Positions 1 through 64,000 of a DNA stretch of 64,000 bases are shown in pieces. The notes under the pieces are model-generated. The model was not told the origin of the DNA. It saw only the letters and a program-made list of their open reading frames with translations, and ran no database searches. Origin of the DNA: Paenibacillus xylanexedens (GTDB taxonomy: Bacteria > Bacillota > Bacilli > Paenibacillales > Paenibacillaceae). Position numbers and translations under genes: made by a program. The DNA lies in the NCBI RefSeq assembly GCF_001908275.1, contig NZ_CP018620.1, forward strand, positions 4,650,001 to 4,714,000, written 5' to 3'. Within the stretch, counting starts at the first letter, position 1. The number at the start of each line of letters is the position of its first letter.

Positions 1-1507
1 TAATAACACCGTAGATCGATTTGTAGTCCTCTGCTGTATTAACAATCGCTTGCCCGCCGCTAAAAGGAAATGCCGATGAAAATTTGGGCTGAATGCGAAT
101 ATTACCCCGTTCGTCGATGTACCCATACTTGCCCGAGGCTTCTTTTTGAAAAGCCAGCAGACCATCCCCTAGTGGTCCCACATAGGCATATGGGTACGTT
201 GCGAGCCGATGTCCATTGCGATTAATGAGTGCATATTCATTGTCCTTAATCTGCACAACCGCTTTGCCATCTTGAAAATCATTCGCCGAAGCGAACTGTG
301 CAGGTATCACCTCATTGCCCGACGCATCCAGATAACCATACCGACTCACCGATCCATCTGCCTGACCAGGATTAGAATCGTAAAATAATGCTCGACCGTC
401 GTTCATATTCGAGATATACGGGTACGCCCGTTTGGTCAGAACCGTACCTTGTTCATTAATCATCTTAAATCCTTGAGAATCAATGGTTATCGCCCGTTCT
501 TCGGAAAAGGAATTGATGGAATCGTATACAGGTTGCACGACATACTGCCCCTGAAGATTAATAACGCCGGCTCGACCATCCTTCACAACCACAGCCAATC
601 CATTGGGCTGAAACTCTTGCGCGTCATCCAGTACCGGCTCAAGCCGAATGTGGCCTTGTGCATCCATATACCCCCAACGCGTCCCACTCGTGGTTCGAAC
701 GGAGATTGGATATAACCATGTCGTTACCCGGGTATGACTTATAGGGGCCATCGCCTGCTTTATTTTCTTTTCCAGCTCTTGTAGTACTTCTCTGGAAGGA
801 TACGCTTCCGGGAAACTGAGTGCCTTCTGAACGGAAGCGAGTGCTGCCGGATACTGGCCTGCATGGTACTGAGCATCCGCAAGGTAATACCAGTAAAAGA
901 TATAATCGGGATATTGCTGAGTTAATTGCTCGTAATATTGCACCACTTTGGGATAGTAGGTTGCATATACGTCCGGTGCAGGAACCCATTTCCCATTCTG
1001 CCATCGGATAATCTCCACCCGGTAGGCTTCCCCTGTGTCATGGATCCAGAGTGCAATCTCCACTTTCCCATCTCGGCCATGCTGACCAGGCATATCTATA
1101 ATCTCTGCATAGCTATAGTATAGATCGTCAGGCGCCAGATCTTTTAGCCCTGATTCCGTCCACTCATATACGGCAAGCTTAGACCAAATAGAACCAATCC
1201 TCCAACCAATAATGAGATTGTTCCTTGCCGTTGAAGTTACAGGGGCTGCAGTCATTAAAGTCACCCCATACCCCAATCCCTTGATTAGTGCCATCTTGAT
1301 CCAATGTCCTTGAACAAATTTCAGAATGAGCAAATACAGCTCACCATTCAACTGATAGACTGCAGCAATCTCCGGCATACCGTCACCGGTAAGATCGGCC
1401 GCATAGATCGCTGGATGTTGAACAGGTTTATCAATAGTGACGACCGTTGCGCCAGCCGGAATATGTTGATTCACAATTTGCGTTAACAGCGGTTCGCTCA
1501 TGGACAT
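1..1507 (-). CDS. WG-repeat protein, C-terminus off the window
   Basis: This minus-strand reading frame is open from 1507 to the left edge, so at least 502 codons are present and the 3' end is missing. The ATG at 1507 follows a GGAGG at good spacing; a second in-frame ATG lies at 1501. The first part has an FG-GAP/VCBS-like segment (AADLTGDGMPEIAAVY) found in proteins that read a numeric state or bind calcium. Next comes a TPR-like stretch (YYWYYLADAQYHAGQYPAAL), then repeated WG-type modules such as GYMDAQGHIRLEPV, GVINLQGQYVVQPVYDS and GYLDASGNEVIPAQF. WG repeats probably form a beta-propeller-like scaffold. No signal peptide is evident at this start. The molecular role is unknown; a surface or signalling scaffold is only a guess. 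Confidence 0.8.
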   Translation of the reverse strand, partial: MSMSEPLLTQIVNQHIPAGATVVTIDKPVQHPAIYAADLTGDGMPEIAAVYQLNGELYLLILKFVQGHWIKMALIKGLGYGVTLMTAAPVTSTARNNLIIGWRIGSIWSKLAVYEWTESGLKDLAPDDLYYSYAEIIDMPGQHGRDGKVEIALWIHDTGEAYRVEIIRWQNGKWVPAPDVYATYYPKVVQYYEQLTQQYPDYIFYWYYLADAQYHAGQYPAALASVQKALSFPEAYPSREVLQELEKKIKQAMAPISHTRVTTWLYPISVRTTSGTRWGYMDAQGHIRLEPVLDDAQEFQPNGLAVVVKDGRAGVINLQGQYVVQPVYDSINSFSEERAITIDSQGFKMINEQGTVLTKRAYPYISNMNDGRALFYDSNPGQADGSVSRYGYLDASGNEVIPAQFASANDFQDGKAVVQIKDNEYALINRNGHRLATYPYAYVGPLGDGLLAFQKEASGKYGYIDERGNIRIQPKFSSAFPFSGGQAIVNTAEDYKSIYGVI

Positions 1508-1581
1508 CTCAGTTTCCTCCCTTATGACCGCATTCGCCTAATGGTATGCGTCATAAATCGGGATATGACATGTAATTCATT

Positions 1582-1680
1582 TTATATAAGTTGAACTGTA
1601 GAATATTCACACTTACCACTCCGATGACAGAACAACCTTCTGATTGCACTTATCCCCCGATTCTTTGATTCACTTTTTAT
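1582..1680. repeat. half copy of interspersed repeat family A
   Basis: The stretch matches the left half of the element at 21973-22169, including the shared run GATGACAGAACAACCTTC and a TATATAA.TTGAACT beginning. It has no right half and runs straight into the 3' end of the anti-sigma gene. It fills most of the 175-base gap between the anti-sigma gene and the WG-repeat gene. No transposase is encoded. Confidence 0.7.
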
Positions 1681-1682
1681 AT

Positions 1683-3098
1683 TTATCTATCTTGCAAAGT
1701 TACTTTCTCTCCATTGATTAGCAGGTAGCTCACATCATTCACCGGAATGGTCTTAGGGGATATCCACTTAATGAGATCCTGATCCAGCTGGAGGAAAGCG
1801 GATGCGCCAGACAACTTTGTACCATCCTTCAGGTGTACTTCAATACTCAAGTCCTCCATCCGAATCTTGCTCAGTGCCTCCCCTGTAAGTGTTACGCCAA
1901 CTACGGAAAGGGTTACATTTGCCTGTGAGGCTCCATTTGCATCAAGCTGAACGTTGCCTGTTTTACTCAAACCATTTTGACTCAAGTTAAAGGTCGTTTT
2001 CCAATTTCCCTGCACAACTTCACTTATGCTCGTAAAGCTGCCTTGAAGTCTCAGCTTATCTAATTCGTCAACAGCAGACAGATCATACACATACTCAATG
2101 TAGTCCCCACCAAACCTAACCTGACCTTTCATATAGTGTCCATAGCTAACGGAATATTCAGGTATATCGAGCTTTTGACCTTGCTCATCCGTGAAGTAGA
2201 AATATCCATGATTATACTCGCCTATCTCATTATCTGGATTGATCTGAATGTGTAACTTTCCCTCCACAAAACCTATATTGGAAATATGCACCCAATCAAT
2301 ACCCTCAACAGGGATATTCGTTACATCTTGATGCAGTACCGGAATTGGATCATTTTCCAATTGAAAATCGGTTTTACCTCCCAAGCCACTTATACGATCT
2401 TGATCCACGATATCATAGTTATTGTTTTGCTTTTCTTGTAACAACTGCTCCCAGTCCACTTGTACGTTGTAACCATCTTGTCGAGATGCACCCGACATCA
2501 GCGTATTGATCTGAACGGTAATCCGATTTTTGCTGACTTTTCCTTGAATGAGGAATCGGACAATAGCCGTTTGATTCGCATCATCATAATGAATAATCTG
2601 AGCGTTGTTTGCATTACCTCCGGTTACCCTGTAATCATATACATCCAATGTATCGTCAATGCGATGCCCAGTCAGATCCGATAATGAAACATAGATTTCC
2701 GTTGTATCTCCGTCCCTGACAGCACCTATAACCTCCATGCGAATACCTTGATCTTCACTCACCTGGTGAACAGGCTGAAGAATGCCAATCCGATCTGCAC
2801 CTAGAAAATGAAGAATAGAAGGCAGGTCAATGATGCCCACCGATGCAGCTGCACCTGTAACAAGACATAACGATAACGCAGCGGTTACAGGAATATAGAT
2901 GGCTTTGCGATACTTTTTTCTTTTATTCATGGACTTCTTTGTCTGTGCGGATGGATCGGATGGATATAATACAGGTGGATAAAATGATGTATCTGATCTC
3001 GTAACGGTTGGTGGTTCATTCATCGCCAATTTATCATAGAACAACTTTTTAATATTAAAGAGTTTCTGCTCAGTGAATTCTTTTTCGGATTTTCGCAT
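1683..3098 (-). CDS. DUF4179-type membrane anti-sigma factor
   Basis: The product has 471 residues: an N-terminal cytoplasmic segment of about 65 residues, one membrane span (about residues 67-88, AIYIPVTAALSLCLVTGAAA), and a long extracytoplasmic region of about 380 residues rich in beta-strand. This is the architecture of DUF4179/DUF5643 proteins, which are routinely encoded just after an ECF sigma factor. Only 13 bases separate it from the sigma gene upstream, so the two are co-transcribed. The start at 3098 follows AAGGAGG. It probably holds the sigma factor at the membrane and releases it on an envelope signal; the signal cannot be read from sequence. No protease or zinc (ZAS) motif is visible in the N-terminal part. 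Confidence 0.8.
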   Translation of the reverse strand: MRKSEKEFTEQKLFNIKKLFYDKLAMNEPPTVTRSDTSFYPPVLYPSDPSAQTKKSMNKRKKYRKAIYIPVTAALSLCLVTGAAASVGIIDLPSILHFLGADRIGILQPVHQVSEDQGIRMEVIGAVRDGDTTEIYVSLSDLTGHRIDDTLDVYDYRVTGGNANNAQIIHYDDANQTAIVRFLIQGKVSKNRITVQINTLMSGASRQDGYNVQVDWEQLLQEKQNNNYDIVDQDRISGLGGKTDFQLENDPIPVLHQDVTNIPVEGIDWVHISNIGFVEGKLHIQINPDNEIGEYNHGYFYFTDEQGQKLDIPEYSVSYGHYMKGQVRFGGDYIEYVYDLSAVDELDKLRLQGSFTSISEVVQGNWKTTFNLSQNGLSKTGNVQLDANGASQANVTLSVVGVTLTGEALSKIRMEDLSIEVHLKDGTKLSGASAFLQLDQDLIKWISPKTIPVNDVSYLLINGEKVTLQDR

Positions 3099-3111
3099 TG
3101 GATCGCCTCCT

Positions 3112-3654
3112 TTATTTCCTGTTCATCCACCATGTCCTCAATCGTTGCCTGGAGCGATAAAGCTTGTTATGGACTTGCCTAACGTGTAGGGACAATGCTT
3201 CCGATATCTCATGGGGTCTCTGTCCTTCGTAAAACCGACGTTTCATAATCTCCCGTTCCGGTTCTGGAAAAGATTCAATCATTTGATTAAGTTCCGTATA
3301 TGTCTCTTTACTGACCATCTGAACCAACAAATCATCCGTTTGCACCGAATGAATCTCCTCTTCATATGTAAGCTCAGTTCTTCGATTGAGTTTCCGGTAG
3401 CGATCAATCGCTTTATGTTTTGTGATTGTTGCAAGGTAATTTTTCAGGCTACTTCGCCCAGATTGGAATGCATCCGGATTCTGCCAAAAAGCAAAAAATG
3501 TATCTGCTACGCATTCTTCAATCTCTTCTGTCGATGCATGATGTAGGATGGAATGAGCAATCTTCCATAACAAACCTGCGTAGTGGTTCATCACCCATTC
3601 CATGGCCTCAGGATCACGATTCGCTACTGCCTTCCGTATTTGTTCTTCTTCCAC
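3112..3654 (-). CDS. ECF-type RNA polymerase sigma factor
   Basis: This 180-residue sigma-70-family protein has region 2 at about residues 22-90 (HYAGLLWKIAHSIL, then ADTFFAFWQNP and ITKHKAIDRYRK) and region 4 at about 120-175 (FPEPEREIMKRRFYEGQRP, then an HTH with RQVHNKLYRSRQRL). Regions 1 and 3 are absent, as in ECF factors. Translation starts at a GTG (3654) preceded by GGGAGG. It is followed directly by its probable membrane anti-sigma factor. ECF loci are usually autoregulated. An inverted repeat CACGAG-TG-CTCGTG lies at 3689-3702, about 40 bases upstream, but no clear ECF -35/-10 pair was recognised. The regulon is unknown. Confidence 0.9.
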   Translation of the reverse strand: MEEEQIRKAVANRDPEAMEWVMNHYAGLLWKIAHSILHHASTEEIEECVADTFFAFWQNPDAFQSGRSSLKNYLATITKHKAIDRYRKLNRRTELTYEEEIHSVQTDDLLVQMVSKETYTELNQMIESFPEPEREIMKRRFYEGQRPHEISEALSLHVRQVHNKLYRSRQRLRTWWMNRK

Positions 3655-3688
3655 GATTATATATCCCTCCCTTCCATGCTCATATGAT

Positions 3689-3702
3689 CACGAGTGCTCG
3701 TG
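3689..3702. promoter_or_regulatory. inverted repeat upstream of the ECF sigma gene
   Basis: Perfect 6-bp arms CACGAG and CTCGTG flank a 2-base centre, about 35-50 bases before the GTG start of the sigma gene. The size and placement fit a protein-binding operator, but no known consensus was recognised. Confidence 0.3.
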
Positions 3703-3759
3703 TTAATCCGTGCTTTCCACCTATATTCGTTTGGCAGATGACTTTTACTTACTTCACGA

Positions 3760-3802
3760 TAAAAAAAGATTTGCAGTGGCCTTGTAGCCTTCTGCAAATC
3801 TT
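3760..3802 (-). terminator. intrinsic terminator of the yeh-like operon
   Basis: On the minus strand an 11-bp perfect stem (AAGATTTGCAG / CTGCAAATCTT) with a 15-base loop is followed by a run of seven T. It lies 75 bases after the last gene of the MoxR/VWA operon and separates it from the ECF sigma gene. Confidence 0.85.
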
Positions 3803-3876
3803 CTTATATTCTATAATACATCTTATTTATTACATCATATCGCTTCATGTGCCTTCGCTTGGAATACTAACCAATA

Positions 3877-4155
3877 TTACGCCTCTTCTTGCACACTCAA
3901 TTGCACATATTGGGTGAGACGACAATACTGAAATAACAGCAACTCTTCATTACCTTGTCCAAGAGCCACGCTACGCCCTTCCTTGATGAGTTGATTCAAC
4001 AACTCATGCAAGAAAGTCATCTGCAACCGCGAGGATTCCGCTGCGAGCTGCTCAAGTACCTCAATATCCCGAATCGTAAACTGAGATAACCCACGTAGGA
4101 GCAACTCTTCCGACCAGCCGTTAATTCTCTGCATAAACTGATTATATTCTTCCAA
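3877..4155 (-). CDS. small protein, last gene of the MoxR/VWA operon
   Basis: A protein of about 92 residues with no recognised family; it looks mostly helical, with a leucine-rich middle (LHELLNQLIKEGRSVALG). The likely start is the TTG at 4155, because GGAGGA sits nine bases before it; the in-frame ATG at 4173 would put that GGAGGA inside the gene. Either way the start overlaps the end of the SWIM gene (by 14 or 32 bases), so translation is coupled and the protein belongs to the operon. A terminator follows. It may be a subunit or regulator of the system encoded upstream; that is inference from position only. Confidence 0.7.
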   Translation of the reverse strand: MEEYNQFMQRINGWSEELLLRGLSQFTIRDIEVLEQLAAESSRLQMTFLHELLNQLIKEGRSVALGQGNEELLLFQYCRLTQYVQLSVQEEA

Positions 4156-5974
4156 GTCTGCCCATCCTCCCATTACCGATATCCAGTTTCAGACTGAGCA
4201 CCGTTTGACCCTTCAGGAAGCTGATTGGGCTAATCCGTTTTGGTTCCACACGCACAAAGGCATAGAAGTGTTCAAGTGATTGAGCACCATATCCTGACTC
4301 CAGTCTTTGGATCATCGTTTGCCAATCAGTTGAATACGGGAGAGTAAGTGCCAAACGTTCTCCTTCGGCACTCTCAACCGTCAGGACAAGATCCTGCGTT
4401 TGTTTGACAAAGTTATGGTCCACAATTCGAGCAACTTTGATCACAGCCAATCGTTCTTTGGGAGCAGCAAACAAGTCGAATGTTCGCGATTCCTCTTGAA
4501 GTACAGACGTTACGTCTTGCATGGTTTTGCCCAGATTCAAAATTTCCACACCCGTTCGTGGCAAAATCGCAAGCTTAGCACCTTCGCCGGAGGATATCCG
4601 GCGTTCTTCATTCACTTTAACGGAATGGAATTGAACTTCTTCACCGACGAACTGGCGAAAGGTCAGATTAGGCAGCCATGGTGTGAATGCACCATAATGC
4701 TCTGTATATGAGAACTGCTGATCATCATAATATACAGCACGTACATCGCTATAGGTGTAAATTTCCTCATCATCGAAACAATAGAAATAATAGGTGATTC
4801 CACGGAAACCGGATCGTGTCTCCCACGCATCAGCTCCCAGTCCATACAGGTGAAGTGAAGGAACCGTAAAGTATTTACTTCGAAAACTGCCAATGAGCTG
4901 ACTCTGCTGAATGACAGACACCTTTTCTTCTTCAAGAACCTGGAGTGCAAGATATAGCTTGCTCACCCGATCCAACATGGATTGCATGGAAAAACGTATA
5001 TGTCTGTTGAAAAACAACTGTAGTTCTCCTTGAATCCCTCGCAAACTGCGTTCTATGTCAGGCAGGTTGCCACTATGAGCAGCGATTGCCAAAGTCTCCA
5101 GTTGTGCCATATAGGACTGAGGAAGGCGGGCCAGTCCCGTCTTCAACAATCCTGCCAGCATAACCCGACATTCCTGTACTGTCTGAAGAGAGAACTTGGC
5201 TTCGTACACCCGCCCACTTAATTCATCCGTGTCATGCAGGCCTCTTAGTACCCGATATCGTAGCAAAGCTTCAAGCTTGGCCATTTTCCCAGCTGTCTGC
5301 GGTACCTTACATAGTGCTTTTGCAAGGCTCGCTTCCTCGGTAAAAGACACCTCGATATTCTGGGTGGTCAGATGAACCGTAAGAAGTGAGTCTTCAATGA
5401 TCTTAATTTCCTCTGGGTATCTCAGTCGGAAAACAACTTCCTCAATCATGGAAGAACTATACGATTTAATTAACACGGTAAGGTCAGACTCCGTCATCCA
5501 GCGGAAGCGAGACTCGATCTCACGTGATACCATATGCGGAATTTCGCTTAGATCGTCCACATTTGATACTAAGTTTGATACTGATTCTTTCACTGATACG
5601 TCTTTAGATACGTCCAACGGATCATTATCCGATATCCCTGAGTACTTATCCAGCGCATGCTTCTCATCTGCATTCATTGAATCCTCTGCCGTATATTCCC
5701 GTTGATCATACAGAATTGCAATCAGCACATGTTTGCAGATATGATCGGCCGGGCATGAGCATTCCCAATGATCCAGCGTATTTTCAAGCGTACATTGTGT
5801 CCCGTCACTGAGCTGACAACTCACAGATGATGCATTCCATGTGTACGTTACACTTACACCATTGTCCAACTCTTTCAAAGACCTTTTGTACAACCCCTTG
5901 TTGGCATACCGAATCAAATAATCCTCCGTACACAGCTTCGAAAAAATCCGGAATTTTTCCTTGAATCCATTCAC
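4142..5974 (-). CDS. SWIM zinc-finger protein (YehQ-like)
   Basis: A 610-residue protein with a SWIM zinc finger at about residues 70-83: WECSCPADHICKHV gives the C-x-C-x(n)-C-x-H ligands C72, C74, C80 and H82. SWIM domains bind nucleic acid or protein. The rest has no motif I can name. It lies 4 bases after the DUF4132 gene and overlaps the next small gene. In E. coli the SWIM protein YehQ is encoded with YehL (AAA+), YehM, YehP (VWA) and YehI (DUF4132), and this locus carries the same set. Its role is unknown; a substrate or nucleic-acid adaptor for the ATPase/VWA pair is a guess. Confidence 0.8.
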   Translation of the reverse strand: MNGFKEKFRIFSKLCTEDYLIRYANKGLYKRSLKELDNGVSVTYTWNASSVSCQLSDGTQCTLENTLDHWECSCPADHICKHVLIAILYDQREYTAEDSMNADEKHALDKYSGISDNDPLDVSKDVSVKESVSNLVSNVDDLSEIPHMVSREIESRFRWMTESDLTVLIKSYSSSMIEEVVFRLRYPEEIKIIEDSLLTVHLTTQNIEVSFTEEASLAKALCKVPQTAGKMAKLEALLRYRVLRGLHDTDELSGRVYEAKFSLQTVQECRVMLAGLLKTGLARLPQSYMAQLETLAIAAHSGNLPDIERSLRGIQGELQLFFNRHIRFSMQSMLDRVSKLYLALQVLEEEKVSVIQQSQLIGSFRSKYFTVPSLHLYGLGADAWETRSGFRGITYYFYCFDDEEIYTYSDVRAVYYDDQQFSYTEHYGAFTPWLPNLTFRQFVGEEVQFHSVKVNEERRISSGEGAKLAILPRTGVEILNLGKTMQDVTSVLQEESRTFDLFAAPKERLAVIKVARIVDHNFVKQTQDLVLTVESAEGERLALTLPYSTDWQTMIQRLESGYGAQSLEHFYAFVRVEPKRISPISFLKGQTVLSLKLDIGNGRMGRLGRI

Positions 5975-5978
5975 GTCA

Positions 5979-8900
5979 TCAACGCCCCGTTGCTCTCAGA
6001 ATGTCGTAGATCGTTTCACTGAACACGCGACCTGGAACGTTGCCTAGAGCAATGGGTTTGTTGTCACCATAATAATAATATTGCTTGTTATTCGGTTTGA
6101 AGAAATGAAGGGATTCCAGGGTAATGTCATCCAATCCCTCGTAATACGTGATGCTCGTACCGCTGAATTGCAATTCTGCAACAAGATCTCCGTACTCTTT
6201 ATAAAATTCATGATACCAGCCGCCGTCCTGTGCCGGTCCTTTGATCCAACCGTATTTCTCCAGTGCTTTGGGGAAAGCCGTTGGTGAAAAATCAGACTCG
6301 GGCAGATGATCGTATTCATTCTTCGTTTTATCCTCATCTTCTGGCTGGTGAATCTCACGATTCAATTGCTCGAATGGCTGCTTGATCTCGTAATCCTCCA
6401 ACTGCGTTGTCCAACCTTCAAGCGTTGCCTGATCCAGTTCCAACGGGTGTATAAGTCCCACTTGCGCATCCGAAGGCAGATCGACCTCATCTTCATCCAC
6501 AGAATTGAAGGTGCCGTCCTCCATATAACGGAAGGTGCTAATCAGAGCGCCATCCTCATACGTTCCCCAGATCAGACCAACAGCAAATTTCTGCATGATT
6601 ACATTTTGTACAAACAATGCTTTCCACTCATCGGCAGACCACAGACGTTGCTTGGACAATGACTCTTCCAGACGCTGCGCCTGAATGTTAACCATGGATT
6701 TGAGATCTTTTTTCAGCTGTGTGAAACGTGACTTGGACTGCGCTGCCAATTCAGGATCATCTTTCTGTGCAGGAGCAGGCAGACTCTTCACGGATTTGCC
6801 CGTTTCTTCATTTAAGACAACGACTTGTAAGTCTCCATTGACCTTAACCAGGAAGGAACGCTCTCCGTAACTCAGCTGCATAGTTCCTTTTTCATCAAAA
6901 CCAAGTGTGGTGACCAGCCGATCTTCGAGTTGTTCCGAGGTAAGTCCCAAATTATCGGCTGCAAGTTGCAACGCTTCTTCTGCTGCACCTTTCACCTGAC
7001 GGTTCTTCACGCCACGTTTGATCTTGTCAATCGCCATAAGAGCAGATGGATCTTTCAGATAAGCGAGCACTTTCACAGCATCTGCTGCAATCGCGCCGCG
7101 GCTGTTTTCTGTCCATTCCTTAATTTGCGGAGCTAAAATATTTACAATCTGAATATCGCCAAAGAGTGCTGATATATACATCACCCATTTCTCTTTTGCA
7201 GGAGCACCTTCCTGAATCCAGACCTGAAGCAGTTCACTTGCAAAACGAGCGAGCGATGCCTCACTTACGTAATCCCGTAATTCATTCAACCGTTCATTAG
7301 GACCGGATGTATGATCCAATGATTGGACCAAAGCATACTGTTTAATCCGGTCATCTAAAGGCTGATTGTCTTCAATACGTATCAGTGAAGGGAGATCTTT
7401 CAAGGACAACCAGCTCAGTCTCGACAACTTTTTGGCATCCGCCTGATCAGCGAGTGCAGCATGGGCATACTCTGGACTTAGATCTGCGGTATCCAGCAGA
7501 ATTTGGATCAAGCTCTTCCAATCGTCGGACTTCTCTTTCTTCAAAAGCTCACCGTACAGTTCCTTGCTGTTTTCCAGACTGCGGATTGCGGTCAGAGCCA
7601 TCTCTTTGATCGCCACTTTTTTCTCCGAGAGGTATACGAGCGTATACAAGTCCTGATCAGGAATTCGGTTGAATTCCGCTAACGCTACGCCATTGGCCTT
7701 TTTGGAAGAATCCTGCAATCCGGCACGAATCGCTTCGGCCAATATTTTCTTCGATAACTCATCACGCTGTTCAAAGGTAATCTCCAGAATTAAAATGCGC
7801 GTATCTGTTGGCAGTTGCTTGTACTGTGTCAGTGCATAGTCCAGATTCTGCTGAATGATTCGGCGGTATTCGTCATGCGGCATGGATTTGTATCTGTAGT
7901 CGGTCATGCCATTAAGTGAGATCAGGCTGGTTAGCAATTTCTCACGTTGCACCTCAGGATCTTGCCCATAACGTTGAAGCAGCTGCTCTCCACTAAACGC
8001 GTATGAATTGTACATGTCCGAGATAATATCCAGTGTCCAATCGGGATGAGTGGTCAGGATTGCGAACCTGCGCATCGCCTCCGAATCCAAGGGCAAAAAA
8101 CTAATACTAATGAGGTTGTGAACACGCTTCTTATCCCGATTCAGTTGATTAAACAACCCGCGACTATTCGGGTCCTCCCAATATTCCTCCAGGGTGTTTT
8201 CCCCACTTAAGTATCTTGCAATCGCAAGTCCTTGACGTCCCCCGTCCAAAGGATGCCGAAGAGCGTTAAATACCGCTTGCTCCAGTGACCCCTCCGCATT
8301 AGGCAATGTCAATCCTTGATCCTCCATGAATTTCTGAATGCAGAGTTTGAGGAATGGCGGTTTCATAATCTCGTATGCTCGAATCGCTTGTTCAGGACGA
8401 TTCGCGATCGCGGATTGTAACATGTTCCAGGATACCGTGTACGAACTAAGCTCGTCCCGCAACATTTCAACCAACTGATAAGGCTCATCCAGAGACACAA
8501 GTCCGGCAAGCAGATCATTTGGACTCTTTGCCCTAGGGTCCATACTCAGCAAGTAACGGCGAACTTCAAGTGGATAAATCTCATGTAATTGATGTATTGA
8601 GTGAAGCAAAACATGCCCAATCTCACTATTTGTATCAAGGAACCGTTGTTTACCTCCACTAATGTTAATCAGGAACAACAAGGCACCACTCACAAGTACC
8701 ATAGTTTGATGGAATACGGTGTTTGAACATTGCTCTTTTGAAGAGAAAGACGTATTGGGATACAGCTCAGCTATGAGCCGACTGCGCTTTTCTTTGAGGA
8801 ATTCATCCTTCAATTCTTGGGATGATCCGTTATGTTTTCCTTGAATATTACTTACCACTACAGGTTCAATCAACGTATGTAGCTCGTCCCGCAACTTATC

Positions 8901-9536
8901 TGGATCATTAGCCATCACATGTTGAAACAACACGGGTAACGATTGAGCAGAAGATTGAACCTCTGCAAGATGAGAAGCCGTGTCACTGAGTCTTGAATAT
9001 AGTTGTAGCAGCATTAACGCATTGATTACATCTCGATAATCCCCCTGGGTGTCAGCCTTTTTGGAATCAAAAAGCCACTGGGCACGCTTTAATTTGCTCT
9101 TTAATTCAGCCGAAATTTCGTTCTCGCCCGCAAACTGTTTGATCTTCTCCAACCGGGCCAACAACCCACCCATGCGATCAGCGCTTTTGCTCTTCCCGCT
9201 CAATCCGTAGGCTTCTGAATCATTTCCCATACAGACAGTAAAAGCATCCGTTCTCCATGAACTTCTTTTGGAATAATTGGATTCCAGATATATCACAATA
9301 GCCCCGGCCCGGTAAAAGATATCTCCATCGTCTTTTTTAGCAAGCTTCATGAGCAGATCAATCGTTTGATACACATAATGACTCGAATTTCCCATCATAT
9401 CCGGGAACTTGTCTGTCGTTCCCAAGACATAATCAATAATTTCGGAGCTTCGATCTGTTTTTAATGAGTACTCGTTTGAACAGGTTACTGCGAATTTCTC
9501 CACCAAAGTTTCAACTGCGCGGTCTGCGGTAAGCAT
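5979..9536 (-). CDS. giant DUF4132 protein (YehI/MolR-like)
   Basis: A protein of about 1185 residues starting at the ATG at 9536, which has AAGGAGG eight bases upstream; the ATG at 9575 lies inside the preceding VWA gene and lacks a site. Most of it is helical and HEAT-like, with a C-terminal region (about the last 250 residues: EKYGWIKGP, GGWYHEFYKEYGD, IYDILRATGR) typical of DUF4132. The E. coli homologue was named MolR (molybdate metabolism regulator), but that function is poorly supported. I see no N-terminal WGR domain, which some family members carry. It sits between the VWA gene (19 bases upstream) and the SWIM gene. Probably a scaffold or effector of the cassette. Confidence 0.8.
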   Translation of the reverse strand: MLTADRAVETLVEKFAVTCSNEYSLKTDRSSEIIDYVLGTTDKFPDMMGNSSHYVYQTIDLLMKLAKKDDGDIFYRAGAIVIYLESNYSKRSSWRTDAFTVCMGNDSEAYGLSGKSKSADRMGGLLARLEKIKQFAGENEISAELKSKLKRAQWLFDSKKADTQGDYRDVINALMLLQLYSRLSDTASHLAEVQSSAQSLPVLFQHVMANDPDKLRDELHTLIEPVVVSNIQGKHNGSSQELKDEFLKEKRSRLIAELYPNTSFSSKEQCSNTVFHQTMVLVSGALLFLINISGGKQRFLDTNSEIGHVLLHSIHQLHEIYPLEVRRYLLSMDPRAKSPNDLLAGLVSLDEPYQLVEMLRDELSSYTVSWNMLQSAIANRPEQAIRAYEIMKPPFLKLCIQKFMEDQGLTLPNAEGSLEQAVFNALRHPLDGGRQGLAIARYLSGENTLEEYWEDPNSRGLFNQLNRDKKRVHNLISISFLPLDSEAMRRFAILTTHPDWTLDIISDMYNSYAFSGEQLLQRYGQDPEVQREKLLTSLISLNGMTDYRYKSMPHDEYRRIIQQNLDYALTQYKQLPTDTRILILEITFEQRDELSKKILAEAIRAGLQDSSKKANGVALAEFNRIPDQDLYTLVYLSEKKVAIKEMALTAIRSLENSKELYGELLKKEKSDDWKSLIQILLDTADLSPEYAHAALADQADAKKLSRLSWLSLKDLPSLIRIEDNQPLDDRIKQYALVQSLDHTSGPNERLNELRDYVSEASLARFASELLQVWIQEGAPAKEKWVMYISALFGDIQIVNILAPQIKEWTENSRGAIAADAVKVLAYLKDPSALMAIDKIKRGVKNRQVKGAAEEALQLAADNLGLTSEQLEDRLVTTLGFDEKGTMQLSYGERSFLVKVNGDLQVVVLNEETGKSVKSLPAPAQKDDPELAAQSKSRFTQLKKDLKSMVNIQAQRLEESLSKQRLWSADEWKALFVQNVIMQKFAVGLIWGTYEDGALISTFRYMEDGTFNSVDEDEVDLPSDAQVGLIHPLELDQATLEGWTTQLEDYEIKQPFEQLNREIHQPEDEDKTKNEYDHLPESDFSPTAFPKALEKYGWIKGPAQDGGWYHEFYKEYGDLVAELQFSGTSITYYEGLDDITLESLHFFKPNNKQYYYYGDNKPIALGNVPGRVFSETIYDILRATGR

Positions 9537-9555
9537 TACACATTCCTCCTTGAAT

Positions 9556-10779
9556 TTAAGTGATGATCTCGCCAATCCAATCCGCGAGTTCGTTAGGCGT
9601 AATTGCTGCTACATGTGCCCCCATATTGGTTAATGTCTGTGCTGCATGTTTGTTATAGACTGAATCCCCGTTAAAATCGAGCGCGGTGAGAATCAGTAAT
9701 TTGCATCCTGCATCGATGATATCTTTACAGGCTTTGTACATTTGCGCGATCGGGTACCCTTCCTCCAGATCACTGACCAGAATAAAGATGGTTTTGCCTG
9801 GATTATCGATTAACGTCTCGCCATATCGCAACGCTTTGGTAATATGTGTCCCCCCACCGAGCTGTACATTCATGAGCACGTCTACGGGGTCTTCCAGTCT
9901 GTCGCTCAGATCAACAACCTGCGTATCAAATATGAATAATTTCGTGCGCAACGCATTCAAGCGATAGAAGATGCTGGCCATCACCGAACTGTAGATGACT
10001 GAATCCAGCATACTGCCACTCTCGTCCACACCAATGATGATGTTCCACTTGTTATGGGGCTGTATATTCCCGTCGAAATACAGACGATCAATCACAAACC
10101 TGCGCTTGTTTTTATCGTAATTCTTCAAATTCTTGGTGATGGTTCGCTTGAAATTCAGATTGCGCAAGGATCGAACTGAACTCGAGGTATAGCGACTGCG
10201 CTTGCCCATGATACTCGCTCGAGTCTGAGATTCCAGCTTGCTGCGTAGCTCTTCAACCACGGTTCGCACGATATCCTTGGCGCTCTTTAACACCTCACCT
10301 TTCATCCGTCCTTTGAACTGCATAATGTTCTTGAGCAGATTCATGTTGGGTTCAAGGGATTCAAGCAGCTTTTTGTCCGTTAACAATTCTGTCAGCCCAT
10401 AACGATCAAGCGCCTGTTTTTCCAATATTTCTACCGTTGGTTTGGGGAATAGATCCCTTACTTTGTGCAGCCATTTTGGTACAGTCAGATTAGACGCACC
10501 GCGTCCTCCCTCTTTTCGGTAACCTTGTTCTTCACCGTATTCACGGTTATACAGATAACCCAGAATCTCATCGATTTCCGTATATTGAAATTCAGCCGAA
10601 GTGTATTGGTCTGTATTACACAACCCTTCTTCCGCCGATTCACCGAGAATCAGACGCCATCGATTTAAGGCTTCAGCAGAATGTTGATCCCCTCGGTTGC
10701 TTCCATCCGGATTGGAACTTTCATTGATTTCTCCGGTTCCTTCCGTTGTCCGATTCGCTTCATTCATATTAGCTTCCAT
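9556..10779 (-). CDS. VWA-domain protein (YehP-like)
   Basis: A 407-residue cytoplasmic protein. A variable N-terminal half of about 240 residues is followed by a C-terminal von Willebrand A domain. The MIDAS metal site is complete: DESGS (D252, S254, S256), T311 in GGGTHITKA and D338 in LVSDLEE. The start at 10779 has AAAGGAG eight bases upstream and overlaps the DUF5682 gene by 16 bases. VWA proteins paired with MoxR AAA+ ATPases act as substrate adaptors in maturation or remodelling reactions. This one corresponds to YehP of the YehL subgroup; the target is unknown. Confidence 0.85.
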   Translation of the reverse strand: MEANMNEANRTTEGTGEINESSNPDGSNRGDQHSAEALNRWRLILGESAEEGLCNTDQYTSAEFQYTEIDEILGYLYNREYGEEQGYRKEGGRGASNLTVPKWLHKVRDLFPKPTVEILEKQALDRYGLTELLTDKKLLESLEPNMNLLKNIMQFKGRMKGEVLKSAKDIVRTVVEELRSKLESQTRASIMGKRSRYTSSSVRSLRNLNFKRTITKNLKNYDKNKRRFVIDRLYFDGNIQPHNKWNIIIGVDESGSMLDSVIYSSVMASIFYRLNALRTKLFIFDTQVVDLSDRLEDPVDVLMNVQLGGGTHITKALRYGETLIDNPGKTIFILVSDLEEGYPIAQMYKACKDIIDAGCKLLILTALDFNGDSVYNKHAAQTLTNMGAHVAAITPNELADWIGEIIT

Positions 10780-13232
10780 GCGGCAAACTCCTTTCGAAGC
10801 GCTTCATCCCACGTCTTGGACTGAATCAGCATCTGCTCATCAACCGCAGGCCTCAACATCTCCTCTGGCTCAACCTGATGCAGACTCGCCACCCGCTCCG
10901 CAATCAAGCCCGTTTCCATTGGTGTAAAGTAGGTGAATGCCAACCGCAATTCCGGTACCATACTGATGAAGTCGTCGTATGACAGCTGTTCAATCAGATA
11001 ATTCAACTCAGACAAGAGCTGATCTTCATATAAAAAAGCGTCACGTGCTACAGTGAATACTCCCTGTAAAAAAAGTGCCGTTTGACGGGTCTGATCCGGT
11101 GTACCATGGATATACCCGCGAGCACGATCAACAATCTCATCCCTAGGCCTGTCACCGAGCCCTGAGGAAATAGCCACACACACACCCTCCAGCTGAGCCG
11201 GAAGCTGGTGATCAGACAGAAGCTCATTCAGGTGAATTCGGAATGTCTCATCCTGAAAATACCCCTCTGATGACTCCGCGAGCATAGCTAGCAGCTTCAA
11301 TCCCTGAATAATGGCTTCATGTTCATCCGGATTAGCTCTGGAGAGCTGTAACAACTTGTCTACGGCATTCCTGTAAGCCTCGGATACCAGCTCAGGGAGT
11401 TGTTGCTCGTCAGATAGTCCCAGCAACCTGCGGTGTTGATGAATTCGGTTCAAGACATGCAGGCTGTTACATAAGGATAGGAAATTCCCGTCGGTTCTCA
11501 GCGCCGAGCGGACCTGTTCATAGAGTTTCATCGCTGTGTCCTGAAGCCCCATGAGTAACGCTTGAAGCATGAGTCGGGCAAGTTCACCGCTATGATGATC
11601 CGGTATTTCTTGCATCTGTTCTTCCATTTTGCGTGTAGCCGCCCCGGCAAGTGTTCCACCATAGAGAGAGTTCTCTATCAATCTGGCTTCAATGCGGGAT
11701 GAGTACATATAAACCCAGGTTTCGCGAACAAGATTCATATCACGCTCTGCGATCCAGTCCGGCCCCGATTGCCGTTTCGCAAATTCCGGAACCAGATAGG
11801 TGATGCATTGAATCAATTGGCTTATCTGACGATGCTCCGGTTTCGCATACAGATCCAGCACTTTTTTGTGTTGACCTGTTGTGCGAATCTGCAGTTTGTA
11901 CTCTGTACAACGCGCCTTGAAGTCTTCCACGATGGGAATACTGAATGAATTGGGAGCCACGCTTCCAATGACGTCTCCTGTCAATAACTGCTGCAGCTCT
12001 TGCAGAGGTTTATCGGTCGCCAAGGTAAGCTCCCCTTTCACAAAGGAAGAGAGTGCTGCATCCATTAACTCATAGACGCCGCCTTCCCTTTTACCACGAA
12101 GCCCGGCAAGACCTTGAATCATGCTGTACGCCTCAATCGCATCACTCGTTGATACATGCTCGTGTCCATCCCTTAATTGGCGCATCAGCCGAGATAACAA
12201 GTCCAGAGCCGTTAGATTATACGGTGTACTCTTTTTGCGAAGCAGCTGGTTCCAGATCTGATCGTAATAATTTACATAAGGCATGCCGCTCGCATATCCA
12301 TTGAGCCGATCCGCTTCAGCAAAGGTATAGACCATCGGGTACATTTGTTGGTGAACCGTATCTGGATTAACCGCACTTTGCTGAGACATTCCTGTTTTAC
12401 CTTGTCCATCCAAACGTTGGTCTGTATGCCGTTTATCCATTTCTGGCTGTTCCAATTTGGATTCATGTTTCTCTGACATCAACAGTCCATACGTATGAAA
12501 TCCACCTGTAATGACAAGCACACGGTCATGCTCCTGCACCGCTTGTTGAATACATTGTCTCATATGTGCTTCTCTTGCCAGATCACCTGAAGACTGTAAT
12601 CGTTCCGTGGAATAACACATTCGGGATAAGGTACAATACGTGAATACATCCTGCACGAATGCCTGAGTGGATTTTTCCAGTCCGCCAATCTCAAACACCT
12701 TTTCCCACAATTCATCAAAACTGCGGCAGTTTGTTTTTTGGCATAATCGGTTAATGAAATCAGACCCCGCAAGCAAGGTTTCGTCCTGAATGGAGATTTC
12801 CTTTTGTTCTGTCTGGCCGGATTTGGATGCACGAGTGGAGAAGTGTTGATAGTCCAGGTCAATAAACTTCGCCGGAATATCCAGCCGTTTTGCTTCTTTC
12901 AAAGCTACATATTCAGGCGAATAACGAAGCATCGGATAATAGCAAGCTTCTCTCTCCAATTCACTCTCATAGGTATAGTACAGACTGACAGGAGGTATCG
13001 TTGCCTCATCACTCAGCACCGAAATTAATGGATTACCGCTCTCCGGTCCTTCGATCAGAATAATATCCGGTTTGTAGTCCCCGATTAATCGTAACAAGTG
13101 ATATGAACATGCAGGGCTATGGTGTCGTATTGGATAATAAACCGTATGATTACTCAGGTTATATACCTGGGACTCGAACAAGGATTGTAACTGCTCAACA
13201 TCAGGGTCCAGAACTGCTGTTAACCGATCCAT
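10764..13232 (-). CDS. DUF5682 family protein (YehM-like)
   Basis: An 822-residue protein whose N-terminal third carries the family signature: YYPIRHHSPACSYHLLRLI, then ILIEGPESG and later RVLVITGGFHTYGL. The paired EGP and GGxH motifs resemble those of TraB/ChaN-like folds, which hints at a metal-dependent hydrolase-like core; that link is my inference. The remaining two thirds are helical. The start at 13232 follows GAGGAG and overlaps the AAA+ gene by 13 bases; the 3' end overlaps the VWA gene. It corresponds in position to E. coli YehM. No function is established. Confidence 0.75.
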   Translation of the reverse strand: MDRLTAVLDPDVEQLQSLFESQVYNLSNHTVYYPIRHHSPACSYHLLRLIGDYKPDIILIEGPESGNPLISVLSDEATIPPVSLYYTYESELEREACYYPMLRYSPEYVALKEAKRLDIPAKFIDLDYQHFSTRASKSGQTEQKEISIQDETLLAGSDFINRLCQKTNCRSFDELWEKVFEIGGLEKSTQAFVQDVFTYCTLSRMCYSTERLQSSGDLAREAHMRQCIQQAVQEHDRVLVITGGFHTYGLLMSEKHESKLEQPEMDKRHTDQRLDGQGKTGMSQQSAVNPDTVHQQMYPMVYTFAEADRLNGYASGMPYVNYYDQIWNQLLRKKSTPYNLTALDLLSRLMRQLRDGHEHVSTSDAIEAYSMIQGLAGLRGKREGGVYELMDAALSSFVKGELTLATDKPLQELQQLLTGDVIGSVAPNSFSIPIVEDFKARCTEYKLQIRTTGQHKKVLDLYAKPEHRQISQLIQCITYLVPEFAKRQSGPDWIAERDMNLVRETWVYMYSSRIEARLIENSLYGGTLAGAATRKMEEQMQEIPDHHSGELARLMLQALLMGLQDTAMKLYEQVRSALRTDGNFLSLCNSLHVLNRIHQHRRLLGLSDEQQLPELVSEAYRNAVDKLLQLSRANPDEHEAIIQGLKLLAMLAESSEGYFQDETFRIHLNELLSDHQLPAQLEGVCVAISSGLGDRPRDEIVDRARGYIHGTPDQTRQTALFLQGVFTVARDAFLYEDQLLSELNYLIEQLSYDDFISMVPELRLAFTYFTPMETGLIAERVASLHQVEPEEMLRPAVDEQMLIQSKTWDEALRKEFAAWKLI

Positions 13233-14320
13233 TTTCTCTCCTCATAATAGTCCTTCCACATTCCCTCTTCTCTGGAACGCTCTTTTACGACCTTGGAGAA
13301 GTAGGTTTTGAGAATGGATAGATCCTTGTCGTTTTCCTTCGCAATGGTGCCCAGCATGTTCTGCACCAACCGATCCAGTGCAATAGCTTTATCTTCGTAA
13401 TAATAGGAAGTCATCGCACTCTGGACATAGACAGACACTGCTTCCGCCGTACTCATGGATGCTTGAGGGGTATCGAGCTTGTATCCTTCCCGTGTCATGC
13501 CGGTGCGCAGTTCCATAAATGTTGTAGCCAGCAATTCAACCACATCAGGGTTAATGTCAATATCAATTCCACTATGTAATAACAGGCTTCGTGCCTGGGA
13601 TTCAATAATTTTGGCTTCCATCTTCACGTTATGAATGGGCTTGATTGTTTCAAAATTGAAGCGACGTTTCAATGCACCACTCATTTCGTTAACACCTTTA
13701 TCCCGAATATTGGCTGTAGCAATGACGTTAAATCCTGGTTGGGCAAACAGTACACCACCGTCCAGTTCAGGAATGCTCATAACCTTGTCACTGAGAATAC
13801 TGATCAGACTATCCTGCGCTTCAGCCGGACAACGTGTAATCTCTTCAAAACGGGTAAGAATACCTTTCTTCATGCCGTTATATAACGGTGATGGCACAAG
13901 TGCCGCTTCCGAAGGGCCTTTATCAAGCAGCATGGCGTAATTCCAGGAATACTTGATCATATCCTCTGTTGTGCCTGCTGTACCTTGAATCGTGTTTAGA
14001 CTGGTACCGGAGATCGCTGCGGTCAGCAGTTCGCTAAGCATGGTCTTGGCTGTCCCGGGTTCTCCCACGAGCATTAATCCTCGATTGCCTGCCAGAGTAA
14101 CCACTGCACGTTCAATTAACACGTCATTGCCATAGAATTTGCGGGTAATCGTGATCTCTTCTCCATTTAAAAGCGCAGGCTTATCCCTGCCAATAATAAA
14201 ATCTCGCACATAGGCGGGAGATAACAGCCAGTTCGGGGGACGTTTCCCCTGATCTTCCTCTCGCAGCGCACGTAATTCAACCTCGTATAATGTCTCGGCG
14301 GGTGGTTTAAGCATCTCCAT
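13220..14320 (-). CDS. MoxR-family AAA+ ATPase (YehL subgroup)
   Basis: First gene of the six-gene operon, about 366 residues from the ATG at 14320. GAGGAG lies upstream; a TTG at 14326 and a GTG at 14341 are alternative starts. The AAA+ core shows Walker A GEPGTAKT (about 86-93), sensor-1 VIATAN with its Asn, and a RRF arginine-finger-like motif. The Walker B position reads LTRFEEI, so the usual Asp before the catalytic Glu appears to be Glu. MoxR ATPases use ATP hydrolysis with VWA partners to remodel or insert cofactors into client proteins, and the VWA partner lies two genes downstream. The client is unknown. Confidence 0.85.
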   Translation of the reverse strand: MEMLKPPAETLYEVELRALREEDQGKRPPNWLLSPAYVRDFIIGRDKPALLNGEEITITRKFYGNDVLIERAVVTLAGNRGLMLVGEPGTAKTMLSELLTAAISGTSLNTIQGTAGTTEDMIKYSWNYAMLLDKGPSEAALVPSPLYNGMKKGILTRFEEITRCPAEAQDSLISILSDKVMSIPELDGGVLFAQPGFNVIATANIRDKGVNEMSGALKRRFNFETIKPIHNVKMEAKIIESQARSLLLHSGIDIDINPDVVELLATTFMELRTGMTREGYKLDTPQASMSTAEAVSVYVQSAMTSYYYEDKAIALDRLVQNMLGTIAKENDKDLSILKTYFSKVVKERSREEGMWKDYYEERKWIG

Positions 14321-14341
14321 CGTCAAGGTGTCTCCTCTCAC

Positions 14342-14636
14342 GTAAACAGATCGTATGTTCTTATTCCTATCATTTTATCACAGCACTCCAGCAACTACCC
14401 GGTAAAACGATAAAAATGGTTGAAACGTCCTTCTTATCAGCACTTCTTCTAAGTCCATGGACATAGCCTCTAGCGCAAATATGAAGGTGAAATATCCTTA
14501 CAGCCGTGCCAACACACTGGTTTCGGATCAGAATCAGCATGCTTATTACCCATTTAAAAGCATTGTAGGCCATATGACCTTAGGAATCATTACACTTTCG
14601 ATCATGTCTTTCAACCAAATGATGCCGATTATTACA
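14342..14636. other. gap upstream of the yeh-like operon
   Basis: About 300 bases between the AAA+ gene and the terminator of the aldo/keto reductase gene. It should contain the operon promoter, but no convincing -35/-10 pair was recognised. A plus-strand open frame of 81 codons crosses the right part of the gap and runs through the terminator hairpin; it is treated as non-coding. Confidence 0.4.
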
Positions 14637-14672
14637 AAGAAGACACAGGCCATCAGCAGCCTGTGTCTTCTT
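14637..14672 (-). terminator. terminator of the aldo/keto reductase gene
   Basis: Perfect 14-bp stem (AAGAAGACACAGGC and its complement) with an 8-base loop. On the minus strand it is followed by a T-rich TTCTTTGTAAT. It lies 70 bases after the aldo/keto reductase stop codon. Confidence 0.75.
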
Positions 14673-14740
14673 ATATGTTCAAATTTCACCCAATATCTAT
14701 GAATTTTGATCGAAACAACCAATCTCTCATAAGTTCCTAC

Positions 14741-15718
14741 TTACATTCTACGCCCACACGAAGCCGAATACAGCTCGTACCAATCATATCGGGTTAGCAC
14801 AATATTCGTTGCATCACGGCAGGCCAGAATCCGCTCTGGTCGAATTGAACCAATGACAGGTTGTATCCCTGCTGGATGCTTCATTAACCAAGCCAATACA
14901 ATGGATTCCGGTGTAACTCCACGCTCCTTAGCCATTCGATCAACTAATTGAGCCGTATGCTCAATTTCAGGACGTTGTCCCTCAACTACCCTGCCAGTAA
15001 ATCGCCCCTGAGCAAGGGGACCCCAAGCTTGCAGTTGAATATGCTCTGCCTGACAATATTCCATCGTGCCATAGGGAAACACGTTGTCTCTGGCTTGAGG
15101 ACGATTTACCGTCACACCAGCCTCTACGAATCCGATTTTGTCCAGACTCATCTCCAGCTGGTTCACAATCAGAGGTACTTTACTATGAAGCTGAAGAAGA
15201 CGAATCTGTTCAGAACCCATGTTGGACACACCAAAATGGCGCACTTTACCGGAATGATGCAGCTCAGCCAGTGCTTCTCCAATCTCTTGCGGATGGGCAA
15301 GTGGGTCAGGACGATGTAACAGCAAAATATCCAGATATCCGATTCCGAGCCGTTCCAGGATACCGTCCACACTCGCCAGGATATGTGCACCTGAGGTGTC
15401 ATAACGCTGTGGCCCTTCATCATCACCCACAAGACGTATACCACACTTCGACTGTATAATGATCTGTTCACGCAAACCGGGAGTTTCGGATAAAACTCGT
15501 CCCAAGACATGCTCTGCCTTACCACGTGTGTAAATATCCGCCAGGTCAAAGTGATTAATGCCGATTTCAATAGCTGCTTCTACCGCTCGATGACCTTCTA
15601 CGACAAGATCTGAAGTAATGGGGAACCCATCCCATTCACCCCCAAACCGCATACAGCCAAGAACCATTCGACTTGCCGGAATCTGGTGATGATGCAAAGG
15701 AAGTTGTGCGTAAGACAT
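14741..15718 (-). CDS. aldo/keto reductase
   Basis: An NAD(P)H-dependent oxidoreductase of about 325 residues with the (beta/alpha)8 AKR fold. The catalytic tetrad is visible: Asp and Tyr in FDLADIYTRG, Lys in IIIQSKCG and His in LLLHRPDP. The opening SRMVLGCMRFGGEW and overall length resemble the YdhF-type group. The start is set at the ATG at 15718, which follows GAGGTG by nine bases; the upstream ATG at 15754 lacks a ribosome site. It is monocistronic and has its own terminator. The substrate is unknown. Confidence 0.85.
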   Translation of the reverse strand: MSYAQLPLHHHQIPASRMVLGCMRFGGEWDGFPITSDLVVEGHRAVEAAIEIGINHFDLADIYTRGKAEHVLGRVLSETPGLREQIIIQSKCGIRLVGDDEGPQRYDTSGAHILASVDGILERLGIGYLDILLLHRPDPLAHPQEIGEALAELHHSGKVRHFGVSNMGSEQIRLLQLHSKVPLIVNQLEMSLDKIGFVEAGVTVNRPQARDNVFPYGTMEYCQAEHIQLQAWGPLAQGRFTGRVVEGQRPEIEHTAQLVDRMAKERGVTPESIVLAWLMKHPAGIQPVIGSIRPERILACRDATNIVLTRYDWYELYSASCGRRM

Positions 15719-15907
15719 GTCAGCGTTCACCTCATTTTCATTTTTACCAAGCATAATAACCGATTCTCTCTACCATGTCTTCTTCCATCTTCCTCTATTT
15801 TCCTGCTCTATCATCCATATGAAGAAAAAACAAGGTTTCAAAAGCTTGTGTATTGAATATATAGAGGGTGCAGGTATTATGCAGGAATATGAGAGGAGAT
15901 TTTGCAT

Positions 15908-17107
15908 TTGAATCCGAATGAATCCAACGAGTCCTCAAAGCCAGCGTTTTTCACGAAAGAATTCACGCATAACCCTTACCCGGTATATGAAATGTTAAGA
16001 AAAGAGGAGCCTGTTTTCAGACTCATGTTTCCTCACGGGGAATTCGGCTGGATTATTACGCGATACGAGGATGCAGTCCAGATCCTGAAAGATCCTCGCT
16101 TCAGCAAAGATATGGTCCGACGTTACGGCGCTGATAATCAAAGCATCTTCTCCAATAATATGTTGTTCTCCGATCCGCCGGATCATAAACGTCTTCGGGG
16201 ACTTGTACAGAAAGCATTCACACCCAAACTGGTCGCAGACATGCGGAGCCATATTCAGGACATTGCTGATGAACTGCTGGACAACCTCCCGTCACAGGAA
16301 AAAATGAATCTGATCGATGACTTTGCCTTCCCACTGCCCATCATTGTCATTAGTGAAATTCTGGGAGTCCCTCTTGAGGATCGTGACAAATTCCGCATCT
16401 GGTCCAATACGATAATTGATGCTTCCATAGCCAAGAGCGCCGAGCTGTTTGAGCAGCATGCCAGGGAGTTTACGGATTACCTGACGGCCTGGTTTGCGAA
16501 AGTCCGCCAAGATCCCGGCACTGATCTGATCAGCCAGCTCGTCATTGCGGAAGAATCCGGGCAGCAGTTAACTGAACGAGAACTGCTTGGCGTTGTCTCC
16601 TTATTAATTATTGCCGGTCATGAAACAACCGTGAATCTGATTGGAAATGGGATTCTCGCCCTGCTGGAGCATCCGGAGCAACGCGAACTGCTCATCAACC
16701 AGCCCGAGCTTATTCACAATGCCATTGAAGAGATGCTTCGCTATAACGGACCGGTGGAGTTCAGCACATCCCGCTGGGCTCTGGAAGATATTGAATTCCG
16801 TGGAGAACGTATCGCTCAAGGTGATCTTGTCATTGTTGCGCTTGATTCCGCCAACCGGGACGAACAGCAGTTTAAGGATGCTGATATTTTCGATATCACA
16901 CGCGAGAAGAGTTCGCATCTGGCTTTTGGCAAAGGCATTCATCTCTGCTTGGGAGCACCGCTTGCTCGTCTGGAAGGTGAGATTGCAATCAGTACACTTC
17001 TGAATCGTTTTCCTAATATACAGCTTCAGGCAGATGTGAATGAACTGGAATGGAGACCTGGTATGAATATTCGTGGTGTCAAGGAAATCCCGGTTCAACT
17101 AAAATAA
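15908..17107 (+). CDS. cytochrome P450
   Basis: A soluble bacterial class P450 of about 399 residues. Visible motifs are the I-helix AGHETT oxygen-activation motif, the ExxR motif in EEMLR, and the haem-binding loop FGKGIHLCLG with its axial Cys at about 347. Two in-frame TTG codons are possible starts; the one at 15908 stands nine bases after AGGAG, while 15902 would be only three bases away. It is closest in style to the CYP107-like monooxygenases of Bacillus relatives. No ferredoxin or reductase gene is adjacent, so electrons must come from general partners. The substrate is unknown. Confidence 0.9.
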   Translation: MNPNESNESSKPAFFTKEFTHNPYPVYEMLRKEEPVFRLMFPHGEFGWIITRYEDAVQILKDPRFSKDMVRRYGADNQSIFSNNMLFSDPPDHKRLRGLVQKAFTPKLVADMRSHIQDIADELLDNLPSQEKMNLIDDFAFPLPIIVISEILGVPLEDRDKFRIWSNTIIDASIAKSAELFEQHAREFTDYLTAWFAKVRQDPGTDLISQLVIAEESGQQLTERELLGVVSLLIIAGHETTVNLIGNGILALLEHPEQRELLINQPELIHNAIEEMLRYNGPVEFSTSRWALEDIEFRGERIAQGDLVIVALDSANRDEQQFKDADIFDITREKSSHLAFGKGIHLCLGAPLARLEGEIAISTLLNRFPNIQLQADVNELEWRPGMNIRGVKEIPVQLK

Positions 17108-17147
17108 TGGCTAAATATGAATAAATGAAAGTGAGGCACATGACATC

Positions 17148-17492
17148 ATGGAAATGAACACCTTGGTATGGATCGTTTTGCTGCTTCTGATCTTTGTGTT
17201 ACTGGTCAGAGTCACCAGCCTGCAACGCCAATTGAATGAATTGAAAAGAGATGTGGAGCGTCTGGAGAACGGTTCAATCTCAGGCACACGCTCCGACTTC
17301 AATTACACCTTGTCGCCTAAGGAAGCAGCATCCCCTTCGCATACAAGCCAACCAGCCCAAACGGATCTGGATCAGGAACTGCTTACACTTATACAACAAG
17401 GGAAAAAAATTATGGCGATCAAACGACTGCGTGAAGCCCGAGGTCTTTCGTTGAAGGAAGCCAAAGACTATGTTGATTCTCTGGATTCGTGA
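17148..17492 (+). CDS. membrane-anchored protein with L7/L12-like C-terminal domain
   Basis: A 114-residue protein with an N-terminal membrane segment (about residues 4-22, LVWIVLLLLIFVLLV), a short coiled coil (LQRQLNELKRDVERLEN), a low-complexity linker, and a C-terminal segment LIQQGKKIMAIKRLREARG followed by LSLKEAKDYVDS. That end matches the C-terminal domain of ribosomal protein L7/L12, where the KEAKDYVD helix lies. It is not the ribosomal protein itself, since the dimerisation domain is replaced by a membrane anchor. It starts 40 bases after the P450 gene and may share its transcript. The function is unknown. Confidence 0.75.
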   Translation: MEMNTLVWIVLLLLIFVLLVRVTSLQRQLNELKRDVERLENGSISGTRSDFNYTLSPKEAASPSHTSQPAQTDLDQELLTLIQQGKKIMAIKRLREARGLSLKEAKDYVDSLDS

Positions 17493-17504
17493 AGTTTAAA
17501 ACAA

Positions 17505-17546
17505 ACCAAAAAGAGAGGCACTGTATGCATACAGTGGCCTCTCTTC
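17505..17546. terminator. bidirectional terminator between convergent genes
   Basis: A hairpin with arms AGAGAGGC-ACTGTA and TACAGTGGCCTCTCT (one bulge) around TGCA. The minus strand carries TTTTT directly after the stem, which suits the SDR gene ending at 17588. The plus side is weaker but lies just after the L7/L12-like gene. Confidence 0.75.
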
Positions 17547-17587
17547 AAACATTTTAACGGTTATTCTATTACCGATAAACTGAACTA

Positions 17588-18343
17588 TTATTGGGCTGTA
17601 ACTGCACCATCGATCGGATATACTGCACCATTAATATACGGCGCTTCATCTCCAAGCAGGAAGGAAACGAGGTTTGCGATCTCTTCCGGTCTGCCCAGAC
17701 GTCCGGACGGAATGCTATCAACGGTTGCTTTGAACACTTCAGGGTTGTCTTTACCGAACTGAACAACCATAGGTGTCTCAATTGTACCTGGGGCAATCGC
17801 ATTTACACGAATGTTGTCCTTGCCATATTCAATTGCAGCTGTACGCGTCAAGCCCACCACGCCATGTTTGGTTGCTGCGTATGGTGCAACTGCAGGTACA
17901 CCAACAATACCGGCTGTGGAGGCCGTGTTCAGAATGGAACCCCCACCTGTTTTGAGCATTTCTGTAATCACATACTTCAACCCGTAGAATACACTTCTCA
18001 AGTTAATATCAATAATCTGGTCAAACTGTTCAATCGTATGTTCAATCAGCTTAATACCAGGACCTGCAATACCTGCATTATTAAAGAACATGTCGATTCG
18101 TCCGAACTCTTCGACTGTTTTTTTCACATAATTCTCAACTTCAGGTGCTTTACTTACATCTGCTTGTACAAAAATAGCTTTACTTCCCAGCTTCTCAATC
18201 TGCTTAACCGTCTCAAGACCTGTCTCTTCGACAAGATCCACAACGACAATGGATGCACCCTTCTCAGCCAGCTTCAATGCTGCTGCTTGGCCCAATCCAC
18301 TTCCTGCTCCAGTAATGATGGCTACTTTTCCTGCGTGACTCAT
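17588..18343 (-). CDS. SDR family oxidoreductase
   Basis: A classical short-chain dehydrogenase/reductase of about 251 residues. It has the Rossmann motif TGAGSGLG near residue 11, the NNAG motif (FFNNAGIAGPG), the catalytic Ser in NTASTAG, YAATK with Tyr and Lys 13 and 17 residues later, and the PG motif in AIAPGTIETPM. Asp in VVVDLVEE after strand 2 favours NAD(H). The ATG at 18343 follows GGAGGAGATCAAC; the ATG at 18358 overlaps that site and is rejected. Monocistronic; substrate unknown. Confidence 0.9.
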   Translation of the reverse strand: MSHAGKVAIITGAGSGLGQAAALKLAEKGASIVVVDLVEETGLETVKQIEKLGSKAIFVQADVSKAPEVENYVKKTVEEFGRIDMFFNNAGIAGPGIKLIEHTIEQFDQIIDINLRSVFYGLKYVITEMLKTGGGSILNTASTAGIVGVPAVAPYAATKHGVVGLTRTAAIEYGKDNIRVNAIAPGTIETPMVVQFGKDNPEVFKATVDSIPSGRLGRPEEIANLVSFLLGDEAPYINGAVYPIDGAVTAQ

Positions 18344-18358
18344 GTTGATCTCCTCCAT

Positions 18359-18666
18359 GTGTGTGTGTCATCTTGTGATTGGATCGATGAATACGATATG
18401 AAACGTACTTACATGCGATGATGCAATATGTAGGTCAAAAATGGCATAAAACCTTCCTGACTTTACCTATTCTAATAGACTTTCGACATAAAAACAAATC
18501 ATATAATATGTATTCATACTATATCACCTGTCACATTTTCAGCATTTTAATTGAAGGAGCACACAACTATTACGTCTTGTTGCATGCTCCTCTATTACAT
18601 ATACAATACTTTTTAAGTCAGTATCTCTACAACTTCAAACGGTGCATATCCGCTTATCAAAACACT
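18359..18666. other. 308-base gap with terminator only
   Basis: AT-rich spacer between the SDR gene and the pyruvate oxidase gene, both on the minus strand. It holds the probable terminator at 18556-18590 and the SDR gene promoter region. I see no gene-like frame or structured RNA in the rest. Confidence 0.5.
18556..18590 (-). terminator. probable terminator of the pyruvate oxidase gene
   Basis: On the minus strand GGAGCATGCAAC pairs with GTTGTGTGCTCC through two G-U pairs around an 11-base loop, followed by TTCAATTAAAAT. The T run is weak. Confidence 0.5.
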
Positions 18667-20394
18667 TTAACGCAGCAAATTTGTTTTTGCCAATTCAATT
18701 ATTTCGTCCCCGCGTCCGTTGAGCACGGCTTTCATCATCCACAGGGTAAATCCTTCCGCCTGTTTGATATCAATCTTCGGAGGTAAGGACAATTCCTGAC
18801 GATTCACCACCACGTCAATCAGCACAGGACCATCATGCTGAAGGGCACGCTGCACAGCTCCTTCGAGTTCATCCGGATCCTCAACCCGAATACCTTCCAT
18901 GCCCATGGCTTGAGCAACCATCGCAAAGTTGGGATTGACAAGCTCTGTTCCCGATTCCAGGAATCCGGCAGCTTTCATCTCCAACTCAACAAAACCGAGT
19001 GCTCCATTATTAAACACCACAACTTTGATCGGCAGATTATGCTGTTTCAATGTCAACAGATCACCCATCAGCATCGTAATACCGCCATCACCCGACAACG
19101 AGATGACTTGTCTGCCCGGATCAGCGACCTGAGCGCCAATGGCCTGTGGCAAAGCGTTTGCCATCGTACCATGACTGAATGAACCGAGCAGCCTGCGATT
19201 ACGAGACATCTCGATATAACGGGCCGCCCATACTGTCGGAGTTCCGACATCACACGTGAAGATGGCATTTTCAGCTGCGGCATCACTAATGACCTTGGTC
19301 AGGTACTGCGGATGAATGGGCTTTTTACCCGGTTTTCCAACGGCCAGATCGTCCAGATCTTTGCGTACTTTCACATAACGATCCACACTTTTACGCAGAT
19401 GTTTGTCACTGTGTTCCTCTGTCAGATAAGGAAGCAAAGTTTCAATGGTCGCTTTTACATCCCCACATACGCCGTAATCCAGCTTCGTGCGCCGACCCAG
19501 ATGGGAAGATTGAATGTCGACCTGAAGGACTTTGGCATCTTCGGGATAGAATTGACGATATGGGAAATCCGTTCCGAGCATTAATAATACATCACAGTCC
19601 ATCATGGCATGATAACCGGATGAATACCCAATTAGACCCGTAAGACCCACGGAATAGGGGTTGTCATACTCCAAATATTCCTTGCCTCTTAGCGCAATAA
19701 CCATCGGGGATTTCAAACGATCACAGAGCTGCATGAGGGGTTCCCGAGCGCCCGCGCAGCCTGCACCGCACAACAACGTGATTTTTTTGCCTTCATTCAG
19801 ATATTCCGCCAGTTTCACGAGTTCTGGCTCAGAAGGATGTACCACGGGGTTGGTTGCGTGATACACATGCTCAGGCACAGGCAGATCCGCTGCTTCAAGT
19901 CCTGCTACATCCCCCGGCAATACAACGACGGACACACCTGACCGTGCGACCGCTGTCTGAATGGCCATCGTCAGAGAACGCGGCATCTGTTTGGCTGTTG
20001 TAATGACTTCACAATAATCGCTACATTCCTGGAACAGATACTCCGGATGGGTCGCCTGAAAATATTCACTGCCAATCTCGTCACTTGGGATATGTGCAGC
20101 GATGGCGAGTACAGGAACACGATTGCGGTGACAATCGTACAGACCATTGATCAGATGCATATTACCAGGACCACTACTACCTGCGCAGACAGCGATACTT
20201 CCACTGACCTGAGCGTCCGCCCCAGCAGCAAATGCAGCTACTTCTTCATGACGTACATGAATCCATTCAATCTTCCCAGAACGACGAATGGAGTCGAGTA
20301 CCGCATTCAAGGAGTCTCCAACAATGCCATATATACGTTTGATGCCAGCGTTCAATAAGGATTCAACCAGAACGTCCGCTACTGTTTTTTTCAT
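18667..20394 (-). CDS. ydaP: pyruvate oxidase, thiamine-diphosphate dependent (YdaP/PoxB type)
   Basis: A 575-residue enzyme with the three-domain fold of ThDP-dependent decarboxylases. The N-terminal Pyr domain has the catalytic Glu in IHVRHEEVAAFAAG, the middle domain binds FAD, and the C-terminal PP domain has the cofactor motif GDGGITM ending in VVFNNGALG. Length and sequence style match B. subtilis YdaP and E. coli PoxB. Such enzymes oxidise pyruvate to acetate and CO2, passing electrons to quinone, or to O2 giving acetyl phosphate; which applies here is not decided by the sequence. The start at 20394 follows AAAGGAG. Monocistronic, with terminators on both sides. Confidence 0.85.
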   Translation of the reverse strand: MKKTVADVLVESLLNAGIKRIYGIVGDSLNAVLDSIRRSGKIEWIHVRHEEVAAFAAGADAQVSGSIAVCAGSSGPGNMHLINGLYDCHRNRVPVLAIAAHIPSDEIGSEYFQATHPEYLFQECSDYCEVITTAKQMPRSLTMAIQTAVARSGVSVVVLPGDVAGLEAADLPVPEHVYHATNPVVHPSEPELVKLAEYLNEGKKITLLCGAGCAGAREPLMQLCDRLKSPMVIALRGKEYLEYDNPYSVGLTGLIGYSSGYHAMMDCDVLLMLGTDFPYRQFYPEDAKVLQVDIQSSHLGRRTKLDYGVCGDVKATIETLLPYLTEEHSDKHLRKSVDRYVKVRKDLDDLAVGKPGKKPIHPQYLTKVISDAAAENAIFTCDVGTPTVWAARYIEMSRNRRLLGSFSHGTMANALPQAIGAQVADPGRQVISLSGDGGITMLMGDLLTLKQHNLPIKVVVFNNGALGFVELEMKAAGFLESGTELVNPNFAMVAQAMGMEGIRVEDPDELEGAVQRALQHDGPVLIDVVVNRQELSLPPKIDIKQAEGFTLWMMKAVLNGRGDEIIELAKTNLLR

Positions 20395-20563
20395 AATAGG
20401 TGAGTCTCCTTTAATTGCTCATTTTGATTATGTTTCCACTCGGTTAATATACCTATTCTTATACCCCAATCTTCTGAAACCCGAACCAACTCAATATGTA
20501 TGTCTGGATATATGAAACAAAAAACTACCCCTTGAACCGTTATTTCATTGTTAGCAAAATGCC

Positions 20564-20595
20564 AAAAAATCCGCTTGTCGAATGACAAACGGATT
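20564..20595 (-). terminator. terminator of the SDR gene at 20652
   Basis: A 12-bp stem (AATCCGTTTGTC / GACAAGCGGATT on the minus strand, one mismatch) with a 4-base loop, followed by TTTTTT. Confidence 0.8.
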
Positions 20596-20651
20596 ACGGT
20601 TAAACTAGGTTTATTGTTATTTCATGTGAATTCCCTAATCCAAATCAGACA

Positions 20652-21413
20652 TTAGATAGCAGGCATCACATTGCCACCACTTACCGGGATATAGGCACCT
20701 GTGATAAATGAGGACAGGTCCGAAGCGAGAAAAGCTACCGCATTGGCGATTTCCTGATCTTCACCCCTGCGCTTCAGCGGCACAGTACGTGTATATGCCT
20801 CATCATGTCCAGGCTCACTGGACCGATCACGTTCGCTAATTGTCCATCCAGGTGCAACCTGGTTTACGGTAATCTGATACTCACCAACCTCCTTGGCAAG
20901 CACGCGATATACACCATCCATTCCACGCTTACCAGCGGTGTAGGCTGATTGATGAGTGAAATTTTGCATCGCACATTCTGTATTGATACCAATGAAGCGA
21001 CCGGCTCTGACGTTTTGCATATGCGGTATGAAAGCTTTGGCAAGATACACACTCTGCATGACACAGGATTCAAACTGGCTCAAGTAATCTTCAGGAGACT
21101 GTTCCAATACCGTTGTCCATTCATATTGAATGACCGCATTGGCAACAACGATATCCACTCCGCCGAGGACAGACTGAATCTCATCACGCATCCGAAATGC
21201 TGTATCCTGCTTTGTAATATCCCCCTGTACAATAACAGCCTGACGACCGAGTGCTTCAATCTCACCCTGAAGCTCCCGAGCCTTGGTATCATTATTTATG
21301 TAATGTAGAGCCAGATTGGCGCCACAGGCTGCCAACGTACGGGCGATGACTCTCCCCAGTTGTCCGGTTGCACCTGTAACAAGAGCCGTTTTTCCTGAGA
21401 GATCCAATTGCAT
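20652..21413 (-). CDS. SDR family oxidoreductase with Thr at the Ser position
   Basis: A 253-residue short-chain dehydrogenase/reductase. TGATGQLG near residue 13 binds the nucleotide; VANAVIQYEW replaces the usual NNAG. The active-site Tyr and Lys are in SAYTAGKRG, but the residue 13 positions before the Tyr, normally Ser, is Thr (GINTECAM). A Thr there may still work, but it is unusual. The C-terminal VAPGWT and SGGNVMP are typical. The start at 21413 has AAGGAGG. A perfect 28-base palindrome lies about 90 bases upstream and could be its operator. Substrate unknown. Confidence 0.85.
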   Translation of the reverse strand: MQLDLSGKTALVTGATGQLGRVIARTLAACGANLALHYINNDTKARELQGEIEALGRQAVIVQGDITKQDTAFRMRDEIQSVLGGVDIVVANAVIQYEWTTVLEQSPEDYLSQFESCVMQSVYLAKAFIPHMQNVRAGRFIGINTECAMQNFTHQSAYTAGKRGMDGVYRVLAKEVGEYQITVNQVAPGWTISERDRSSEPGHDEAYTRTVPLKRRGEDQEIANAVAFLASDLSSFITGAYIPVSGGNVMPAI

Positions 21414-21501
21414 AACAGCGAAAACCTCCTTGAATTCATTTGTTCGAAAACGATTTCGGAAATATGTTACTTTTGTTCATTAATTACGCGTTATCAGAGA
21501 G

Positions 21502-21529
21502 ATATACAGCATTGTTCAATGCTGTATAT
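21502..21529. promoter_or_regulatory. perfect 13-bp inverted repeat upstream of the SDR gene
   Basis: ATATACAGCATTG and its exact complement flank two bases (TT). It lies between the Dabb gene end (21564) and the SDR start (21413). The tiny loop and lack of a T run on the minus strand favour a dimeric-repressor operator over a terminator. The plus strand has a distant T run, so a terminator cannot be excluded. Confidence 0.5.
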
Positions 21530-21563
21530 GGTAGTTCAACTTTTTTCCTATATGTGGAGACTA

Positions 21564-21869
21564 TTAATTATGATGTTGAATAAGATCAATTTCCTGGAAG
21601 CGACTGACTTCCTTTTCCCAACGCTCTTCTACATATTGACGGTGAACCGGGTGATTGTTGTATGCATCATACGCAACCTGATCCGCAAAGACCATCGAGA
21701 AACTGTAGTCAAACTCATTCTTCTCACTTACCTGTTTCAGAACCTGAAATTGCTCTACGCCAGGAATGACAGCCAGTGCATCTGAACTTTCCTTCAAAAA
21801 GGCTTCGGCCTCCGGTGTATCTTTACCCGCGTAAAGTGTAAACGTTACCATATGTGTGATGCTGCTCAT
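21564..21869 (-). CDS. Dabb (stress-responsive alpha/beta-barrel) family protein
   Basis: A single-domain protein of about 101 residues with the Dabb ferredoxin-like fold: THMVTFTLYAG strand 1, the helix PEAEAFLKESSDALAVIPGV, DYSFSMVFADQVAYDAY, and the typical HPVHRQYVEE segment. These proteins form dimeric barrels; roles range from stress response to small-molecule cyclisation, and none can be assigned here. The ATG at 21869 follows GGAGGAGG by eight bases and is preferred over the ATG at 21887, which overlaps that site. A cre-like sequence lies upstream at 21927-21940. Confidence 0.8.
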   Translation of the reverse strand: MSSITHMVTFTLYAGKDTPEAEAFLKESSDALAVIPGVEQFQVLKQVSEKNEFDYSFSMVFADQVAYDAYNNHPVHRQYVEERWEKEVSRFQEIDLIQHHN

Positions 21870-21887
21870 CTCTATTTCCTCCTCCAA

Positions 21888-22223
21888 TATGTTCGTACTC
21901 GTTTCCTAGTGTACATCCGAATGTGTTGTAAGCGCAATAATTGGTTGAATTAATTTTTATGAATTGATATTTCTATATAAATTGAACTAAGGAATATTTA
22001 CACTGGTCACTTCGATGACAGAACAACCTTCCGATCGCTGTTACCCCCAGATTTTTGTTTTTGATTCTTTCTATAAAGGTTAAATCCGGGGATAAAGGCG
22101 AACGCTCCGCTTCTTCAGGTTCTTTCTGTCCTCTCCGTTTTGTGTAAATGTTTATCTCAATTTATATAGTTACAAATATTAATTTCAAGTAAAATTCACT
22201 AGCCTTTACCCTGAATATGTACA
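21888..22223. other. 336-base gap carrying repeat family A
   Basis: Between the Dabb start and the L31 terminator there is no gene. A weak cre-like site (TGTAAGCGCAATAA, 21927-21940, 12 of 14 matches to TGWAANCGNTNWCA) lies about 60 bases before the Dabb start. Most of the rest is the repeat at 21973-22169. Confidence 0.5.
21973..22169. repeat. MITE-like element, full copy of repeat family A
   Basis: A 197-base element bounded by a perfect 13-bp terminal inverted repeat: CTATATAAATTGA at 21973-21985 and its complement at 22157-22169. The match resumes after a short gap with ATTTACAC / GTGTAAAT. It contains the family core words CCGATCGCTGTT and AAAGGCGAACGCT that also occur at 45485-45902. 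It encodes nothing and is probably moved in trans or is an old domesticated repeat. Confidence 0.75.
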
Positions 22224-22260
22224 CAAAAAAAACCTCAGGACAAATCCCGAGGTTTTTTTG
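22224..22260 (-). terminator. terminator of rpmE2
   Basis: On the minus strand AAAAAAACCTCGGG pairs with CCTGAGGTTTTTTTT around ATTTGT with one mismatch, ending in eight T. It lies 17 bases after the L31 stop codon. Confidence 0.85.
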
Positions 22261-22276
22261 TAATGTATGGACAAAC

Positions 22277-22528
22277 TTATTTGGTGATGTTGTATTTACG
22301 GTTAAATTTATCAACACGGCCACCGATATCCACGTTTCTTTGTTTACCAGTGAAGAACGGGTGGGATGCGGAACTAGTGTCCACACGGATTACTGGGTAA
22401 GAGTTACCGTCTTCCCATTCCATAGTTTCGTTAGAGAACTTCGTGGAAGAACTCAGGAATTTGAAATCAGCACTTGCATCGTAAAAAATTACGAGTTGTG
22501 TCTTTGGATGGATGTCAACTTTTGGCAT
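22277..22528 (-). CDS. rpmE2: ribosomal protein L31, zinc-independent type B
   Basis: An 83-residue type B L31: it starts [17 protein letters not shown], carries [20 protein letters not shown], and has no CxxC zinc ligands, unlike type A. In B. subtilis the type B paralogue (YtiA) is made under zinc starvation under Zur control and displaces zinc-containing L31. No Zur box is visible upstream here (22529-22672), unlike the znu and L33 genes at 40 kb, so this copy may be the constitutive one. Monocistronic with a clear terminator. Confidence 0.92.
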
Positions 22529-22672
22529 AATCTATTTACACTCCTTTAATATGGGTACTTCTTTAGAATCAAACTACATTTTATTATACTCTTTTTTTGG
22601 ACAAAGTACCAGCAGGTTTTGAGGAATAGCTAAAAAAAATATGATATCTGTGATTTTGCACCTAATCAGGTG

Positions 22673-22939
22673 TCACGCCGTCCCTTTCTCCAGTACATTC
22701 AACATGTACTCCAAAGCCTCCAGTTCATCCCTGCCTCTTGTCTGTAATTTGACAACACTACCATATCGAATGGGTAGTAACGCCATTCCAAGCAGGCTTT
22801 TGACATCTACACGATGCTCATGCTCAAACTCCATATACGACAAAATAATATCCGAGGAAAAACGCGACGCTTGAGAAGATACCGACATCAGATCATCCCG
22901 ATGAAAATCAGCGTGTATCATAAATTCATGTACTCTCAC
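22673..22939 (-). CDS. HPr-like protein with altered phosphorylation loop
   Basis: An 88-residue HPr-family protein with GTG start. The regulatory Ser-46 region is conserved (VDVKSLLGMALLPIRYG) and so is the C-terminal GRDELEALEYMLNVL. The active-site loop normally reads HARPA around His-15; here it is FHRDDLM, so a His is present but the following Arg and Pro are replaced. Transfer from Enzyme I may be impaired while Ser phosphorylation by HPr kinase could remain, as in Crh. It stands alone between rpmE2 and the dehydrogenase gene, with no ptsI nearby. Likely a regulatory paralogue rather than the main PTS carrier. Confidence 0.75.
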   Translation of the reverse strand: MRVHEFMIHADFHRDDLMSVSSQASRFSSDIILSYMEFEHEHRVDVKSLLGMALLPIRYGSVVKLQTRGRDELEALEYMLNVLEKGTA

Positions 22940-23059
22940 AACCTTCAGTTCCTTTCGCTAAGTACTTATTCACCAATATGGTGTGTATCCATTTATATAT
23001 TAAAATCTTCATGAATTATACCATGTTATGGGAGCTTGACCCATACTTTTTTTGCAAAA

Positions 23060-23094
23060 AAAACAAAAAAAGAGTCCTATACCGCAGGACTCTT
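23060..23094 (-). terminator. terminator of the polyol dehydrogenase gene
   Basis: Perfect 9-bp stem AAGAGTCCT / AGGACTCTT with a 7-base loop; the minus strand continues TTTTTTTGTTTTTTTT. It lies 12 bases after the stop codon. Confidence 0.9.
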
Positions 23095-23105
23095 CCAGGT
23101 TGTTC

Positions 23106-24173
23106 TTACATACCATTCGGATATACCATGACCTTCAGACTGCCGCTTTTATTGTGTAATGCGCGCTCCATCGCTTGCTGTGTCTCTTCGAGTGAATAAC
23201 GATCTGTAATCAGGGGCATCACGTCATGCTGGCCGGAGCTCAGGAACTCAATTCCTGCCGGATACGTATTGGCATAACGGAATATGCCATAGATATCAAC
23301 TTCATTGTCTGCGATAAAGGGAACATTGAGTGCGATCTCGTCCTGTGCAGGCAGGCCCACAATCGCAAGTTTGCCTCCACGTCGAAGTGAATACAGAGCA
23401 GATTGTAGCGCCTTTGGATTCCCCGCTGTTTCCCATGCTGTATCCACACCAACACCATTTGTTAACTCGCGAATCACAGCCAGCGCATCTTCATTCCGCA
23501 CATTAATGGTATGAGTGGCACCCATGCGGCGAGCTGCTTCCAGCCTAACTTCCTCCAGATCCGTTACAATGATCTTCTCTACACCGAAAGATTTGGCAGC
23601 AGCCACAGCCATGAGTCCAACGGGACCCATACCCATGATCGCCAGAGTTGTACCCGGAGCCAACTTGCTACGGCGTGCAGCATGAATACCCACAGAGAAT
23701 GGCTCATTCATAGCTGCTTCCTCGTAAGACAGATGATCCGGGATCGGGAATACCATATCTTCACGTATCACCATGTATTGTACAAATGCTCCATCCACCG
23801 GAGGGGTCGCTAGAAATTGTACATCCGGACACAGGTTATAGCGACCTTCCTTGCATGCCGTGCAGCGTCCACAAGTCACCCCAGGCTCAATAGCAACCCG
23901 ATCCCCTGTTTTCAGACGTGATACGTTCGAGCCAACAGCAGCAATGATCCCCGCACACTCATGACCCAGAATGATCGGTTTCTCCACCACAAATCTGCCA
24001 ATGCGTCCATGTTCAAAATAATGCACATCCGAGCCACACACCCCGACTGCCATCACTTGGATTAACACCTCATCCGCTGCCGGTTGCGGGACGGGTTGTT
24101 CCTCAATAATAATGTGTCCTGGCTCTGTCATGATAGCAGCTTTCATGGTCTCGGGCAGTTGATGTTGTCCCAT
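23106..24173 (-). CDS. zinc-dependent polyol (sorbitol/xylitol-type) dehydrogenase
   Basis: A medium-chain dehydrogenase of about 355 residues. Catalytic zinc ligands are in GVCGSDVHYFE and GHECAG; the four structural-zinc Cys are in CGRCTACKEGRYNLC; the NAD motif is GMGPVGLMA followed by an acidic residue (VTDLEE), favouring NAD. The pattern CGSDVHYFEHGRIG is typical of sorbitol, xylitol and related polyol dehydrogenases. The ATG at 24173 follows GAGGAGGAG; the ATG at 24200 overlaps that site. It lies about 100 bases downstream of the alpha-glucuronidase gene on the same strand, so a role in pentose or polyol metabolism is plausible. Confidence 0.85.
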   Translation of the reverse strand: MGQHQLPETMKAAIMTEPGHIIIEEQPVPQPAADEVLIQVMAVGVCGSDVHYFEHGRIGRFVVEKPIILGHECAGIIAAVGSNVSRLKTGDRVAIEPGVTCGRCTACKEGRYNLCPDVQFLATPPVDGAFVQYMVIREDMVFPIPDHLSYEEAAMNEPFSVGIHAARRSKLAPGTTLAIMGMGPVGLMAVAAAKSFGVEKIIVTDLEEVRLEAARRMGATHTINVRNEDALAVIRELTNGVGVDTAWETAGNPKALQSALYSLRRGGKLAIVGLPAQDEIALNVPFIADNEVDIYGIFRYANTYPAGIEFLSSGQHDVMPLITDRYSLEETQQAMERALHNKSGSLKVMVYPNGM

Positions 24174-24279
24174 ACGGTTCTCCTCCTCATGTATGTCCAT
24201 GCTGTCTATTGTACATCAAAGAAAACAAGGTATCTTCTTTCTTCCTAATTACCAAGTTCATCTGCATCAGCAATTCCAC

Positions 24280-26427
24280 TCAATAGATTGTTCGACCTTG
24301 TTCATCCGCAATGCCGCTTTTGCGATAGAAGTACGTATTGATCATGTCCCGCCATTCCTTGGCATGTTCGGCCTGGTTGTCCTGTAATGAAGCAACTTTG
24401 CTGAAAATGACCGGGTCGATTTTGCCCTCCAGCCCTCTCCATGTCTCGGCTAACGCCTCTGCCTGCACAACACCTTCAAAGTGTGTATCATAAATATGCT
24501 GAATGACCGTTTTACCCGAATGCAGAACATGGGTGTACGGCACGTGATGGAAAAATAAGATCAGCTCATCCGGACAGGTGTCTACGGACTCATAACGATC
24601 AGCATTCTCAGGGTGATACTGTGAGGTGTATCCTGTACCGCTGTTCACGGTTCGATCTACACCAATGCCATGACAATCGGCAAAGTGATACGTTCCCCAT
24701 TTGGAATACTCGTATCCATCTACATTCGGCCCGTAATGATGTTCAGGATTAACCATCCACCCCACACCGAGAGGCGCAGTATAATTCTCATAGATATCTA
24801 GTGAAGTCAAAAGCATGCCCGTAACTTGCCGCACAACTTCGTCTTCATGTCCAAATGTGAGTCTCACCCACTCATCGGCAATCTCTTCCGCGGTAAGCTC
24901 TGGATTCCACGCAAGTCTTCCATATCCATATAGATTCGCCTGCGCGAGTGGATGTCCTGTCCAACAGGCATCTGCACCAATATTGGATACTGCGGCGAAG
25001 CCACTGTATGGTCGTTTATACAGAGAACCGTCCGCGATTCGCTTGATCTCTGAACCTTCGCCTTTAGCATATGTGTCAAAGTCCAAAACTTCTTTCCACT
25101 GGGGAACCAGATAACAGAGATGACGTTGTTGCCCGGTATACTCCTGTGTAATCTGAAATTCAATCACCTGATTTGTATCTTCCATGGCGCCGAACAGCGG
25201 GGATACCGCCTCTCTTACCTGAAAGTCCATCGGCCCGTTTTTGATCTGCAAAATAACATTTTCGGCAAAACGCCCGTCCAGCGGCGTAAAGTGGTCATAG
25301 GCTGCACGTGCACGGTCAGTGGAACGATCCCGCCAGTCCTGCTTGCAGTTATAGACAAAGCAACGCCAGATGACCAATCCACCGAATGGCCGAAGGGCTT
25401 CAGCCAGCATGTTCGCACCATCGGCATGATCACGGTTATACGTGAACGGTCCCGGACGATTCTCGGAGTCTGCCTTGATCAGGTAACCGCCAAAATCCGG
25501 AATCGCTGCGTACACCTTGGCCGTTTGAATGTTCCACCATTCCCGTACCTGCGCATCCAGCGGATCAGCCGTACGCAATCCACCAATCTCAATTGGACTC
25601 GCATAGTTGGCGCTCAGGAACAATCGAATGCCATACGCTCTGAATTCAGCGGCAACCTTCGCCACATCACTAAGATAACGTTCCGTCAGAAACAGACTCT
25701 CACGGCGGTGTACATTAACGTTATTGATCGATATGGCATTGATTCCCGTGGAAGCGAGCAAACGTGCGTAATCCCGGATGCGTCCCAAGTCCAGCGTGAA
25801 TTCCCCGTTATCATAGAAAATGGATTCTCCTGCGTAACCACGCTCAATGCTACCGTCCACGTTATCCCACTGATTAATCATCCGTAGCGCATTGGTTGGC
25901 TGCTCTGTAATGAAGCTCCACTTATTCACAGCGCCATCCGCTTCATGTGCACTTCCTTGATCCATTGTCAGCTCTCGAAGCAGATGGAATGCACCATACA
26001 GCACACCTTGCGGGGTCTCTGATCCAATGACCAGTACACCTTCGGTCTCGTTCTCACGAATGATGTACCCTTCCCCTTGAACAGTTGAACGCTCTGTCTC
26101 GCTGAACGACCCAGCCACTGAATCGCTACCTGTCCAAGTGCCGATTCGTATTGCGGGAGCGGAAGCGTGATTGTCCCGTTCACTTTCCTGACCATCAGAC
26201 AGATGACTGACCGACGGTTTCACGCCATATAACCTCTCCAGTCCCCGTGAAAGTTCGGTCAGAGCTGTTGTAATTACTCCATGGTTCTCTTCCACCAATA
26301 TCAGCTTGCTCCACGCAGGAGCCGTCTTTTGGTTAAACTCATTCGCTCTTGGCAATTCATAGTGATACCCCAGCCACGCATCATACTGTGGACCTGACAA
26401 GGCAGTTTGAACGACGGATTGGCTCAT
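24280..26427 (-). CDS. aguA: alpha-glucuronidase, GH67
   Basis: A 715-residue intracellular glycoside hydrolase that removes (4-O-methyl)glucuronic acid from the non-reducing end of imported aldouronic acids. The family signature [15 protein letters not shown] is present, followed by the catalytic-region segments [15 protein letters not shown] and [21 protein letters not shown]. No signal peptide is present, so it works on imported oligosaccharides. The ATG at 26427 has AAGGAGG seven bases upstream and overlaps the beta-xylosidase stop as ATGA, so the two are translationally coupled. The longer frame from 26490 lies in the upstream gene and is rejected. Confidence 0.92.
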
Positions 26428-28613
26428 TGTACCGCCTCCTTGCTGGCATAGATCTGCACAAGGTGATTCCCTTTTCCTTCGAGTAGCCATAGGATCGACG
26501 TTACACCACGCGGGTAGTACTTGCTGCCAACCGCTACACCAGACAGGATCTGGTCACTCCAGCACCAGTAGGATTCCTCCGGATGCAGCAACCAGTTGAC
26601 ATGAGCCGCGTCTGCTGCCTTGCCTGTCTCATTCCATTCCACACCCAGCAGCTCTCTAGCGATAAACTGGGACAAATAGATTTTGCTCAGCCACGAGTTA
26701 TTGCTTGTTGAGGACAGTTTCCAGCCTCCATCTTCGAACAGACATGTTCCCGGTACAAGAACCGTCTTCAGATGAGTTTGGAGTGCTTTCAGATAAGGTC
26801 CAAAACGACCATTGACTTCCAGTGCTGCTTCACAGCCTGTAAAGTACGGGAACACCAAACCTTCAATCGCCGGAATGATTCGAGAATCATTATTTTCTGC
26901 AATAACAGCTGGAATGTAGCCGCCATCAGTCAATTGTGCAGCAATACTGGCAGCGCAGCGATCTGCTTGAAGCCCTGCTTGATGGGACAGATCTGCCAAC
27001 TTCTCAGTTGCGAACAGCTTCTCCAATGCAACATAGACCGCCCAACATTTACCCGCCAGATAGATATTATTGCGAGACTGACCAAGTGACACATCCAGGC
27101 TGTCGTAAGTTGTAATCTCCGCTCCACCTTGGGTACGACTGCTATCCAGACCCATCAGACCGTTACGCTGCTCTGCGTCGGGATGGTCACGATTAAGCAT
27201 GCTTTCGAAGCAATCCTCGATAACAGGCAACATGTTTTTCACAAAAGCTTGATCCTGTGTCTGTTCAATGTATACTGTCGCGCAGCAGAGCCAGTTCACC
27301 AGCTCCTCGTGGCTCATCTGTGAGAAACAGTCTTCAATGCCAACCAGCTCATATGCCGAGTGTCCAGGGCGTGAGAACACATTGGCAACACCAATATCAT
27401 GGGTAAAGGTAATTCCGCCCGGATATAACTTCTCTTCCCCCGGGAAACGAACCTGATCCGTATAACTGTATCGTTTCACAAACCACTCCAGCTCATTACG
27501 CACCGTCCATGGATTCAAGGCAAGCTCGAAGTACAACTGATCAGCCGTCAGATCAAGTGTGTTCATCATCCGATACTCCCCTTCGTTCACCACCCAGAGT
27601 GGCTCACCATCGGCATCCAGCAGTTGAGTACTCGCATAATAGCTGTGAATGGAATGAGCAAGCATGAATGATTGATCTTCGGTCAAAGCAGCCGATCCAA
27701 GGCGCTGTTCAACCTCTCCACAGGATGCAGTCAACTCACTAAAGCGTTGTAGTGCATACTCTCCTGCTGCCTGAATATCGGAGAAATAGCGCGTATACCA
27801 ATACGTTGTGTCCATGCCGGTCGTCACAATGCCCCCGCGATAGAAACATACTGCGAATTGATACGTACGTTTCTCTCCAGCCGGCACCTCCATCAGTAGT
27901 GCAGCGGTTGAGCCAAGTCCAAATGCCAGATTCTCCCGATGTTTCTCTTGCAAGAGTTTCTCCAGCGTAAATCCGCGTGCGGGCCACAGTCCATCATCTG
28001 CTGACATAATCGCTGTAAGTCGACCTTGTCCCACACCTGTGATGGAGCCACCTTCCGGTCCTCCAATCAGACGCATCGCAGAGTACGGATCATTGCCCTG
28101 ATAGCCAAAGTAGGCTTTGCGGAATTGTTGACCTTCCGTATTGTCAATCGTCATCTCAACCAATACGGCAGGTACGAGTGCATCCATTAATTCTTCACGA
28201 TCCCCATTCGTTGGATCAGGTACTGGACGTACAGGCGAGTAGATACGGAACGTCAGATCTCCAGCAGTCCACGTATCCGTACCTGAGGTAAATTCACGGG
28301 TAATATCTTCATCGCGAAAAGCCGTAATAAGAGGTTGTGGAACTTTGGTCGCTGTTGTCGACGCAGTGTCCCCATTCTCCAACTTCTCTACATCATAGCG
28401 GCTGCTCTCATCCTCGGAAGCTTCATAAAAAGGAAGCGCCTGATAATTGTCGCCATCGCGAGATTGTAATCCAATATATACATTCTGGTCAGCCGGCTTG
28501 CCGAGTTCAAGACCCAGCCCGCCTTTGGCTCCTTTGTAACCCAGTGTAAAACTCGCAAAAGCACCAATCGGTGCGTGATGTGCATTATAAAAGATGGATT
28601 TGGACGTATTCAT
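26424..28613 (-). CDS. xynB: beta-xylosidase, GH52
   Basis: A 729-residue cytoplasmic GH52 enzyme, colinear with the Geobacillus stearothermophilus XynB2 pattern: opening [21 protein letters not shown], the nucleophile region [13 protein letters not shown] at 343-355, the acid/base region [19 protein letters not shown], and the ending [19 protein letters not shown]. It trims xylose from xylo-oligosaccharides with retention. With aguA it forms a two-gene operon for glucuronoxylan fragments. A cre site lies at 28638-28653 just upstream and an AraC regulator is divergent, so carbon catabolite repression and induction are both expected. Confidence 0.93.
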
Positions 28614-28637
28614 GAATCATAACCCCTCTCAGAATGG

Positions 28638-28653
28638 TTGCATACGTTTTCAT
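28638..28653 (-). promoter_or_regulatory. CcpA cre site upstream of xynB-aguA
   Basis: On the minus strand ATGAAAACGTATGCAA matches the relaxed cre consensus WTGNAANCGNWWNCAW at every position, 25 bases before the xynB start codon. Confidence 0.65.
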
Positions 28654-28741
28654 TAGCCCCATCCTAACACGTGGTTCCACCTCCGACCATGATCAAATCA
28701 ATCGGATATTTACCCAAATCAAGCTGATAGACTATAATAGA

Positions 28742-28755
28742 TTAAAGCGGTTACA
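28742..28755. promoter_or_regulatory. second cre-like site in the xynB/araC interval
   Basis: On the minus strand TGTAACCGCTTTAA matches TGWAANCGNTNWCA at 13 of 14 positions. It lies about 80 bases before the AraC-type gene and 130 bases before xynB, between the divergent genes. Confidence 0.45.
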
Positions 28756-28832
28756 CAAAAACATTCCATTAGATATACGTGCGTAATCAAAATCACATTT
28801 TTTGAACAACCTCATATGAAGGGGGATCTTCC

Positions 28833-29744
28833 ATGTCTTCAACGTATTTGCCTCCTACTTTGGGAGAAAGTGTCCATGAAGTTTTTTATCCAGATGTACA
28901 AACAACGGTCAATCTGTTTGCCATTCATTTACGAAGTGTGGGTATGGACTGGGATTATCCGGCACATGAGCACCCTCAATATGAATTGAATTATGTCACG
29001 GAAGGCGAGCAACGCATGATGGTGAATGGTACCCTATACATTCAAAAGGCTGGCGAACTGCTCCTGATTCCTCCGGGAAGCATTCATTCCAGCCAGAGCC
29101 ATAACGGCAAGGGATTCACGTATTTTTGCATGCATTTTGACATTGATGATCAGTTGTTCTTATCGTTGCTGGCGCGCATCAAACAAGTGCGATTCAGTGC
29201 GGATAGTCCGGTTACACAGCAGATTGAGCCGGTTCTGCGCAAATTGATGTCATCTGCGGATGATGAAACAGCAAATACGATAGTACAGCGTATGCAGCTT
29301 CAATCTGCGGTATTTGAACTATTTGGCCATCTGTGGGAGGCGGTCTCGAAAGAGGCAGCTCACTGGTTTACCGACGGACACGAGAAGATAGAACTCGCCC
29401 ACCAGATTCGTAATCGGTTGCAAGGCCTGATGAGTCAGCAATTCAAACAGGGACACGAGTCCAACGGTCACTATGGCATTGATGATATTGCAGCAGAGCT
29501 GGGCATCAGTTCTTCTCACTGTAATCGCGTGTTCAAGCAGGTGTTTGGTCAGTCTCCACGTGCTGTATTATCCCAGTTGGTTTTGCATGAAGCGAAGCTT
29601 CTTCTGAGCAATCCGAAGCTGTCCGTTCAAAATATTGCCGTCATGCTTGGTTATAAGGATATTGCCCATTTCAGTCGTCAATTCAAGCGCTGGTCCGGCA
29701 TGTCACCCTCCCGTTACCGACAGGAACAGCCTGCTCTGGAATAG
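28833..29744 (+). CDS. AraC-family transcriptional regulator of the xylan genes
   Basis: A 303-residue regulator. Its N-terminal cupin sugar-binding domain (about 25-120: HEHPQYELNYVTEGEQ, LLLIPPGSIHSS) is followed by a C-terminal double HTH: IDDIAAELGISSSHCNRVFK, then LSVQNIAVMLGYKDIAHFSR and the signature FKRWSGMSPSRYRQ. The start at 28833 follows GGGGG. It is divergent from xynB-aguA with 219 bases between, the classic position for an activator responding to xylo-oligosaccharide or aldouronate. The inducer is inferred from context. Confidence 0.88.
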   Translation: MSSTYLPPTLGESVHEVFYPDVQTTVNLFAIHLRSVGMDWDYPAHEHPQYELNYVTEGEQRMMVNGTLYIQKAGELLLIPPGSIHSSQSHNGKGFTYFCMHFDIDDQLFLSLLARIKQVRFSADSPVTQQIEPVLRKLMSSADDETANTIVQRMQLQSAVFELFGHLWEAVSKEAAHWFTDGHEKIELAHQIRNRLQGLMSQQFKQGHESNGHYGIDDIAAELGISSSHCNRVFKQVFGQSPRAVLSQLVLHEAKLLLSNPKLSVQNIAVMLGYKDIAHFSRQFKRWSGMSPSRYRQEQPALE

Positions 29745-29768
29745 GTCTAGTAGCAGGCTGTTTGTCTT
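29727..29768 (+). terminator. terminator of the AraC regulator gene
   Basis: CAGCCTGCT and AGCAGGCTG form a perfect 9-bp stem around 16 bases that include the AraC stop codon, followed by TTTGTCTTTCTGATTT on the plus strand. Confidence 0.7.
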
Positions 29769-29774
29769 TCTGAT

Positions 29775-31178
29775 TTATTTCAACAAACGCTTAATCAGCT
29801 TCAGCTTGTTATCATACGGTGGATACAGAATCGGCAGATTCAACTTGGTGCTTTTTTTCAGTACACTTTTGAGATGAGAGAAGGTTTCGAAGCTGTACTG
29901 CCCATGATACGAGCCAACACCGGAATGACCAACACCGCCAAACGGCAGACGTGGATTCGCTACATGCGTGATGGTATCGTTAATGCAGCCGCCTCCAAAA
30001 GAAACTTCGCGCAGCACTTTGTCCTGAACCCGGGTGTCGGAAGTAAACAGATACAAGGCGAGTGGTTTCGGCCGCTTTACGATTTCTACAATGGCTTCAT
30101 CCAGGTTACGATAGCTAATGATTGGCAAAATCGGTCCAAAAATCTCATCTTCCATCGTCGCTGCATCCCAGGACTCCGCATCAATTAAAGTAGGTTCAAT
30201 GAAGCGATCTTCCTCATCCGAAGCTCCCCCATATATTACTTTGGCCTGATCCCGTTCAATCAAAGTCGTCAGACGTTTAAAATGTCCCTTGTTCACGATT
30301 CGCCCATAGTCCTTGTTGTGCTGGATATCCGAACCAAAGAAGGACACAATCGCTGCTTTCATCTCTGTAATTAACGGTTCCTTCACGCGCTCATGCACAA
30401 GTAAATAATCGGGTGCGATACAGGTCTGTCCTGTATTGAGCAGTTTGCCCCATATAATGCGCTCAGCTGCTACTTTGATATCCGCCTGTTCATCAACGAT
30501 GACCGGACTTTTGCCTCCCAGTTCTAACGTAACGGGAACGAGATTTTTGGCAGCTGCCTCCATCACAATCTTGCCAACCGGTACACTGCCTGTAAAAAAG
30601 ATATAGTCGAATGGCGCGTTAATCAGCGCTGTTGTTGTGTCTTTAGCACCGTCAAGTACCTGTACGTATGCCGGTTCAAATACGCTCGCAATCATCTCAC
30701 GTACAACAGCGGACACCGCAGGTGTATTCTCTGACGCTTTGAGCACGGCTGTGTTACCTGCTGCAATAGCACCTACCAATGGTTCGATTAAGAGTTGAAA
30801 AGGATAATTAAACGGTCCGATAATCAGAACCGCCCCATAGGGTTCGGGTATAATATAACTTTTCGAACCAAGGAGTGCCATTTGCGTTTTCACTTTAACG
30901 GGTTTCACCCATTTATTCACTTTACGAATGGTGTGTGTGATGCTGTCCATCATAAATCCGATCTCGGTTGTGTAGGATTCGAACTCACTTTTGCCCAAAT
31001 CCTGATAGAGAGCTTCTGTCAGTCTGGATTCGTACTTTTGAATGGCCTGCTTCAGTTGGGTCAGACGGGCAATTCGAGCTTCTGCCGATCTTGTGGCCCC
31101 GGAACGAAAGAACTGTCGTTGCTGCTCCAGAATCTGTTCAACTTCCTGACTGGTTACTTCCTGTATAGTCGTTGTCAT
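29775..31178 (-). CDS. aldehyde dehydrogenase (class 3-like)
   Basis: A 467-residue NAD(P)-dependent aldehyde dehydrogenase. Motifs are IIGPFNYPF (cofactor/active site entry), FTGSVPVGK (turn binding the cofactor), LELGGKSPV with the general-base Glu, and NTGQTCIAPDYLL with the catalytic Cys. Length and C-terminus resemble the membrane-associated fatty/aromatic aldehyde group (YwdH-like). GAGGAG precedes the ATG at 31178. It follows an ArsR-family gene on the same strand with 90 bases between, and the two promoters share a 20-base motif (31212-31231 and 31638-31657), so the ArsR protein probably controls it. Substrate unknown. Confidence 0.9.
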   Translation of the reverse strand: MTTTIQEVTSQEVEQILEQQRQFFRSGATRSAEARIARLTQLKQAIQKYESRLTEALYQDLGKSEFESYTTEIGFMMDSITHTIRKVNKWVKPVKVKTQMALLGSKSYIIPEPYGAVLIIGPFNYPFQLLIEPLVGAIAAGNTAVLKASENTPAVSAVVREMIASVFEPAYVQVLDGAKDTTTALINAPFDYIFFTGSVPVGKIVMEAAAKNLVPVTLELGGKSPVIVDEQADIKVAAERIIWGKLLNTGQTCIAPDYLLVHERVKEPLITEMKAAIVSFFGSDIQHNKDYGRIVNKGHFKRLTTLIERDQAKVIYGGASDEEDRFIEPTLIDAESWDAATMEDEIFGPILPIISYRNLDEAIVEIVKRPKPLALYLFTSDTRVQDKVLREVSFGGGCINDTITHVANPRLPFGGVGHSGVGSYHGQYSFETFSHLKSVLKKSTKLNLPILYPPYDNKLKLIKRLLK

Positions 31179-31211
31179 ATATACATACTCCTCTACTTAT
31201 TATTGATCAAG

Positions 31212-31231
31212 CGTTTAAACTTACGAACCTA
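31212..31231. promoter_or_regulatory. putative ArsR-family operator before the aldehyde dehydrogenase
   Basis: CGTTTAAACTTACGAACCTA lies 34-53 bases before the start codon and matches the site at 31638-31657 at 18 of 20 positions. The repetition upstream of two adjacent genes is the evidence. Confidence 0.6.
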
Positions 31232-31268
31232 TAAGGCACATGCAAAAGCATGTTTTGTCACTCTTAAT

Positions 31269-31571
31269 CTACAGACACTCTTCTTCCAAAGCAGCTACCA
31301 ATTCCTTCAGCAGTTCCACCGATGCATTCAATGAAGCCGAATAATAGCGCTGTGTGCCCTTCTGTTCCACAGATATAAGCCCCTTCTCTAACAACAGCTT
31401 GAGATGATGAGATATGGCTGGCCGGGATAGGCTGGATTGTTCGGTAATTTCATTCACCGTCATTCTGCCCTTCTCGGTAAGTGTCAGCAAAATGGATTGA
31501 CGATGGTTGTCACTTAACACCTGAAATAACGGAATACAGGTTTGAAAAACGCTAATTGCTTTTTGTCCCAT
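31269..31571 (-). CDS. ArsR-family transcriptional regulator
   Basis: A 100-residue winged-helix repressor: FQVLSDNHRQSILLTLTEKG, recognition helix SSLSRPAISHHLKLLLEKGL, and wing ISVEQKGTQRYYSAS. It has no clear metal-binding Cys cluster apart from two isolated Cys (near residues 12 and 99), so it may not be a metal sensor. GAGGTG precedes the ATG. It is upstream of an aldehyde dehydrogenase gene and a motif shared by both promoters suggests that it represses itself and that enzyme. The effector could be an aldehyde or acyl compound; that is a guess. Confidence 0.88.
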   Translation of the reverse strand: MGQKAISVFQTCIPLFQVLSDNHRQSILLTLTEKGRMTVNEITEQSSLSRPAISHHLKLLLEKGLISVEQKGTQRYYSASLNASVELLKELVAALEEECL

Positions 31572-31637
31572 GGTTTCACCTCTATATTATTTCTTCTTCA
31601 TTATTTCTACGTATATTTTCTCTGTTCAATGTCTGTT

Positions 31638-31657
31638 CGTTTAAACATTCGAACCTA
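31638..31657. promoter_or_regulatory. putative ArsR-family operator before arsR
   Basis: CGTTTAAACATTCGAACCTA, 18 of 20 identical to the site upstream of the aldehyde dehydrogenase gene. It lies about 65-85 bases upstream of the ArsR start codon, a position consistent with autoregulation. Confidence 0.6.
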
Positions 31658-31737
31658 ATGATTGAATTGTACTCTTTAATCACTTGAACTGCAAGTGAAC
31701 CATCAACTAAATTTAATATAATCTTATAAAGCGCTTC

Positions 31738-31765
31738 CATACTACCATACAAGTATGGTAGTATG
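31738..31765. promoter_or_regulatory. perfect palindromic operator of the GntR-uxu operon
   Basis: CATACTACCATAC and its exact complement flank AA, giving a 28-base perfect palindrome that ends 20 bases before the GTG start of the GntR gene. FCD-type GntR repressors bind short palindromes and usually autoregulate. It abuts a cre-like sequence (31726-31740, minus strand TGGAAGCGCTTTAT) that is a weaker match. Confidence 0.7.
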
Positions 31766-31785
31766 TCATTGAAGGAGTTGAAGTT

Positions 31786-32520
31786 GTGGAATATACCCCA
31801 AAGTTATCATCCAGAGCCGGTTTGTTGCCTGTTGCGAGCAATATGTCTTCCATGAATAATAAGCAATCTTACTCAACGCGAGATGTCGTTTACTTCACGC
31901 TGAAACAACTCATTTTGAGTTTGAAAATGCCTCCGGGAACAGCTATTTCAGAGAAGGAAATTTCGCTGGAGTTCCAGGTAAGCCGGACACCTGTTCGAGA
32001 AAGTTTTGTAAGGCTTGCACAGGAAGGTCTGCTGGAAGTGTATCCACAGCGTGGCACATACGTCTCTCTGATTCAGGTCGATCTCGTTGAGGAAGCACGG
32101 TTCATGCGTGAACAGCTCGAACGAGCCGTAATCAGGCTCGCCTGCGAGAACTTTCCGAACGAACAGATGGTCGCTCTTGAACAGAACCTTGCGCGGCAAC
32201 AGGAATGCAGGGTCAAACCGGATGATGAACGAATGTTCCAATTGGATGAGGAATTCCATAGCACTCTTTTTGCAGGCTGCAACAAAAGCAACACCTGGAC
32301 TGTTATCCAGCAGATGAATGTACATTTGAATCGAAGTCGCATGTTACGCCTGTCCTCGGATCATCAGTGGGATCACCTGATAGAACAGCACAGATCCATG
32401 GTCAAGGCCATTCAGCAGCATGATGCCGACACAGCAGAGCGACTGATGCAGGAACATTTGCATTTAACTGTCACCGATTTGGCTGTCCTGCAGGATACAT
32501 ATCCTTCCTATTTTCAATGA
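31786..32520 (+). CDS. GntR-family (FCD) regulator of glucuronate genes
   Basis: A 244-residue regulator starting at GTG (31786) eight bases after AAGGAG. The N-terminal winged HTH (about 30-95) shows PPGTAISEKEISLEFQVSRT followed by PVRESFVRLAQEGLLEVYPQRG; the helical FCD ligand domain shows MREQLERAVIRLAC, DEEFHSTLFAGC and a C-terminal HRSMVKAIQQHDADTAERLM. Metal-liganding Asp/His residues typical of FCD domains are present. It is the first gene of a plus-strand set with uxuA and uxuB, 40 bases upstream of uxuA, and a perfect palindrome lies before it. Likely represses the set until a hexuronate intermediate binds. Confidence 0.88.
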   Translation: MEYTPKLSSRAGLLPVASNMSSMNNKQSYSTRDVVYFTLKQLILSLKMPPGTAISEKEISLEFQVSRTPVRESFVRLAQEGLLEVYPQRGTYVSLIQVDLVEEARFMREQLERAVIRLACENFPNEQMVALEQNLARQQECRVKPDDERMFQLDEEFHSTLFAGCNKSNTWTVIQQMNVHLNRSRMLRLSSDHQWDHLIEQHRSMVKAIQQHDADTAERLMQEHLHLTVTDLAVLQDTYPSYFQ

Positions 32521-32560
32521 GTGAATTTTTCTTCCTACTATTCATGATGAGGTGAACGTG

Positions 32561-33628
32561 ATGAGAATGGTTTTTCGCTGGTTCGGCGAAGGCAATGATA
32601 CGGTAACGCTGGATCATATCCGGCAGATTCCGGGTGTTGAAGGTATTGTGTGGGCACTGCATGATGTTCCTGCTGGCGAGGAATGGCCGATGGACAAGAT
32701 ACTCGCTGTCAAAGCAGCAGCTGACAAGGCCGGGTTACATCTGGATGTCGTTGAGAGTGTGAACATCCATGAGGATATCAAGTTGGGTCTGCCATCAAGA
32801 GATAAATACATTGCGAACTACATTAAAACGATGGAGAAACTGGCTCAGGTAGGTGTGAAGGTCATCTGTTATAACTTCATGCCGATCTTCGACTGGCTTC
32901 GCACGGATATGCACAAGGAAATGGAAGATGGCTCAACTGCCCTCTTCTATGAGCACAGTAAACTCGCGGATATAGAACCCCTGGAACTGGTTCGACGCAT
33001 TACCGAAAACTCCGCACTCACCATGCCAGGTTGGGAGCCGGAACGATTGCAGTATTTGACTGGTCTGTTCGAAGCCTACAAGGATGTAACCGAGGATCAT
33101 ATGTGGGAGCACGCACGTTATTTCCTGCAAGGAATTATTCCTACAGCCGAACGGCTGGGGATTCGAATGGCCATCCATCCGGATGATCCGCCTTGGCCAA
33201 TCTTTGGATTACCGAAGATTATAACGAGTCAGGAGAATGTTCGGAAATATTTGAATCTTTATGATAGCCCTTACAATAGCGTGACGTTATGCAGTGGCTC
33301 TTTGGGAGCGAATGCTGATAATGACATTATCGGGATGATACACGAGTTTAAGGATCGGATTCCATTTGCCCACATTCGTAATGTCAAAATCTACGAAAAC
33401 GGCGACTTTATTGAAACGTCACATCGCAGTCAAGATGGAAGCGTCGATATTGCGGGGGTTGTTGAGGCTTATCACGATATCGGTTATGAAGGTTATGCAA
33501 GACCCGACCATGGTCGTCACCTCTGGGGCGAACAGTGCCGACCTGGCTATGGACTCTATGACCGGGCTTTGGGGATAATGTATCTCTGGGGCGTCTGGGA
33601 TTCCCTGCAAAGGAGGACAAAAGCATGA
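32561..33628 (+). CDS. uxuA: mannonate dehydratase
   Basis: A 355-residue enzyme of the UxuA family that dehydrates D-mannonate to 2-keto-3-deoxy-D-gluconate. Family features are [15 protein letters not shown] at the start, [16 protein letters not shown], the metal-site segments [18 protein letters not shown] and [10 protein letters not shown], and the ending [13 protein letters not shown]. The ATG at 32561 has GAGGTG seven bases upstream; the in-frame GTG at 32552 overlaps that site. It overlaps uxuB by ATGA. Glucuronate released by AguA would reach this step after isomerisation and reduction. No uxaC or kdgK/kdgA is present in the window. Confidence 0.93.
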
Positions 33629-34488
33629 GTGAACAACAATATGAACGCTCATCTCGTCTCAAAGGCAGAACGGCTGTAATCACCGGAGGTGCCGGAGTAC
33701 TATGTCGCTCCATGGCGGAAGAACTCGCTCGGCACGGTGCAAGTGTAGCCATCCTGAACCGTACTGTGTCCAAGGGGCAGGAAGTTGTAGCTGCGATTGA
33801 AGCTGCAGGTGGCAGAGCGATTGCTATTGCCTGTGACGTAACCCAGGCCGATAGTGTGCAAGCAGCGGCAGATGCGGTGCTGGAACAGCTCGGACCATGT
33901 GATATTCTGATCAATGGCGCCGGTGGCAATAACGCCAGTGCCAACACCACAAATGAAATTTTCAGATTGGAAGATCTGGAACAGCAGAACGTCACTACGT
34001 TTTTCGATGTGAGTGTAGAGGGATTTCGTCAGGTCATGGATCTGAATTTTGTCGGTTCCCTCATCCCCACTCAGATCTTTGCAAAACATATGATAGAGCG
34101 TGATATTCCCGCCACTGTCATAAACATTTCTTCCATGAGCGCCCCGTCGCCCATGACGAAAGTTCCAGCGTACAGCGCTGCGAAGGCAGCCATTAACAAC
34201 TTCACGCAGTGGCTCGCCGTTCATCTGGCCGAATCCGGTATTCGTGTCAATGCTATTGCACCCGGGTTCTTCCTGACCGAGCAAAACCGTAATCTATTAC
34301 TGCAACCAGACGGGTCACCAACGGAACGTTCCAGTAAAATTATTGCTCATACACCCATGCGCCGCTTTGGCAAACCGGAAGACCTGCTTGGCACATTGAT
34401 GTGGCTTGCTGATGAAAGACAATCCGGCTTTGTCACTGGCACAGTCATTCCGGTAGATGGCGGATTTATGGCCTATTCTGGTGTTTAA
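33625..34488 (+). CDS. uxuB: D-mannonate oxidoreductase (fructuronate reductase), SDR type
   Basis: A 287-residue short-chain dehydrogenase with [16 protein letters not shown] as the nucleotide site, [10 protein letters not shown], Ser in [19 protein letters not shown] with the catalytic Tyr and Lys, and [11 protein letters not shown] at the end. B. subtilis UxuB (YjmF) is likewise an SDR, unlike E. coli UxuB. It starts in the ATGA overlap with uxuA, so the two are translated together, making D-mannonate from fructuronate for UxuA. A good terminator follows. Assigned from family plus operon position; sequence alone would only say SDR. Confidence 0.85.
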
Positions 34489-34536
34489 CGATTAACGTGC
34501 AAATGAATCAGTTCAACTAATATAGGTATTTAATGA

Positions 34537-34576
34537 AACCGAAGCTTGGGATACATACCCAGGTTTCGGTTTTTTT
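34537..34576 (+). terminator. terminator of the gntR-uxuA-uxuB operon
   Basis: AACCGAAGCTTGGG pairs with CCCAGGTTTCGGTT with two non-Watson-Crick positions around ATACATA, followed by a TTTTTTT run. Confidence 0.85.
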
Positions 34577-34659
34577 GCGTTCAAGCATAAGATCATCCGG
34601 CGTAGGAAAAGCTTGTTATAGAGAATTTGAGAAGTGAAGTAAAGGATGGTGATACATAT

Positions 34660-35388
34660 ATGATGGAAGAAACATGGGTTGTTGCAGTAAGGTCTATTAT
34701 TGCCTTCCTGACCCTGATCATCTATACAAGGGTGCTAGGTAAGCAGCAGATGGGTAACTTGACGTATTTTGATTACATTAACGGCATTACAATTGGTTCC
34801 ATTGCGGGTACGTTTGCAACCGATCTCTCGTCCAAGGCGTGGATTCATTTTGTGGCATTGACCATTTTCACAATCATTACGATCATCTTTCAGTATATTA
34901 CGCTGAAGAATCGCACCATTTCCAAACTAATGGACTCTGATCCTACATTGATCATCCAGAACGGTAAAATTCTCGAACAGAACCTGAGTAAAATGCGAGT
35001 CAAATTTGACGAATTGACCATGATGCTGCGGCAAAAGGATGTATTTGATATTACGACTTTGGATTATGCGATTCTGGAACCGGATGGCAGCCTCTCGGTT
35101 GTTTTGAAACCTGAGAATCAACCGGTAACCGCCAAAGACATGCATATGCACCCGCCCAAGAGCAAGCTGATGACCGAGATTATCATTGATGGCCTGCTGA
35201 TTAAGCAAAATCTGGAGGAAAGAAATAAAGATATCAAATGGCTCAGTGAACAGCTTAAGAAACAAAAGATCACGATACAGGATATTGCTTTTGCCGCCAT
35301 ATTGCCCAATGACAAATTGTATGTTGATCTATTCGAAGATAAAATCACCGAAAAAATCGATATGGGCGATTATGAGGGACCTTTCTAA
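34660..35388 (+). CDS. DUF421 membrane protein (YetF/YrbG-like)
   Basis: A protein of about 242 residues with an N-terminal membrane region (about 6-85: VRSIIAFLTLIIYTRVLG, GNLTYFDYINGITIGSIAG, WIHFVALTIFTIITIIF) and a cytoplasmic DUF421 domain with LMDSDPTLIIQNGKILEQNL, MRVKFDELTMMLRQKDVFD and DYAILEPDGSLSVV. This is the standard YetF-family layout. The start at 34660 follows GGTGAT; the TTG at 34627 is too far from any site. It is 26 bases upstream of a DUF4363 gene, a common pairing in spore-formers. The function is not established. Confidence 0.85.
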   Translation: MMEETWVVAVRSIIAFLTLIIYTRVLGKQQMGNLTYFDYINGITIGSIAGTFATDLSSKAWIHFVALTIFTIITIIFQYITLKNRTISKLMDSDPTLIIQNGKILEQNLSKMRVKFDELTMMLRQKDVFDITTLDYAILEPDGSLSVVLKPENQPVTAKDMHMHPPKSKLMTEIIIDGLLIKQNLEERNKDIKWLSEQLKKQKITIQDIAFAAILPNDKLYVDLFEDKITEKIDMGDYEGPF

Positions 35389-35414
35389 ACTCTTTACATC
35401 AAGGAGGCGGTTGA

Positions 35415-35786
35415 ATGAAAACGCGTTTCTGGTTGCTATATGTGCTTCCGATCTTCCTCATTCTTGTGTTCGTTGCAATTATGGCTAGCGGAGCCTTTCT
35501 CAAAAAGCCCTTTGGCACCGATGATCGCTTGCTTGAATCTATACAAACGTTAGAGAAGCAGGTTGAGGGTAAAAAATGGACTGAAGCCAAGTCTCAAGTT
35601 AATTACGCAATGAAGGCCTGGGATAAAATCGTCAACCGCATTCAGTTCAGTGTGGAGCGTGAAACGATATATGATATTCTGGGCACCCTTGCTCGGATCA
35701 AGGGCGGCGTTACGGCAGAGGATGATAAGGCGATTATGGAAGAGATTTATTACTTTTATGTGTTATGGGATAATCTTGGAGATTAG
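35415..35786 (+). CDS. DUF4363 family protein
   Basis: A 123-residue protein with one N-terminal membrane segment (about 6-28, WLLYVLPIFLILVFVAIMA) and a helical extracytoplasmic domain (SIQTLEKQVEGKKWTEAKSQ, then WDKIVNRIQFSVERETIYDI), typical of DUF4363. AAGGAGG precedes the ATG. It is the second gene of a two-gene operon with the DUF421 protein and ends before a terminator. Its role is unknown; the conserved pairing suggests the two proteins act together at the membrane. Confidence 0.82.
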   Translation: MKTRFWLLYVLPIFLILVFVAIMASGAFLKKPFGTDDRLLESIQTLEKQVEGKKWTEAKSQVNYAMKAWDKIVNRIQFSVERETIYDILGTLARIKGGVTAEDDKAIMEEIYYFYVLWDNLGD

Positions 35787-35836
35787 GTTCAATATCTTTA
35801 ATATTAGACTTTAATATCAGATGTACGTCCATAAAC

Positions 35837-35880
35837 AAAAGGCACTATCCTTTTATGAAGAAAGGAAGTGCCTTCTTTGC
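35837..35880. terminator. terminator between convergent genes
   Basis: AAGGCACTATCCTTT and AAAGGAAGTGCCTT form an almost perfect stem around TATGAAG with T-rich sequence on the plus side (CTTCTTTGCTTT). It serves the DUF4363 gene and probably also the M50B gene from the other side. Confidence 0.75.
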
Positions 35881-35901
35881 TTTAATATAACTTTATATCC
35901 G

Positions 35902-36603
35902 TTACGCTCTTCGTAATCCCCGAGAACGTGACGATCGCGAAGTGCCTTCTTTGCGGAAAAAGAGACCGAGTGCTCCCTTGGCACACCAGAGTGCAAATAA
36001 AGCAAACAACGTGCCCCAGAACAGCGCCGGAAGGAATGTCTGCTGAGCCAGGTTCGCTGCATCCCCTGCCCGTGAAGGTTGAGTCCAGGACATAAGTCCA
36101 ACGTATACCGCACTAACAACCGACTCTTCAAGCGTAAGAAACGCCAGTAACAGATAATAGAACTTCACGATCTTGGCGCCAAAAATCATAATGACCACAT
36201 TCAGAACGATGAACCCGGTAAGCCATAACATGCCGAACTCCCCTCTTACATATAACAGGAGCGACACCAGAGCGACAGCCGTCATAATACCAAGTCCCCA
36301 CATATGCAAGCCTTTGCGGTATAAGTAAAACAACAGCCAGGCGAACAGTGATGCACTGATATATCCCGCCAGAGAAACCAGGATCGATCTGCCTGGCGTC
36401 AGCATGGAAGAGTAAGTTACACCACTATGATCAGCGTACAATTCAATGCGTAACACTTTACCGGACAATACAAGTGTCATTAGTGCATGACCGAATTCGT
36501 GAATCATCGTATCCAGGTTACGGAACAAGGACGAAAATGGGATGAATCGTGTAAGAAAGACGGAGCCTAGCAGGAACAGTATCGTTTTGACCCACTTATT
36601 CAA
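35902..36603 (-). CDS. M50B-like membrane metalloprotease
   Basis: A 233-residue polytopic membrane protein with HEFGH at residues 35-39 (TMIHEFGHALMTLVLSG), the zinc-binding HExxH motif of site-2-protease-like enzymes, and about six further hydrophobic segments. It starts at TTG (36603) after AAAGGAGG. It matches the M50B-like family common in Paenibacillus. The third metal ligand usual in M50 (an Asp in a later span) is not obvious, so activity is not certain. The C-terminus is Arg/Ser-rich. It is a single-gene unit; the substrate is unknown. Confidence 0.82.
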   Translation of the reverse strand: MNKWVKTILFLLGSVFLTRFIPFSSLFRNLDTMIHEFGHALMTLVLSGKVLRIELYADHSGVTYSSMLTPGRSILVSLAGYISASLFAWLLFYLYRKGLHMWGLGIMTAVALVSLLLYVRGEFGMLWLTGFIVLNVVIMIFGAKIVKFYYLLLAFLTLEESVVSAVYVGLMSWTQPSRAGDAANLAQQTFLPALFWGTLFALFALWCAKGALGLFFRKEGTSRSSRSRGLRRA

Positions 36604-36657
36604 TCGTGTATACCTCCTTTACCTTCAAGTAAACAATCAAGTAAACAAGCCTATCCT

Positions 36658-37140
36658 TTATACTACGCTTTTTTCACTCGATTCGTTTCGGCTTCCGAAC
36701 TGTAAGGCACAGTGCTCCATCCACCAGCAGAAGCTCCGATTGTGTCCAATGAAAAAAGAAGATAGATCATAGCGGCCCTTTTCGGCCTCTAGCGTAACGA
36801 GCAGTCGATTCCGCATCCGACGGAGGGCATAGTGCACGAATTGATCTGCTACCTCACTTTGTATCAGGGTAACATAAGCATAAAGGGAATGATCGACAGG
36901 TTCATCAAGCGGACTCACCCCTGCACATGAAAATTCCGTCCTCACGCCCGCACTCTGAAGTATGGACAATGCCTTCACGAGTTCGGCATCAACTTCAACA
37001 CCGTTCCAAATCTCTGTTTTCTTCGCGGATACTGTATGTTTATCACGTTCCGTCCAGTGCATCAGCTCCAGCTTACGCCGTCTCCACAGATGGGCAGGCT
37101 GTTCACTTAACAGCACTTCATGTTCCTCATTTAAATTCAT
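36658..37140 (-). CDS. conserved hypothetical protein
   Basis: A 160-residue soluble protein with no family I can name. It starts after CAGGAGG at good spacing. The middle has a compact core (VDAELVKALSILQSAGVRTE, FSCAGVSPLDEPVDHSLYAY, VTLIQSEVADQFVHYALRRM) with a lone Cys in FSCAG and a WWMEHC motif near the end. The composition is that of an ordinary cytosolic protein with normal codon use. It lies between the M50B gene and the znu terminator and shows no functional link to either. Confidence 0.7.
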   Translation of the reverse strand: MNLNEEHEVLLSEQPAHLWRRRKLELMHWTERDKHTVSAKKTEIWNGVEVDAELVKALSILQSAGVRTEFSCAGVSPLDEPVDHSLYAYVTLIQSEVADQFVHYALRRMRNRLLVTLEAEKGRYDLSSFFIGHNRSFCWWMEHCALQFGSRNESSEKSVV

Positions 37141-37189
37141 GCAATGCGTCCTCCTGTTCTCCTTGATCCGGTCACCTTATTAAACAAAG

Positions 37190-37213
37190 AGAGAGCACAT
37201 CACTGTGCTCTCT
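37190..37213 (-). terminator. terminator of the znu operon
   Basis: AGAGAGCAC / GTGCTCTCT form a perfect 9-bp stem with a 6-base loop; the minus strand continues CTTTGTTTAAT. It lies 93 bases after the znuA stop codon. Confidence 0.65.
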
Positions 37214-37305
37214 GCTTTGCAAAAAGGCAAAGGAATGGCGATCCATTCCTCAGCATGTTGTATTATTGTACCTTTTTCGGTGACAGGCATCAAACTGATT
37301 TTCAA

Positions 37306-38422
37306 TTATTCGTTTAGTGCCAGTTTCAGAGCCTCCAGATTCTTTCTCATCACGCTAATGTAGTCCATTCCCGCCGCAATTTCTTCCTCGGTGAGTCCCT
37401 CAATCGGATTCAATACAGCGGTCTTGGCCCCCACTTCACTTGCGATCGTCTCAGACACTTTGGATGAAACCAGTGTTTCGAAGAAAATCGTTTTCACCTG
37501 ATGCTCTTTTGCAAAATCAATGACAGATGCCATCTGTGCTGCCGAAGGTTCTTGCTCAGGAGACAATCCTGCGATGGGCACCTGTTGTAATCCATATTCC
37601 TTGGCAAGGTAGCCAAATGCAGCGTGTTGTGTGATGAAATCCTTGCGTTTGCTATCCGTCACAGCCGCTTTGAAGTCCTGATCCAGTGACTCCAGTTGAG
37701 CAATGTAAGCATCTGCATTCTACTTGAACTGTTCAGCATGTTCCGGGGCAGCCTGCGCCAAACCTGCTTCAATATTGCGCACTTCCTTTACAGCCAATGC
37801 AGGTGACAGCCATACGTGGGGGTCGAGTCCACCGTGATCATGTCCTGCTTCTGCTTCTGCCTCTGCGTCATGATCGTGTTGTTCTTCAGCAGTCGCTTCA
37901 TCCGCATGATCGTGATTATGTGCTTCTGTAGTCGCTTCATTCGTATGCTCATGATCGTGGTCATGTTCTGTTGCCTCTGAATCTTCATGATGGTGATCAT
38001 GCTCTCCACCTTCAAGCAGGTTGATGCCCTTGCTTGCTTCCACCTGAATGAGTGAAGCATTGCTCAGACTTCCGGTAACCTGATCAATCCATGATTCCAT
38101 GCCCGCACCATTGTATACAAGCACATCCGCTTTTTCAATGCTGGCAATATCTTGTGGTGTGGGCTCCCAATCATGAGGCTCCATTCCTGCTGGAACGAGT
38201 GTATGCACATCGGCCAGATCACCTGCCACATTTTTGGTGAACTCGTACATCGGGTAGAAGCTGACCTGCACGTTTAATTTTGCTGCTTCAGTCTACGGGT
38301 ACCGTATTACCAGCACCCGTAGAACTTGTATTTGCATCAGAAGCGGATTTTTGTCCGCAGCCTGCGACGATAAGTGTAAGACTAAACAACAATCCGAGCG
38401 TAGCTTTTTTACTGAATTTCAT
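37306..38422 (-). pseudogene. znuA: zinc ABC transporter substrate-binding lipoprotein, broken at two sites
   Basis: The frame starts at the ATG at 38422 (AGGAGG upstream, 14-base overlap with znuB) and begins with a lipoprotein signal (LLFSLTLIVAGC). After 44 codons it hits TGA at 38288-38290. Homology resumes in the +1 frame (VQVSFYPMYEFTKNVAGDL), as after a one-base insertion or two-base deletion. This second part holds the His/Asp-rich loop (HDHDHEHTNE and similar) and PHVWLSPALA, then meets an in-frame TAG at 37720-37722. The same frame continues (NADAYIAQLE) to a normal C-terminus at 37306. Full length would be about 370 residues. The metal-binding cluster-A9 regions are all still recognisable, so decay is recent, or these are sequencing errors. 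Confidence 0.88.
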
Positions 38423-39296
38423 GTGATGTATTCCTCCTAGAATGGTTGACCAGAATGACGTGCTGTGATTTCGTTTCTTTGCGATGACGCTTGCGGTTAT
38501 ATCGTGCAATCAGCTTTTGCGCTGATATTCCAGTCAATAGGATGACCAACAGGATGAGTGCAATTGTTCCTCCCGGTGGTGTATCTAGATGGTAAGATGT
38601 TGTGAGCCCGCTAAAAATACCGATTAACCCCGTGATTACCGCGACAATAATCGCTGCTGTAAAACTGCGAGACACTCTTAGTGCCAAGGCAGCAGGCAAC
38701 ACAATGAGAGCAGACACCAGCAACACACCGACGATCGGCATGGCTGAAGCTACAGTCATTCCTGTCAGAATGGCAAATGCAAACGATAAACCTCTCACCT
38801 GAACGCCTCCAATGGAAGCTGTCTCTTCATCAAAGGTAAGGCTATATAACGGTCTTCGGAGTAAGATGAAAAAAAGTAAACCTATGACACATACTCCTGC
38901 CATCATCCACAACTGCATATCGCTAACCGCAACAATAGATCCGAATAAGTATGAGCTGAAGGTCTTGGACAGATTAGTTTTGAGACTCATCAATACCACA
39001 GCAAGGGCCAACCCCGAAGTCATGATGATCGCTACAGGTACCTCGCTGTAGGTTCGGTAACTTCGCCGTAGTTGTTCAACCAGTAATGTACCGATAATTG
39101 CAACGGCGAATCCGCAGATCACCGGGTTAAGATTCATGACCGAACCGAGCGCCACCCCTGCGAGTGAGACATGGGATAACGTGTCTGCCATTAGGACCTG
39201 CCGCCTGAGCATCAGATAGACACCGAGAATTGGAGCAATGACTCCAATCAGTCCACCTGCCCAGAAGGCACGTTGCATGAATTCGTACTCAAACAC
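38409..39296 (-). CDS. znuB: zinc ABC transporter permease
   Basis: A membrane permease of about 295 residues of the ZnuB/MntB (ABC-3) family with around eight spans; MLRRQVLMADTLSHVSLAG is the conserved start of the family and GGVQVRGLSFAFAILTGMTV the cytoplasmic coupling region. The GTG at 39296 stands six bases after GAGGA; the ATG at 39302 is also possible. It overlaps znuC by about 50 bases and the broken znuA by 14. The frame is intact, so the transporter core survives although its binding protein is interrupted. Confidence 0.9.
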   Translation of the reverse strand: MFEYEFMQRAFWAGGLIGVIAPILGVYLMLRRQVLMADTLSHVSLAGVALGSVMNLNPVICGFAVAIIGTLLVEQLRRSYRTYSEVPVAIIMTSGLALAVVLMSLKTNLSKTFSSYLFGSIVAVSDMQLWMMAGVCVIGLLFFILLRRPLYSLTFDEETASIGGVQVRGLSFAFAILTGMTVASAMPIVGVLLVSALIVLPAALALRVSRSFTAAIIVAVITGLIGIFSGLTTSYHLDTPPGGTIALILLVILLTGISAQKLIARYNRKRHRKETKSQHVILVNHSRRNTSHEIQ

Positions 39297-39955
39297 TGCC
39301 ATTCCTCACTTTCTTGCCGCTCCAGAGTAATCGTTCGGTCCAATCGATCTCCCATCTCTTCCAGTCCATGAGTAACCATAATAATCGTTATCCCATGAGC
39401 ATCAACATAGTGGTGCATCAGATTGTAAAATCCTTCACGGCTGTGGCGGTCCATTCCAGTTGTTGGCTCATCCAGTACCAGAACCTGCGGTTGCCCAGCC
39501 ATAGCTCTGGCAATACAGATCCGCTGCTTCTGTCCGCCAGACAGCTCACCGACGCGTGTATTCCGATAATCCCACATACCAACTTCCCGCAAACTGCGTT
39601 CAGCGATGGCATCCTGCTCTGCTGTGAAGCTGCGGAATAATCCCAGCCTGGTGTAACATCCGGACCGGACCAGTTCATTCACCGTACTGGGAAATCCACT
39701 ATTGAACGATGCCACCTGCTGGGGCACATAACCGATATTGGACTTGTTCCCACGTTTTAACTGCGGATTCATATGTATCGTGCCGCTCCAGGGCTTCAAT
39801 AGCCCTAGCAGCAGCTTTAACAGGGTCGTTTTGGCAGAACCATTGGGACCTGTGATGCCTATGAACTCTCCCACATGGATATCCAGCGACAGTTGATCAA
39901 TGACCGGCTCTTTGCCATATCCAAATACAACATCACGCATGGAGGATAGTATCAT
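39248..39955 (-). CDS. znuC: zinc ABC transporter ATP-binding protein
   Basis: A 235-residue ATPase with Walker A GPNGSAKT, Q-loop YVPQQVASF, signature LSGGQKQR, Walker B VLVLDEPTTG and the switch His in MVTHGLEEM. One Walker A Gly is replaced by Ala (GSAKTT), a change also found in family members. It is the first gene of znuCBA; a Zur box lies 13-31 bases before its start codon, so it should be derepressed when zinc is scarce. The metal assignment rests on that box and on the His-rich znuA. Confidence 0.92.
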   Translation of the reverse strand: MILSSMRDVVFGYGKEPVIDQLSLDIHVGEFIGITGPNGSAKTTLLKLLLGLLKPWSGTIHMNPQLKRGNKSNIGYVPQQVASFNSGFPSTVNELVRSGCYTRLGLFRSFTAEQDAIAERSLREVGMWDYRNTRVGELSGGQKQRICIARAMAGQPQVLVLDEPTTGMDRHSREGFYNLMHHYVDAHGITIIMVTHGLEEMGDRLDRTITLERQESEEWQCLSTNSCNVPSGQVD

Positions 39956-39967
39956 GCCTTCCCCTCT

Positions 39968-39986
39968 TTTCGTAAATATTACGATT
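39968..39986. promoter_or_regulatory. Zur box upstream of znuCBA
   Basis: On the minus strand AATCGTAATATTTACGAAA matches the Bacillus Zur consensus AATCGTAATNATTACGATT at 15 of 18 fixed positions. It is just upstream of znuC. Confidence 0.75.
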
Positions 39987-40004
39987 TAAAAACAACAAAA
40001 AATT

Positions 40005-40154
40005 TTATCTGGTTTCTCGATGGATCGTCATTTTCTTCAAACGTGGGGAGTACTTCTTCATCTCAAGTCTCTCTGGATGGTTACGTTTGTTCTTGGTTGT
40101 TGTATAGTTGCGGTCCCCGCACTCGGTGCAGGCTAAAGTTACAATGACTCTCAT
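40005..40154 (-). CDS. rpmG: ribosomal protein L33, zinc-starvation type lacking one CxxC
   Basis: A 49-residue L33 ([20 protein letters not shown] near the start, then [14 protein letters not shown] and IHRETR). The first zinc pair CTEC is kept, but the second CxxC reads YSPRLK, so four-Cys zinc binding is impossible. In B. subtilis a cysteine-poor L33 (RpmGC) belongs to the Zur regulon. GAGGAGG precedes the ATG, and a near-perfect Zur box lies 22 bases upstream. It is followed by znuC 50 bases later on the same strand. Making this form under zinc starvation would spare the metal held in ribosomes. Confidence 0.93.
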
Positions 40155-40175
40155 GGTGGTTGCCTCCTCTTATTT

Positions 40176-40194
40176 AATCGTAATTATTACTATT
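40176..40194. promoter_or_regulatory. Zur box upstream of rpmG
   Basis: AATCGTAATTATTACTATT matches AATCGTAATNATTACGATT at 17 of 18 fixed positions, 22 bases before the L33 start codon. Confidence 0.88.
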
Positions 40195-40323
40195 TAATGA
40201 TATTAGTTTATAGCTTTTCTTTTGTCAACTCCATATCTGTTACAGTAAAATTTTGTATGCACAATATAATTTCATATGATATACTTCTTTGGTATCATTA
40301 TACTTTACCTACGGAGGAACTAG

Positions 40324-41181
40324 ATGAAGATCAAAAAATCAACTTTTATTGGGTCATTGGTAGCATGCAGTTTGGCTTTCGGTGCCCTGGGTGTAGCAGC
40401 TTCAAACGGAATTCAAGATATTGAAGCAGCACTCGACAGCAACATTAGCTTTAAAGTAAACGGTTTGTCTTGGACACCCAAGAATGAAGCTGGAGACAAA
40501 CTGAATGCACTGGTATATGACGGTGATGTATACTTGCCTGTAAGTACCACAGCAGAAGCACTCGGAGCCAACGTATCTCTGAATGTTAGCAACAAAGTTG
40601 TAAGTATCACTAATTCAGGTAGCGGTAAGTCAAGCAGTTCGAGTAGTAATAACAGCAGTACAGGTACCAAAGGTTCTGAAGATTCAAGTAAACCAAGTAG
40701 TTCAAGTAACTCAAGCACTTCTGGCTCAATCAAGATGACTGGAACTGACGCTCAGATGATAGTCAAATTGCAGAAAGAATCTTTAACATTGATCAAAATG
40801 TATGGTAAAGCACTTAAAACAGGTAGCACTAGTGAATTTGATAAATACATAGATGCTAAAGTTATTGAAAATCCCGAGATCGACATTTTTGATCTGGGTA
40901 AGCAATCCCAGAAAGATAAATTTAAGACTACAGTCAAAGGTATCATTGCAGCAAATGATAAAAAAACGCTGACTAAATATGCAGATCAGTTGATTAATGT
41001 GAAATCAGCTGATGTTAAAGTGATTGCAATGAATGATAAAACCAAAACAAGACACAGTTACAAAGCCATTTATTATCCACAAGGATGGACGGGTTCCTAT
41101 GGAGTGTACCTTACCTTTGTGTTTAGTCCGCAAAAAAGTGGCAACGGTGATTTTTATCTTGGCGATTTGTACTTTAGCTAA
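40324..41181 (+). CDS. secreted protein with copper-amine-oxidase-like stalk domain
   Basis: A 285-residue protein with a signal peptide (about 1-27, FIGSLVACSLAFGALGVAAS), a short stalk domain at about 38-100 (FKVNGLSWTP, LVYDGDVYLPVSTTAEALGA, NVSLNVSNKVVSI), a Ser-rich linker at about 102-140, and a C-terminal domain with no recognised family. The stalk is the copper-amine-oxidase N-terminal-like repeat common on Paenibacillus surface proteins, where it is not an oxidase. GGAGGA precedes the ATG. It diverges from the rpmG-znu genes; whether the Zur box between them affects it is unclear. The composition is Lys/Ser-rich and lower in GC than its neighbours. Confidence 0.8.
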   Translation: MKIKKSTFIGSLVACSLAFGALGVAASNGIQDIEAALDSNISFKVNGLSWTPKNEAGDKLNALVYDGDVYLPVSTTAEALGANVSLNVSNKVVSITNSGSGKSSSSSSNNSSTGTKGSEDSSKPSSSSNSSTSGSIKMTGTDAQMIVKLQKESLTLIKMYGKALKTGSTSEFDKYIDAKVIENPEIDIFDLGKQSQKDKFKTTVKGIIAANDKKTLTKYADQLINVKSADVKVIAMNDKTKTRHSYKAIYYPQGWTGSYGVYLTFVFSPQKSGNGDFYLGDLYFS

Positions 41182-41205
41182 AGTCCTTAATGCAATATAA
41201 TCATT

Positions 41206-41246
41206 GATCTTCAGGGGCACTATTGCACTTGAAGATCTTTTCTTTT
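41206..41246 (+). terminator. terminator of the stalk-domain protein gene
   Basis: GATCTTCA / TGAAGATC form a perfect 8-bp stem around 16 bases, followed by TTTTCTTTT on the plus strand. Confidence 0.8.
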
Positions 41247-41250
41247 CACT

Positions 41251-41805
41251 TCAACTCCACGCTGGAAAAGGATCTTTCAGTTCACGCCAGTTCATCAACA
41301 TCTCCTCCTCCGTAAGAAGGGTCTCATCCAGTGTACGTTCAATCTCCGCCCGGTCCATGTCAATGCCGATGAATACTAATTTGGTTACCCAGTCATCCCA
41401 CTCATCATCCCAGTCCGGTATGCTTGGCAGCTTGTCGCCAAAATGAAGTTGCCTTTCCTCCTCACTCATCGCACCTACCCATATTCCTGCTGGCGCAAGC
41501 TGCTTCGAAGTACCTGCATGACTGAAAGAGATTGCCATATGGTTTCTTGTCGCCAGCCACATCAGGCCTTTGGATCGCACGATGTTATCTGGCCAATTCG
41601 CAATCCAACGCAGCAACCGTTCCGGGTGGAATGGACGTTTACGATGATAGACAAATGAATGAATTCCATATTCTTCAGTCTCCGGAGTATGTTCCTCTTT
41701 CATTAATTCGCGGATCCAACCCGCGGACTGGCTTGCTTTTTCAAAATCAAAACGTCCCGTATTCAATATCTCTCTCGGATCAATCTGCCCATGTGTCGTG
41801 CGATG
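41251..41805 (-). pseudogene. 5'-truncated COG0523 (CobW/YciC-like) GTPase remnant
   Basis: Only the C-terminal CobW domain is present. Coding similarity begins at RTTHGQIDPREILNTGRFDF, directly after an in-frame TGA at 41806-41808. The entire N-terminal GTPase domain (P-loop, CxCC metal motif) is missing. The remaining segment is an intact C-terminal domain with FVYHRKRPFHPERLLRWIAN, SKGLMWLATRN and DEWDDWVTKLVFIGIDMDRA. The first possible start, TTG at 41766, has no good ribosome site. YciC/ZagA of B. subtilis is a Zur-controlled zinc chaperone of this family, and this remnant lies beside Zur-controlled genes. Most likely a deletion fused its end to the upstream permease region. Confidence 0.82.
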
Positions 41806-41835
41806 TCAACTCTAATATGATGAAGAATCTTGATT

Positions 41836-41854
41836 AATCGTAAAAATGTTGATT
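41836..41854. promoter_or_regulatory. degenerate Zur-like box
   Basis: AATCGTAAAAATGTTGATT matches AATCGTAATNATTACGATT at 14 of 18 fixed positions: one half is intact, the other decayed. It lies 78 bases before the permease start and just upstream of the truncated GTPase. Confidence 0.45.
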
Positions 41855-41931
41855 AGAACATAGGAATGATGTATGTTGCCTCACGTACAAGCATATATTT
41901 TAGCAAAGTCCTAGTTGTGGAGGTCTGTTTC

Positions 41932-42966
41932 ATGAAAATGGCAGCCAATCTGAAGCTCCTGTCCTTCCTGGTCCCTTGTGCATTTCTTGTTCCCGTGTTG
42001 ATCACAATGGCTCCAGACCTGAAAGAAGCATGGAACAGTGAAGCTTTGCAAAATATGAAAACCGTATTCATAGGTATTTTCCTTGAAGCCGCACCTTTTC
42101 TGCTCATGGGTGTACTATTATCTTCGCTCATGCAGTGGTTCGTATCCGAAGAAATGGTCCGCAAACTCACGCCCAAAAATCCGATCGGTGGTGTGCTGGT
42201 CGCAGGACTGCTCGGTATTATTTTTCCCATTTGTGAATGTGGCATGATCCCCGTAGTGAGAAGGTTGATGCACAAAGGCATGCCAGCCTATATCGCTGTG
42301 ACGTTCATCCTGAGTGGTCCCGTAGTCAATCCCATCGTATTTACCGCAACTTTGCTCGCCTTTCCCTCCCATCCTGAGATTACCATTGCCCGCATGGGAC
42401 TGGCCTTTGCTGTAGCGGCTTCCATAGGCATGCTTGTGTATGTGTTTGTTCGTCGAAATCCTCTTCGGATGCCAAAAGTCGCAGTGACAGAGGTCAAAAC
42501 ACATCCCGGGTTTAAAATGGCGCAACCTCACGCACACGCAAATGCACATGATCATAACCATGTAAAAAACTGGCGCAGCTTCTTCATTCATGCCGGAGAC
42601 GAATTTGTCGATATGAGCAAATATTTGGTGATCGGTGCCTTGATTACAGCCTGCATCCAAACATTCATTAGCCGCAGCGATCTGATCTCTCTTGGTAATG
42701 GTCCTGTTGCCTCCTATGTGTTCATGATGGGATTTGCTTATGTATTGTCTCTCTGCTCCACTTCTGATGCTTTTGTGGCTTCTGCGTTCTCACATACGTT
42801 TGCACTGGGGCCGCTGGTATCCTTCCTTGTGCTTGGTCCAATGCTGGATTTCAAAAGCACCCTGATGCTGCTCTCCACCTTCCGTACCCGATTTGTTATT
42901 GGTCTAAGTCTAGCGATTATTACGCTCGTTTTTGCCGGCTCGTGGTTGATTAATCTACTGGTATAA
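41932..42966 (+). CDS. UPF0718 (DUF318) family permease, YcgR-like
   Basis: A 344-residue polytopic membrane protein: an N-terminal set of four spans with FLEAAPFLLMGVLLSSLMQW, IFPICECGMIPVVRRLMHKG and FILSGPVVNPIVFTATLLAF, a cytosolic His-rich loop (HAHANAHDHNH), then four more spans with YVLSLCSTSDAFVASAF. ECGMIP and CSTSDAF are the paired family motifs. The ATG at 41932 follows GGAGG; the longer frame from 41866 runs over promoter sequence. It is followed by the TIGR03943 partner gene 82 bases on. The His-rich loop and a degenerate Zur-like box suggest divalent metal handling, which is inference. Confidence 0.85.
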   Translation: MKMAANLKLLSFLVPCAFLVPVLITMAPDLKEAWNSEALQNMKTVFIGIFLEAAPFLLMGVLLSSLMQWFVSEEMVRKLTPKNPIGGVLVAGLLGIIFPICECGMIPVVRRLMHKGMPAYIAVTFILSGPVVNPIVFTATLLAFPSHPEITIARMGLAFAVAASIGMLVYVFVRRNPLRMPKVAVTEVKTHPGFKMAQPHAHANAHDHNHVKNWRSFFIHAGDEFVDMSKYLVIGALITACIQTFISRSDLISLGNGPVASYVFMMGFAYVLSLCSTSDAFVASAFSHTFALGPLVSFLVLGPMLDFKSTLMLLSTFRTRFVIGLSLAIITLVFAGSWLINLLV

Positions 42967-43048
42967 AGGTTGAGCAACATACTTCATGGCCTGAATGGTT
43001 AATCCCATGAACTTTCATCCTGACGATGAATAGAAATGAGGTGATGTT

Positions 43049-44032
43049 ATGAACCACGCTATCTATACAATGAACAAACCTCCTGTTCCAAGGTCACACG
43101 TCATCCAATGGCATAACTTGATTCGTGCGGTCTGGATAGGAGGCCTTGCGGTATACATTATTCACTTGAATTCAAGTGACTCGCTTCATTATTATTTGGC
43201 TCCTACCATGCAAAAACTGCTATTATGCTGTCCTGTTCCCTTATTGTTTATTGCCGTTATCATGGCTTGGCATGGACTGTTCGGTAGAAACGAGGTTCAT
43301 TGCGACTGTGAGCATCCACCACCTTCCGGGTTCCTACGCAGCTCGTTGGTATATGGTCTGATTGCCATACCCTTGTTGCTGGGATTTCTGTTACCTGATC
43401 GGGCTCTCGGTAGCTCCATGGCCAGTCAGAAAGGCATGTCTCTCACCTATGCCCCTCCCGAGATTCGTCGAAAAGAGCCTTTACCTGATCCAGCAACGCA
43501 ATTGAAAGTACAAGATTTCACACAACAACCAACAGCTGTTCAGGCTGCTGCGGATACCAAAGTACAATTCATTCCCCCAGACGAGTATAGCCGCGAATTC
43601 GCTGAACTGGCGGAGAAGTTGTATGCAGAACAGGTCATTCGAGTCTATCCTGAAATTTTCTCTGAAACCCTCGGCACGATTGATATGTTCCAGCGACAAT
43701 TTGCAGGCAAAGATATCTCCTTAACCGGGTTCGTTTATCGGGACAAAAGCATGGATCATGAATCACATTTTGCACTGGGACGATTTCTCGTCATGTGTTG
43801 CCCCGCGGATGCGGCTCCCTTTGGCGTGATGATTCACATCCACGAAGCGGATAGCTTCCCTACAGACAGCTGGGTGCAAATTGATGGCAGCATCGGCTCA
43901 GCACAGGTGAATGGTAAGGATATGATTGAAATTCGGGCAACAAAGGTGACACCTGTGGCTGAGCCATCCACGCCTTATATTTATACCAATGCGGACTCGG
44001 TGATGGCGTATGAGAAAATAAAGAGCCCGTAG
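43049..44032 (+). CDS. TIGR03943 family permease subunit, YcgQ-like
   Basis: A 327-residue protein with four N-terminal membrane segments (to about residue 130) and a soluble C-terminal domain with GKDISLTGFVYRDKSMDHES, FALGRFLVMCCPADAAPFGV and WVQIDGSI. The MCCPADA segment with two adjacent Cys is the family hallmark. GAGGTGAT precedes the ATG. It forms the standard pair with the UPF0718 permease upstream (as YcgQ with YcgR in B. subtilis). An acidic/Cys patch (EVHCDCEHPPP) lies between spans. The transported substrate is unknown; metals are a reasonable suspicion from context. Confidence 0.85.
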   Translation: MNHAIYTMNKPPVPRSHVIQWHNLIRAVWIGGLAVYIIHLNSSDSLHYYLAPTMQKLLLCCPVPLLFIAVIMAWHGLFGRNEVHCDCEHPPPSGFLRSSLVYGLIAIPLLLGFLLPDRALGSSMASQKGMSLTYAPPEIRRKEPLPDPATQLKVQDFTQQPTAVQAAADTKVQFIPPDEYSREFAELAEKLYAEQVIRVYPEIFSETLGTIDMFQRQFAGKDISLTGFVYRDKSMDHESHFALGRFLVMCCPADAAPFGVMIHIHEADSFPTDSWVQIDGSIGSAQVNGKDMIEIRATKVTPVAEPSTPYIYTNADSVMAYEKIKSP

Positions 44033-44065
44033 TTGCTCGCAGTAACAACTTGCACCTCAACGACC

Positions 44066-44105
44066 AAAAGCCCCAAAGCGGTGGATTACATCGCTTCGGG
44101 GCTTT
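44066..44105. terminator. bidirectional terminator between the permease pair and the deo operon
   Basis: AAAGCCCCAAAGCG and CGCTTCGGGGCTTT pair with one mismatch around an 11-base loop. The minus strand continues TTTTGG after pdp; the plus strand has TTTCATGTT. Confidence 0.8.
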
Positions 44106-44151
44106 CATGTTCAGTCAGACATGAGATTACATCTCGTCTTCTCTGATTGTA

Positions 44152-45453
44152 TTATTCCGTTACGATATCATGAACCAATACAGGAGCATCGGCATGATCC
44201 GCAATTGTAATGTTTTCTTTGATCTTCGCGATAACGTCTGCTACGTCTTCACGATTGGCATGGATCGTTACTAGGGACTCACCAGCTTTGACTGGGTCAC
44301 CCACTTTTTTGTTCAGCATCAGACCAACAGCGAGATCGATCTCGGACTCTTTTGTTGCACGTCCTGCGCCGAGCAGCATTGCTGCAGTTCCGATTTCGTC
44401 AGCGACGATTCCGGCAACATAGCCGTCTTTGTCTGCTGGGACTTCAACCAGATATTGTGCTTGTGGCAAACGATCTGGATGATCCACAACCGAAGCGTCT
44501 CCGCCTTGGTTTGCCAAGAAATCTTTGAATTTCTCCAGTGCTTTACCGTTCTGGATCACTTCTTTCAATTTCTCCTCAGCGTGCTCCAAGGAATCTGCCT
44601 TGCCAGCAAGGAATACCATCTGACGTCCAAGTGCCAGACACAGTTCTTCCAGATCTTTTGGACCTTTACCTTGCAGGGTGAGGATGGCTTCTTTCACTTC
44701 AAGTGCGTTACCAATCGCCAGACCCAGTGGTTGGGACATATCGGAGATAACAGCCATCGTTTTACGTCCAACATTGTTACCGATGCTTACCATGGCATGT
44801 GCCAATTCTTTAGCATCTTCCGTTGTTTTCATGAATGCACCAGCACCCGTTTTAACATCCAACACGATTGCATCTGCACCTGCTGCAATTTTCTTGCTCA
44901 TGATGGAGCTGGCGATCAGTGGAATGGAGTTAACGGTAGCTGTTACGTCACGCAGTGCATAGAGCTTTTTGTCTGCAGGCGTAAGGTTACCACTTTGTCC
45001 AATTACTGCAACCTTATGTTCGTTTACGAGACGAATGAATTCTTCTTTTTCAAGCTCTACGTGGAAACCAGCAACGGATTCCAGCTTGTCTGTTGTACCA
45101 CCCGTGTGACCAAGTCCACGTCCGGACATTTTGGCAACAGGTACATCCAGCGCAGCAACAAGCGGAGCCAGTACCAGTGTTGTTGTATCGCCCACTCCTC
45201 CCGTGGAGTGCTTGTCTACTTTGATGCCTTCGATAGCGGACAGGTCAATCGTTTCACCGGAATTTACCATCGACATCGTCAGATCGGCACGTTCCTTGTC
45301 TGTCATATCTTTGAAGAATACCGCCATCGCCCATGCGCTGACTTGATAGTCAGGGATTTCTCCTTGTGTGTATCCTTGAACAACAAAATCAATCTCAGCT
45401 GTTGTTAGTTCTTTTCCGTCGCGTTTCTTAGCAATAATGTCTACCATTCTCAT
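44152..45453 (-). CDS. pdp: pyrimidine-nucleoside phosphorylase
   Basis: A 433-residue enzyme that splits uridine, thymidine and deoxyuridine with phosphate into base plus (deoxy)ribose 1-phosphate. The phosphate and base loops are clear: [19 protein letters not shown], the signature [39 protein letters not shown] and [25 protein letters not shown] precedes the ATG. It is the last gene of the deo set, 460 bases after deoD, and that interval is filled by two tandem copies of repeat family A, an unusually long gap inside an operon. Confidence 0.95.
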
Positions 45454-45484
45454 GATGATCTCTCCTCGGGTAAATGATTTGTAT

Positions 45485-45902
45485 AGAACACTTTGTACTG
45501 GGACCGTTCCGGCTCCGGATCGTTCCTCCGATCGCTGTTGTCTCCAAGTTTTTTTGATCCATTTTGCAATGGGGAAAACTCGGAGACAAAGGCGAACGCT
45601 AACGCTTCTTCAGAATCGATTCCGGGTCCTTCACTCCGTGCTTAAAACAAAAGTTTCGATCCACATCAATTGATTATGAATATAATCTTGTTGTCATCCT
45701 ACAAAACACTTTGTGCAGCAACCGTTTCGGCCCCGGATCGTTCTTTTGATCGCTGTTGTCTCCAAGTTTTTTTTGATCCATTTTGCAATGGGAAAACTCG
45801 GAGACAAAGGCGAACGCTAACGCTTCTTCAGAATCGATTCCGGGTCCTTCACTCTGTGCTTAAAACAAAAGTTTCAATTAAAATCAAATGATTATGAATA
45901 TA
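45485..45902. repeat. two tandem copies of repeat family A between deoD and pdp
   Basis: Units at about 45485-45684 and 45703-45902 are direct repeats at a period of about 218 bases and are close to 90 percent alike. Each can fold into a long hairpin: TTGTCTCCAAGTTTT pairs with AAAACTCGGAGACAA through one mismatch, with an inner CCATT-TTGC-AATGG stem-loop. The core words GATCGCTGTT and AAAGGCGAACGCT are shared with the element at 21973-22169. The short open frames across them are copies of the repeat, not genes. Confidence 0.8.
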
Positions 45903-45913
45903 AAATGCAACAA

Positions 45914-46621
45914 TTACAGTGTGATTGCTGTGTCCAGGGCAACTACCATCATGTCGTTGAACGTTTTTTGACGTTCTTCGGCAGATGTTTCTTCGCCTGT
46001 CAGCAAGTGGTCACTTACCGTCAGGATGGTCAGTGCGTTAACACCAAACTTGGCAGCAATAGTGTACAATGCTGTTGTTTCCATCTCTACGCCGAGTACG
46101 CCGTGTTTCATCAACTTCTCGGTTACGGAACGGTCATCACGGTAGAAAGAATCGGAGCTGAATACGTTACCTACGTGAATTTTCATACCTTTAGCTGTTG
46201 CACGGTCATATGCTTCTTTCAGCAGGGAGAACGTAGCGATTGGTGAGAAGTCATATCCACCAAATACGTGTTTGTTCATGCTGGAATCTGTACATGCTGC
46301 TTGTGCAAGAATGACGTCACGTACACGTACATGCTCCTGCATACCGCCACAAGTACCCACACGAATCAGGTTTTTCACGCCATATTCGCTGATCAATTCG
46401 TTAGCATAGATTGCAAAGGACGGTATACCCATCCCTGAACCTTGCACCGAAATCCGGTGTCCTTGATATGTACCTGTGTAACCGAGCATTCCACGAACTT
46501 CGTTGTAACATACAACATCTTCAAGGTACGTATCTGCGATATATTTCGCGCGCAAAGGGTCACCTGGCAAAAGGATCGTTTCTGCGATATCTCCGGGTTT
46601 TGCTCCAATATGTGTACTCAT
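45914..46621 (-). CDS. deoD: purine-nucleoside phosphorylase
   Basis: A 235-residue hexameric-type (DeoD) phosphorylase for purine (deoxy)nucleosides: [40 protein letters not shown], the [13 protein letters not shown] segment [15 protein letters not shown], and the catalytic Asp in [18 protein letters not shown] precedes the ATG. It works with deoB, deoC and pdp to feed deoxyribose 1-phosphate into central metabolism. It is followed by a very long repeat-filled spacer before pdp. Confidence 0.95.
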
Positions 46622-46669
46622 GAATGAATCTCCTCCAGTTATACAATTAGTCTATTATGATGGCAGGAC

Positions 46670-46691
46670 CGGAGCAGCTTAAGCTACTCCG
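46670..46691. other. intercistronic hairpin between deoB and deoD
   Basis: CGGAGCAGCTTAAGCTACTCCG is a palindrome with one mismatch and no T run on either side. It could stabilise or process the deo mRNA; it is not a convincing terminator. Confidence 0.4.
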
Positions 46692-46718
46692 ACCTCCCCT
46701 ATCCAGTTTTTGAAAAAC

Positions 46719-47897
46719 TTATTTCAAATCCTTCAGGAAGCTGGTGCCGTATTCCGGCATTTTCACTCCAAAGTTCTCTGCTACGGTTGCGCCAAGGTCA
46801 GCAAATGTGCTGCGCAGATCAAGCTTTTTGCCCTCGCTGAAGCGCGGAGAATAGGCAAGCAGTGGTACATATTCACGTGTATGGTCTGTACCGCGGTATG
46901 TTGGATCGTTACCATGGTCAGCTGTGATCAGCAGCAGATCATCATTGGTCATTTTGGCAAAAATCTCTGGCAGCCGTGCATCATAGTCCTCAAGCGCCTG
47001 AGCATAACCTTGCGGATCACGACGGTGACCGTACAGGGCATCAAAATCAACCAGGTTCAGGAAGCTGAGTCCAGTGAACTCTTCATCCATTGTTTCAGAC
47101 AACTTGTCCATGCCATCCATGTTAGAGACGGTACGAACAGCCTTTGTTACACCTTCGCCATCATAGATATCTGCGATTTTACCCAAAGCAATCACATCAA
47201 ATCCGCCATCTTGCAGTTCATTCATAACAGTACGACCAAAAGGTTTGAGCGCATAGTCATGACGATTCGCAGTACGTTTCCAGTTACCCGCTTCACCTAC
47301 AAATGGACGTGCAATAATGCGGCCGAGCATATATGGATCTTCAAGTGTAATTTCACGACAGAACTCACAGATCTCATACAGTTCTTTCAGTGGAACAACG
47401 TCCTCATGTGCTGCAATTTGCAGAACCGAATCGGCGGATGTATAAACGATGAGCGCGCCAGTTTCAACATGCTCTGCACCCAGCTCATCCAGAATTTCCG
47501 TGCCGCTGGCCGGTTTGTTACCAATTACTTTGCGGCCCGTTTTCTCTTCAATGCGCTGAATCAACTCATCGGGAAAACCATTCTCGAACACACGGAAAGG
47601 TGTATCAATGTAAAGACCCATCAGCTCCCAGTGACCTGTCATTGTGTCTTTGCCTCTGGATGCTTCCTGCATCTTGGTGTAATACGCTTTAGGTGCATCC
47701 GCTACAGGGACACCCTCAATTTCTTTGATGTTGGACAGTCCGAGACTGGCCATGTGAGGCATTTTCAGACCTCCGCGTTCACGTGCAATGTGACCAAAGG
47801 TATCTACATCAAAATCATCAAATTCTGCTGCATCCGGCGCTTCGCCGATCCCTACAGAATCCATAACGATCAGATGTACTCTTTTGAATGTTGACAT
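46719..47897 (-). CDS. deoB: phosphopentomutase
   Basis: A 392-residue alkaline-phosphatase-superfamily mutase that converts (deoxy)ribose 1-phosphate to the 5-phosphate. Metal ligands appear in [14 protein letters not shown], the catalytic Thr in [13 protein letters not shown], and the C-terminal metal site in [26 protein letters not shown] precedes the ATG. It lies between nupC (30 bases upstream) and deoD in the deo operon. Full length for the family. Confidence 0.96.
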
Positions 47898-47926
47898 AAC
47901 CTAAGCACTCCTTCCAATAATCCGGT

Positions 47927-49114
47927 TTACAAGAACAGTCCAGTAATGATCGCTGACAGCACGCTGACAAGCGAAGCACCGTAAAGCAGTTTCAGACCGA
48001 AGCGGGCGACCACATTACCTTGCTTCTCATGGAGTCCCTTCACCGCACCAGCAATGATACCGATGGAGGAGAAGTTGGCGAACGACACGAGGAAGACAGA
48101 TACGATACCCGTTGTTCTGGCAGACATTGCTGTCTCCTTCAAATTAAGCATAGCTACGAATTCGTTGGATACCATTTTGGTTGCCATAATACTTCCTGCC
48201 TGAATCGCTTCTTTCCATGGAACACCCATGATGAAGGCAAATGGTGCAAACACATAACCAAGTAGCTCCTGGAACGAAATGCCAAGCACCGCGCTGAAAA
48301 TTCCGTTAACAAGTGCGATCAAGGCAACAAAACCGATTAACATCGCAGCTACGATGATAGCAACTTTGAATCCATCCAGGATGTATTCGCCGAGCATTTC
48401 GAAGAAGGACTGTTTCTCCTCTTCCTGTACTTCCAATATATCTTCTTCCTCTGTAACCTCATAAGGATTCACAATAGAAGCAATGATAAAACCGCCAAAC
48501 AGGTTCAGTACAAGAGCTGTAACCACATATTTCGGCTCGATCATGGTCATATAAGCACCAACAATCGACATCGATACCGTGGACATCGCCGAAGCACACA
48601 AGGTGTACAGCCGATGTTTTGGCAACAACCCAATTTGTTTTTTCACAGAAATGAACACTTCAGATTGCCCCAATACAGCCGAAGCAACCGCGTTATATGA
48701 TTCCAGTCTGCCCATTCCGTTGATTTTGCTTAATACCAGACCAATATATTTTATAACAAAAGGCAAGATTCGGATATACTGCAATATCCCAATGAGTGCC
48801 GAGATGACAACAATCGGCATCAATACGCTGAGGAAGAACGGCGCCCCCCCGCTCTCTGCACCTACGGTAGTTAAACCCCCAAATACAAATGCGATACCTT
48901 CATTCGCATAGTCGAGTAAACTTTTAAATACGGTCGCGAAACCGCCAATTAAAAAAGTACCCACTCCTGTATTCAACAGAGCATAAGCTAGTATAACTTG
49001 CAAAACAATCATGATAGCCAGCGGCCGGTAACGAATCTGCTTTTTGCCGTTGCTTGCGAGATAAGCCAGTCCAAAAACAACGAGTAAGCCGATAATGGCA
49101 ATTAGAAATTTCAT
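47927..49114 (-). CDS. nupC: concentrative nucleoside transporter
   Basis: A 395-residue CNT-family H+/Na+ nucleoside symporter with about ten spans. Substrate-site segments are visible: [50 protein letters not shown] and [27 protein letters not shown] precedes the ATG. It is the import step of the deo pathway. Upstream (49115-49353) lie a palindromic cre-like site and a DeoR-like half-palindrome, so it may have its own promoter in addition to the one before deoC. Confidence 0.95.
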
Positions 49115-49205
49115 TTGATCTCTCCTTTGAAGGTAGTTAAGCCGGATGTGAAATCAGCTCAAAGGTTTTTCATGCGTGTAATGAAATAAACCTTTCAGAA
49201 AACGA

Positions 49206-49219
49206 GTAAAGCGCTTACA
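49206..49219. promoter_or_regulatory. cre-like site upstream of nupC
   Basis: GTAAAGCGCTTACA (minus strand TGTAAGCGCTTTAC) matches TGWAANCGNTNWCA at 12 of 14 positions in either orientation and has a palindromic centre. B. subtilis dra-nupC-pdp is also under CcpA control. Confidence 0.5.
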
Positions 49220-49290
49220 ACAAATTCGTTTTATATCAATTTTCAGGCTGAAAAAATAAATCTTGTTCTCCATATTAATAATTAACATGA

Positions 49291-49304
49291 AGAACAAGTT
49301 CAAT
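49291..49304. promoter_or_regulatory. putative DeoR operator before nupC
   Basis: On the minus strand ATTGAACTTGTTCT carries the ATTGAAC half-site of the B. subtilis DeoR operator and a GAAC/GTTC inverted repeat. It lies between deoC and nupC. Confidence 0.4.
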
Positions 49305-49353
49305 CCCGTGAGGCAAAGCCTAGATGTTATCTAACGAGTCAGATTCCAACGAA

Positions 49354-50028
49354 TTAATATGAAGATGTAGACTGACCACCCTGCATGATCTTCACGCCAG
49401 AACTTGCACCGATACGAGTTGCACCCGCTTCGATCATTTTTTGCATATCTTCCAGGCTACGTACGCCACCGGAAGCTTTAACGCCAACATCAGGACCTAC
49501 AGTACGACGCATCAAAGCGATATCTTCTGGCGTTGCTCCACCTGTGGAGAAACCTGTAGAAGTTTTTACAAAATCAGCTCCAGCTCGCACAGCTGCCTGA
49601 CAAGCACGTACTTTCTCTTCATCCGTCAACAGACAAGCTTCAATAATAACTTTCACCAAAGCTTTACCCGCAGCCGCTTCAACGACAACACGAATATCTT
49701 GTTCAACGTAATCATCTTTGCCATCTTTCAAAGCACTGATGTTGATGACCGTATCGACTTCAGTTGCACCTTTAGCAATCGCATCTTTCGTTTCGAAAGC
49801 TTTTGTCTCCGATGTAGATGCTCCCAGAGGGAAACCAATAACGGTGCAGATATCTACGCCAGTACCCTGCAACTGCTCAGCAGCATAAGCAACCCAGCCT
49901 GGATTAACACATACGGAAGCAAACTGGTATTGCTTCGCTTCTTCGGTTAACTTGGCCATTTCACTTTGCGTTGCGTCCGCACGAAGCAACGTATGGTCGA
50001 TCATTTTCGCTAATTGTGGTGTAGTCAA
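49354..50028 (-). CDS. deoC: deoxyribose-phosphate aldolase
   Basis: A 224-residue class I aldolase that cleaves 2-deoxyribose 5-phosphate to glyceraldehyde 3-phosphate and acetaldehyde. The substrate-binding and Schiff-base lysines are in [16 protein letters not shown] and [22 protein letters not shown] is the usual early motif. It starts at TTG (50028) after GGGAGAG. It is the first structural gene after deoR, separated from it by 189 bases that hold a DeoR-like operator. The acetaldehyde produced needs an oxidoreductase encoded elsewhere. Confidence 0.95.
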
Positions 50029-50102
50029 TTGAATCTCTCCCTTATCTGAACTAGTTAATTTCTATACCCTTACACTAACATGAACATATGTAAAAATCAA
50101 CT

Positions 50103-50116
50103 TGAACTTTTGTTCA
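50103..50116. promoter_or_regulatory. putative DeoR operator before deoC
   Basis: TGAACTTTTGTTCA is a 5-bp inverted repeat around TTTT, close in form to the B. subtilis DeoR site, about 75 bases before the deoC start codon. Confidence 0.5.
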
Positions 50117-50217
50117 CAGTTACACTTACATTTCTTCTTCGTTATATTTTCTTCCTAAAAAAGCAAAACATCCGCCCTTTTTGCGTGGCAGATGTTGTCA
50201 TCCATATCCATTTGAAA

Positions 50218-51162
50218 TTAAAATCGAAGTAATGCCTGCGCTGTATACTGATCCGTGACCAGAATATTTGCGTAATGACCTTTGAGGGCGGCGTGAATGG
50301 CTTCAATTTTGCGTTGTCCTCCGGCGACAAGGATTGATTTTTCCTTATTTCTCAACTCGGCTAGATCAATTCCAACGGTTCTGCTGTTAATCTCTTCACT
50401 GATCAACTGACCTTCCGCGTCGAAAAAGCGTGAACAAATGTCACCTGCACCGGAGTTCATCAGCAATTGTTGCTCTTCTTCATTGAAGTAACCGAGCCTG
50501 AACAATAATGCATCTTCCTTCACAGTACCCACGGTAAACAAAGCAATGTTGGCCTGTCTGCCAAGTTCCACGATTCTGCCGATATGTCGATCCGCTTCAA
50601 CCATGTTTTTTACTTCAATGTTGTCGAAAATAACAGGCAGCGGCAGATACCTTGGTACCGTATGGAATGCCTCAGCGAACAAATGAACAATCTCAGCGGC
50701 ATACGTATTGACATGGGAGTGGCTTACGCCCCCTTTCAATTGCACGACTTCGACACCTTTAACCTGCTTAGGACGAAGCTGGCGTGCTACAGCATGCATG
50801 GTTGTTCCCCAAGTCACCCCGATAATATCTGCATCCTGAACCGTCTCTTGAAGGTAGTCTGCTGCTCTTTTGCTGATATGCTTCTGTATTTCCTCATCAC
50901 TCTTCAACGGGGTAAAACACACAAGTGCCGTATCCAGATCATATTTTGACTTAAGTTCTCCGGCAATGATGTCGATATCCTCCAGCGGGTCCATAATTTC
51001 AATCCGGACATATCCACGATCTTTGGCGTACTGAAGTAACCTTGATACGGTTGGACGCGACACGCCCAACCTTGCGGCAATATCCTGCTGGCTATAATCG
51101 GACTGATAATACAATTTCGCTGCTTCAATGCTTAATCGTTGCTTCTCCAGGTCCATTCCCAT
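50218..51162 (-). CDS. deoR: deoxyribonucleoside regulator, SorC family
   Basis: A 314-residue SorC-family repressor with an N-terminal HTH at about 19-45 (YSQQDIAARLGVSRPTVSRL) and a C-terminal sugar-phosphate-binding domain (IGVTWGTTMHAVARQL, VVQLKGGVSHSHVNTYAAEI, GVDLAELRN-like GIDLAELRNKEKSIL and VAGGQRKIEAI). B. subtilis DeoR has the same layout and answers to deoxyribose 5-phosphate. No strong ribosome site precedes the ATG at 51162 or the in-frame ATG at 51156, so the start is uncertain. It heads the deo operon. Confidence 0.92.
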   Translation of the reverse strand: MGMDLEKQRLSIEAAKLYYQSDYSQQDIAARLGVSRPTVSRLLQYAKDRGYVRIEIMDPLEDIDIIAGELKSKYDLDTALVCFTPLKSDEEIQKHISKRAADYLQETVQDADIIGVTWGTTMHAVARQLRPKQVKGVEVVQLKGGVSHSHVNTYAAEIVHLFAEAFHTVPRYLPLPVIFDNIEVKNMVEADRHIGRIVELGRQANIALFTVGTVKEDALLFRLGYFNEEEQQLLMNSGAGDICSRFFDAEGQLISEEINSRTVGIDLAELRNKEKSILVAGGQRKIEAIHAALKGHYANILVTDQYTAQALLRF

Positions 51163-51392
51163 GTGCGCTCATCTCACTCATCCTATTGTCTTTGGAAAAT
51201 AAATGCTCGTCCTGTATATTATACATGGATTGAGTATCCGGTCACCATATAGCATCCAATTCAGTATCATGATCGATCCATTCATATCCCTTTCTGACGT
51301 ATAAAACTGGGGAAACGATGCATACTACTGCGGTCGCTTCATCATTGCCAAGATCGCTTCACCCCATTAATCGCACAGAGAGGAAGAACTAC

Positions 51393-52019
51393 ATGTCTAC
51401 CTTATTGTATATTACTGCCCATCCTCATGATCATGAAACCTCCTTCAGCATGGCTACAGGCAAAGCGTTTATTGATGCGTATCGTGAAAGTCACCCTTCT
51501 GATGAGGTCGTTCACCTCGATCTATATCGTTCGGATATTCCGCATATCGATGCGGATGTCTTCAGTGGTTGGGGCAAACTGCAATCGGGTAGTGATCTGA
51601 CTGCCGAAGAGCAGACCAAAGTAAGCCGTTTGAATGAACTGTCGGATCAATTTGCCGCAGCAGATAAATATGTTTTTGTAACCCCGATGTGGAACTTCTC
51701 GTTCCCTCCTATTCTGAAGGCTTATGTGGACTCGATCTGCGTAGCTGGCAAAACATTTCGTTATACCGAACAAGGTCCTGTTGGACTGTTGTCTGACAAA
51801 AAAGCGTTGCATATTCAGGCTCGCGGTGGCATTTATTCCGAAGGCCCAGCGGCTCAAATGGAATCCGGTCATCGTTACTTAAGCATTATCATGTCATTCC
51901 TCGGTGTGCCGAAGCTTGATGGCATTTTTGTTGAGGGGCACAATCAATATAAAGATCGTGCGGATGAGATTAAGCAACAAGCTATAGAGCAAGCACGCAC
52001 TTTCGCAAAACAGTTTTAG
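51393..52019 (+). CDS. azoR: FMN-dependent NADH-azoreductase
   Basis: A 208-residue flavodoxin-like quinone/azo reductase. FMN-binding segments are visible: early [17 protein letters not shown] loop ([20 protein letters not shown]), [20 protein letters not shown] and [15 protein letters not shown]. It probably reduces quinones by two electrons using NADH. The ATG at 51393 follows AGAGAGG; the longer frame from 51318 has no site. It is divergent from deoR and followed immediately by a repeat element of family B. Confidence 0.88.
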
Positions 52020-52026
52020 AAAGGTA

Positions 52027-52231
52027 GTTCAAAAAGTCCGCTTTTGATTACGAATTATGCCTAGTGGCATCATCAGCATCGAATATGGAATTCACCCGAA
52101 ATAAGCGGGAGGCTTACGAAGTATGTTTCCTTTGGAAACATTGTAGTTGCTCACGTAGTTTCCCTACGCTTCGCTACTCCATTTCTAGCTTCATCCCATC
52201 TTCTCGGTACTGAAAACCGACCTTTTTGAAC
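52027..52231. repeat. MITE-like interspersed repeat, family B
   Basis: A 205-base element with terminal inverted repeats: GTTCAAAAAG at 52027-52036 and its exact complement at 52222-52231, extending imperfectly inward (TCCGCTTTT against GTCGGTTTT). Inside are small palindromes such as GTTTCC-TTT-GGAAAC. It starts 8 bases after the azoR stop codon and encodes nothing. It is unrelated in sequence to family A. Confidence 0.65.
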
Positions 52232-52268
52232 ACTCACTTAAAGTGTAGTAAACAATTAAAGCAAAAAT

Positions 52269-52317
52269 AAAACCCGCGTGCGACCTAGGGGATAATCCCA
52301 GGAAACACGCGGGTTTT
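52269..52317. terminator. bidirectional terminator downstream of the 52340 gene
   Basis: AAAACCCGCGTG / CACGCGGGTTTT form a perfect 12-bp outer stem with an inner hairpin (CCTAGGGGATAATCCCAGG). The minus strand continues TTTTATTTTTGC. Confidence 0.85.
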
Positions 52318-52339
52318 CAATGTATAATTAACCTAGAGC

Positions 52340-52690
52340 TTATTGATGTCCAGCACTGGCACGGCTCATGGTTTCAAGTTTACGTGTGATCGCATGACGG
52401 TCTACTTTCAATCCCCAGATCATTTCAATAATCTGCTCTTTCTCCTCAGGACTGTCGGCATGCTTCAATTGCATTAACAGATCATGCATTTGTTCATTAA
52501 TGCCTTCAAATTGAATCCATAAATCCTGTCTTACCTCTTTGGAATCCAGATGATGATTCGCATCGACTTCTTCCTTCAATGCTTGCAGAATAGCATCTTT
52601 CCATTCGTCATCACCTAGCTGTTTCGCAATGTTCAGGAGATCCAGATAATCGTCAACAAGAAGTGAGTTCAATTCAGCATGTGTTTTCAT
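52340..52690 (-). CDS. small helical hypothetical protein
   Basis: A 116-residue acidic, all-helical protein (HAELNSLLVDDYLDLLNIAK, EGINEQMHDLLMQLKHADSP, EQIIEMIWGLKVDRHAITRK). No family recognised, no signal peptide or membrane span. AGGGGAT precedes the ATG. A single-gene unit with its own strong terminator, between azoR and an MFS exporter. The function is unknown. Confidence 0.75.
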   Translation of the reverse strand: MKTHAELNSLLVDDYLDLLNIAKQLGDDEWKDAILQALKEEVDANHHLDSKEVRQDLWIQFEGINEQMHDLLMQLKHADSPEEKEQIIEMIWGLKVDRHAITRKLETMSRASAGHQ

Positions 52691-52775
52691 CGTTTATTGC
52701 ATCCCCTTTTCGTCTATTTACCAAGTATTATACTCGGTATTTCAGGATATGCAATAGCTGTCGGAAAAAGTTGAT

Positions 52776-53963
52776 TTATGTAGCCTGTCCCTTCAACCTG
52801 TGAACAAGCAAATTACATAAGACAAAACCGATCAAAACATACACACCGATCATCCCCACAATGCCTGTCCATCCAAGATGACTGTAAAGCAGTCCACCTC
52901 CTGTTCCACTTACGCTTGAACCAAGATAGTAGAAAAATAAATACAACGCATTGGCCTGGGATTTGTGCTGATTAGCCACGAGTCCAACCCAGCTGCTTGC
53001 GATGGAATGACCGCCAAAGAAACCAAAGGCAAACAGGGCGAGTCCGATAATTTTGACCCAAAGCGCTGGATGAACGGTACAGAATGCACCAGCCAGAATA
53101 ATTCCCAGCGCGATTCCAAGCACATGTGACCTGCCGTACCGATCTGCCAGCCTGCCCATCCAGGTGCTGCTAACCGTGCCCATCAGATATACCACAAAAA
53201 GACTTCCAACGATAGACTGACTCAGATGATAAGGTTCACCCGTTAATTCAAAACCGATATAGTTGAAAAGGGTCACGAATCCCCCCATCAGGAGAAAACC
53301 GAGTCCATACAGGCATAACAGCCTTGGATTGCGACATTGTGACCACAAAAGAGGTATTGGATTTTTGAATCCAGGGGCAGCTTTGACAAAATGACGGGAT
53401 GGCGGGATGACAAGCCAAAAAATAACGGCTGCACTCAGTCCAAGAATACCAATGAAACCCACAGCAGCGCGCCAACTGAACCAATCTGTCACCACACCGC
53501 TGATAAAACGGCCGACCATACCTCCTATCGAATTGCCGCTGATATATAGGCCCATAGCATAACCAAGACTTCTAGGTTCAATTTCTTCTGACAGATATGT
53601 CATGGCTATCGCTGGCAACCCCGCGAGTGCCACACCCTGGAGAATACGAAGCAGAAGAAGCTCCGTATATCCCGGGCTGAATGCGCTGAGCAAAGCAATA
53701 ACAGAAGATATCACCAGTGCAGCTGTCATTATAAAGCGTCGGCCCACAGAATCAGACAAGGACCCGATGAACAGCATCGTCAGTGCCATGGCGATCGTTG
53801 TAACGGATAACGTAAGACTGGCGTGTGCCGGCGTAATGGAGAATGCGTTGCTAATCTCAGGCATCAGGGGCTGGAGGCTGTAGAGCAAAGCAAAAGTGAC
53901 AAAACCTCCGGCGAACAGTGCAAGGCTAATGTTACGAAACGTCTTAGTTCCCTGCTGAATCAT
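52776..53963 (-). CDS. major facilitator superfamily exporter
   Basis: A 395-residue 12-span transporter of the DHA1/YnfM-like group. The loop 2-3 signature is GSLSDSVGRRFIMTAALVIS, motif B/C-like RILQGVALAGLPAIAMTYLS follows, and the second half repeats it in WMGRLADRYGRSHVLG. N-terminal LLYSLQPLMPEISNAFSITP is characteristic of the group. Such proteins usually export small drugs, sugars or amino acids. It has no adjacent regulator and the substrate is unknown. Confidence 0.9.
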   Translation of the reverse strand: MIQQGTKTFRNISLALFAGGFVTFALLYSLQPLMPEISNAFSITPAHASLTLSVTTIAMALTMLFIGSLSDSVGRRFIMTAALVISSVIALLSAFSPGYTELLLLRILQGVALAGLPAIAMTYLSEEIEPRSLGYAMGLYISGNSIGGMVGRFISGVVTDWFSWRAAVGFIGILGLSAAVIFWLVIPPSRHFVKAAPGFKNPIPLLWSQCRNPRLLCLYGLGFLLMGGFVTLFNYIGFELTGEPYHLSQSIVGSLFVVYLMGTVSSTWMGRLADRYGRSHVLGIALGIILAGAFCTVHPALWVKIIGLALFAFGFFGGHSIASSWVGLVANQHKSQANALYLFFYYLGSSVSGTGGGLLYSHLGWTGIVGMIGVYVLIGFVLCNLLVHRLKGQAT

Positions 53964-54045
53964 GGATGTTCCAACTTTCCCAGTAAGAAAGCTTCTTGGA
54001 TCGACTGTGGTCTGATCGCCGGTCAGCGAAGCCTTCCATCTATCG

Positions 54046-55263
54046 TTATTTAGTGAACAATTTCCGCTCCATATGGGTTAAAAACTCATAACCATCTGGC
54101 GTTACAACAATTGTATCTTCGATTTGGAATCCACCAGCACCTAGCTCGTAATATGGTACCTCAACACATAACACCATACCGGGCTCCAGTATCCGCTGGT
54201 CCCCAGGGGAGAGGGTTATATCGTCGTACAGTTCCAACCCGATGGCATGTCCGACATGCTGACGTCGGTAATGTGGAATCCCTTCACGCTGTACGCGAGA
54301 TACTGCCGCATGGAATACTTCCGACGCCTTGACGCCAGGGCGCACCGTTTCAAGTGCCGTCTCCCATCCACTTTTGACCGCAGCAAAATGTTTTTTCATC
54401 CAAGCGGTAGGCTCCCCTGCAACAACCGTACGGCCCGTATCTCCCCAGTATCCTTCCAGTTGCAGGCAAAGATCGAAACGGACCTGATCTCCAACCTCAA
54501 TCATATGAAAATAATTTTCGATGAGTGGTAGCGCACTACGTGGCCCTGCCCCTACCGCTGTCATTGCCGGAGTTCCACCCGCTCTCATCACAGCCAGACG
54601 ATAATGATCGGCAAGTTGCTTCTCATGAACACCTGCTGCAATCAGGTCAATTAGTTCCTGCTCAATCCGTTCATTTAATTGGGCAGCCTGACGAAGTTGC
54701 TCGATTTCGAAAGGTGTCTTGACCAGACGGATTTCTCGGAACAACTTATATGCGGGAATTACCGGTCTGTCAGGAACCTCCTCCTTGATTCTAGCCAGAA
54801 TATCGGGAGCGATCCGCATCTCATCGATGCCAATCGGCTGATCTTCGATCTCAAGCTGTTTTAATGCAGCCTTGAGTGCTTCAACAGGACCTGGATGAAT
54901 AACCGTCGTTTGCAGGAGAGAATAAAAGAGATCAATGTCGTCAGTGGAGGGTTTGCCTTCAATTGAACCTTCCACGAAGAAATCACTGTAAGCAAATATA
55001 TCTACCCCCGTAATACCGAACTGAGCTACAACGCCTAACCGATTCGTTGGAATGACGATACAAGGCTTTGCAGATCTGTCGGCAGGTAAAACAGCATAAA
55101 TCTGCATGGTCCAGTTGCTTGCGCGTAGCTGGGACCCGATGACATAGTGAATATTCTCCGGAGTTGTTGCGATCAGGGCGCTTAGCCCTTGAGTTTTCAT
55201 CACTTCTTCCGCCCGGTCCCGGTTCAGACCTGAGCTATGGGATAGATGCAGTGAATTATTCAT
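54046..55263 (-). CDS. M24-family metallopeptidase (Xaa-Pro peptidase/creatinase fold)
   Basis: A protein of about 405 residues with the pita-bread fold. An N-terminal creatinase-like domain (about 1-150) is followed by the M24 domain with all five metal ligands: Asp in VRFDLCLQLEGYWGD and GDTGRT, His in VGHAIGLELYDD, Glu in CVEVPYYELG and Glu in FQIEDTIVV. Creatinases lack these ligands, so this is a metal-dependent hydrolase. The ATG at 55263 follows AAGGAGG and overlaps the permease stop. It is the last gene of the hyu/ABC operon, so it probably hydrolyses the linear product or an imported dipeptide-like compound; that is inference. Confidence 0.88.
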   Translation of the reverse strand: MNNSLHLSHSSGLNRDRAEEVMKTQGLSALIATTPENIHYVIGSQLRASNWTMQIYAVLPADRSAKPCIVIPTNRLGVVAQFGITGVDIFAYSDFFVEGSIEGKPSTDDIDLFYSLLQTTVIHPGPVEALKAALKQLEIEDQPIGIDEMRIAPDILARIKEEVPDRPVIPAYKLFREIRLVKTPFEIEQLRQAAQLNERIEQELIDLIAAGVHEKQLADHYRLAVMRAGGTPAMTAVGAGPRSALPLIENYFHMIEVGDQVRFDLCLQLEGYWGDTGRTVVAGEPTAWMKKHFAAVKSGWETALETVRPGVKASEVFHAAVSRVQREGIPHYRRQHVGHAIGLELYDDITLSPGDQRILEPGMVLCVEVPYYELGAGGFQIEDTIVVTPDGYEFLTHMERKLFTK

Positions 55264-56101
55264 TTTGATCCAGACCTCCTTTTGTTTTCCTGCGACCAAA
55301 CAAACTTTCAAGTCCTGGTACAGAGCGCAGTACTAGTTTAATCGTCATAAACAGAGCCAGCGCAAACGCGATCAATACAACAGACACCACGGCTATCGTT
55401 GGGTCCTGCCATTTCTCCATATACAGGAATAGTTGTATTGGCAACGTGTAGCTGTCCTGACGGAGCAACAGCAGTGCAGCCTCGACCTGATCGAAAGTGA
55501 AGACAAAAGCGATTGACCCTGACAGAAGCAGGGATAGTCGGAGCTGTGGCAACGTAATTGTGAAAAAAATGCGCATCGGCCCTGCGCCAAGGTCCGCGGC
55601 AGCTTCCCGATGAGCCGGGTGCAGATTGGCTAACGCACTGCCCACAATAGTGAGCACAAATGGAAGTACAATGACCGCTTCACCCAAAATAAGTGCAAAC
55701 AGTCCGCCTGCAATATGCATTTTTGAGAATAAAATCAGGTATGCAATACCCAGCGTAATTTTTGGCATAACCATCGGAGACACAAAAAATGCCCTTAAGA
55801 TACTCGAGCCCGGGAAAGGGTATTGCACGATTGCTAGCGCAGCAAGCGTACCTGTAATCAAAGCCAGCAGAACCGCCCCTGTAGAAGCAATAAGGCTGTT
55901 CTTGAATGCATCGAGAAACTGGGTCTGCTCACTCAGATTGGCATACCACTTCAAGGTGAGACCTTCCGGGGGAAATTTGCTGGCTGAACCTGAGCCTACA
56001 GATGTCAACATAATCATCAGCAGTGGCAGCAGCAAATAAATCGCTACGGCACCCACAAAGATGTAGAGTAACAGCTTGGTGCCCCTGTTCGACTTAACCA
56101 T
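55256..56101 (-). CDS. ABC importer permease, PotC type
   Basis: A 281-residue membrane permease with six spans and the EAA-type coupling loop (HREAAADLGAGPMRIFFTIT). It matches the spermidine/putrescine-type (PotC/YdcV) group. GGAGG precedes the ATG, which overlaps the end of the PotB-type gene by 8 bases. It works with the PotB-, PotA- and PotD-like products of the same operon. Confidence 0.92.
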   Translation of the reverse strand: MVKSNRGTKLLLYIFVGAVAIYLLLPLLMIMLTSVGSGSASKFPPEGLTLKWYANLSEQTQFLDAFKNSLIASTGAVLLALITGTLAALAIVQYPFPGSSILRAFFVSPMVMPKITLGIAYLILFSKMHIAGGLFALILGEAVIVLPFVLTIVGSALANLHPAHREAAADLGAGPMRIFFTITLPQLRLSLLLSGSIAFVFTFDQVEAALLLLRQDSYTLPIQLFLYMEKWQDPTIAVVSVVLIAFALALFMTIKLVLRSVPGLESLFGRRKTKGGLDQNE

Positions 56102-57011
56102 ACGCCTGACCTCCCTTACGGGAACGACGGAACATCAACGTTTCTGCTCCTTTATTCACAAGCAACGAAACAACAATGGAAGACACAAGTAAAAACAGGC
56201 TGGCAACCGCAGCCATCGGCCAGTTGGTGTCCAAGGTTCGCTGGTATATAAATACCGGAAGTGTCATGACTCTTCCCCCGCCGATCAGTTGAGGTGTGGT
56301 GAACGCGGTGAGGCATAGCGTGAACACAATCTGTACCCCGCTTGCAATACCTCTTGCCGATAAAGGCAGGGTAATGGTCAGGAATGTTCTCCAGCTGCCC
56401 GCCCCCAGATCCTGAGCAGCTGCCTTTAAGGAAGCGTCACTTTGGGACAACACATTCAGGATCGGGAAGACCATAAATGGCAGAAAAATATGGACAAGGG
56501 CCACGACAACACCTGTCTCGTTGTATATCATGCTGAATCCTTCCTCGGTAAGCCCCAGCCGAATGAACAGCCAGTTCATGAAACCCTGTTTGGACAGCAA
56601 CAGCTGCCATCCGTAAGAACGCACAACCGCACTGACCAGTAGCGGGAGAAACGTGAGCAGCAACAACATCTGCTTCATGCCAGGTTTCTTTAGACTCGCT
56701 ATGCAATACGCCAGTGGATAGGCAAGCAGAAGGCTCCACAGCGTAACCTTGAAGGCAATGCGAAACGTTGTGCCAATCAGCTTCCAATAATAAGGGTCGG
56801 ACAGAAACGCACGATAAGCTCCTAAATCCCAGCCCCGAATAAGCTTTCCATTCTCATACATATCAAAGCTATATCTGCCAAAGATCAGCAACCCGCCCAG
56901 ATACACGATGCCCATCAGAGCAAGCGCAGGCAACAGAAGCAGCAACCGGGTTACCCATGTGCGGTTTCCAAAGGAATACAGATTCACGATCCGTTCCGCG
57001 ATCCGGTTCAT
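56094..57011 (-). CDS. ABC importer permease, PotB type
   Basis: A 305-residue permease with six spans and the coupling loop SLKAAAQDLGAGSWRTFLTI. It belongs to the PotB/YdcU group. The start overlaps the end of the ATPase gene as ATGA (57008-57011), so the subunits are made together. Partner of the PotC-type permease directly downstream. Confidence 0.92.
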   Translation of the reverse strand: MNRIAERIVNLYSFGNRTWVTRLLLLLPALALMGIVYLGGLLIFGRYSFDMYENGKLIRGWDLGAYRAFLSDPYYWKLIGTTFRIAFKVTLWSLLLAYPLAYCIASLKKPGMKQMLLLLTFLPLLVSAVVRSYGWQLLLSKQGFMNWLFIRLGLTEEGFSMIYNETGVVVALVHIFLPFMVFPILNVLSQSDASLKAAAQDLGAGSWRTFLTITLPLSARGIASGVQIVFTLCLTAFTTPQLIGGGRVMTLPVFIYQRTLDTNWPMAAVASLFLLVSSIVVSLLVNKGAETLMFRRSRKGGQAYG

Positions 57012-58138
57012 ATTCTTGCTCCCTGTACACGGTCATCAATGGGTTCGGATAACAGGAGTGCATCCTCCGGGTCAAAGCCAATTTGTATTGGCTCACCTGG
57101 ACTATAACGTGACGCGCCTCGCTGATGCAGCACACTGGCCTGAACCAGAAAACCTTCAGCAATCTGCACACTGTATCGAATATTTGCTCCGCCATACACC
57201 GCTTCAATCACCTGTCCATCCAGCTTGTTCAGGCAATGAATTGCATCTTCTCCAAGTCGAATATACTCATTTCGGATCGATAAGGAATGTCGTGCTCCCG
57301 CTTTCGGTACAGCATTGCCATCACCGACTTTCACCAGCAATGGCTTGCCGAAGCATTCTACCCGAATTCCATTCACCTCATGTCCTAACACTTCCGTCTC
57401 AAAGAGATTGGTATCTCCAATAAACTTGGCCACGAAGCTATCGGCCGGTCTTTCATAGATTTCATCAGGGGTTGCGTATTGCAACAGTTTTCCGGCGCGC
57501 ATGACGCCAATTCGGTCAGACATATTCATGGCTTCGCTCTGATCATGCGTTACAAAGATAAATGTTCCGCCGAATTCACGCTGGATGCGTTTCAGTTCAC
57601 GCTGCATATCGAGACGCAGCTGCATATCCAATGCAGAGAGAGGTTCGTCAAGCAGCAGCACTTCAGGTCTGTTAATCAGTGCGCGAGCAATGGCGACGCG
57701 TTGGGCCTGCCCCCCGGACAGCTCGGATACAGCACGCCTGCCATAGTCTCCGAGCTGGACCAGCTCAAGCATTTCACCTACCTGCCGTTGGATATCGGCT
57801 TTTGGTAACTTCTTCACCTTTAGCCCGTAGGCAATGTTGTTGAATACATCCATATGAGGGAACAGCGCAAGCTGCTGAAAAATCATATTGCTATTGCGTC
57901 CGTAAGCCGGGATGCCAGTAACATCCCGACCTCCCAGCATAATGGTGCCCTGATCCGGTTGCTCAAGTCCGCCAAGCATGCGCAGCAGTGTTGTTTTGCC
58001 ACAGCCACTCGGACCAAGCAAGGAAACGAATTCTCCCTTTTTCACTTTGAATGTTACTTGATCAACGGCCGCTCGTTCACCATAGGTCTTCGTGACTTGC
58101 CTTGTTTCAATGGATATGGTCTCTTGTCCGCTGCTCAT
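57008..58138 (-). CDS. ABC importer ATP-binding protein, PotA type
   Basis: An ATPase of about 376 residues with Walker A GPSGCGKT, Q-loop MIFQQLALFPHM, signature LSGGQAQRVAIARAL, Walker B LLLDEPLSALD, switch His in VTHDQSEAMNMSDR, and a C-terminal TOBE regulatory domain. The ATG at 58138 follows GGAGG by nine bases; the ATG at 58159 overlaps that site. The layout is that of polyamine/iron/2-aminoethylphosphonate-type importers. The substrate is not readable from this subunit. Confidence 0.93.
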   Translation of the reverse strand: MSSGQETISIETRQVTKTYGERAAVDQVTFKVKKGEFVSLLGPSGCGKTTLLRMLGGLEQPDQGTIMLGGRDVTGIPAYGRNSNMIFQQLALFPHMDVFNNIAYGLKVKKLPKADIQRQVGEMLELVQLGDYGRRAVSELSGGQAQRVAIARALINRPEVLLLDEPLSALDMQLRLDMQRELKRIQREFGGTFIFVTHDQSEAMNMSDRIGVMRAGKLLQYATPDEIYERPADSFVAKFIGDTNLFETEVLGHEVNGIRVECFGKPLLVKVGDGNAVPKAGARHSLSIRNEYIRLGEDAIHCLNKLDGQVIEAVYGGANIRYSVQIAEGFLVQASVLHQRGASRYSPGEPIQIGFDPEDALLLSEPIDDRVQGARI

Positions 58139-58210
58139 CTCTGATTCCCTCCCATCCATTCCGGATTCAGAACAGAACCCGGAATCGTTGTATGCCTGAC
58201 AACAATCGTT

Positions 58211-59347
58211 TTATTGAAGCTTTGTTTTCACGAGTCGGTCCCATAGTTCTTTCCAGGAAGAACTGTTCTGTGCAAGCACATCCCAGTCTGGATTAATGCC
58301 GTTACTTTGCGTTTCGACGGAGAAGGAAGGATCATCCTTGTACTTGTCCGGAACTGCAGCTGTCGTACTGGTTACCGGCGTACCCGTTGCTTCTGCATAT
58401 TGTGACAGCGCCTCTGCGCTCAGCAATTCGTTAATAATTTCGTTTGCAACACGTGCCTGCTCAGGTGTCGAGCCCTTCACGACCTGAAGTGTGTACGGGA
58501 AGGAGATGGCCCCTTCGCTCGGATATGCTACGGCCAGTGGAGAACCGCCATCAATCCATGTCTGTGCAACCTGTGCACTGAATGGGGCAATGAGAGCATC
58601 ACCTGACTCCAGAAGTGCCTTCAGCTGATCATTGGATGAAACCAATGTGCCAATCTGGTCACTCCGATCTGCCCAGAACTGGAAGGCTTGCTCGGGATTT
58701 TCATAGGATGCGCCAATCTCTTGACCTTTGGCAGCAATAAGTGGGGAGATATAGGAATAGAACATGTAATCCCAGAGCGCAGTTTTTCCTTTGAACTCCT
58801 CGTTATCCCATAGATCGTTCCAGCTGGTAGGTGGCGTTTTCACCAGGTCTTTGTTATACACCAGGGCGAAGCTTGAAACGCCCCAGACCACACCTTTATT
58901 GTCTGGCTTGTGGAAGGACTCCGGAATATCCTTGATATTAGTAACGATACTGGTATCCAGTGGTTCCCACATGTCATCATTCAATCCTTTTGCCGTCGCA
59001 TCTGCATTGAAGTAACCGAAGTTAACCACCGGATTGTTGGCATCAGCCTGCTTGCCTGCGACCATCTTGGGGTACATTACCGAATTGGAGGATTCCTCAA
59101 AGGTGACTTCAACGTTGGGATGCTCTTTCACATACTCGGCAACTACTTCTTTGGGAACGACATCCTGATTGGAGCCAGCCCAGATAAACATCGTCAGCTT
59201 AACTTTGTCTCCGCTTGCTCCTGAAGAGTCGCTCTCTCCGGCAGTATTACTTGAGCTGCCTGCCCCACCGCAGGCGGAAAGCACCAATGTACCGGCCAAT
59301 GTTAGAGAGGCGAGGCTAAGAAAGCGTTTTTTATTGGATTTGAACAT
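58211..59347 (-). CDS. ABC importer substrate-binding lipoprotein, PotD type
   Basis: A solute-binding protein of about 378 residues with a lipoprotein signal (LASLTLAGTLVLSACGG, Cys at about 26), a low-complexity Ser/Gly linker, and a PotD/SBP-1-like fold (TMFIWAGSNQDVVPKEVVAE, FALVYNKDLVKTPPTSWNDL, LVSSNDQLKALLESGDALIA). The ATG at 59347 follows GGGGG by eight bases. It lies first in the transporter block, after hyuB. Its specificity would decide the role of the whole operon; polyamine-type binding is only the family default. Confidence 0.9.
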   Translation of the reverse strand: MFKSNKKRFLSLASLTLAGTLVLSACGGAGSSSNTAGESDSSGASGDKVKLTMFIWAGSNQDVVPKEVVAEYVKEHPNVEVTFEESSNSVMYPKMVAGKQADANNPVVNFGYFNADATAKGLNDDMWEPLDTSIVTNIKDIPESFHKPDNKGVVWGVSSFALVYNKDLVKTPPTSWNDLWDNEEFKGKTALWDYMFYSYISPLIAAKGQEIGASYENPEQAFQFWADRSDQIGTLVSSNDQLKALLESGDALIAPFSAQVAQTWIDGGSPLAVAYPSEGAISFPYTLQVVKGSTPEQARVANEIINELLSAEALSQYAEATGTPVTSTTAAVPDKYKDDPSFSVETQSNGINPDWDVLAQNSSSWKELWDRLVKTKLQ

Positions 59348-59415
59348 GCAAATTCCCCCATCCATGTAGTTGGTTTTACCGATAAAACAGAACTAGATAG
59401 TTTCCATATACTTGA

Positions 59416-61389
59416 TCAATGCAACCCTATTTGCTGGCGTAAACCTTCCATAATGTCGGATATCTCCCGTGGATCTACAGATAGGGAATCCTTATACCTC
59501 TCCTCTACAACGCCCATGGTCTGACGCTTCAGGTAGTCTCTTAGTGCAAGCGGAGCATTCAGCAAGGCCTGATTCAGCGTTACCTGCATCTCATCGCTCC
59601 ATATGTCTTCAAATTGCTCCCGCGCCTTGCCATAGGCGAATTCCTCCTGCTGCCGCGGTCGCTTGGCTCGCATTTGTTCCGTATCGCTCTCGTTCAGCTC
59701 CAGGTCGTCAATCACAACACCGTATAACTCAAGGGCTTTCTCCGGGGATACCAGCCCACTTCTTACATCTTCCAGAACCAGACGAGAATCACGCTCATAT
59801 GGATCTCCATATCCGCCTCCGCCTTGTGAAAGAAACGTAACTGTTTCTCCAGGTTGAAGCAGCAACTCATCAATTCTTCCCAGATGATCCTCACTTGCAC
59901 GTCCAGCATTAAGAATCGCTTCTCCATGTGAACCTACGCCGCCACCGAGTCTGCCCCAAGGCTGGAACTCCATACGCTCCATATTTCTGGCCGTCATCAC
60001 GGTATCCGGTGTTAGAATTCTGACGCACAGGTCAATCCCGCTTCCACCGCGGAAGGTACCTGCACCTGCCGAGTCAGCACGAAGACCATAATGTTCAATC
60101 AACACAGGCATCTCGGATTCCACCGTTTCCGCAGGAATATTCCGAAGATGACCGACCGCAAAATCCATCCCGTCAATCCCGTCTTTCATCGGCCTAGCTC
60201 CCGAACCTCCGCAGATCGGCTGAATTACGCCCACCTTTTTCTTGCCATCGGATGCATCTGTCATCGCCATCATGACGATGCAGGCTTGTCCAGCTCCTGC
60301 CGCGGGAACCATACTGCCCTGAGCTTTCCCTAGTGCTCCCGTGATAACGTCCATCAGCCGGATAAAGGTCGCAGCACGTGCCCCAACTGCTGCCATCGGC
60401 TCTGGGTTAAGTACGGAAGCAGGCGGCGCGTAATTTCGCACCATACGAATCATGCCCGAATTCCAAGGAATGGTCGGATCAAGCGTACGGAAATAACGAA
60501 TGAGTGCGGGCACCAGCATGTAATGGCCCTGTTGGTTGTGGGTAGGAATGTTGAATGAAGCCCTGACCTGAGGATCGGTGCCGCTAAAGTCCAGATGAAT
60601 GTCACTGCCTACAATCGTCATCTTGCAGCGTAACCGGATAGGATATCCCCCTGGTCCTTTCTCCAGGTAGTCCCAGAAGTCATAGGAACCGTCCGGGATA
60701 TCCTGCACGATAACACGTGCCTTCAACTCGGCGTATTCCAGCAATTGTTCGATGCCCTGCTGAATTTTTTCCACGCCATAACGTGCAATGAGTTCCTCAA
60801 GCCGCTGCTCTCCCCGATTCAATGCAGCCATAAGCGCTTTGAGATCACCGAGATTTTGCTCCGGAATTCGGCTGTTGTCCAGAAACATGCGCAGGATCTG
60901 CTCGTTCAGAACACCAGCTTCATACAGCTTGACTGGTGCGATTCGAATGCCTTCCATATGAATATCGTAGGCGCTGGGAGATACGCTCCCGGGTACCTTG
61001 CCGCCCACATCGGATGAATGAACAAAGCACATGCCGTAAGCGATGATTCGCCCTTCGTGAAAATAAGGCTTGATGAGATGAATGTCTGGAAGGTGTGTGA
61101 CCATGCCTTTAGTGGAATAAGGATCATTACATATGACGAGATCCCCTTCTTTCCAGTCTTCAATGCTGTTAATGGTCGCAGCAGCAGGGATGCCCAGAGA
61201 CAGATTGTAACCCGTCTCCAGCGGTGACCCGAACGTTTCCCCGGATGGAGATAAGAGGTAGGTTCCAAAATCGCCCGTTTCTTTGACAAAAGCGGTGAAT
61301 CCTGTGCGCAGAACGACATTTGCCATTTCTTCCACGGCAGCTTGAATCCGGTTGTTGAAAATCTCAAGAAAGACCTTGTCGCCGATCAT
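59416..61389 (-). CDS. hyuB: hydantoinase/oxoprolinase subunit B
   Basis: A 657-residue HyuB-family subunit (N-methylhydantoinase B / oxoprolinase). Typical segments are EMANVVLRTGFTAFVKETGD at the N-terminus, GDLVICNDPYSTKGMVTHLP, CFVHSSDVGGKVPGSVSP and a glycine-rich C-terminal part (GAGTFRGGSGIDLC, LSQGGGGYGDPYERD). With HyuA it forms an ATP-dependent amidohydrolase that opens cyclic amides or imides such as hydantoins, 5-oxoproline or caprolactam. GGAGG precedes the ATG, which overlaps the hyuA stop (61386-61389). Confidence 0.92.
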   Translation of the reverse strand: MIGDKVFLEIFNNRIQAAVEEMANVVLRTGFTAFVKETGDFGTYLLSPSGETFGSPLETGYNLSLGIPAAATINSIEDWKEGDLVICNDPYSTKGMVTHLPDIHLIKPYFHEGRIIAYGMCFVHSSDVGGKVPGSVSPSAYDIHMEGIRIAPVKLYEAGVLNEQILRMFLDNSRIPEQNLGDLKALMAALNRGEQRLEELIARYGVEKIQQGIEQLLEYAELKARVIVQDIPDGSYDFWDYLEKGPGGYPIRLRCKMTIVGSDIHLDFSGTDPQVRASFNIPTHNQQGHYMLVPALIRYFRTLDPTIPWNSGMIRMVRNYAPPASVLNPEPMAAVGARAATFIRLMDVITGALGKAQGSMVPAAGAGQACIVMMAMTDASDGKKKVGVIQPICGGSGARPMKDGIDGMDFAVGHLRNIPAETVESEMPVLIEHYGLRADSAGAGTFRGGSGIDLCVRILTPDTVMTARNMERMEFQPWGRLGGGVGSHGEAILNAGRASEDHLGRIDELLLQPGETVTFLSQGGGGYGDPYERDSRLVLEDVRSGLVSPEKALELYGVVIDDLELNESDTEQMRAKRPRQQEEFAYGKAREQFEDIWSDEMQVTLNQALLNAPLALRDYLKRQTMGVVEERYKDSLSVDPREISDIMEGLRQQIGLH

Positions 61390-63434
61390 GCTTCCACCTC
61401 CCCAATCACGTTCCCGTGGCCATCCCGGTGTACCTTATATCCAGGTGGGATAAAGATCGTTGTATCATATTCCTCCACAATAATGGGCCCGGGGATGGGA
61501 GCATCCACAGATGGAATCTGTCCCCTTTTCAGTACCTTGGCTGTCTGCTGTACATGGTCAAAGGTGATGAGCCTTTCTTCCGCTGCACTCTCATCAAATG
61601 GCAAATTTGCCGAATCTACCTTGTTATGGGTAGGCAAAACACCAACAATGGTCGCTCTGAGACTTACAAACATAACCTCTGCCTCTGGCTGACTAATGCC
61701 AAACACGTTTTGGTAAGATGTATGGAATTTAATCCCTGCCTTCTTGGGATCTTCAATTTCTTCCAATGTCAGCGTGACCTCAAGATCAAAGGCCTGTCCC
61801 TCATATCGCATATCCGCACTGTATAGGCAATAAATATTGTCCAGCTTGACACCACCACGGGCTTCCTCATCGACCCAGCTACGTCCCTGGTTTTCCAATT
61901 CAGCAAAAAGAGAGCTTAATTCACCAGACTCCAGAGTCTGGGTACTTTTGTGTAACGTATGAACGAAATCATTGCGAAGATTGGCAACCGTGCAGCCCAT
62001 GGCACACAATGTTCCCGGAGATGGCGGGATCAGCACTCTGCCGATACCTACCTCACGTGCCATCAGAAAAGCATGCATCGGGCCGGCTCCACCATATGCG
62101 AGCAATGTAAAATCGCGGGGATCAACACCCTTGCGAGCCATGAGGGGAGAAAACTGGGCGTACATATTGGCGGTTGCCACATCAAGAATGGCTTGTGCAG
62201 TCTGTTCGGCATTCAGTCCAAGCTTTTCTCCCAGATTGCCCAGAGTACGCTCTGCAAGTTCGGGATACAGACGCATTTGTCCGCCAAGGAAACGGTCAGC
62301 ATGCAGGATACCGAGCTGTAGATAGGCATCTGTGGTTGTCGGATCTTCTCCCCCGCGCTGATAACATGCCGGACCGGGGTTGGCTCCCGCGCTCCGTGGC
62401 CCCACCTTGAGTACGCCTACGGAATCAAGCCAGGCAATTGAACCACCACCAGCTCCTATAGCCGTTACATCAACAGCGGGAATGATGACAGGAAAATCTC
62501 CAACCTTGTTCTCAGAAGAATAACTCGGTTCTTTGTCAATGAGGGCAACGTCAACACTTGTCCCACCCATGTCAAATGTGATGACCTGATGAATGCCCGC
62601 TCGTTCAGCAATATGGGTCGCGGCGATTACACCGGAAGCAGGCCCGGACAGAAGTGTACGTACCGGCTCATTAGCCGCTCTGGCAGCCGTCATAATTCCA
62701 CCGTTGGACATGGTCGACAGCAAGTTGGCTTTGAGGCCGTATGCCTGAATCCCTTCTTGCAGACGCAGGAAGTAAGACCCCATCCGTTCACCTACATAAG
62801 CGTTCATGGCCGTTGCGAGTGTTCGTTCGAACTCACGCTGTTGTGGCCAGATGGCGCTGCTTCGGCAGATGAACAGTTGCGGATAACGTTCCCTGATCAG
62901 ATCTTCCGCAAGCTGCTCATGAGCGGGATTCACATAAGCATGTAAAAAGCTAATCGCCAAAGCGGTAACGCCATCCTCCACCAGCTCATCCACCGCTTGC
63001 AACAGTTGTTCCTCATTCAGTGACTGGAGAATGCCTCCACTCGCAATGACCCGTTCATCGACTTCCTTAACGCGATGTCTCGGTACCAGCGCATCGGTCT
63101 TGTCACCATACAGATTGGTTGTATCCTCAAGTCGCAACCGTCGGATTTCAAGAATGTCACGGAATCCTTTAGTGACCAGCAGACCTGTAACTGCGCCATT
63201 TCGCTCAATCAACGTGTTGACGCCAAGCGTTGTTCCATGCACAAACAGATCAATCTCATGAATATTCACGCCACTCGCCTTCAACTGATCAAGTGCGTTA
63301 AAAATCGCCTGTTCCGGAGCTACTGCAATCGATGGCGTCTTCAGCGCCGCAATCACCCTGCCCTGATGGTCCATCACCAGCGCATCCGTGAAAGTACCTC
63401 CGATATCTATGCCTAGACGGTAGATTGTGTCCAC
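61386..63434 (-). CDS. hyuA: hydantoinase/oxoprolinase subunit A
   Basis: A 682-residue HyuA-family subunit with actin-like ATPase motifs: RLGIDIGGTFTDALVM at the N-terminus, FVHGTTLGVNTLIERNGA, ITFDMGGTSVDVALID in the second lobe and LLAYGGAGPMHAFLMA near the C-terminus. The GTG at 63434 stands eight bases after AAGGAG; upstream ATGs (63512 and others) lie in the intergenic region without a site. It is translationally coupled to hyuB. The exact cyclic substrate cannot be told from sequence; family members act on N-methylhydantoin, 5-oxoproline, caprolactam or acetophenone-type substrates. Confidence 0.92.
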   Translation of the reverse strand: MDTIYRLGIDIGGTFTDALVMDHQGRVIAALKTPSIAVAPEQAIFNALDQLKASGVNIHEIDLFVHGTTLGVNTLIERNGAVTGLLVTKGFRDILEIRRLRLEDTTNLYGDKTDALVPRHRVKEVDERVIASGGILQSLNEEQLLQAVDELVEDGVTALAISFLHAYVNPAHEQLAEDLIRERYPQLFICRSSAIWPQQREFERTLATAMNAYVGERMGSYFLRLQEGIQAYGLKANLLSTMSNGGIMTAARAANEPVRTLLSGPASGVIAATHIAERAGIHQVITFDMGGTSVDVALIDKEPSYSSENKVGDFPVIIPAVDVTAIGAGGGSIAWLDSVGVLKVGPRSAGANPGPACYQRGGEDPTTTDAYLQLGILHADRFLGGQMRLYPELAERTLGNLGEKLGLNAEQTAQAILDVATANMYAQFSPLMARKGVDPRDFTLLAYGGAGPMHAFLMAREVGIGRVLIPPSPGTLCAMGCTVANLRNDFVHTLHKSTQTLESGELSSLFAELENQGRSWVDEEARGGVKLDNIYCLYSADMRYEGQAFDLEVTLTLEEIEDPKKAGIKFHTSYQNVFGISQPEAEVMFVSLRATIVGVLPTHNKVDSANLPFDESAAEERLITFDHVQQTAKVLKRGQIPSVDAPIPGPIIVEEYDTTIFIPPGYKVHRDGHGNVIGEVEA

Positions 63435-63474
63435 AAGCTCAACTCCTTTATCACCGGGTCTCATTCTGGGAATG

Positions 63475-64000
63475 TTATTGGTTTTGCATGGCGAAATAAC
63501 GTTTGACATCATCGATCATTTGGTTAATATGATTCACCATTGCCGCTTCAGCCTGCTCCGGAGAGCCCGCTACAATAGCATCCAGAATCTGCTGATGATC
63601 CACAACTAATTCACTTCCTACTCTCCGGCGAATATACGCTGTTTCCAGAAAATCGCGGCTTGTCTCCCATACCAGTTCAACCGCATGCAGAAGAATTTGG
63701 TTTTGCGCAGCATAAGCCAGCAATCTGTGAAACTCCCGGTCCTCCTCGTATGGTATAATATTCTTGGAAAGCAATTCATGCTGGTTGTTAATCGAGGCTT
63801 GCAACAGTACTATGTATTCTTTCGAGGCACGCTGTGCTGCCAGGGAAGCGATTTCTCGCTCAAGTGCCCTTCTGGCAACGAGAACATCTAGCAGAGCCTT
63901 TTCCCCGGAATGGTTCAGCATCTGAATTAACTGTGAGTTCACGCTTTGTTGCTGCAAATCTTTTTCCAACGTCTTCATTCGATCCAGACCCTGTTCGGTC
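63475..64000 (-). CDS. GntR-family (FCD) regulator, N-terminus off the window
   Basis: The frame stays open through the right edge (TEQGLDRMKTLEKDL continues upstream), so the DNA-binding domain lies outside the window and about 175 C-terminal codons are visible. These show the FCD ligand domain: LLDVLVARRALEREIASLAA, EDREFHRLLAYAAQNQILLH and VDHQQILDAIVAGSPEQAEA followed by MVNHINQM, with the Asp and His residues that bind metal in FCD regulators. It is 40 bases upstream of hyuA on the same strand, so it is the likely repressor of the operon. Confidence 0.88.
   Translation of the reverse strand, partial: TEQGLDRMKTLEKDLQQQSVNSQLIQMLNHSGEKALLDVLVARRALEREIASLAAQRASKEYIVLLQASINNQHELLSKNIIPYEEDREFHRLLAYAAQNQILLHAVELVWETSRDFLETAYIRRRVGSELVVDHQQILDAIVAGSPEQAEAAMVNHINQMIDDVKRYFAMQNQ

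Follow-up and report, generated by a model that had tools for sequence, protein, structure and literature searches.

A conserved MoxR-VWA-DUF5682 gene cassette of Paenibacillus with a predicted TraB/Tiki-type domain and a possible link to DNA damage

The Escherichia coli yehI-yehK-yehL-yehM-yehP-yehQ cluster encodes, side by side, a DUF4132 protein, a MoxR-type AAA+ ATPase, a DUF5682 protein, a VWA protein, and a SWIM zinc-finger protein. yehM and yehI are present in ∼95% of complete E. coli genomes. We know of no established role for either gene, and the literature searched contained no mention of DUF5682 and very few of DUF4132. The same five families are found in the window analyzed here, a stretch of 64,000 nucleotides from Paenibacillus xylanexedens, as a preliminary description of it had recognized. 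Identity to the yeh proteins is 48% for the MoxR ATPase (against YehL, by tblastn), 41% for the VWA protein, and 25% for the DUF5682 protein. Unlike the cassette in the window, the E. coli cluster begins with the DUF4132 gene and is preceded by a pseudogene copy, yehH, and the WGR gene yehF. It also carries yehK where the window has a gene for a 98-amino-acid (98-aa) protein. A profile test finds no relation between these two. The preliminary description had noted that the small gene is not in the E. coli set, but E. coli has an extra small gene of its own.

Six minus-strand open reading frames (ORFs) lie within positions 3877 to 14341, and the six-gene makeup first proposed is borne out by these ORFs and their Pfam matches, with the SWIM protein recognized by its intact zinc ligands. 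The genes for the MoxR-type, YehL-like ATPase (13220 to 14341; AAA_5, 4.9e-35), the YehM-like DUF5682 protein (10764 to 13232; PF18934, 4.5e-93), and the YehP-like, CoxE-like VWA protein (9556 to 10779; VWA_CoxE, 1.6e-42) are neighbors read in one direction. In the same unit are the genes for the YehI-like DUF4132 protein (5979 to 9575; PF13569, 3.9e-49, with the DUF4132 domain at residues 926 to 1110), the YehQ-like SWIM protein (4142 to 5974), and the 98-aa protein (3877 to 4173). The ATPase gene likely starts at the ATG at 14320, the one taken by the preliminary description, which yields a protein of 366 aa and is preceded by an AGGAGA ∼10 nt upstream, as read by eye. Between the longest ORFs, the junctions are overlaps of 13, 16, 20, and 32 nt and one 4-nt gap; the 32-nt overlap, between the small ORF and the SWIM gene, exceeds the limit of under 20 bases given earlier. 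One strong intrinsic terminator on the minus strand (3763 to 3805; hairpin of −21.6 kcal/mol, then a T-run) closes the cassette, as described before. The upstream aldo/keto reductase gene has its own minus-strand terminator (approximately 14638 to 14675; hairpin of −25.8 kcal/mol), and an automatic hairpin scanner with a loop limit of 8 listed neither. The site of the cassette is stable, since the adjoining P450 and aldo/keto reductase genes are common to 17/20 and 16/20 Paenibacillaceae loci, respectively.

The distribution of the genes supports the proposal of a single conserved multiprotein system. Across 75 genomes of the genus Paenibacillus, DUF5682 occurs at 54 places; DUF4132 lies within 8 kb at 51 of them, and the remaining three belong to a second form with DUF5691 in place of DUF4132 (in genomes G401 and G449, DUF5682 is split and each second half was dropped from the count, 2 of 56 rows). 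A wider set of 43 loci comprised 42 obtained via DUF5682 and E. coli K-12 by accession; it includes near-duplicates, and the models used were partly trained on it. The gene set is almost invariant across these loci. MoxR, DUF5682, VWA, DUF4132, and SWIM occur together in 27/43, and MoxR, DUF5682, VWA, SWIM, and DUF5691 in 12/43, with DUF5691 called by its own model in 11 (two weakly, at 1e-6 and 6e-6) and by Pfam in L200. The others are two Streptomyces variants and two loci cut by record ends. DUF4132, taken as a fixed member in the preliminary description, is therefore fixed only in the first form. Because DUF4132 is exchangeable for DUF5691, the core, as judged from gene content, is MoxR, DUF5682, VWA, and SWIM; it was found in six phyla. 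Homology between DUF4132 and DUF5691 was rejected in a profile comparison (4.9%). DUF5682 is fused to VWA in two Streptomyces loci (L035 and L201), and SWIM to DUF5691 in L200. The VWA gene of L033 is split into three ORF fragments. A single-sequence contig search yielded nine close Paenibacillus loci. One scan of viral contigs with one motif pattern gave 10 pattern matches, with no relative among them; a viral origin was rejected, the lone match in a phage record (L036) being an unverified fecal scaffold. Many of the motif counts over homologous ORFs given below take in one genome's locus twice, and a locus with frameshifted ORFs (L012) was omitted from alignments A2 and A3 and kept in the upstream-region, genus, and locus-composition counts.

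The N-terminal part of DUF5682 (approximately residues 28 to 330) matches a TraB/Tiki-type hydrolase domain, newly noted here, for which activity is predicted. Against a profile of 13 TraB proteins, the match reached 95.1% (E value, 3.4e-8) and was colinear over 230 columns, whereas the best of 22 unrelated clusters reached 4.7%. A second TraB cluster gave 81.2% but is not independent, because its two proteins were picked by weak DUF5682 matches; two TraB proteins match the DUF5682 model at ∼4e-4. The profiles of EreA-type (0.9%) and ChaN (1.2%) proteins were nonsignificant, EreA reaching just 5.5% against the TraB profile itself, and a weak Pfam cross-match to ChaN occurred in 2/19 DUF5682 members (best E value, 0.01). 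A sequence search for relatives of solved structure returned a best E value of 0.12, taken as spurious. The hallmark of the Tiki superfamily is two GxxH motifs plus one Glu. Over the 230 columns, DUF5682 and TraB share the order His, Glu, Arg-acidic-xxM, and GxxH, and residues R36, H37, E61, R220, E221, M224, G243, and H246, among them a His, Glu, Arg, and His of catalytic type, are invariant in all 19 aligned DUF5682 homologs. The first GxxH reads PIRH in the window, its Gly being replaced by Pro or Ser in 4/19 rows, all from Paenibacillaceae and including the window's. Among 76 ORFs, a number that counts duplicates, 73 to 76 matched the motif patterns, with some misses due to truncation or pattern artifacts. 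A His-Glu pair is also described for the superfamily in excerpts from PMC6254334. DUF5682 is more likely the enzyme of the machine than a substrate, contrary to its earlier casting as something acted on.

Among 74 homologous MoxR ORFs, duplicate loci included, all have Walker A and a Walker B-like EE[ILV] (68 under a stricter pattern), and the DxSxS motif is present in 74/74 homologous VWA ORFs, again with duplicates; the window's VWA protein has the MIDAS motif DxSGS. The DUF4132 protein is possibly an alpha-solenoid, with HEAT_2 matching the Proteus homolog at 2.5e-7, and a WGR domain is fused to the homologs of Sinorhizobium and Allorhizobium. In the window's SWIM protein, the zinc ligands CSCPADHICKH (5729 to 5761) are intact, although the Pfam SWIM match is below cutoff (E value, 0.067). 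The CxCx(n)CxH pattern is found in 28/29 SWIM ORFs of DUF4132-type loci, the lone miss being a split gene's second half, and in 8/8 SWIM proteins examined from DUF5691-type loci; the two groups align over 453 columns at 94.7%.

By sequence criteria, the sixth gene is real and, within our sample, specific to Paenibacillaceae, in line with the suggestion that it is lineage specific. It was found in 20/20 Paenibacillaceae DUF4132-type loci (the model was trained on nine of them, and the most distant, L113, matched at 2e-8) and in 0/7 other DUF4132-type and 0/12 DUF5691-type loci. Of 12 pairwise comparisons, dS was measurable in 7, and these gave dN/dS values of 0.00 to 0.22. No family in Pfam, PADLOC, or NCBIfam matched the 98-aa protein. 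YehK, a 78-aa Deinococcus ORF, and an internal segment of the SWIM protein were rejected as relatives, giving no match or one no better than other families.

Upstream of the ATPase gene, the minus strand carries a LexA-like site, GAACATACGATCTGTT (14345 to 14360), in which the GAAC half is perfect and GTTC reads GATC, and a presumed extended −10 element, TGATAAAAT (14372 to 14380), read by eye and identical in 11/11 close relatives. The sequence GAACATA[C/T]GATC occurs in 21/21 upstream regions of DUF4132-type cassettes. With a matrix score of 12.8 bits, the site ranks first of the 63,987 14-mers in the window; when one probable chance box (L166) is removed from the training set, it scores 11.4 bits and ranks fifth. 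Equally strong sites elsewhere in 343,440 14-mers number 10 with the L166 box in training and 15 without it. The inner mismatch, GATC for GTTC, occurs in 1 of 30 distinct sites of lexA/recA regions, namely the probable chance match L166 (one of the 25 recA loci obtained, L198, was left out); the site of L144 scores 18.7. A near-identical LexA-like site precedes a Y-family (IMS-family) polymerase gene in the genome of the window, and perfect GAAC-N4-GTTC precedes 3/3 Paenibacillus DUF5691-type cassettes (two near-identical, so two distinct) versus 12 of 1,066 background windows. Upstream of MoxR in the window, a scan for CGAAC-N4-GTTCG with up to two mismatches gave no match, and the exact palindrome is not enriched genome-wide (4 places versus 18 for a reversed control). 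No box with at most one mismatch was found at 12 of 18 cassette heads scanned, including all five from Alphaproteobacteria; the scan tried several patterns, and one-mismatch matches are common for some of them (19/149 windows for the E. coli pattern and 10/126 for the Proteus pattern). In E. coli, a LexA-like box precedes yehF, at the head of the yeh cluster, whose DUF4132 locus is presumably molR. Excerpts from two studies place molR among LexA-regulated genes (PMC11039860, PMC4576408), and in Deinococcus radiodurans the DUF4132 protein DRA0166 is upregulated on mitomycin C in an IrrE-dependent manner, according to excerpts from PMC8533742. These data hint at a parallel to the damage link in Paenibacillus. 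The cassette may thus be under DNA-damage control via the LexA-like site, which narrows the stress role suggested earlier to a possible DNA-damage response.

Our preferred reading, to which we assign a probability of roughly 0.4, is that the cassette encodes one ATP-driven protein-remodeling machine, probably induced by DNA damage. A LexA-type repressor would sit on the promoter until damage lifts repression. To judge by their families, MoxR, as a hexamer, and the VWA protein with its MIDAS motif would act as paired chaperones to seize a target and pull on it, and VWA-bound DUF5682 would supply the TraB/Tiki-type hydrolase, a domain recognized by profile, that cuts or matures it. The choice of target would fall to the SWIM zinc finger together with DUF4132 (or DUF5691) as a scaffold; given the WGR domain of certain DUF4132 proteins, this target is plausibly a protein sitting on damaged DNA. 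The 98-aa protein would be a Paenibacillaceae accessory. In a far more specific version, which we consider very improbable, an SOS-inducible machine would be dedicated to pulling off and degrading proteins trapped at DNA damage, be they DNA-protein cross-links or stalled complexes, with WGR and SWIM locating the lesion, MoxR-VWA pulling, and the Tiki-fold DUF5682 cutting.

The best surviving alternative, itself unlikely, is metal or cofactor insertion as in NorQD or CoxDE, where MoxR and VWA would open a client enzyme and the Tiki-like domain would bind metal or heme, as ChaN does, and deliver it. The CoxE-like VWA protein, the Pfam title of ChaN (heme-binding, Tiki superfamily), the powering of metal insertion by NorQD (abstract of PMC13036017), and yehM mutations, among others, in copper-evolved E. 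coli (excerpts from PMC12409786) all fit such a role. Yet the DUF5682 profile match is to TraB rather than ChaN, the annotated loci examined show no recurring metalloenzyme gene beside the cassette, and moeA/moeB of D. radiodurans did not respond along with the DUF4132 gene in the excerpts from PMC8533742. Ranking just behind metal insertion is a RavA-ViaA-like chaperone for large-complex assembly without proteolysis, with the Tiki-like domain a binding module and damage control incidental or absent. MoxR proteins are chaperone-like in general (excerpts from PMC3893208), and the catalytic set is missing from some proteins of the Tiki superfamily (excerpts from PMC6254334); the invariance of the DUF5682 motif residues argues against mere binding. 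Slightly less probable again is the conflict role raised in the preliminary description. MoxR-VWA ternary conflict systems are on record in excerpts from PMC7159879, and in an anti-phage member of that class the machine would activate the Tiki-like hydrolase as effector. Weak PADLOC matches of the DUF4132 protein to the defense candidate PDC-S24 (E value, 6.2e-4; 103 residues) and of the SWIM protein to DruF2 (0.036), plasmid copies near restriction, toxin-antitoxin, or nuclease genes (L026, L033, and L200), and DUF5682 above cutoff in just 8/398 Bacillota genomes are set against coverage of yehM by at least 80% in 5,166/5,426 E. coli genomes, the stable site, an almost fixed gene set without variable effectors, and the lack of a viral relative in the contig scan.

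The damage-induced remodeling machine, if real, would account for the unrelated damage regulators LexA and DdrO each touching parts of the same gene set. New here are the TraB/Tiki match of DUF5682, the possible damage link, and the reality and lineage limit of the sixth gene. Now that DUF5682 has a domain of catalytic type, its key residues named, and the cassette a possible damage-response context, the yeh question is testable in a laboratory strain.

Among described systems, the MoxR-vWA ternary systems likewise combine MoxR, vWA, and a further conserved partner in excerpts from PMC7159879. The partners given there are VMAP, iSTAND, FtsH, and beta-propeller components, compared with DUF5682, DUF4132/DUF5691, and SWIM in the cassette. 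None of those four components was over cutoff in the six proteins in Pfam, PADLOC, or NCBIfam; bpMoxR matches the window's MoxR protein below its cutoff. A term search of the main text of PMC7159879 returned no SWIM, Tiki, TraB, YehL, or WGR. RavA-ViaA and NorQ-NorD pair a MoxR ATPase with a VWA partner, an engine expected in the cassette too, and the text examined for them mentions no hydrolase, scaffold, or SWIM partner. Compared with the TraB/PrgY/GumN and Tiki hydrolases, DUF5682 is ∼450 residues longer and, in the intact loci examined, lies beside MoxR and VWA.

The cassette comprises six ORFs on the minus strand of the window, running from 14341 to 3877 in the order MoxR ATPase, DUF5682, VWA_CoxE, DUF4132, SWIM, and a 98-aa ORF. 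The junctions consist of overlaps of 13, 16, 20, and 32 nt and one 4-nt spacing; a hairpin followed by a T-run (−21.6 kcal/mol) closes the cassette, and another hairpin (−25.8 kcal/mol) closes the upstream aldo/keto reductase gene. Judging from the sequence, the six genes are probably co-transcribed. Directly past the cassette terminator, an ECF-type sigma factor gene is followed by a gene with a weak DUF4179 match (E 0.069; both within 1683-3654). The window's Paenibacillus is a near relative of P. xylanexedens and P. amylolyticus, with DUF5682 identity of 87 to 98% at nine named loci. Within the fetched flanks, a P450 gene is common to 17/20 Paenibacillaceae loci and the aldo/keto reductase gene to 16/20, which indicates that the cassette site is stable.

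The proposal in the preliminary description that co-occurring families form one multi-protein system is supported. DUF5682 is present in 52/75 Paenibacillus genomes, and DUF4132 lies ≤8 kb from 51 of the 54 DUF5682 places in these genomes. The remaining three (in genomes G406, G407, and G414) have a second form, SWIM-DUF5691-MoxR-DUF5682-VWA, whose gene order is annotated in Rhizobium etli and Deinococcus taeanensis and, as far as DUF5682, in Methylosinus; at other loci this form was detected by model. Among 43 loci, a set that was fetched through DUF5682 (42) or by accession (one), that includes near-duplicates, and on which the models were partly trained, the DUF4132 form accounts for 27 and the DUF5691 form for 12; 2 are Streptomyces variants, and the other 2 are cut off where their records end. 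The cassette occurs in six phyla (Bacillota, Pseudomonadota, Actinomycetota, Deinococcota, Fusobacteriota, and Bacteroidota). Across 398 Bacillota genomes, DUF5682 exceeded the cut-off in just 8; of three additional weak matches, two were TraB proteins. The SWIM proteins of both forms can be aligned (453 columns, 94.7%). Fusions of DUF5682 to VWA (loci L035 and L201) and of SWIM to DUF5691 (L200) argue for direct contacts between those proteins. We are nearly certain that the cassette is a single system.

Homology between DUF4132 and DUF5691 was considered and rejected (4.9% in profile comparison). The two could be interchangeable solenoid scaffolds, a suggestion kept conditional because HEAT-like matches came from one protein each, a DUF4132 protein (L024, 2.5e-7) and a DUF5691-position protein (L110, below the cut-off). 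DUF4132 alone is not diagnostic, because 60 more, distal DUF4132 places occur in the genus set, and 13 genomes have distal DUF4132 without DUF5682. The one distal place inspected encodes the second DUF4132 protein of the window's genome (1662 aa, DUF5724-DUF4132-DUF7737; C1:1907457-1912442, L117:6457-11442) and adjoins a molybdopterin oxidoreductase gene. One Paenibacillus genome, G406, carries both forms far apart (L121 and L122). In an E. coli conjugative plasmid (L037), the yeh cluster, btsSR, and mlrA lie in an IS26-flanked block adjoining resistance genes. An unverified "Bacteriophage sp." faecal scaffold (L036, MT835988.1), which may be bacterial DNA, carries MoxR-DUF5682-VWA beside a DUF5717 protein.

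The sixth gene, described earlier as possibly lineage-specific, is indeed confined to Paenibacillaceae among the DUF5682 loci sampled, being present in 20/20 Paenibacillaceae DUF4132-form loci, 0/7 other DUF4132-form loci, and 0/12 DUF5691-form loci. Over its 68 codons outside the SWIM overlap, dN/dS relative to the window was 0.00 to 0.22 in those 7 comparisons, out of 12, in which dS was measurable. No homologues elsewhere were recognized in searches that included Pfam, PADLOC, and NCBIfam scans. The DUF5691-form cassettes of Hymenobacter (L200:8371-8979) and Deinococcus (L031:9753-9986) have a small gene, without a Pfam family, between MoxR and DUF5682.

Two GxxH motifs plus a Glu are the hallmark of the Tiki/TraB superfamily. 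Residues conserved across 19 DUF5682 proteins are R36, H37, E61, P106, E107, F123, D125, R220, E221, M224, G243, and H246; the first GxxH of the window's protein has Pro in place of Gly. In HHalign, whose values here are single-pair comparisons rather than a database search, the DUF5682 N-terminal profile matched a 13-protein TraB profile at 95.1% over 230 columns, pairing GxRH with GTAH, Glu with Glu, RExxM with RDxxM, and GGxH with GAxH. When 24 family clusters from the loci were compared with the DUF5682 N-terminal profile in the same way, DUF5682 itself scored 100%, 22 others scored ≤4.7%, and a cluster of two TraB proteins, each fetched twice and picked up via weak DUF5682 matches, scored 81.2%. 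Pfam cross-matches agree weakly with this kinship. DUF5682 showed no significant similarity to EreA-type or ChaN profiles, and its C-terminal part scored ≤0.4% against three Tiki families. A Tiki-type fold for the DUF5682 N terminus is highly probable. According to the available text of PMC6254334, active Tiki proteins work through a His-Glu pair, Tiki itself is metal-dependent, and a superfamily member can lack the catalytic set; hydrolase activity of DUF5682 is plausible.

Upstream of MoxR, GAACATACGATC occurs in 20/21 Paenibacillaceae regions and GAACATATGATC in the remaining one; in the window, the LexA-like site lies at 14345..14360 (-). The genus LexA box was defined from lexA (four or more sites of ≤1 mismatch at 25/25 loci) and recA (24/24 examined), and a matrix was built from 30 distinct lexA/recA-region sites with the cassette left out. 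The cassette site scored 12.8 bits, the top of the window's 63,987 14-mers by a margin of just 0.3 and near the lower end of the scores of the training sites (3.1 and 10.5 for two of them, 12.7 to 18.1 for all others). Part of this score comes from a single training site that shares the type of inner mismatch and probably matches by chance; without that site, the cassette scored 11.4 bits and ranked fifth in the window, and 15 rather than 10 non-cassette sites among 343,440 14-mers scored as high. A Y-family polymerase gene of the same genome (IMS 7.1e-45) is preceded by AAGAACATACGTTCGGTTTA, two differences from the cassette's AAGAACATACGATCTGTTTA. Another LexA-like sequence of this genome, GAACATACGTTC, precedes by ∼700 nt a gene whose product has an ATP-dependent DNA ligase domain (L145:1501-2838). 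Most of the Paenibacillus DUF4132-form loci compared share a second conserved block, GAAGGACGTTTCAACCATTTTT (window ∼14400-14440, minus strand), ahead of the presumed promoter.

Paenibacillus DUF5691-form cassettes have perfect LexA boxes at −52 in L123 (abutting TATAAT, by eye) and at −132 in the near-identical loci L121 and L199, against a background rate of 12/1066 windows. The E. coli yeh-cluster locus compared here, which we take to be molR, has AACTGGATAAAATTACAGGG (L023:4448-4467) immediately ahead of yehF at 4475. The LexA link in E. coli stands on the listing of molR among LexA-regulated genes in the available portions of PMC11039860 and PMC4576408, because one-mismatch sites are common for the E. 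coli pattern (19/149 windows). In Deinococcus (L031), TACGCCAGAAACATA at −35 agrees by eye at 12/15 positions with the DdrO consensus, as far as it is given in PMC8533742. Counting against damage control, 12/18 cassette heads lack any site of ≤1 mismatch. On balance, we lean slightly toward damage control of the cassette in Paenibacillus.

WGR in PARP proteins senses DNA breaks; two rhizobia carry a fusion of WGR with DUF4132, and yehF also encodes a WGR domain. MoxR-VWA pairs are ATP-driven remodelers, according to the accessible parts of PMC3893208 and PMC13036017. The cassette's MoxR and VWA proteins would form such a pair, accompanied by a Tiki-type domain that retains its catalytic residues, by a large scaffold protein, and by a SWIM finger; possibly under damage control, this machine would pull on a target protein and probably cleave it. 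We tentatively assign this whole reading, including induction by damage and the probable cleavage of the target, a probability of roughly 0.4. In the open-access library searched, no mention of DUF5682 was found, nor one of DUF5691 among the matches listed, nor an earlier report of the DUF5682 enzyme assignment or the Paenibacillus damage link. The main text of a paper on MoxR-vWA ternary systems (PMC7159879) does not mention SWIM, Tiki, TraB, YehL, or WGR. The parts of the cassette are known families, and their combination is already known in E. coli.
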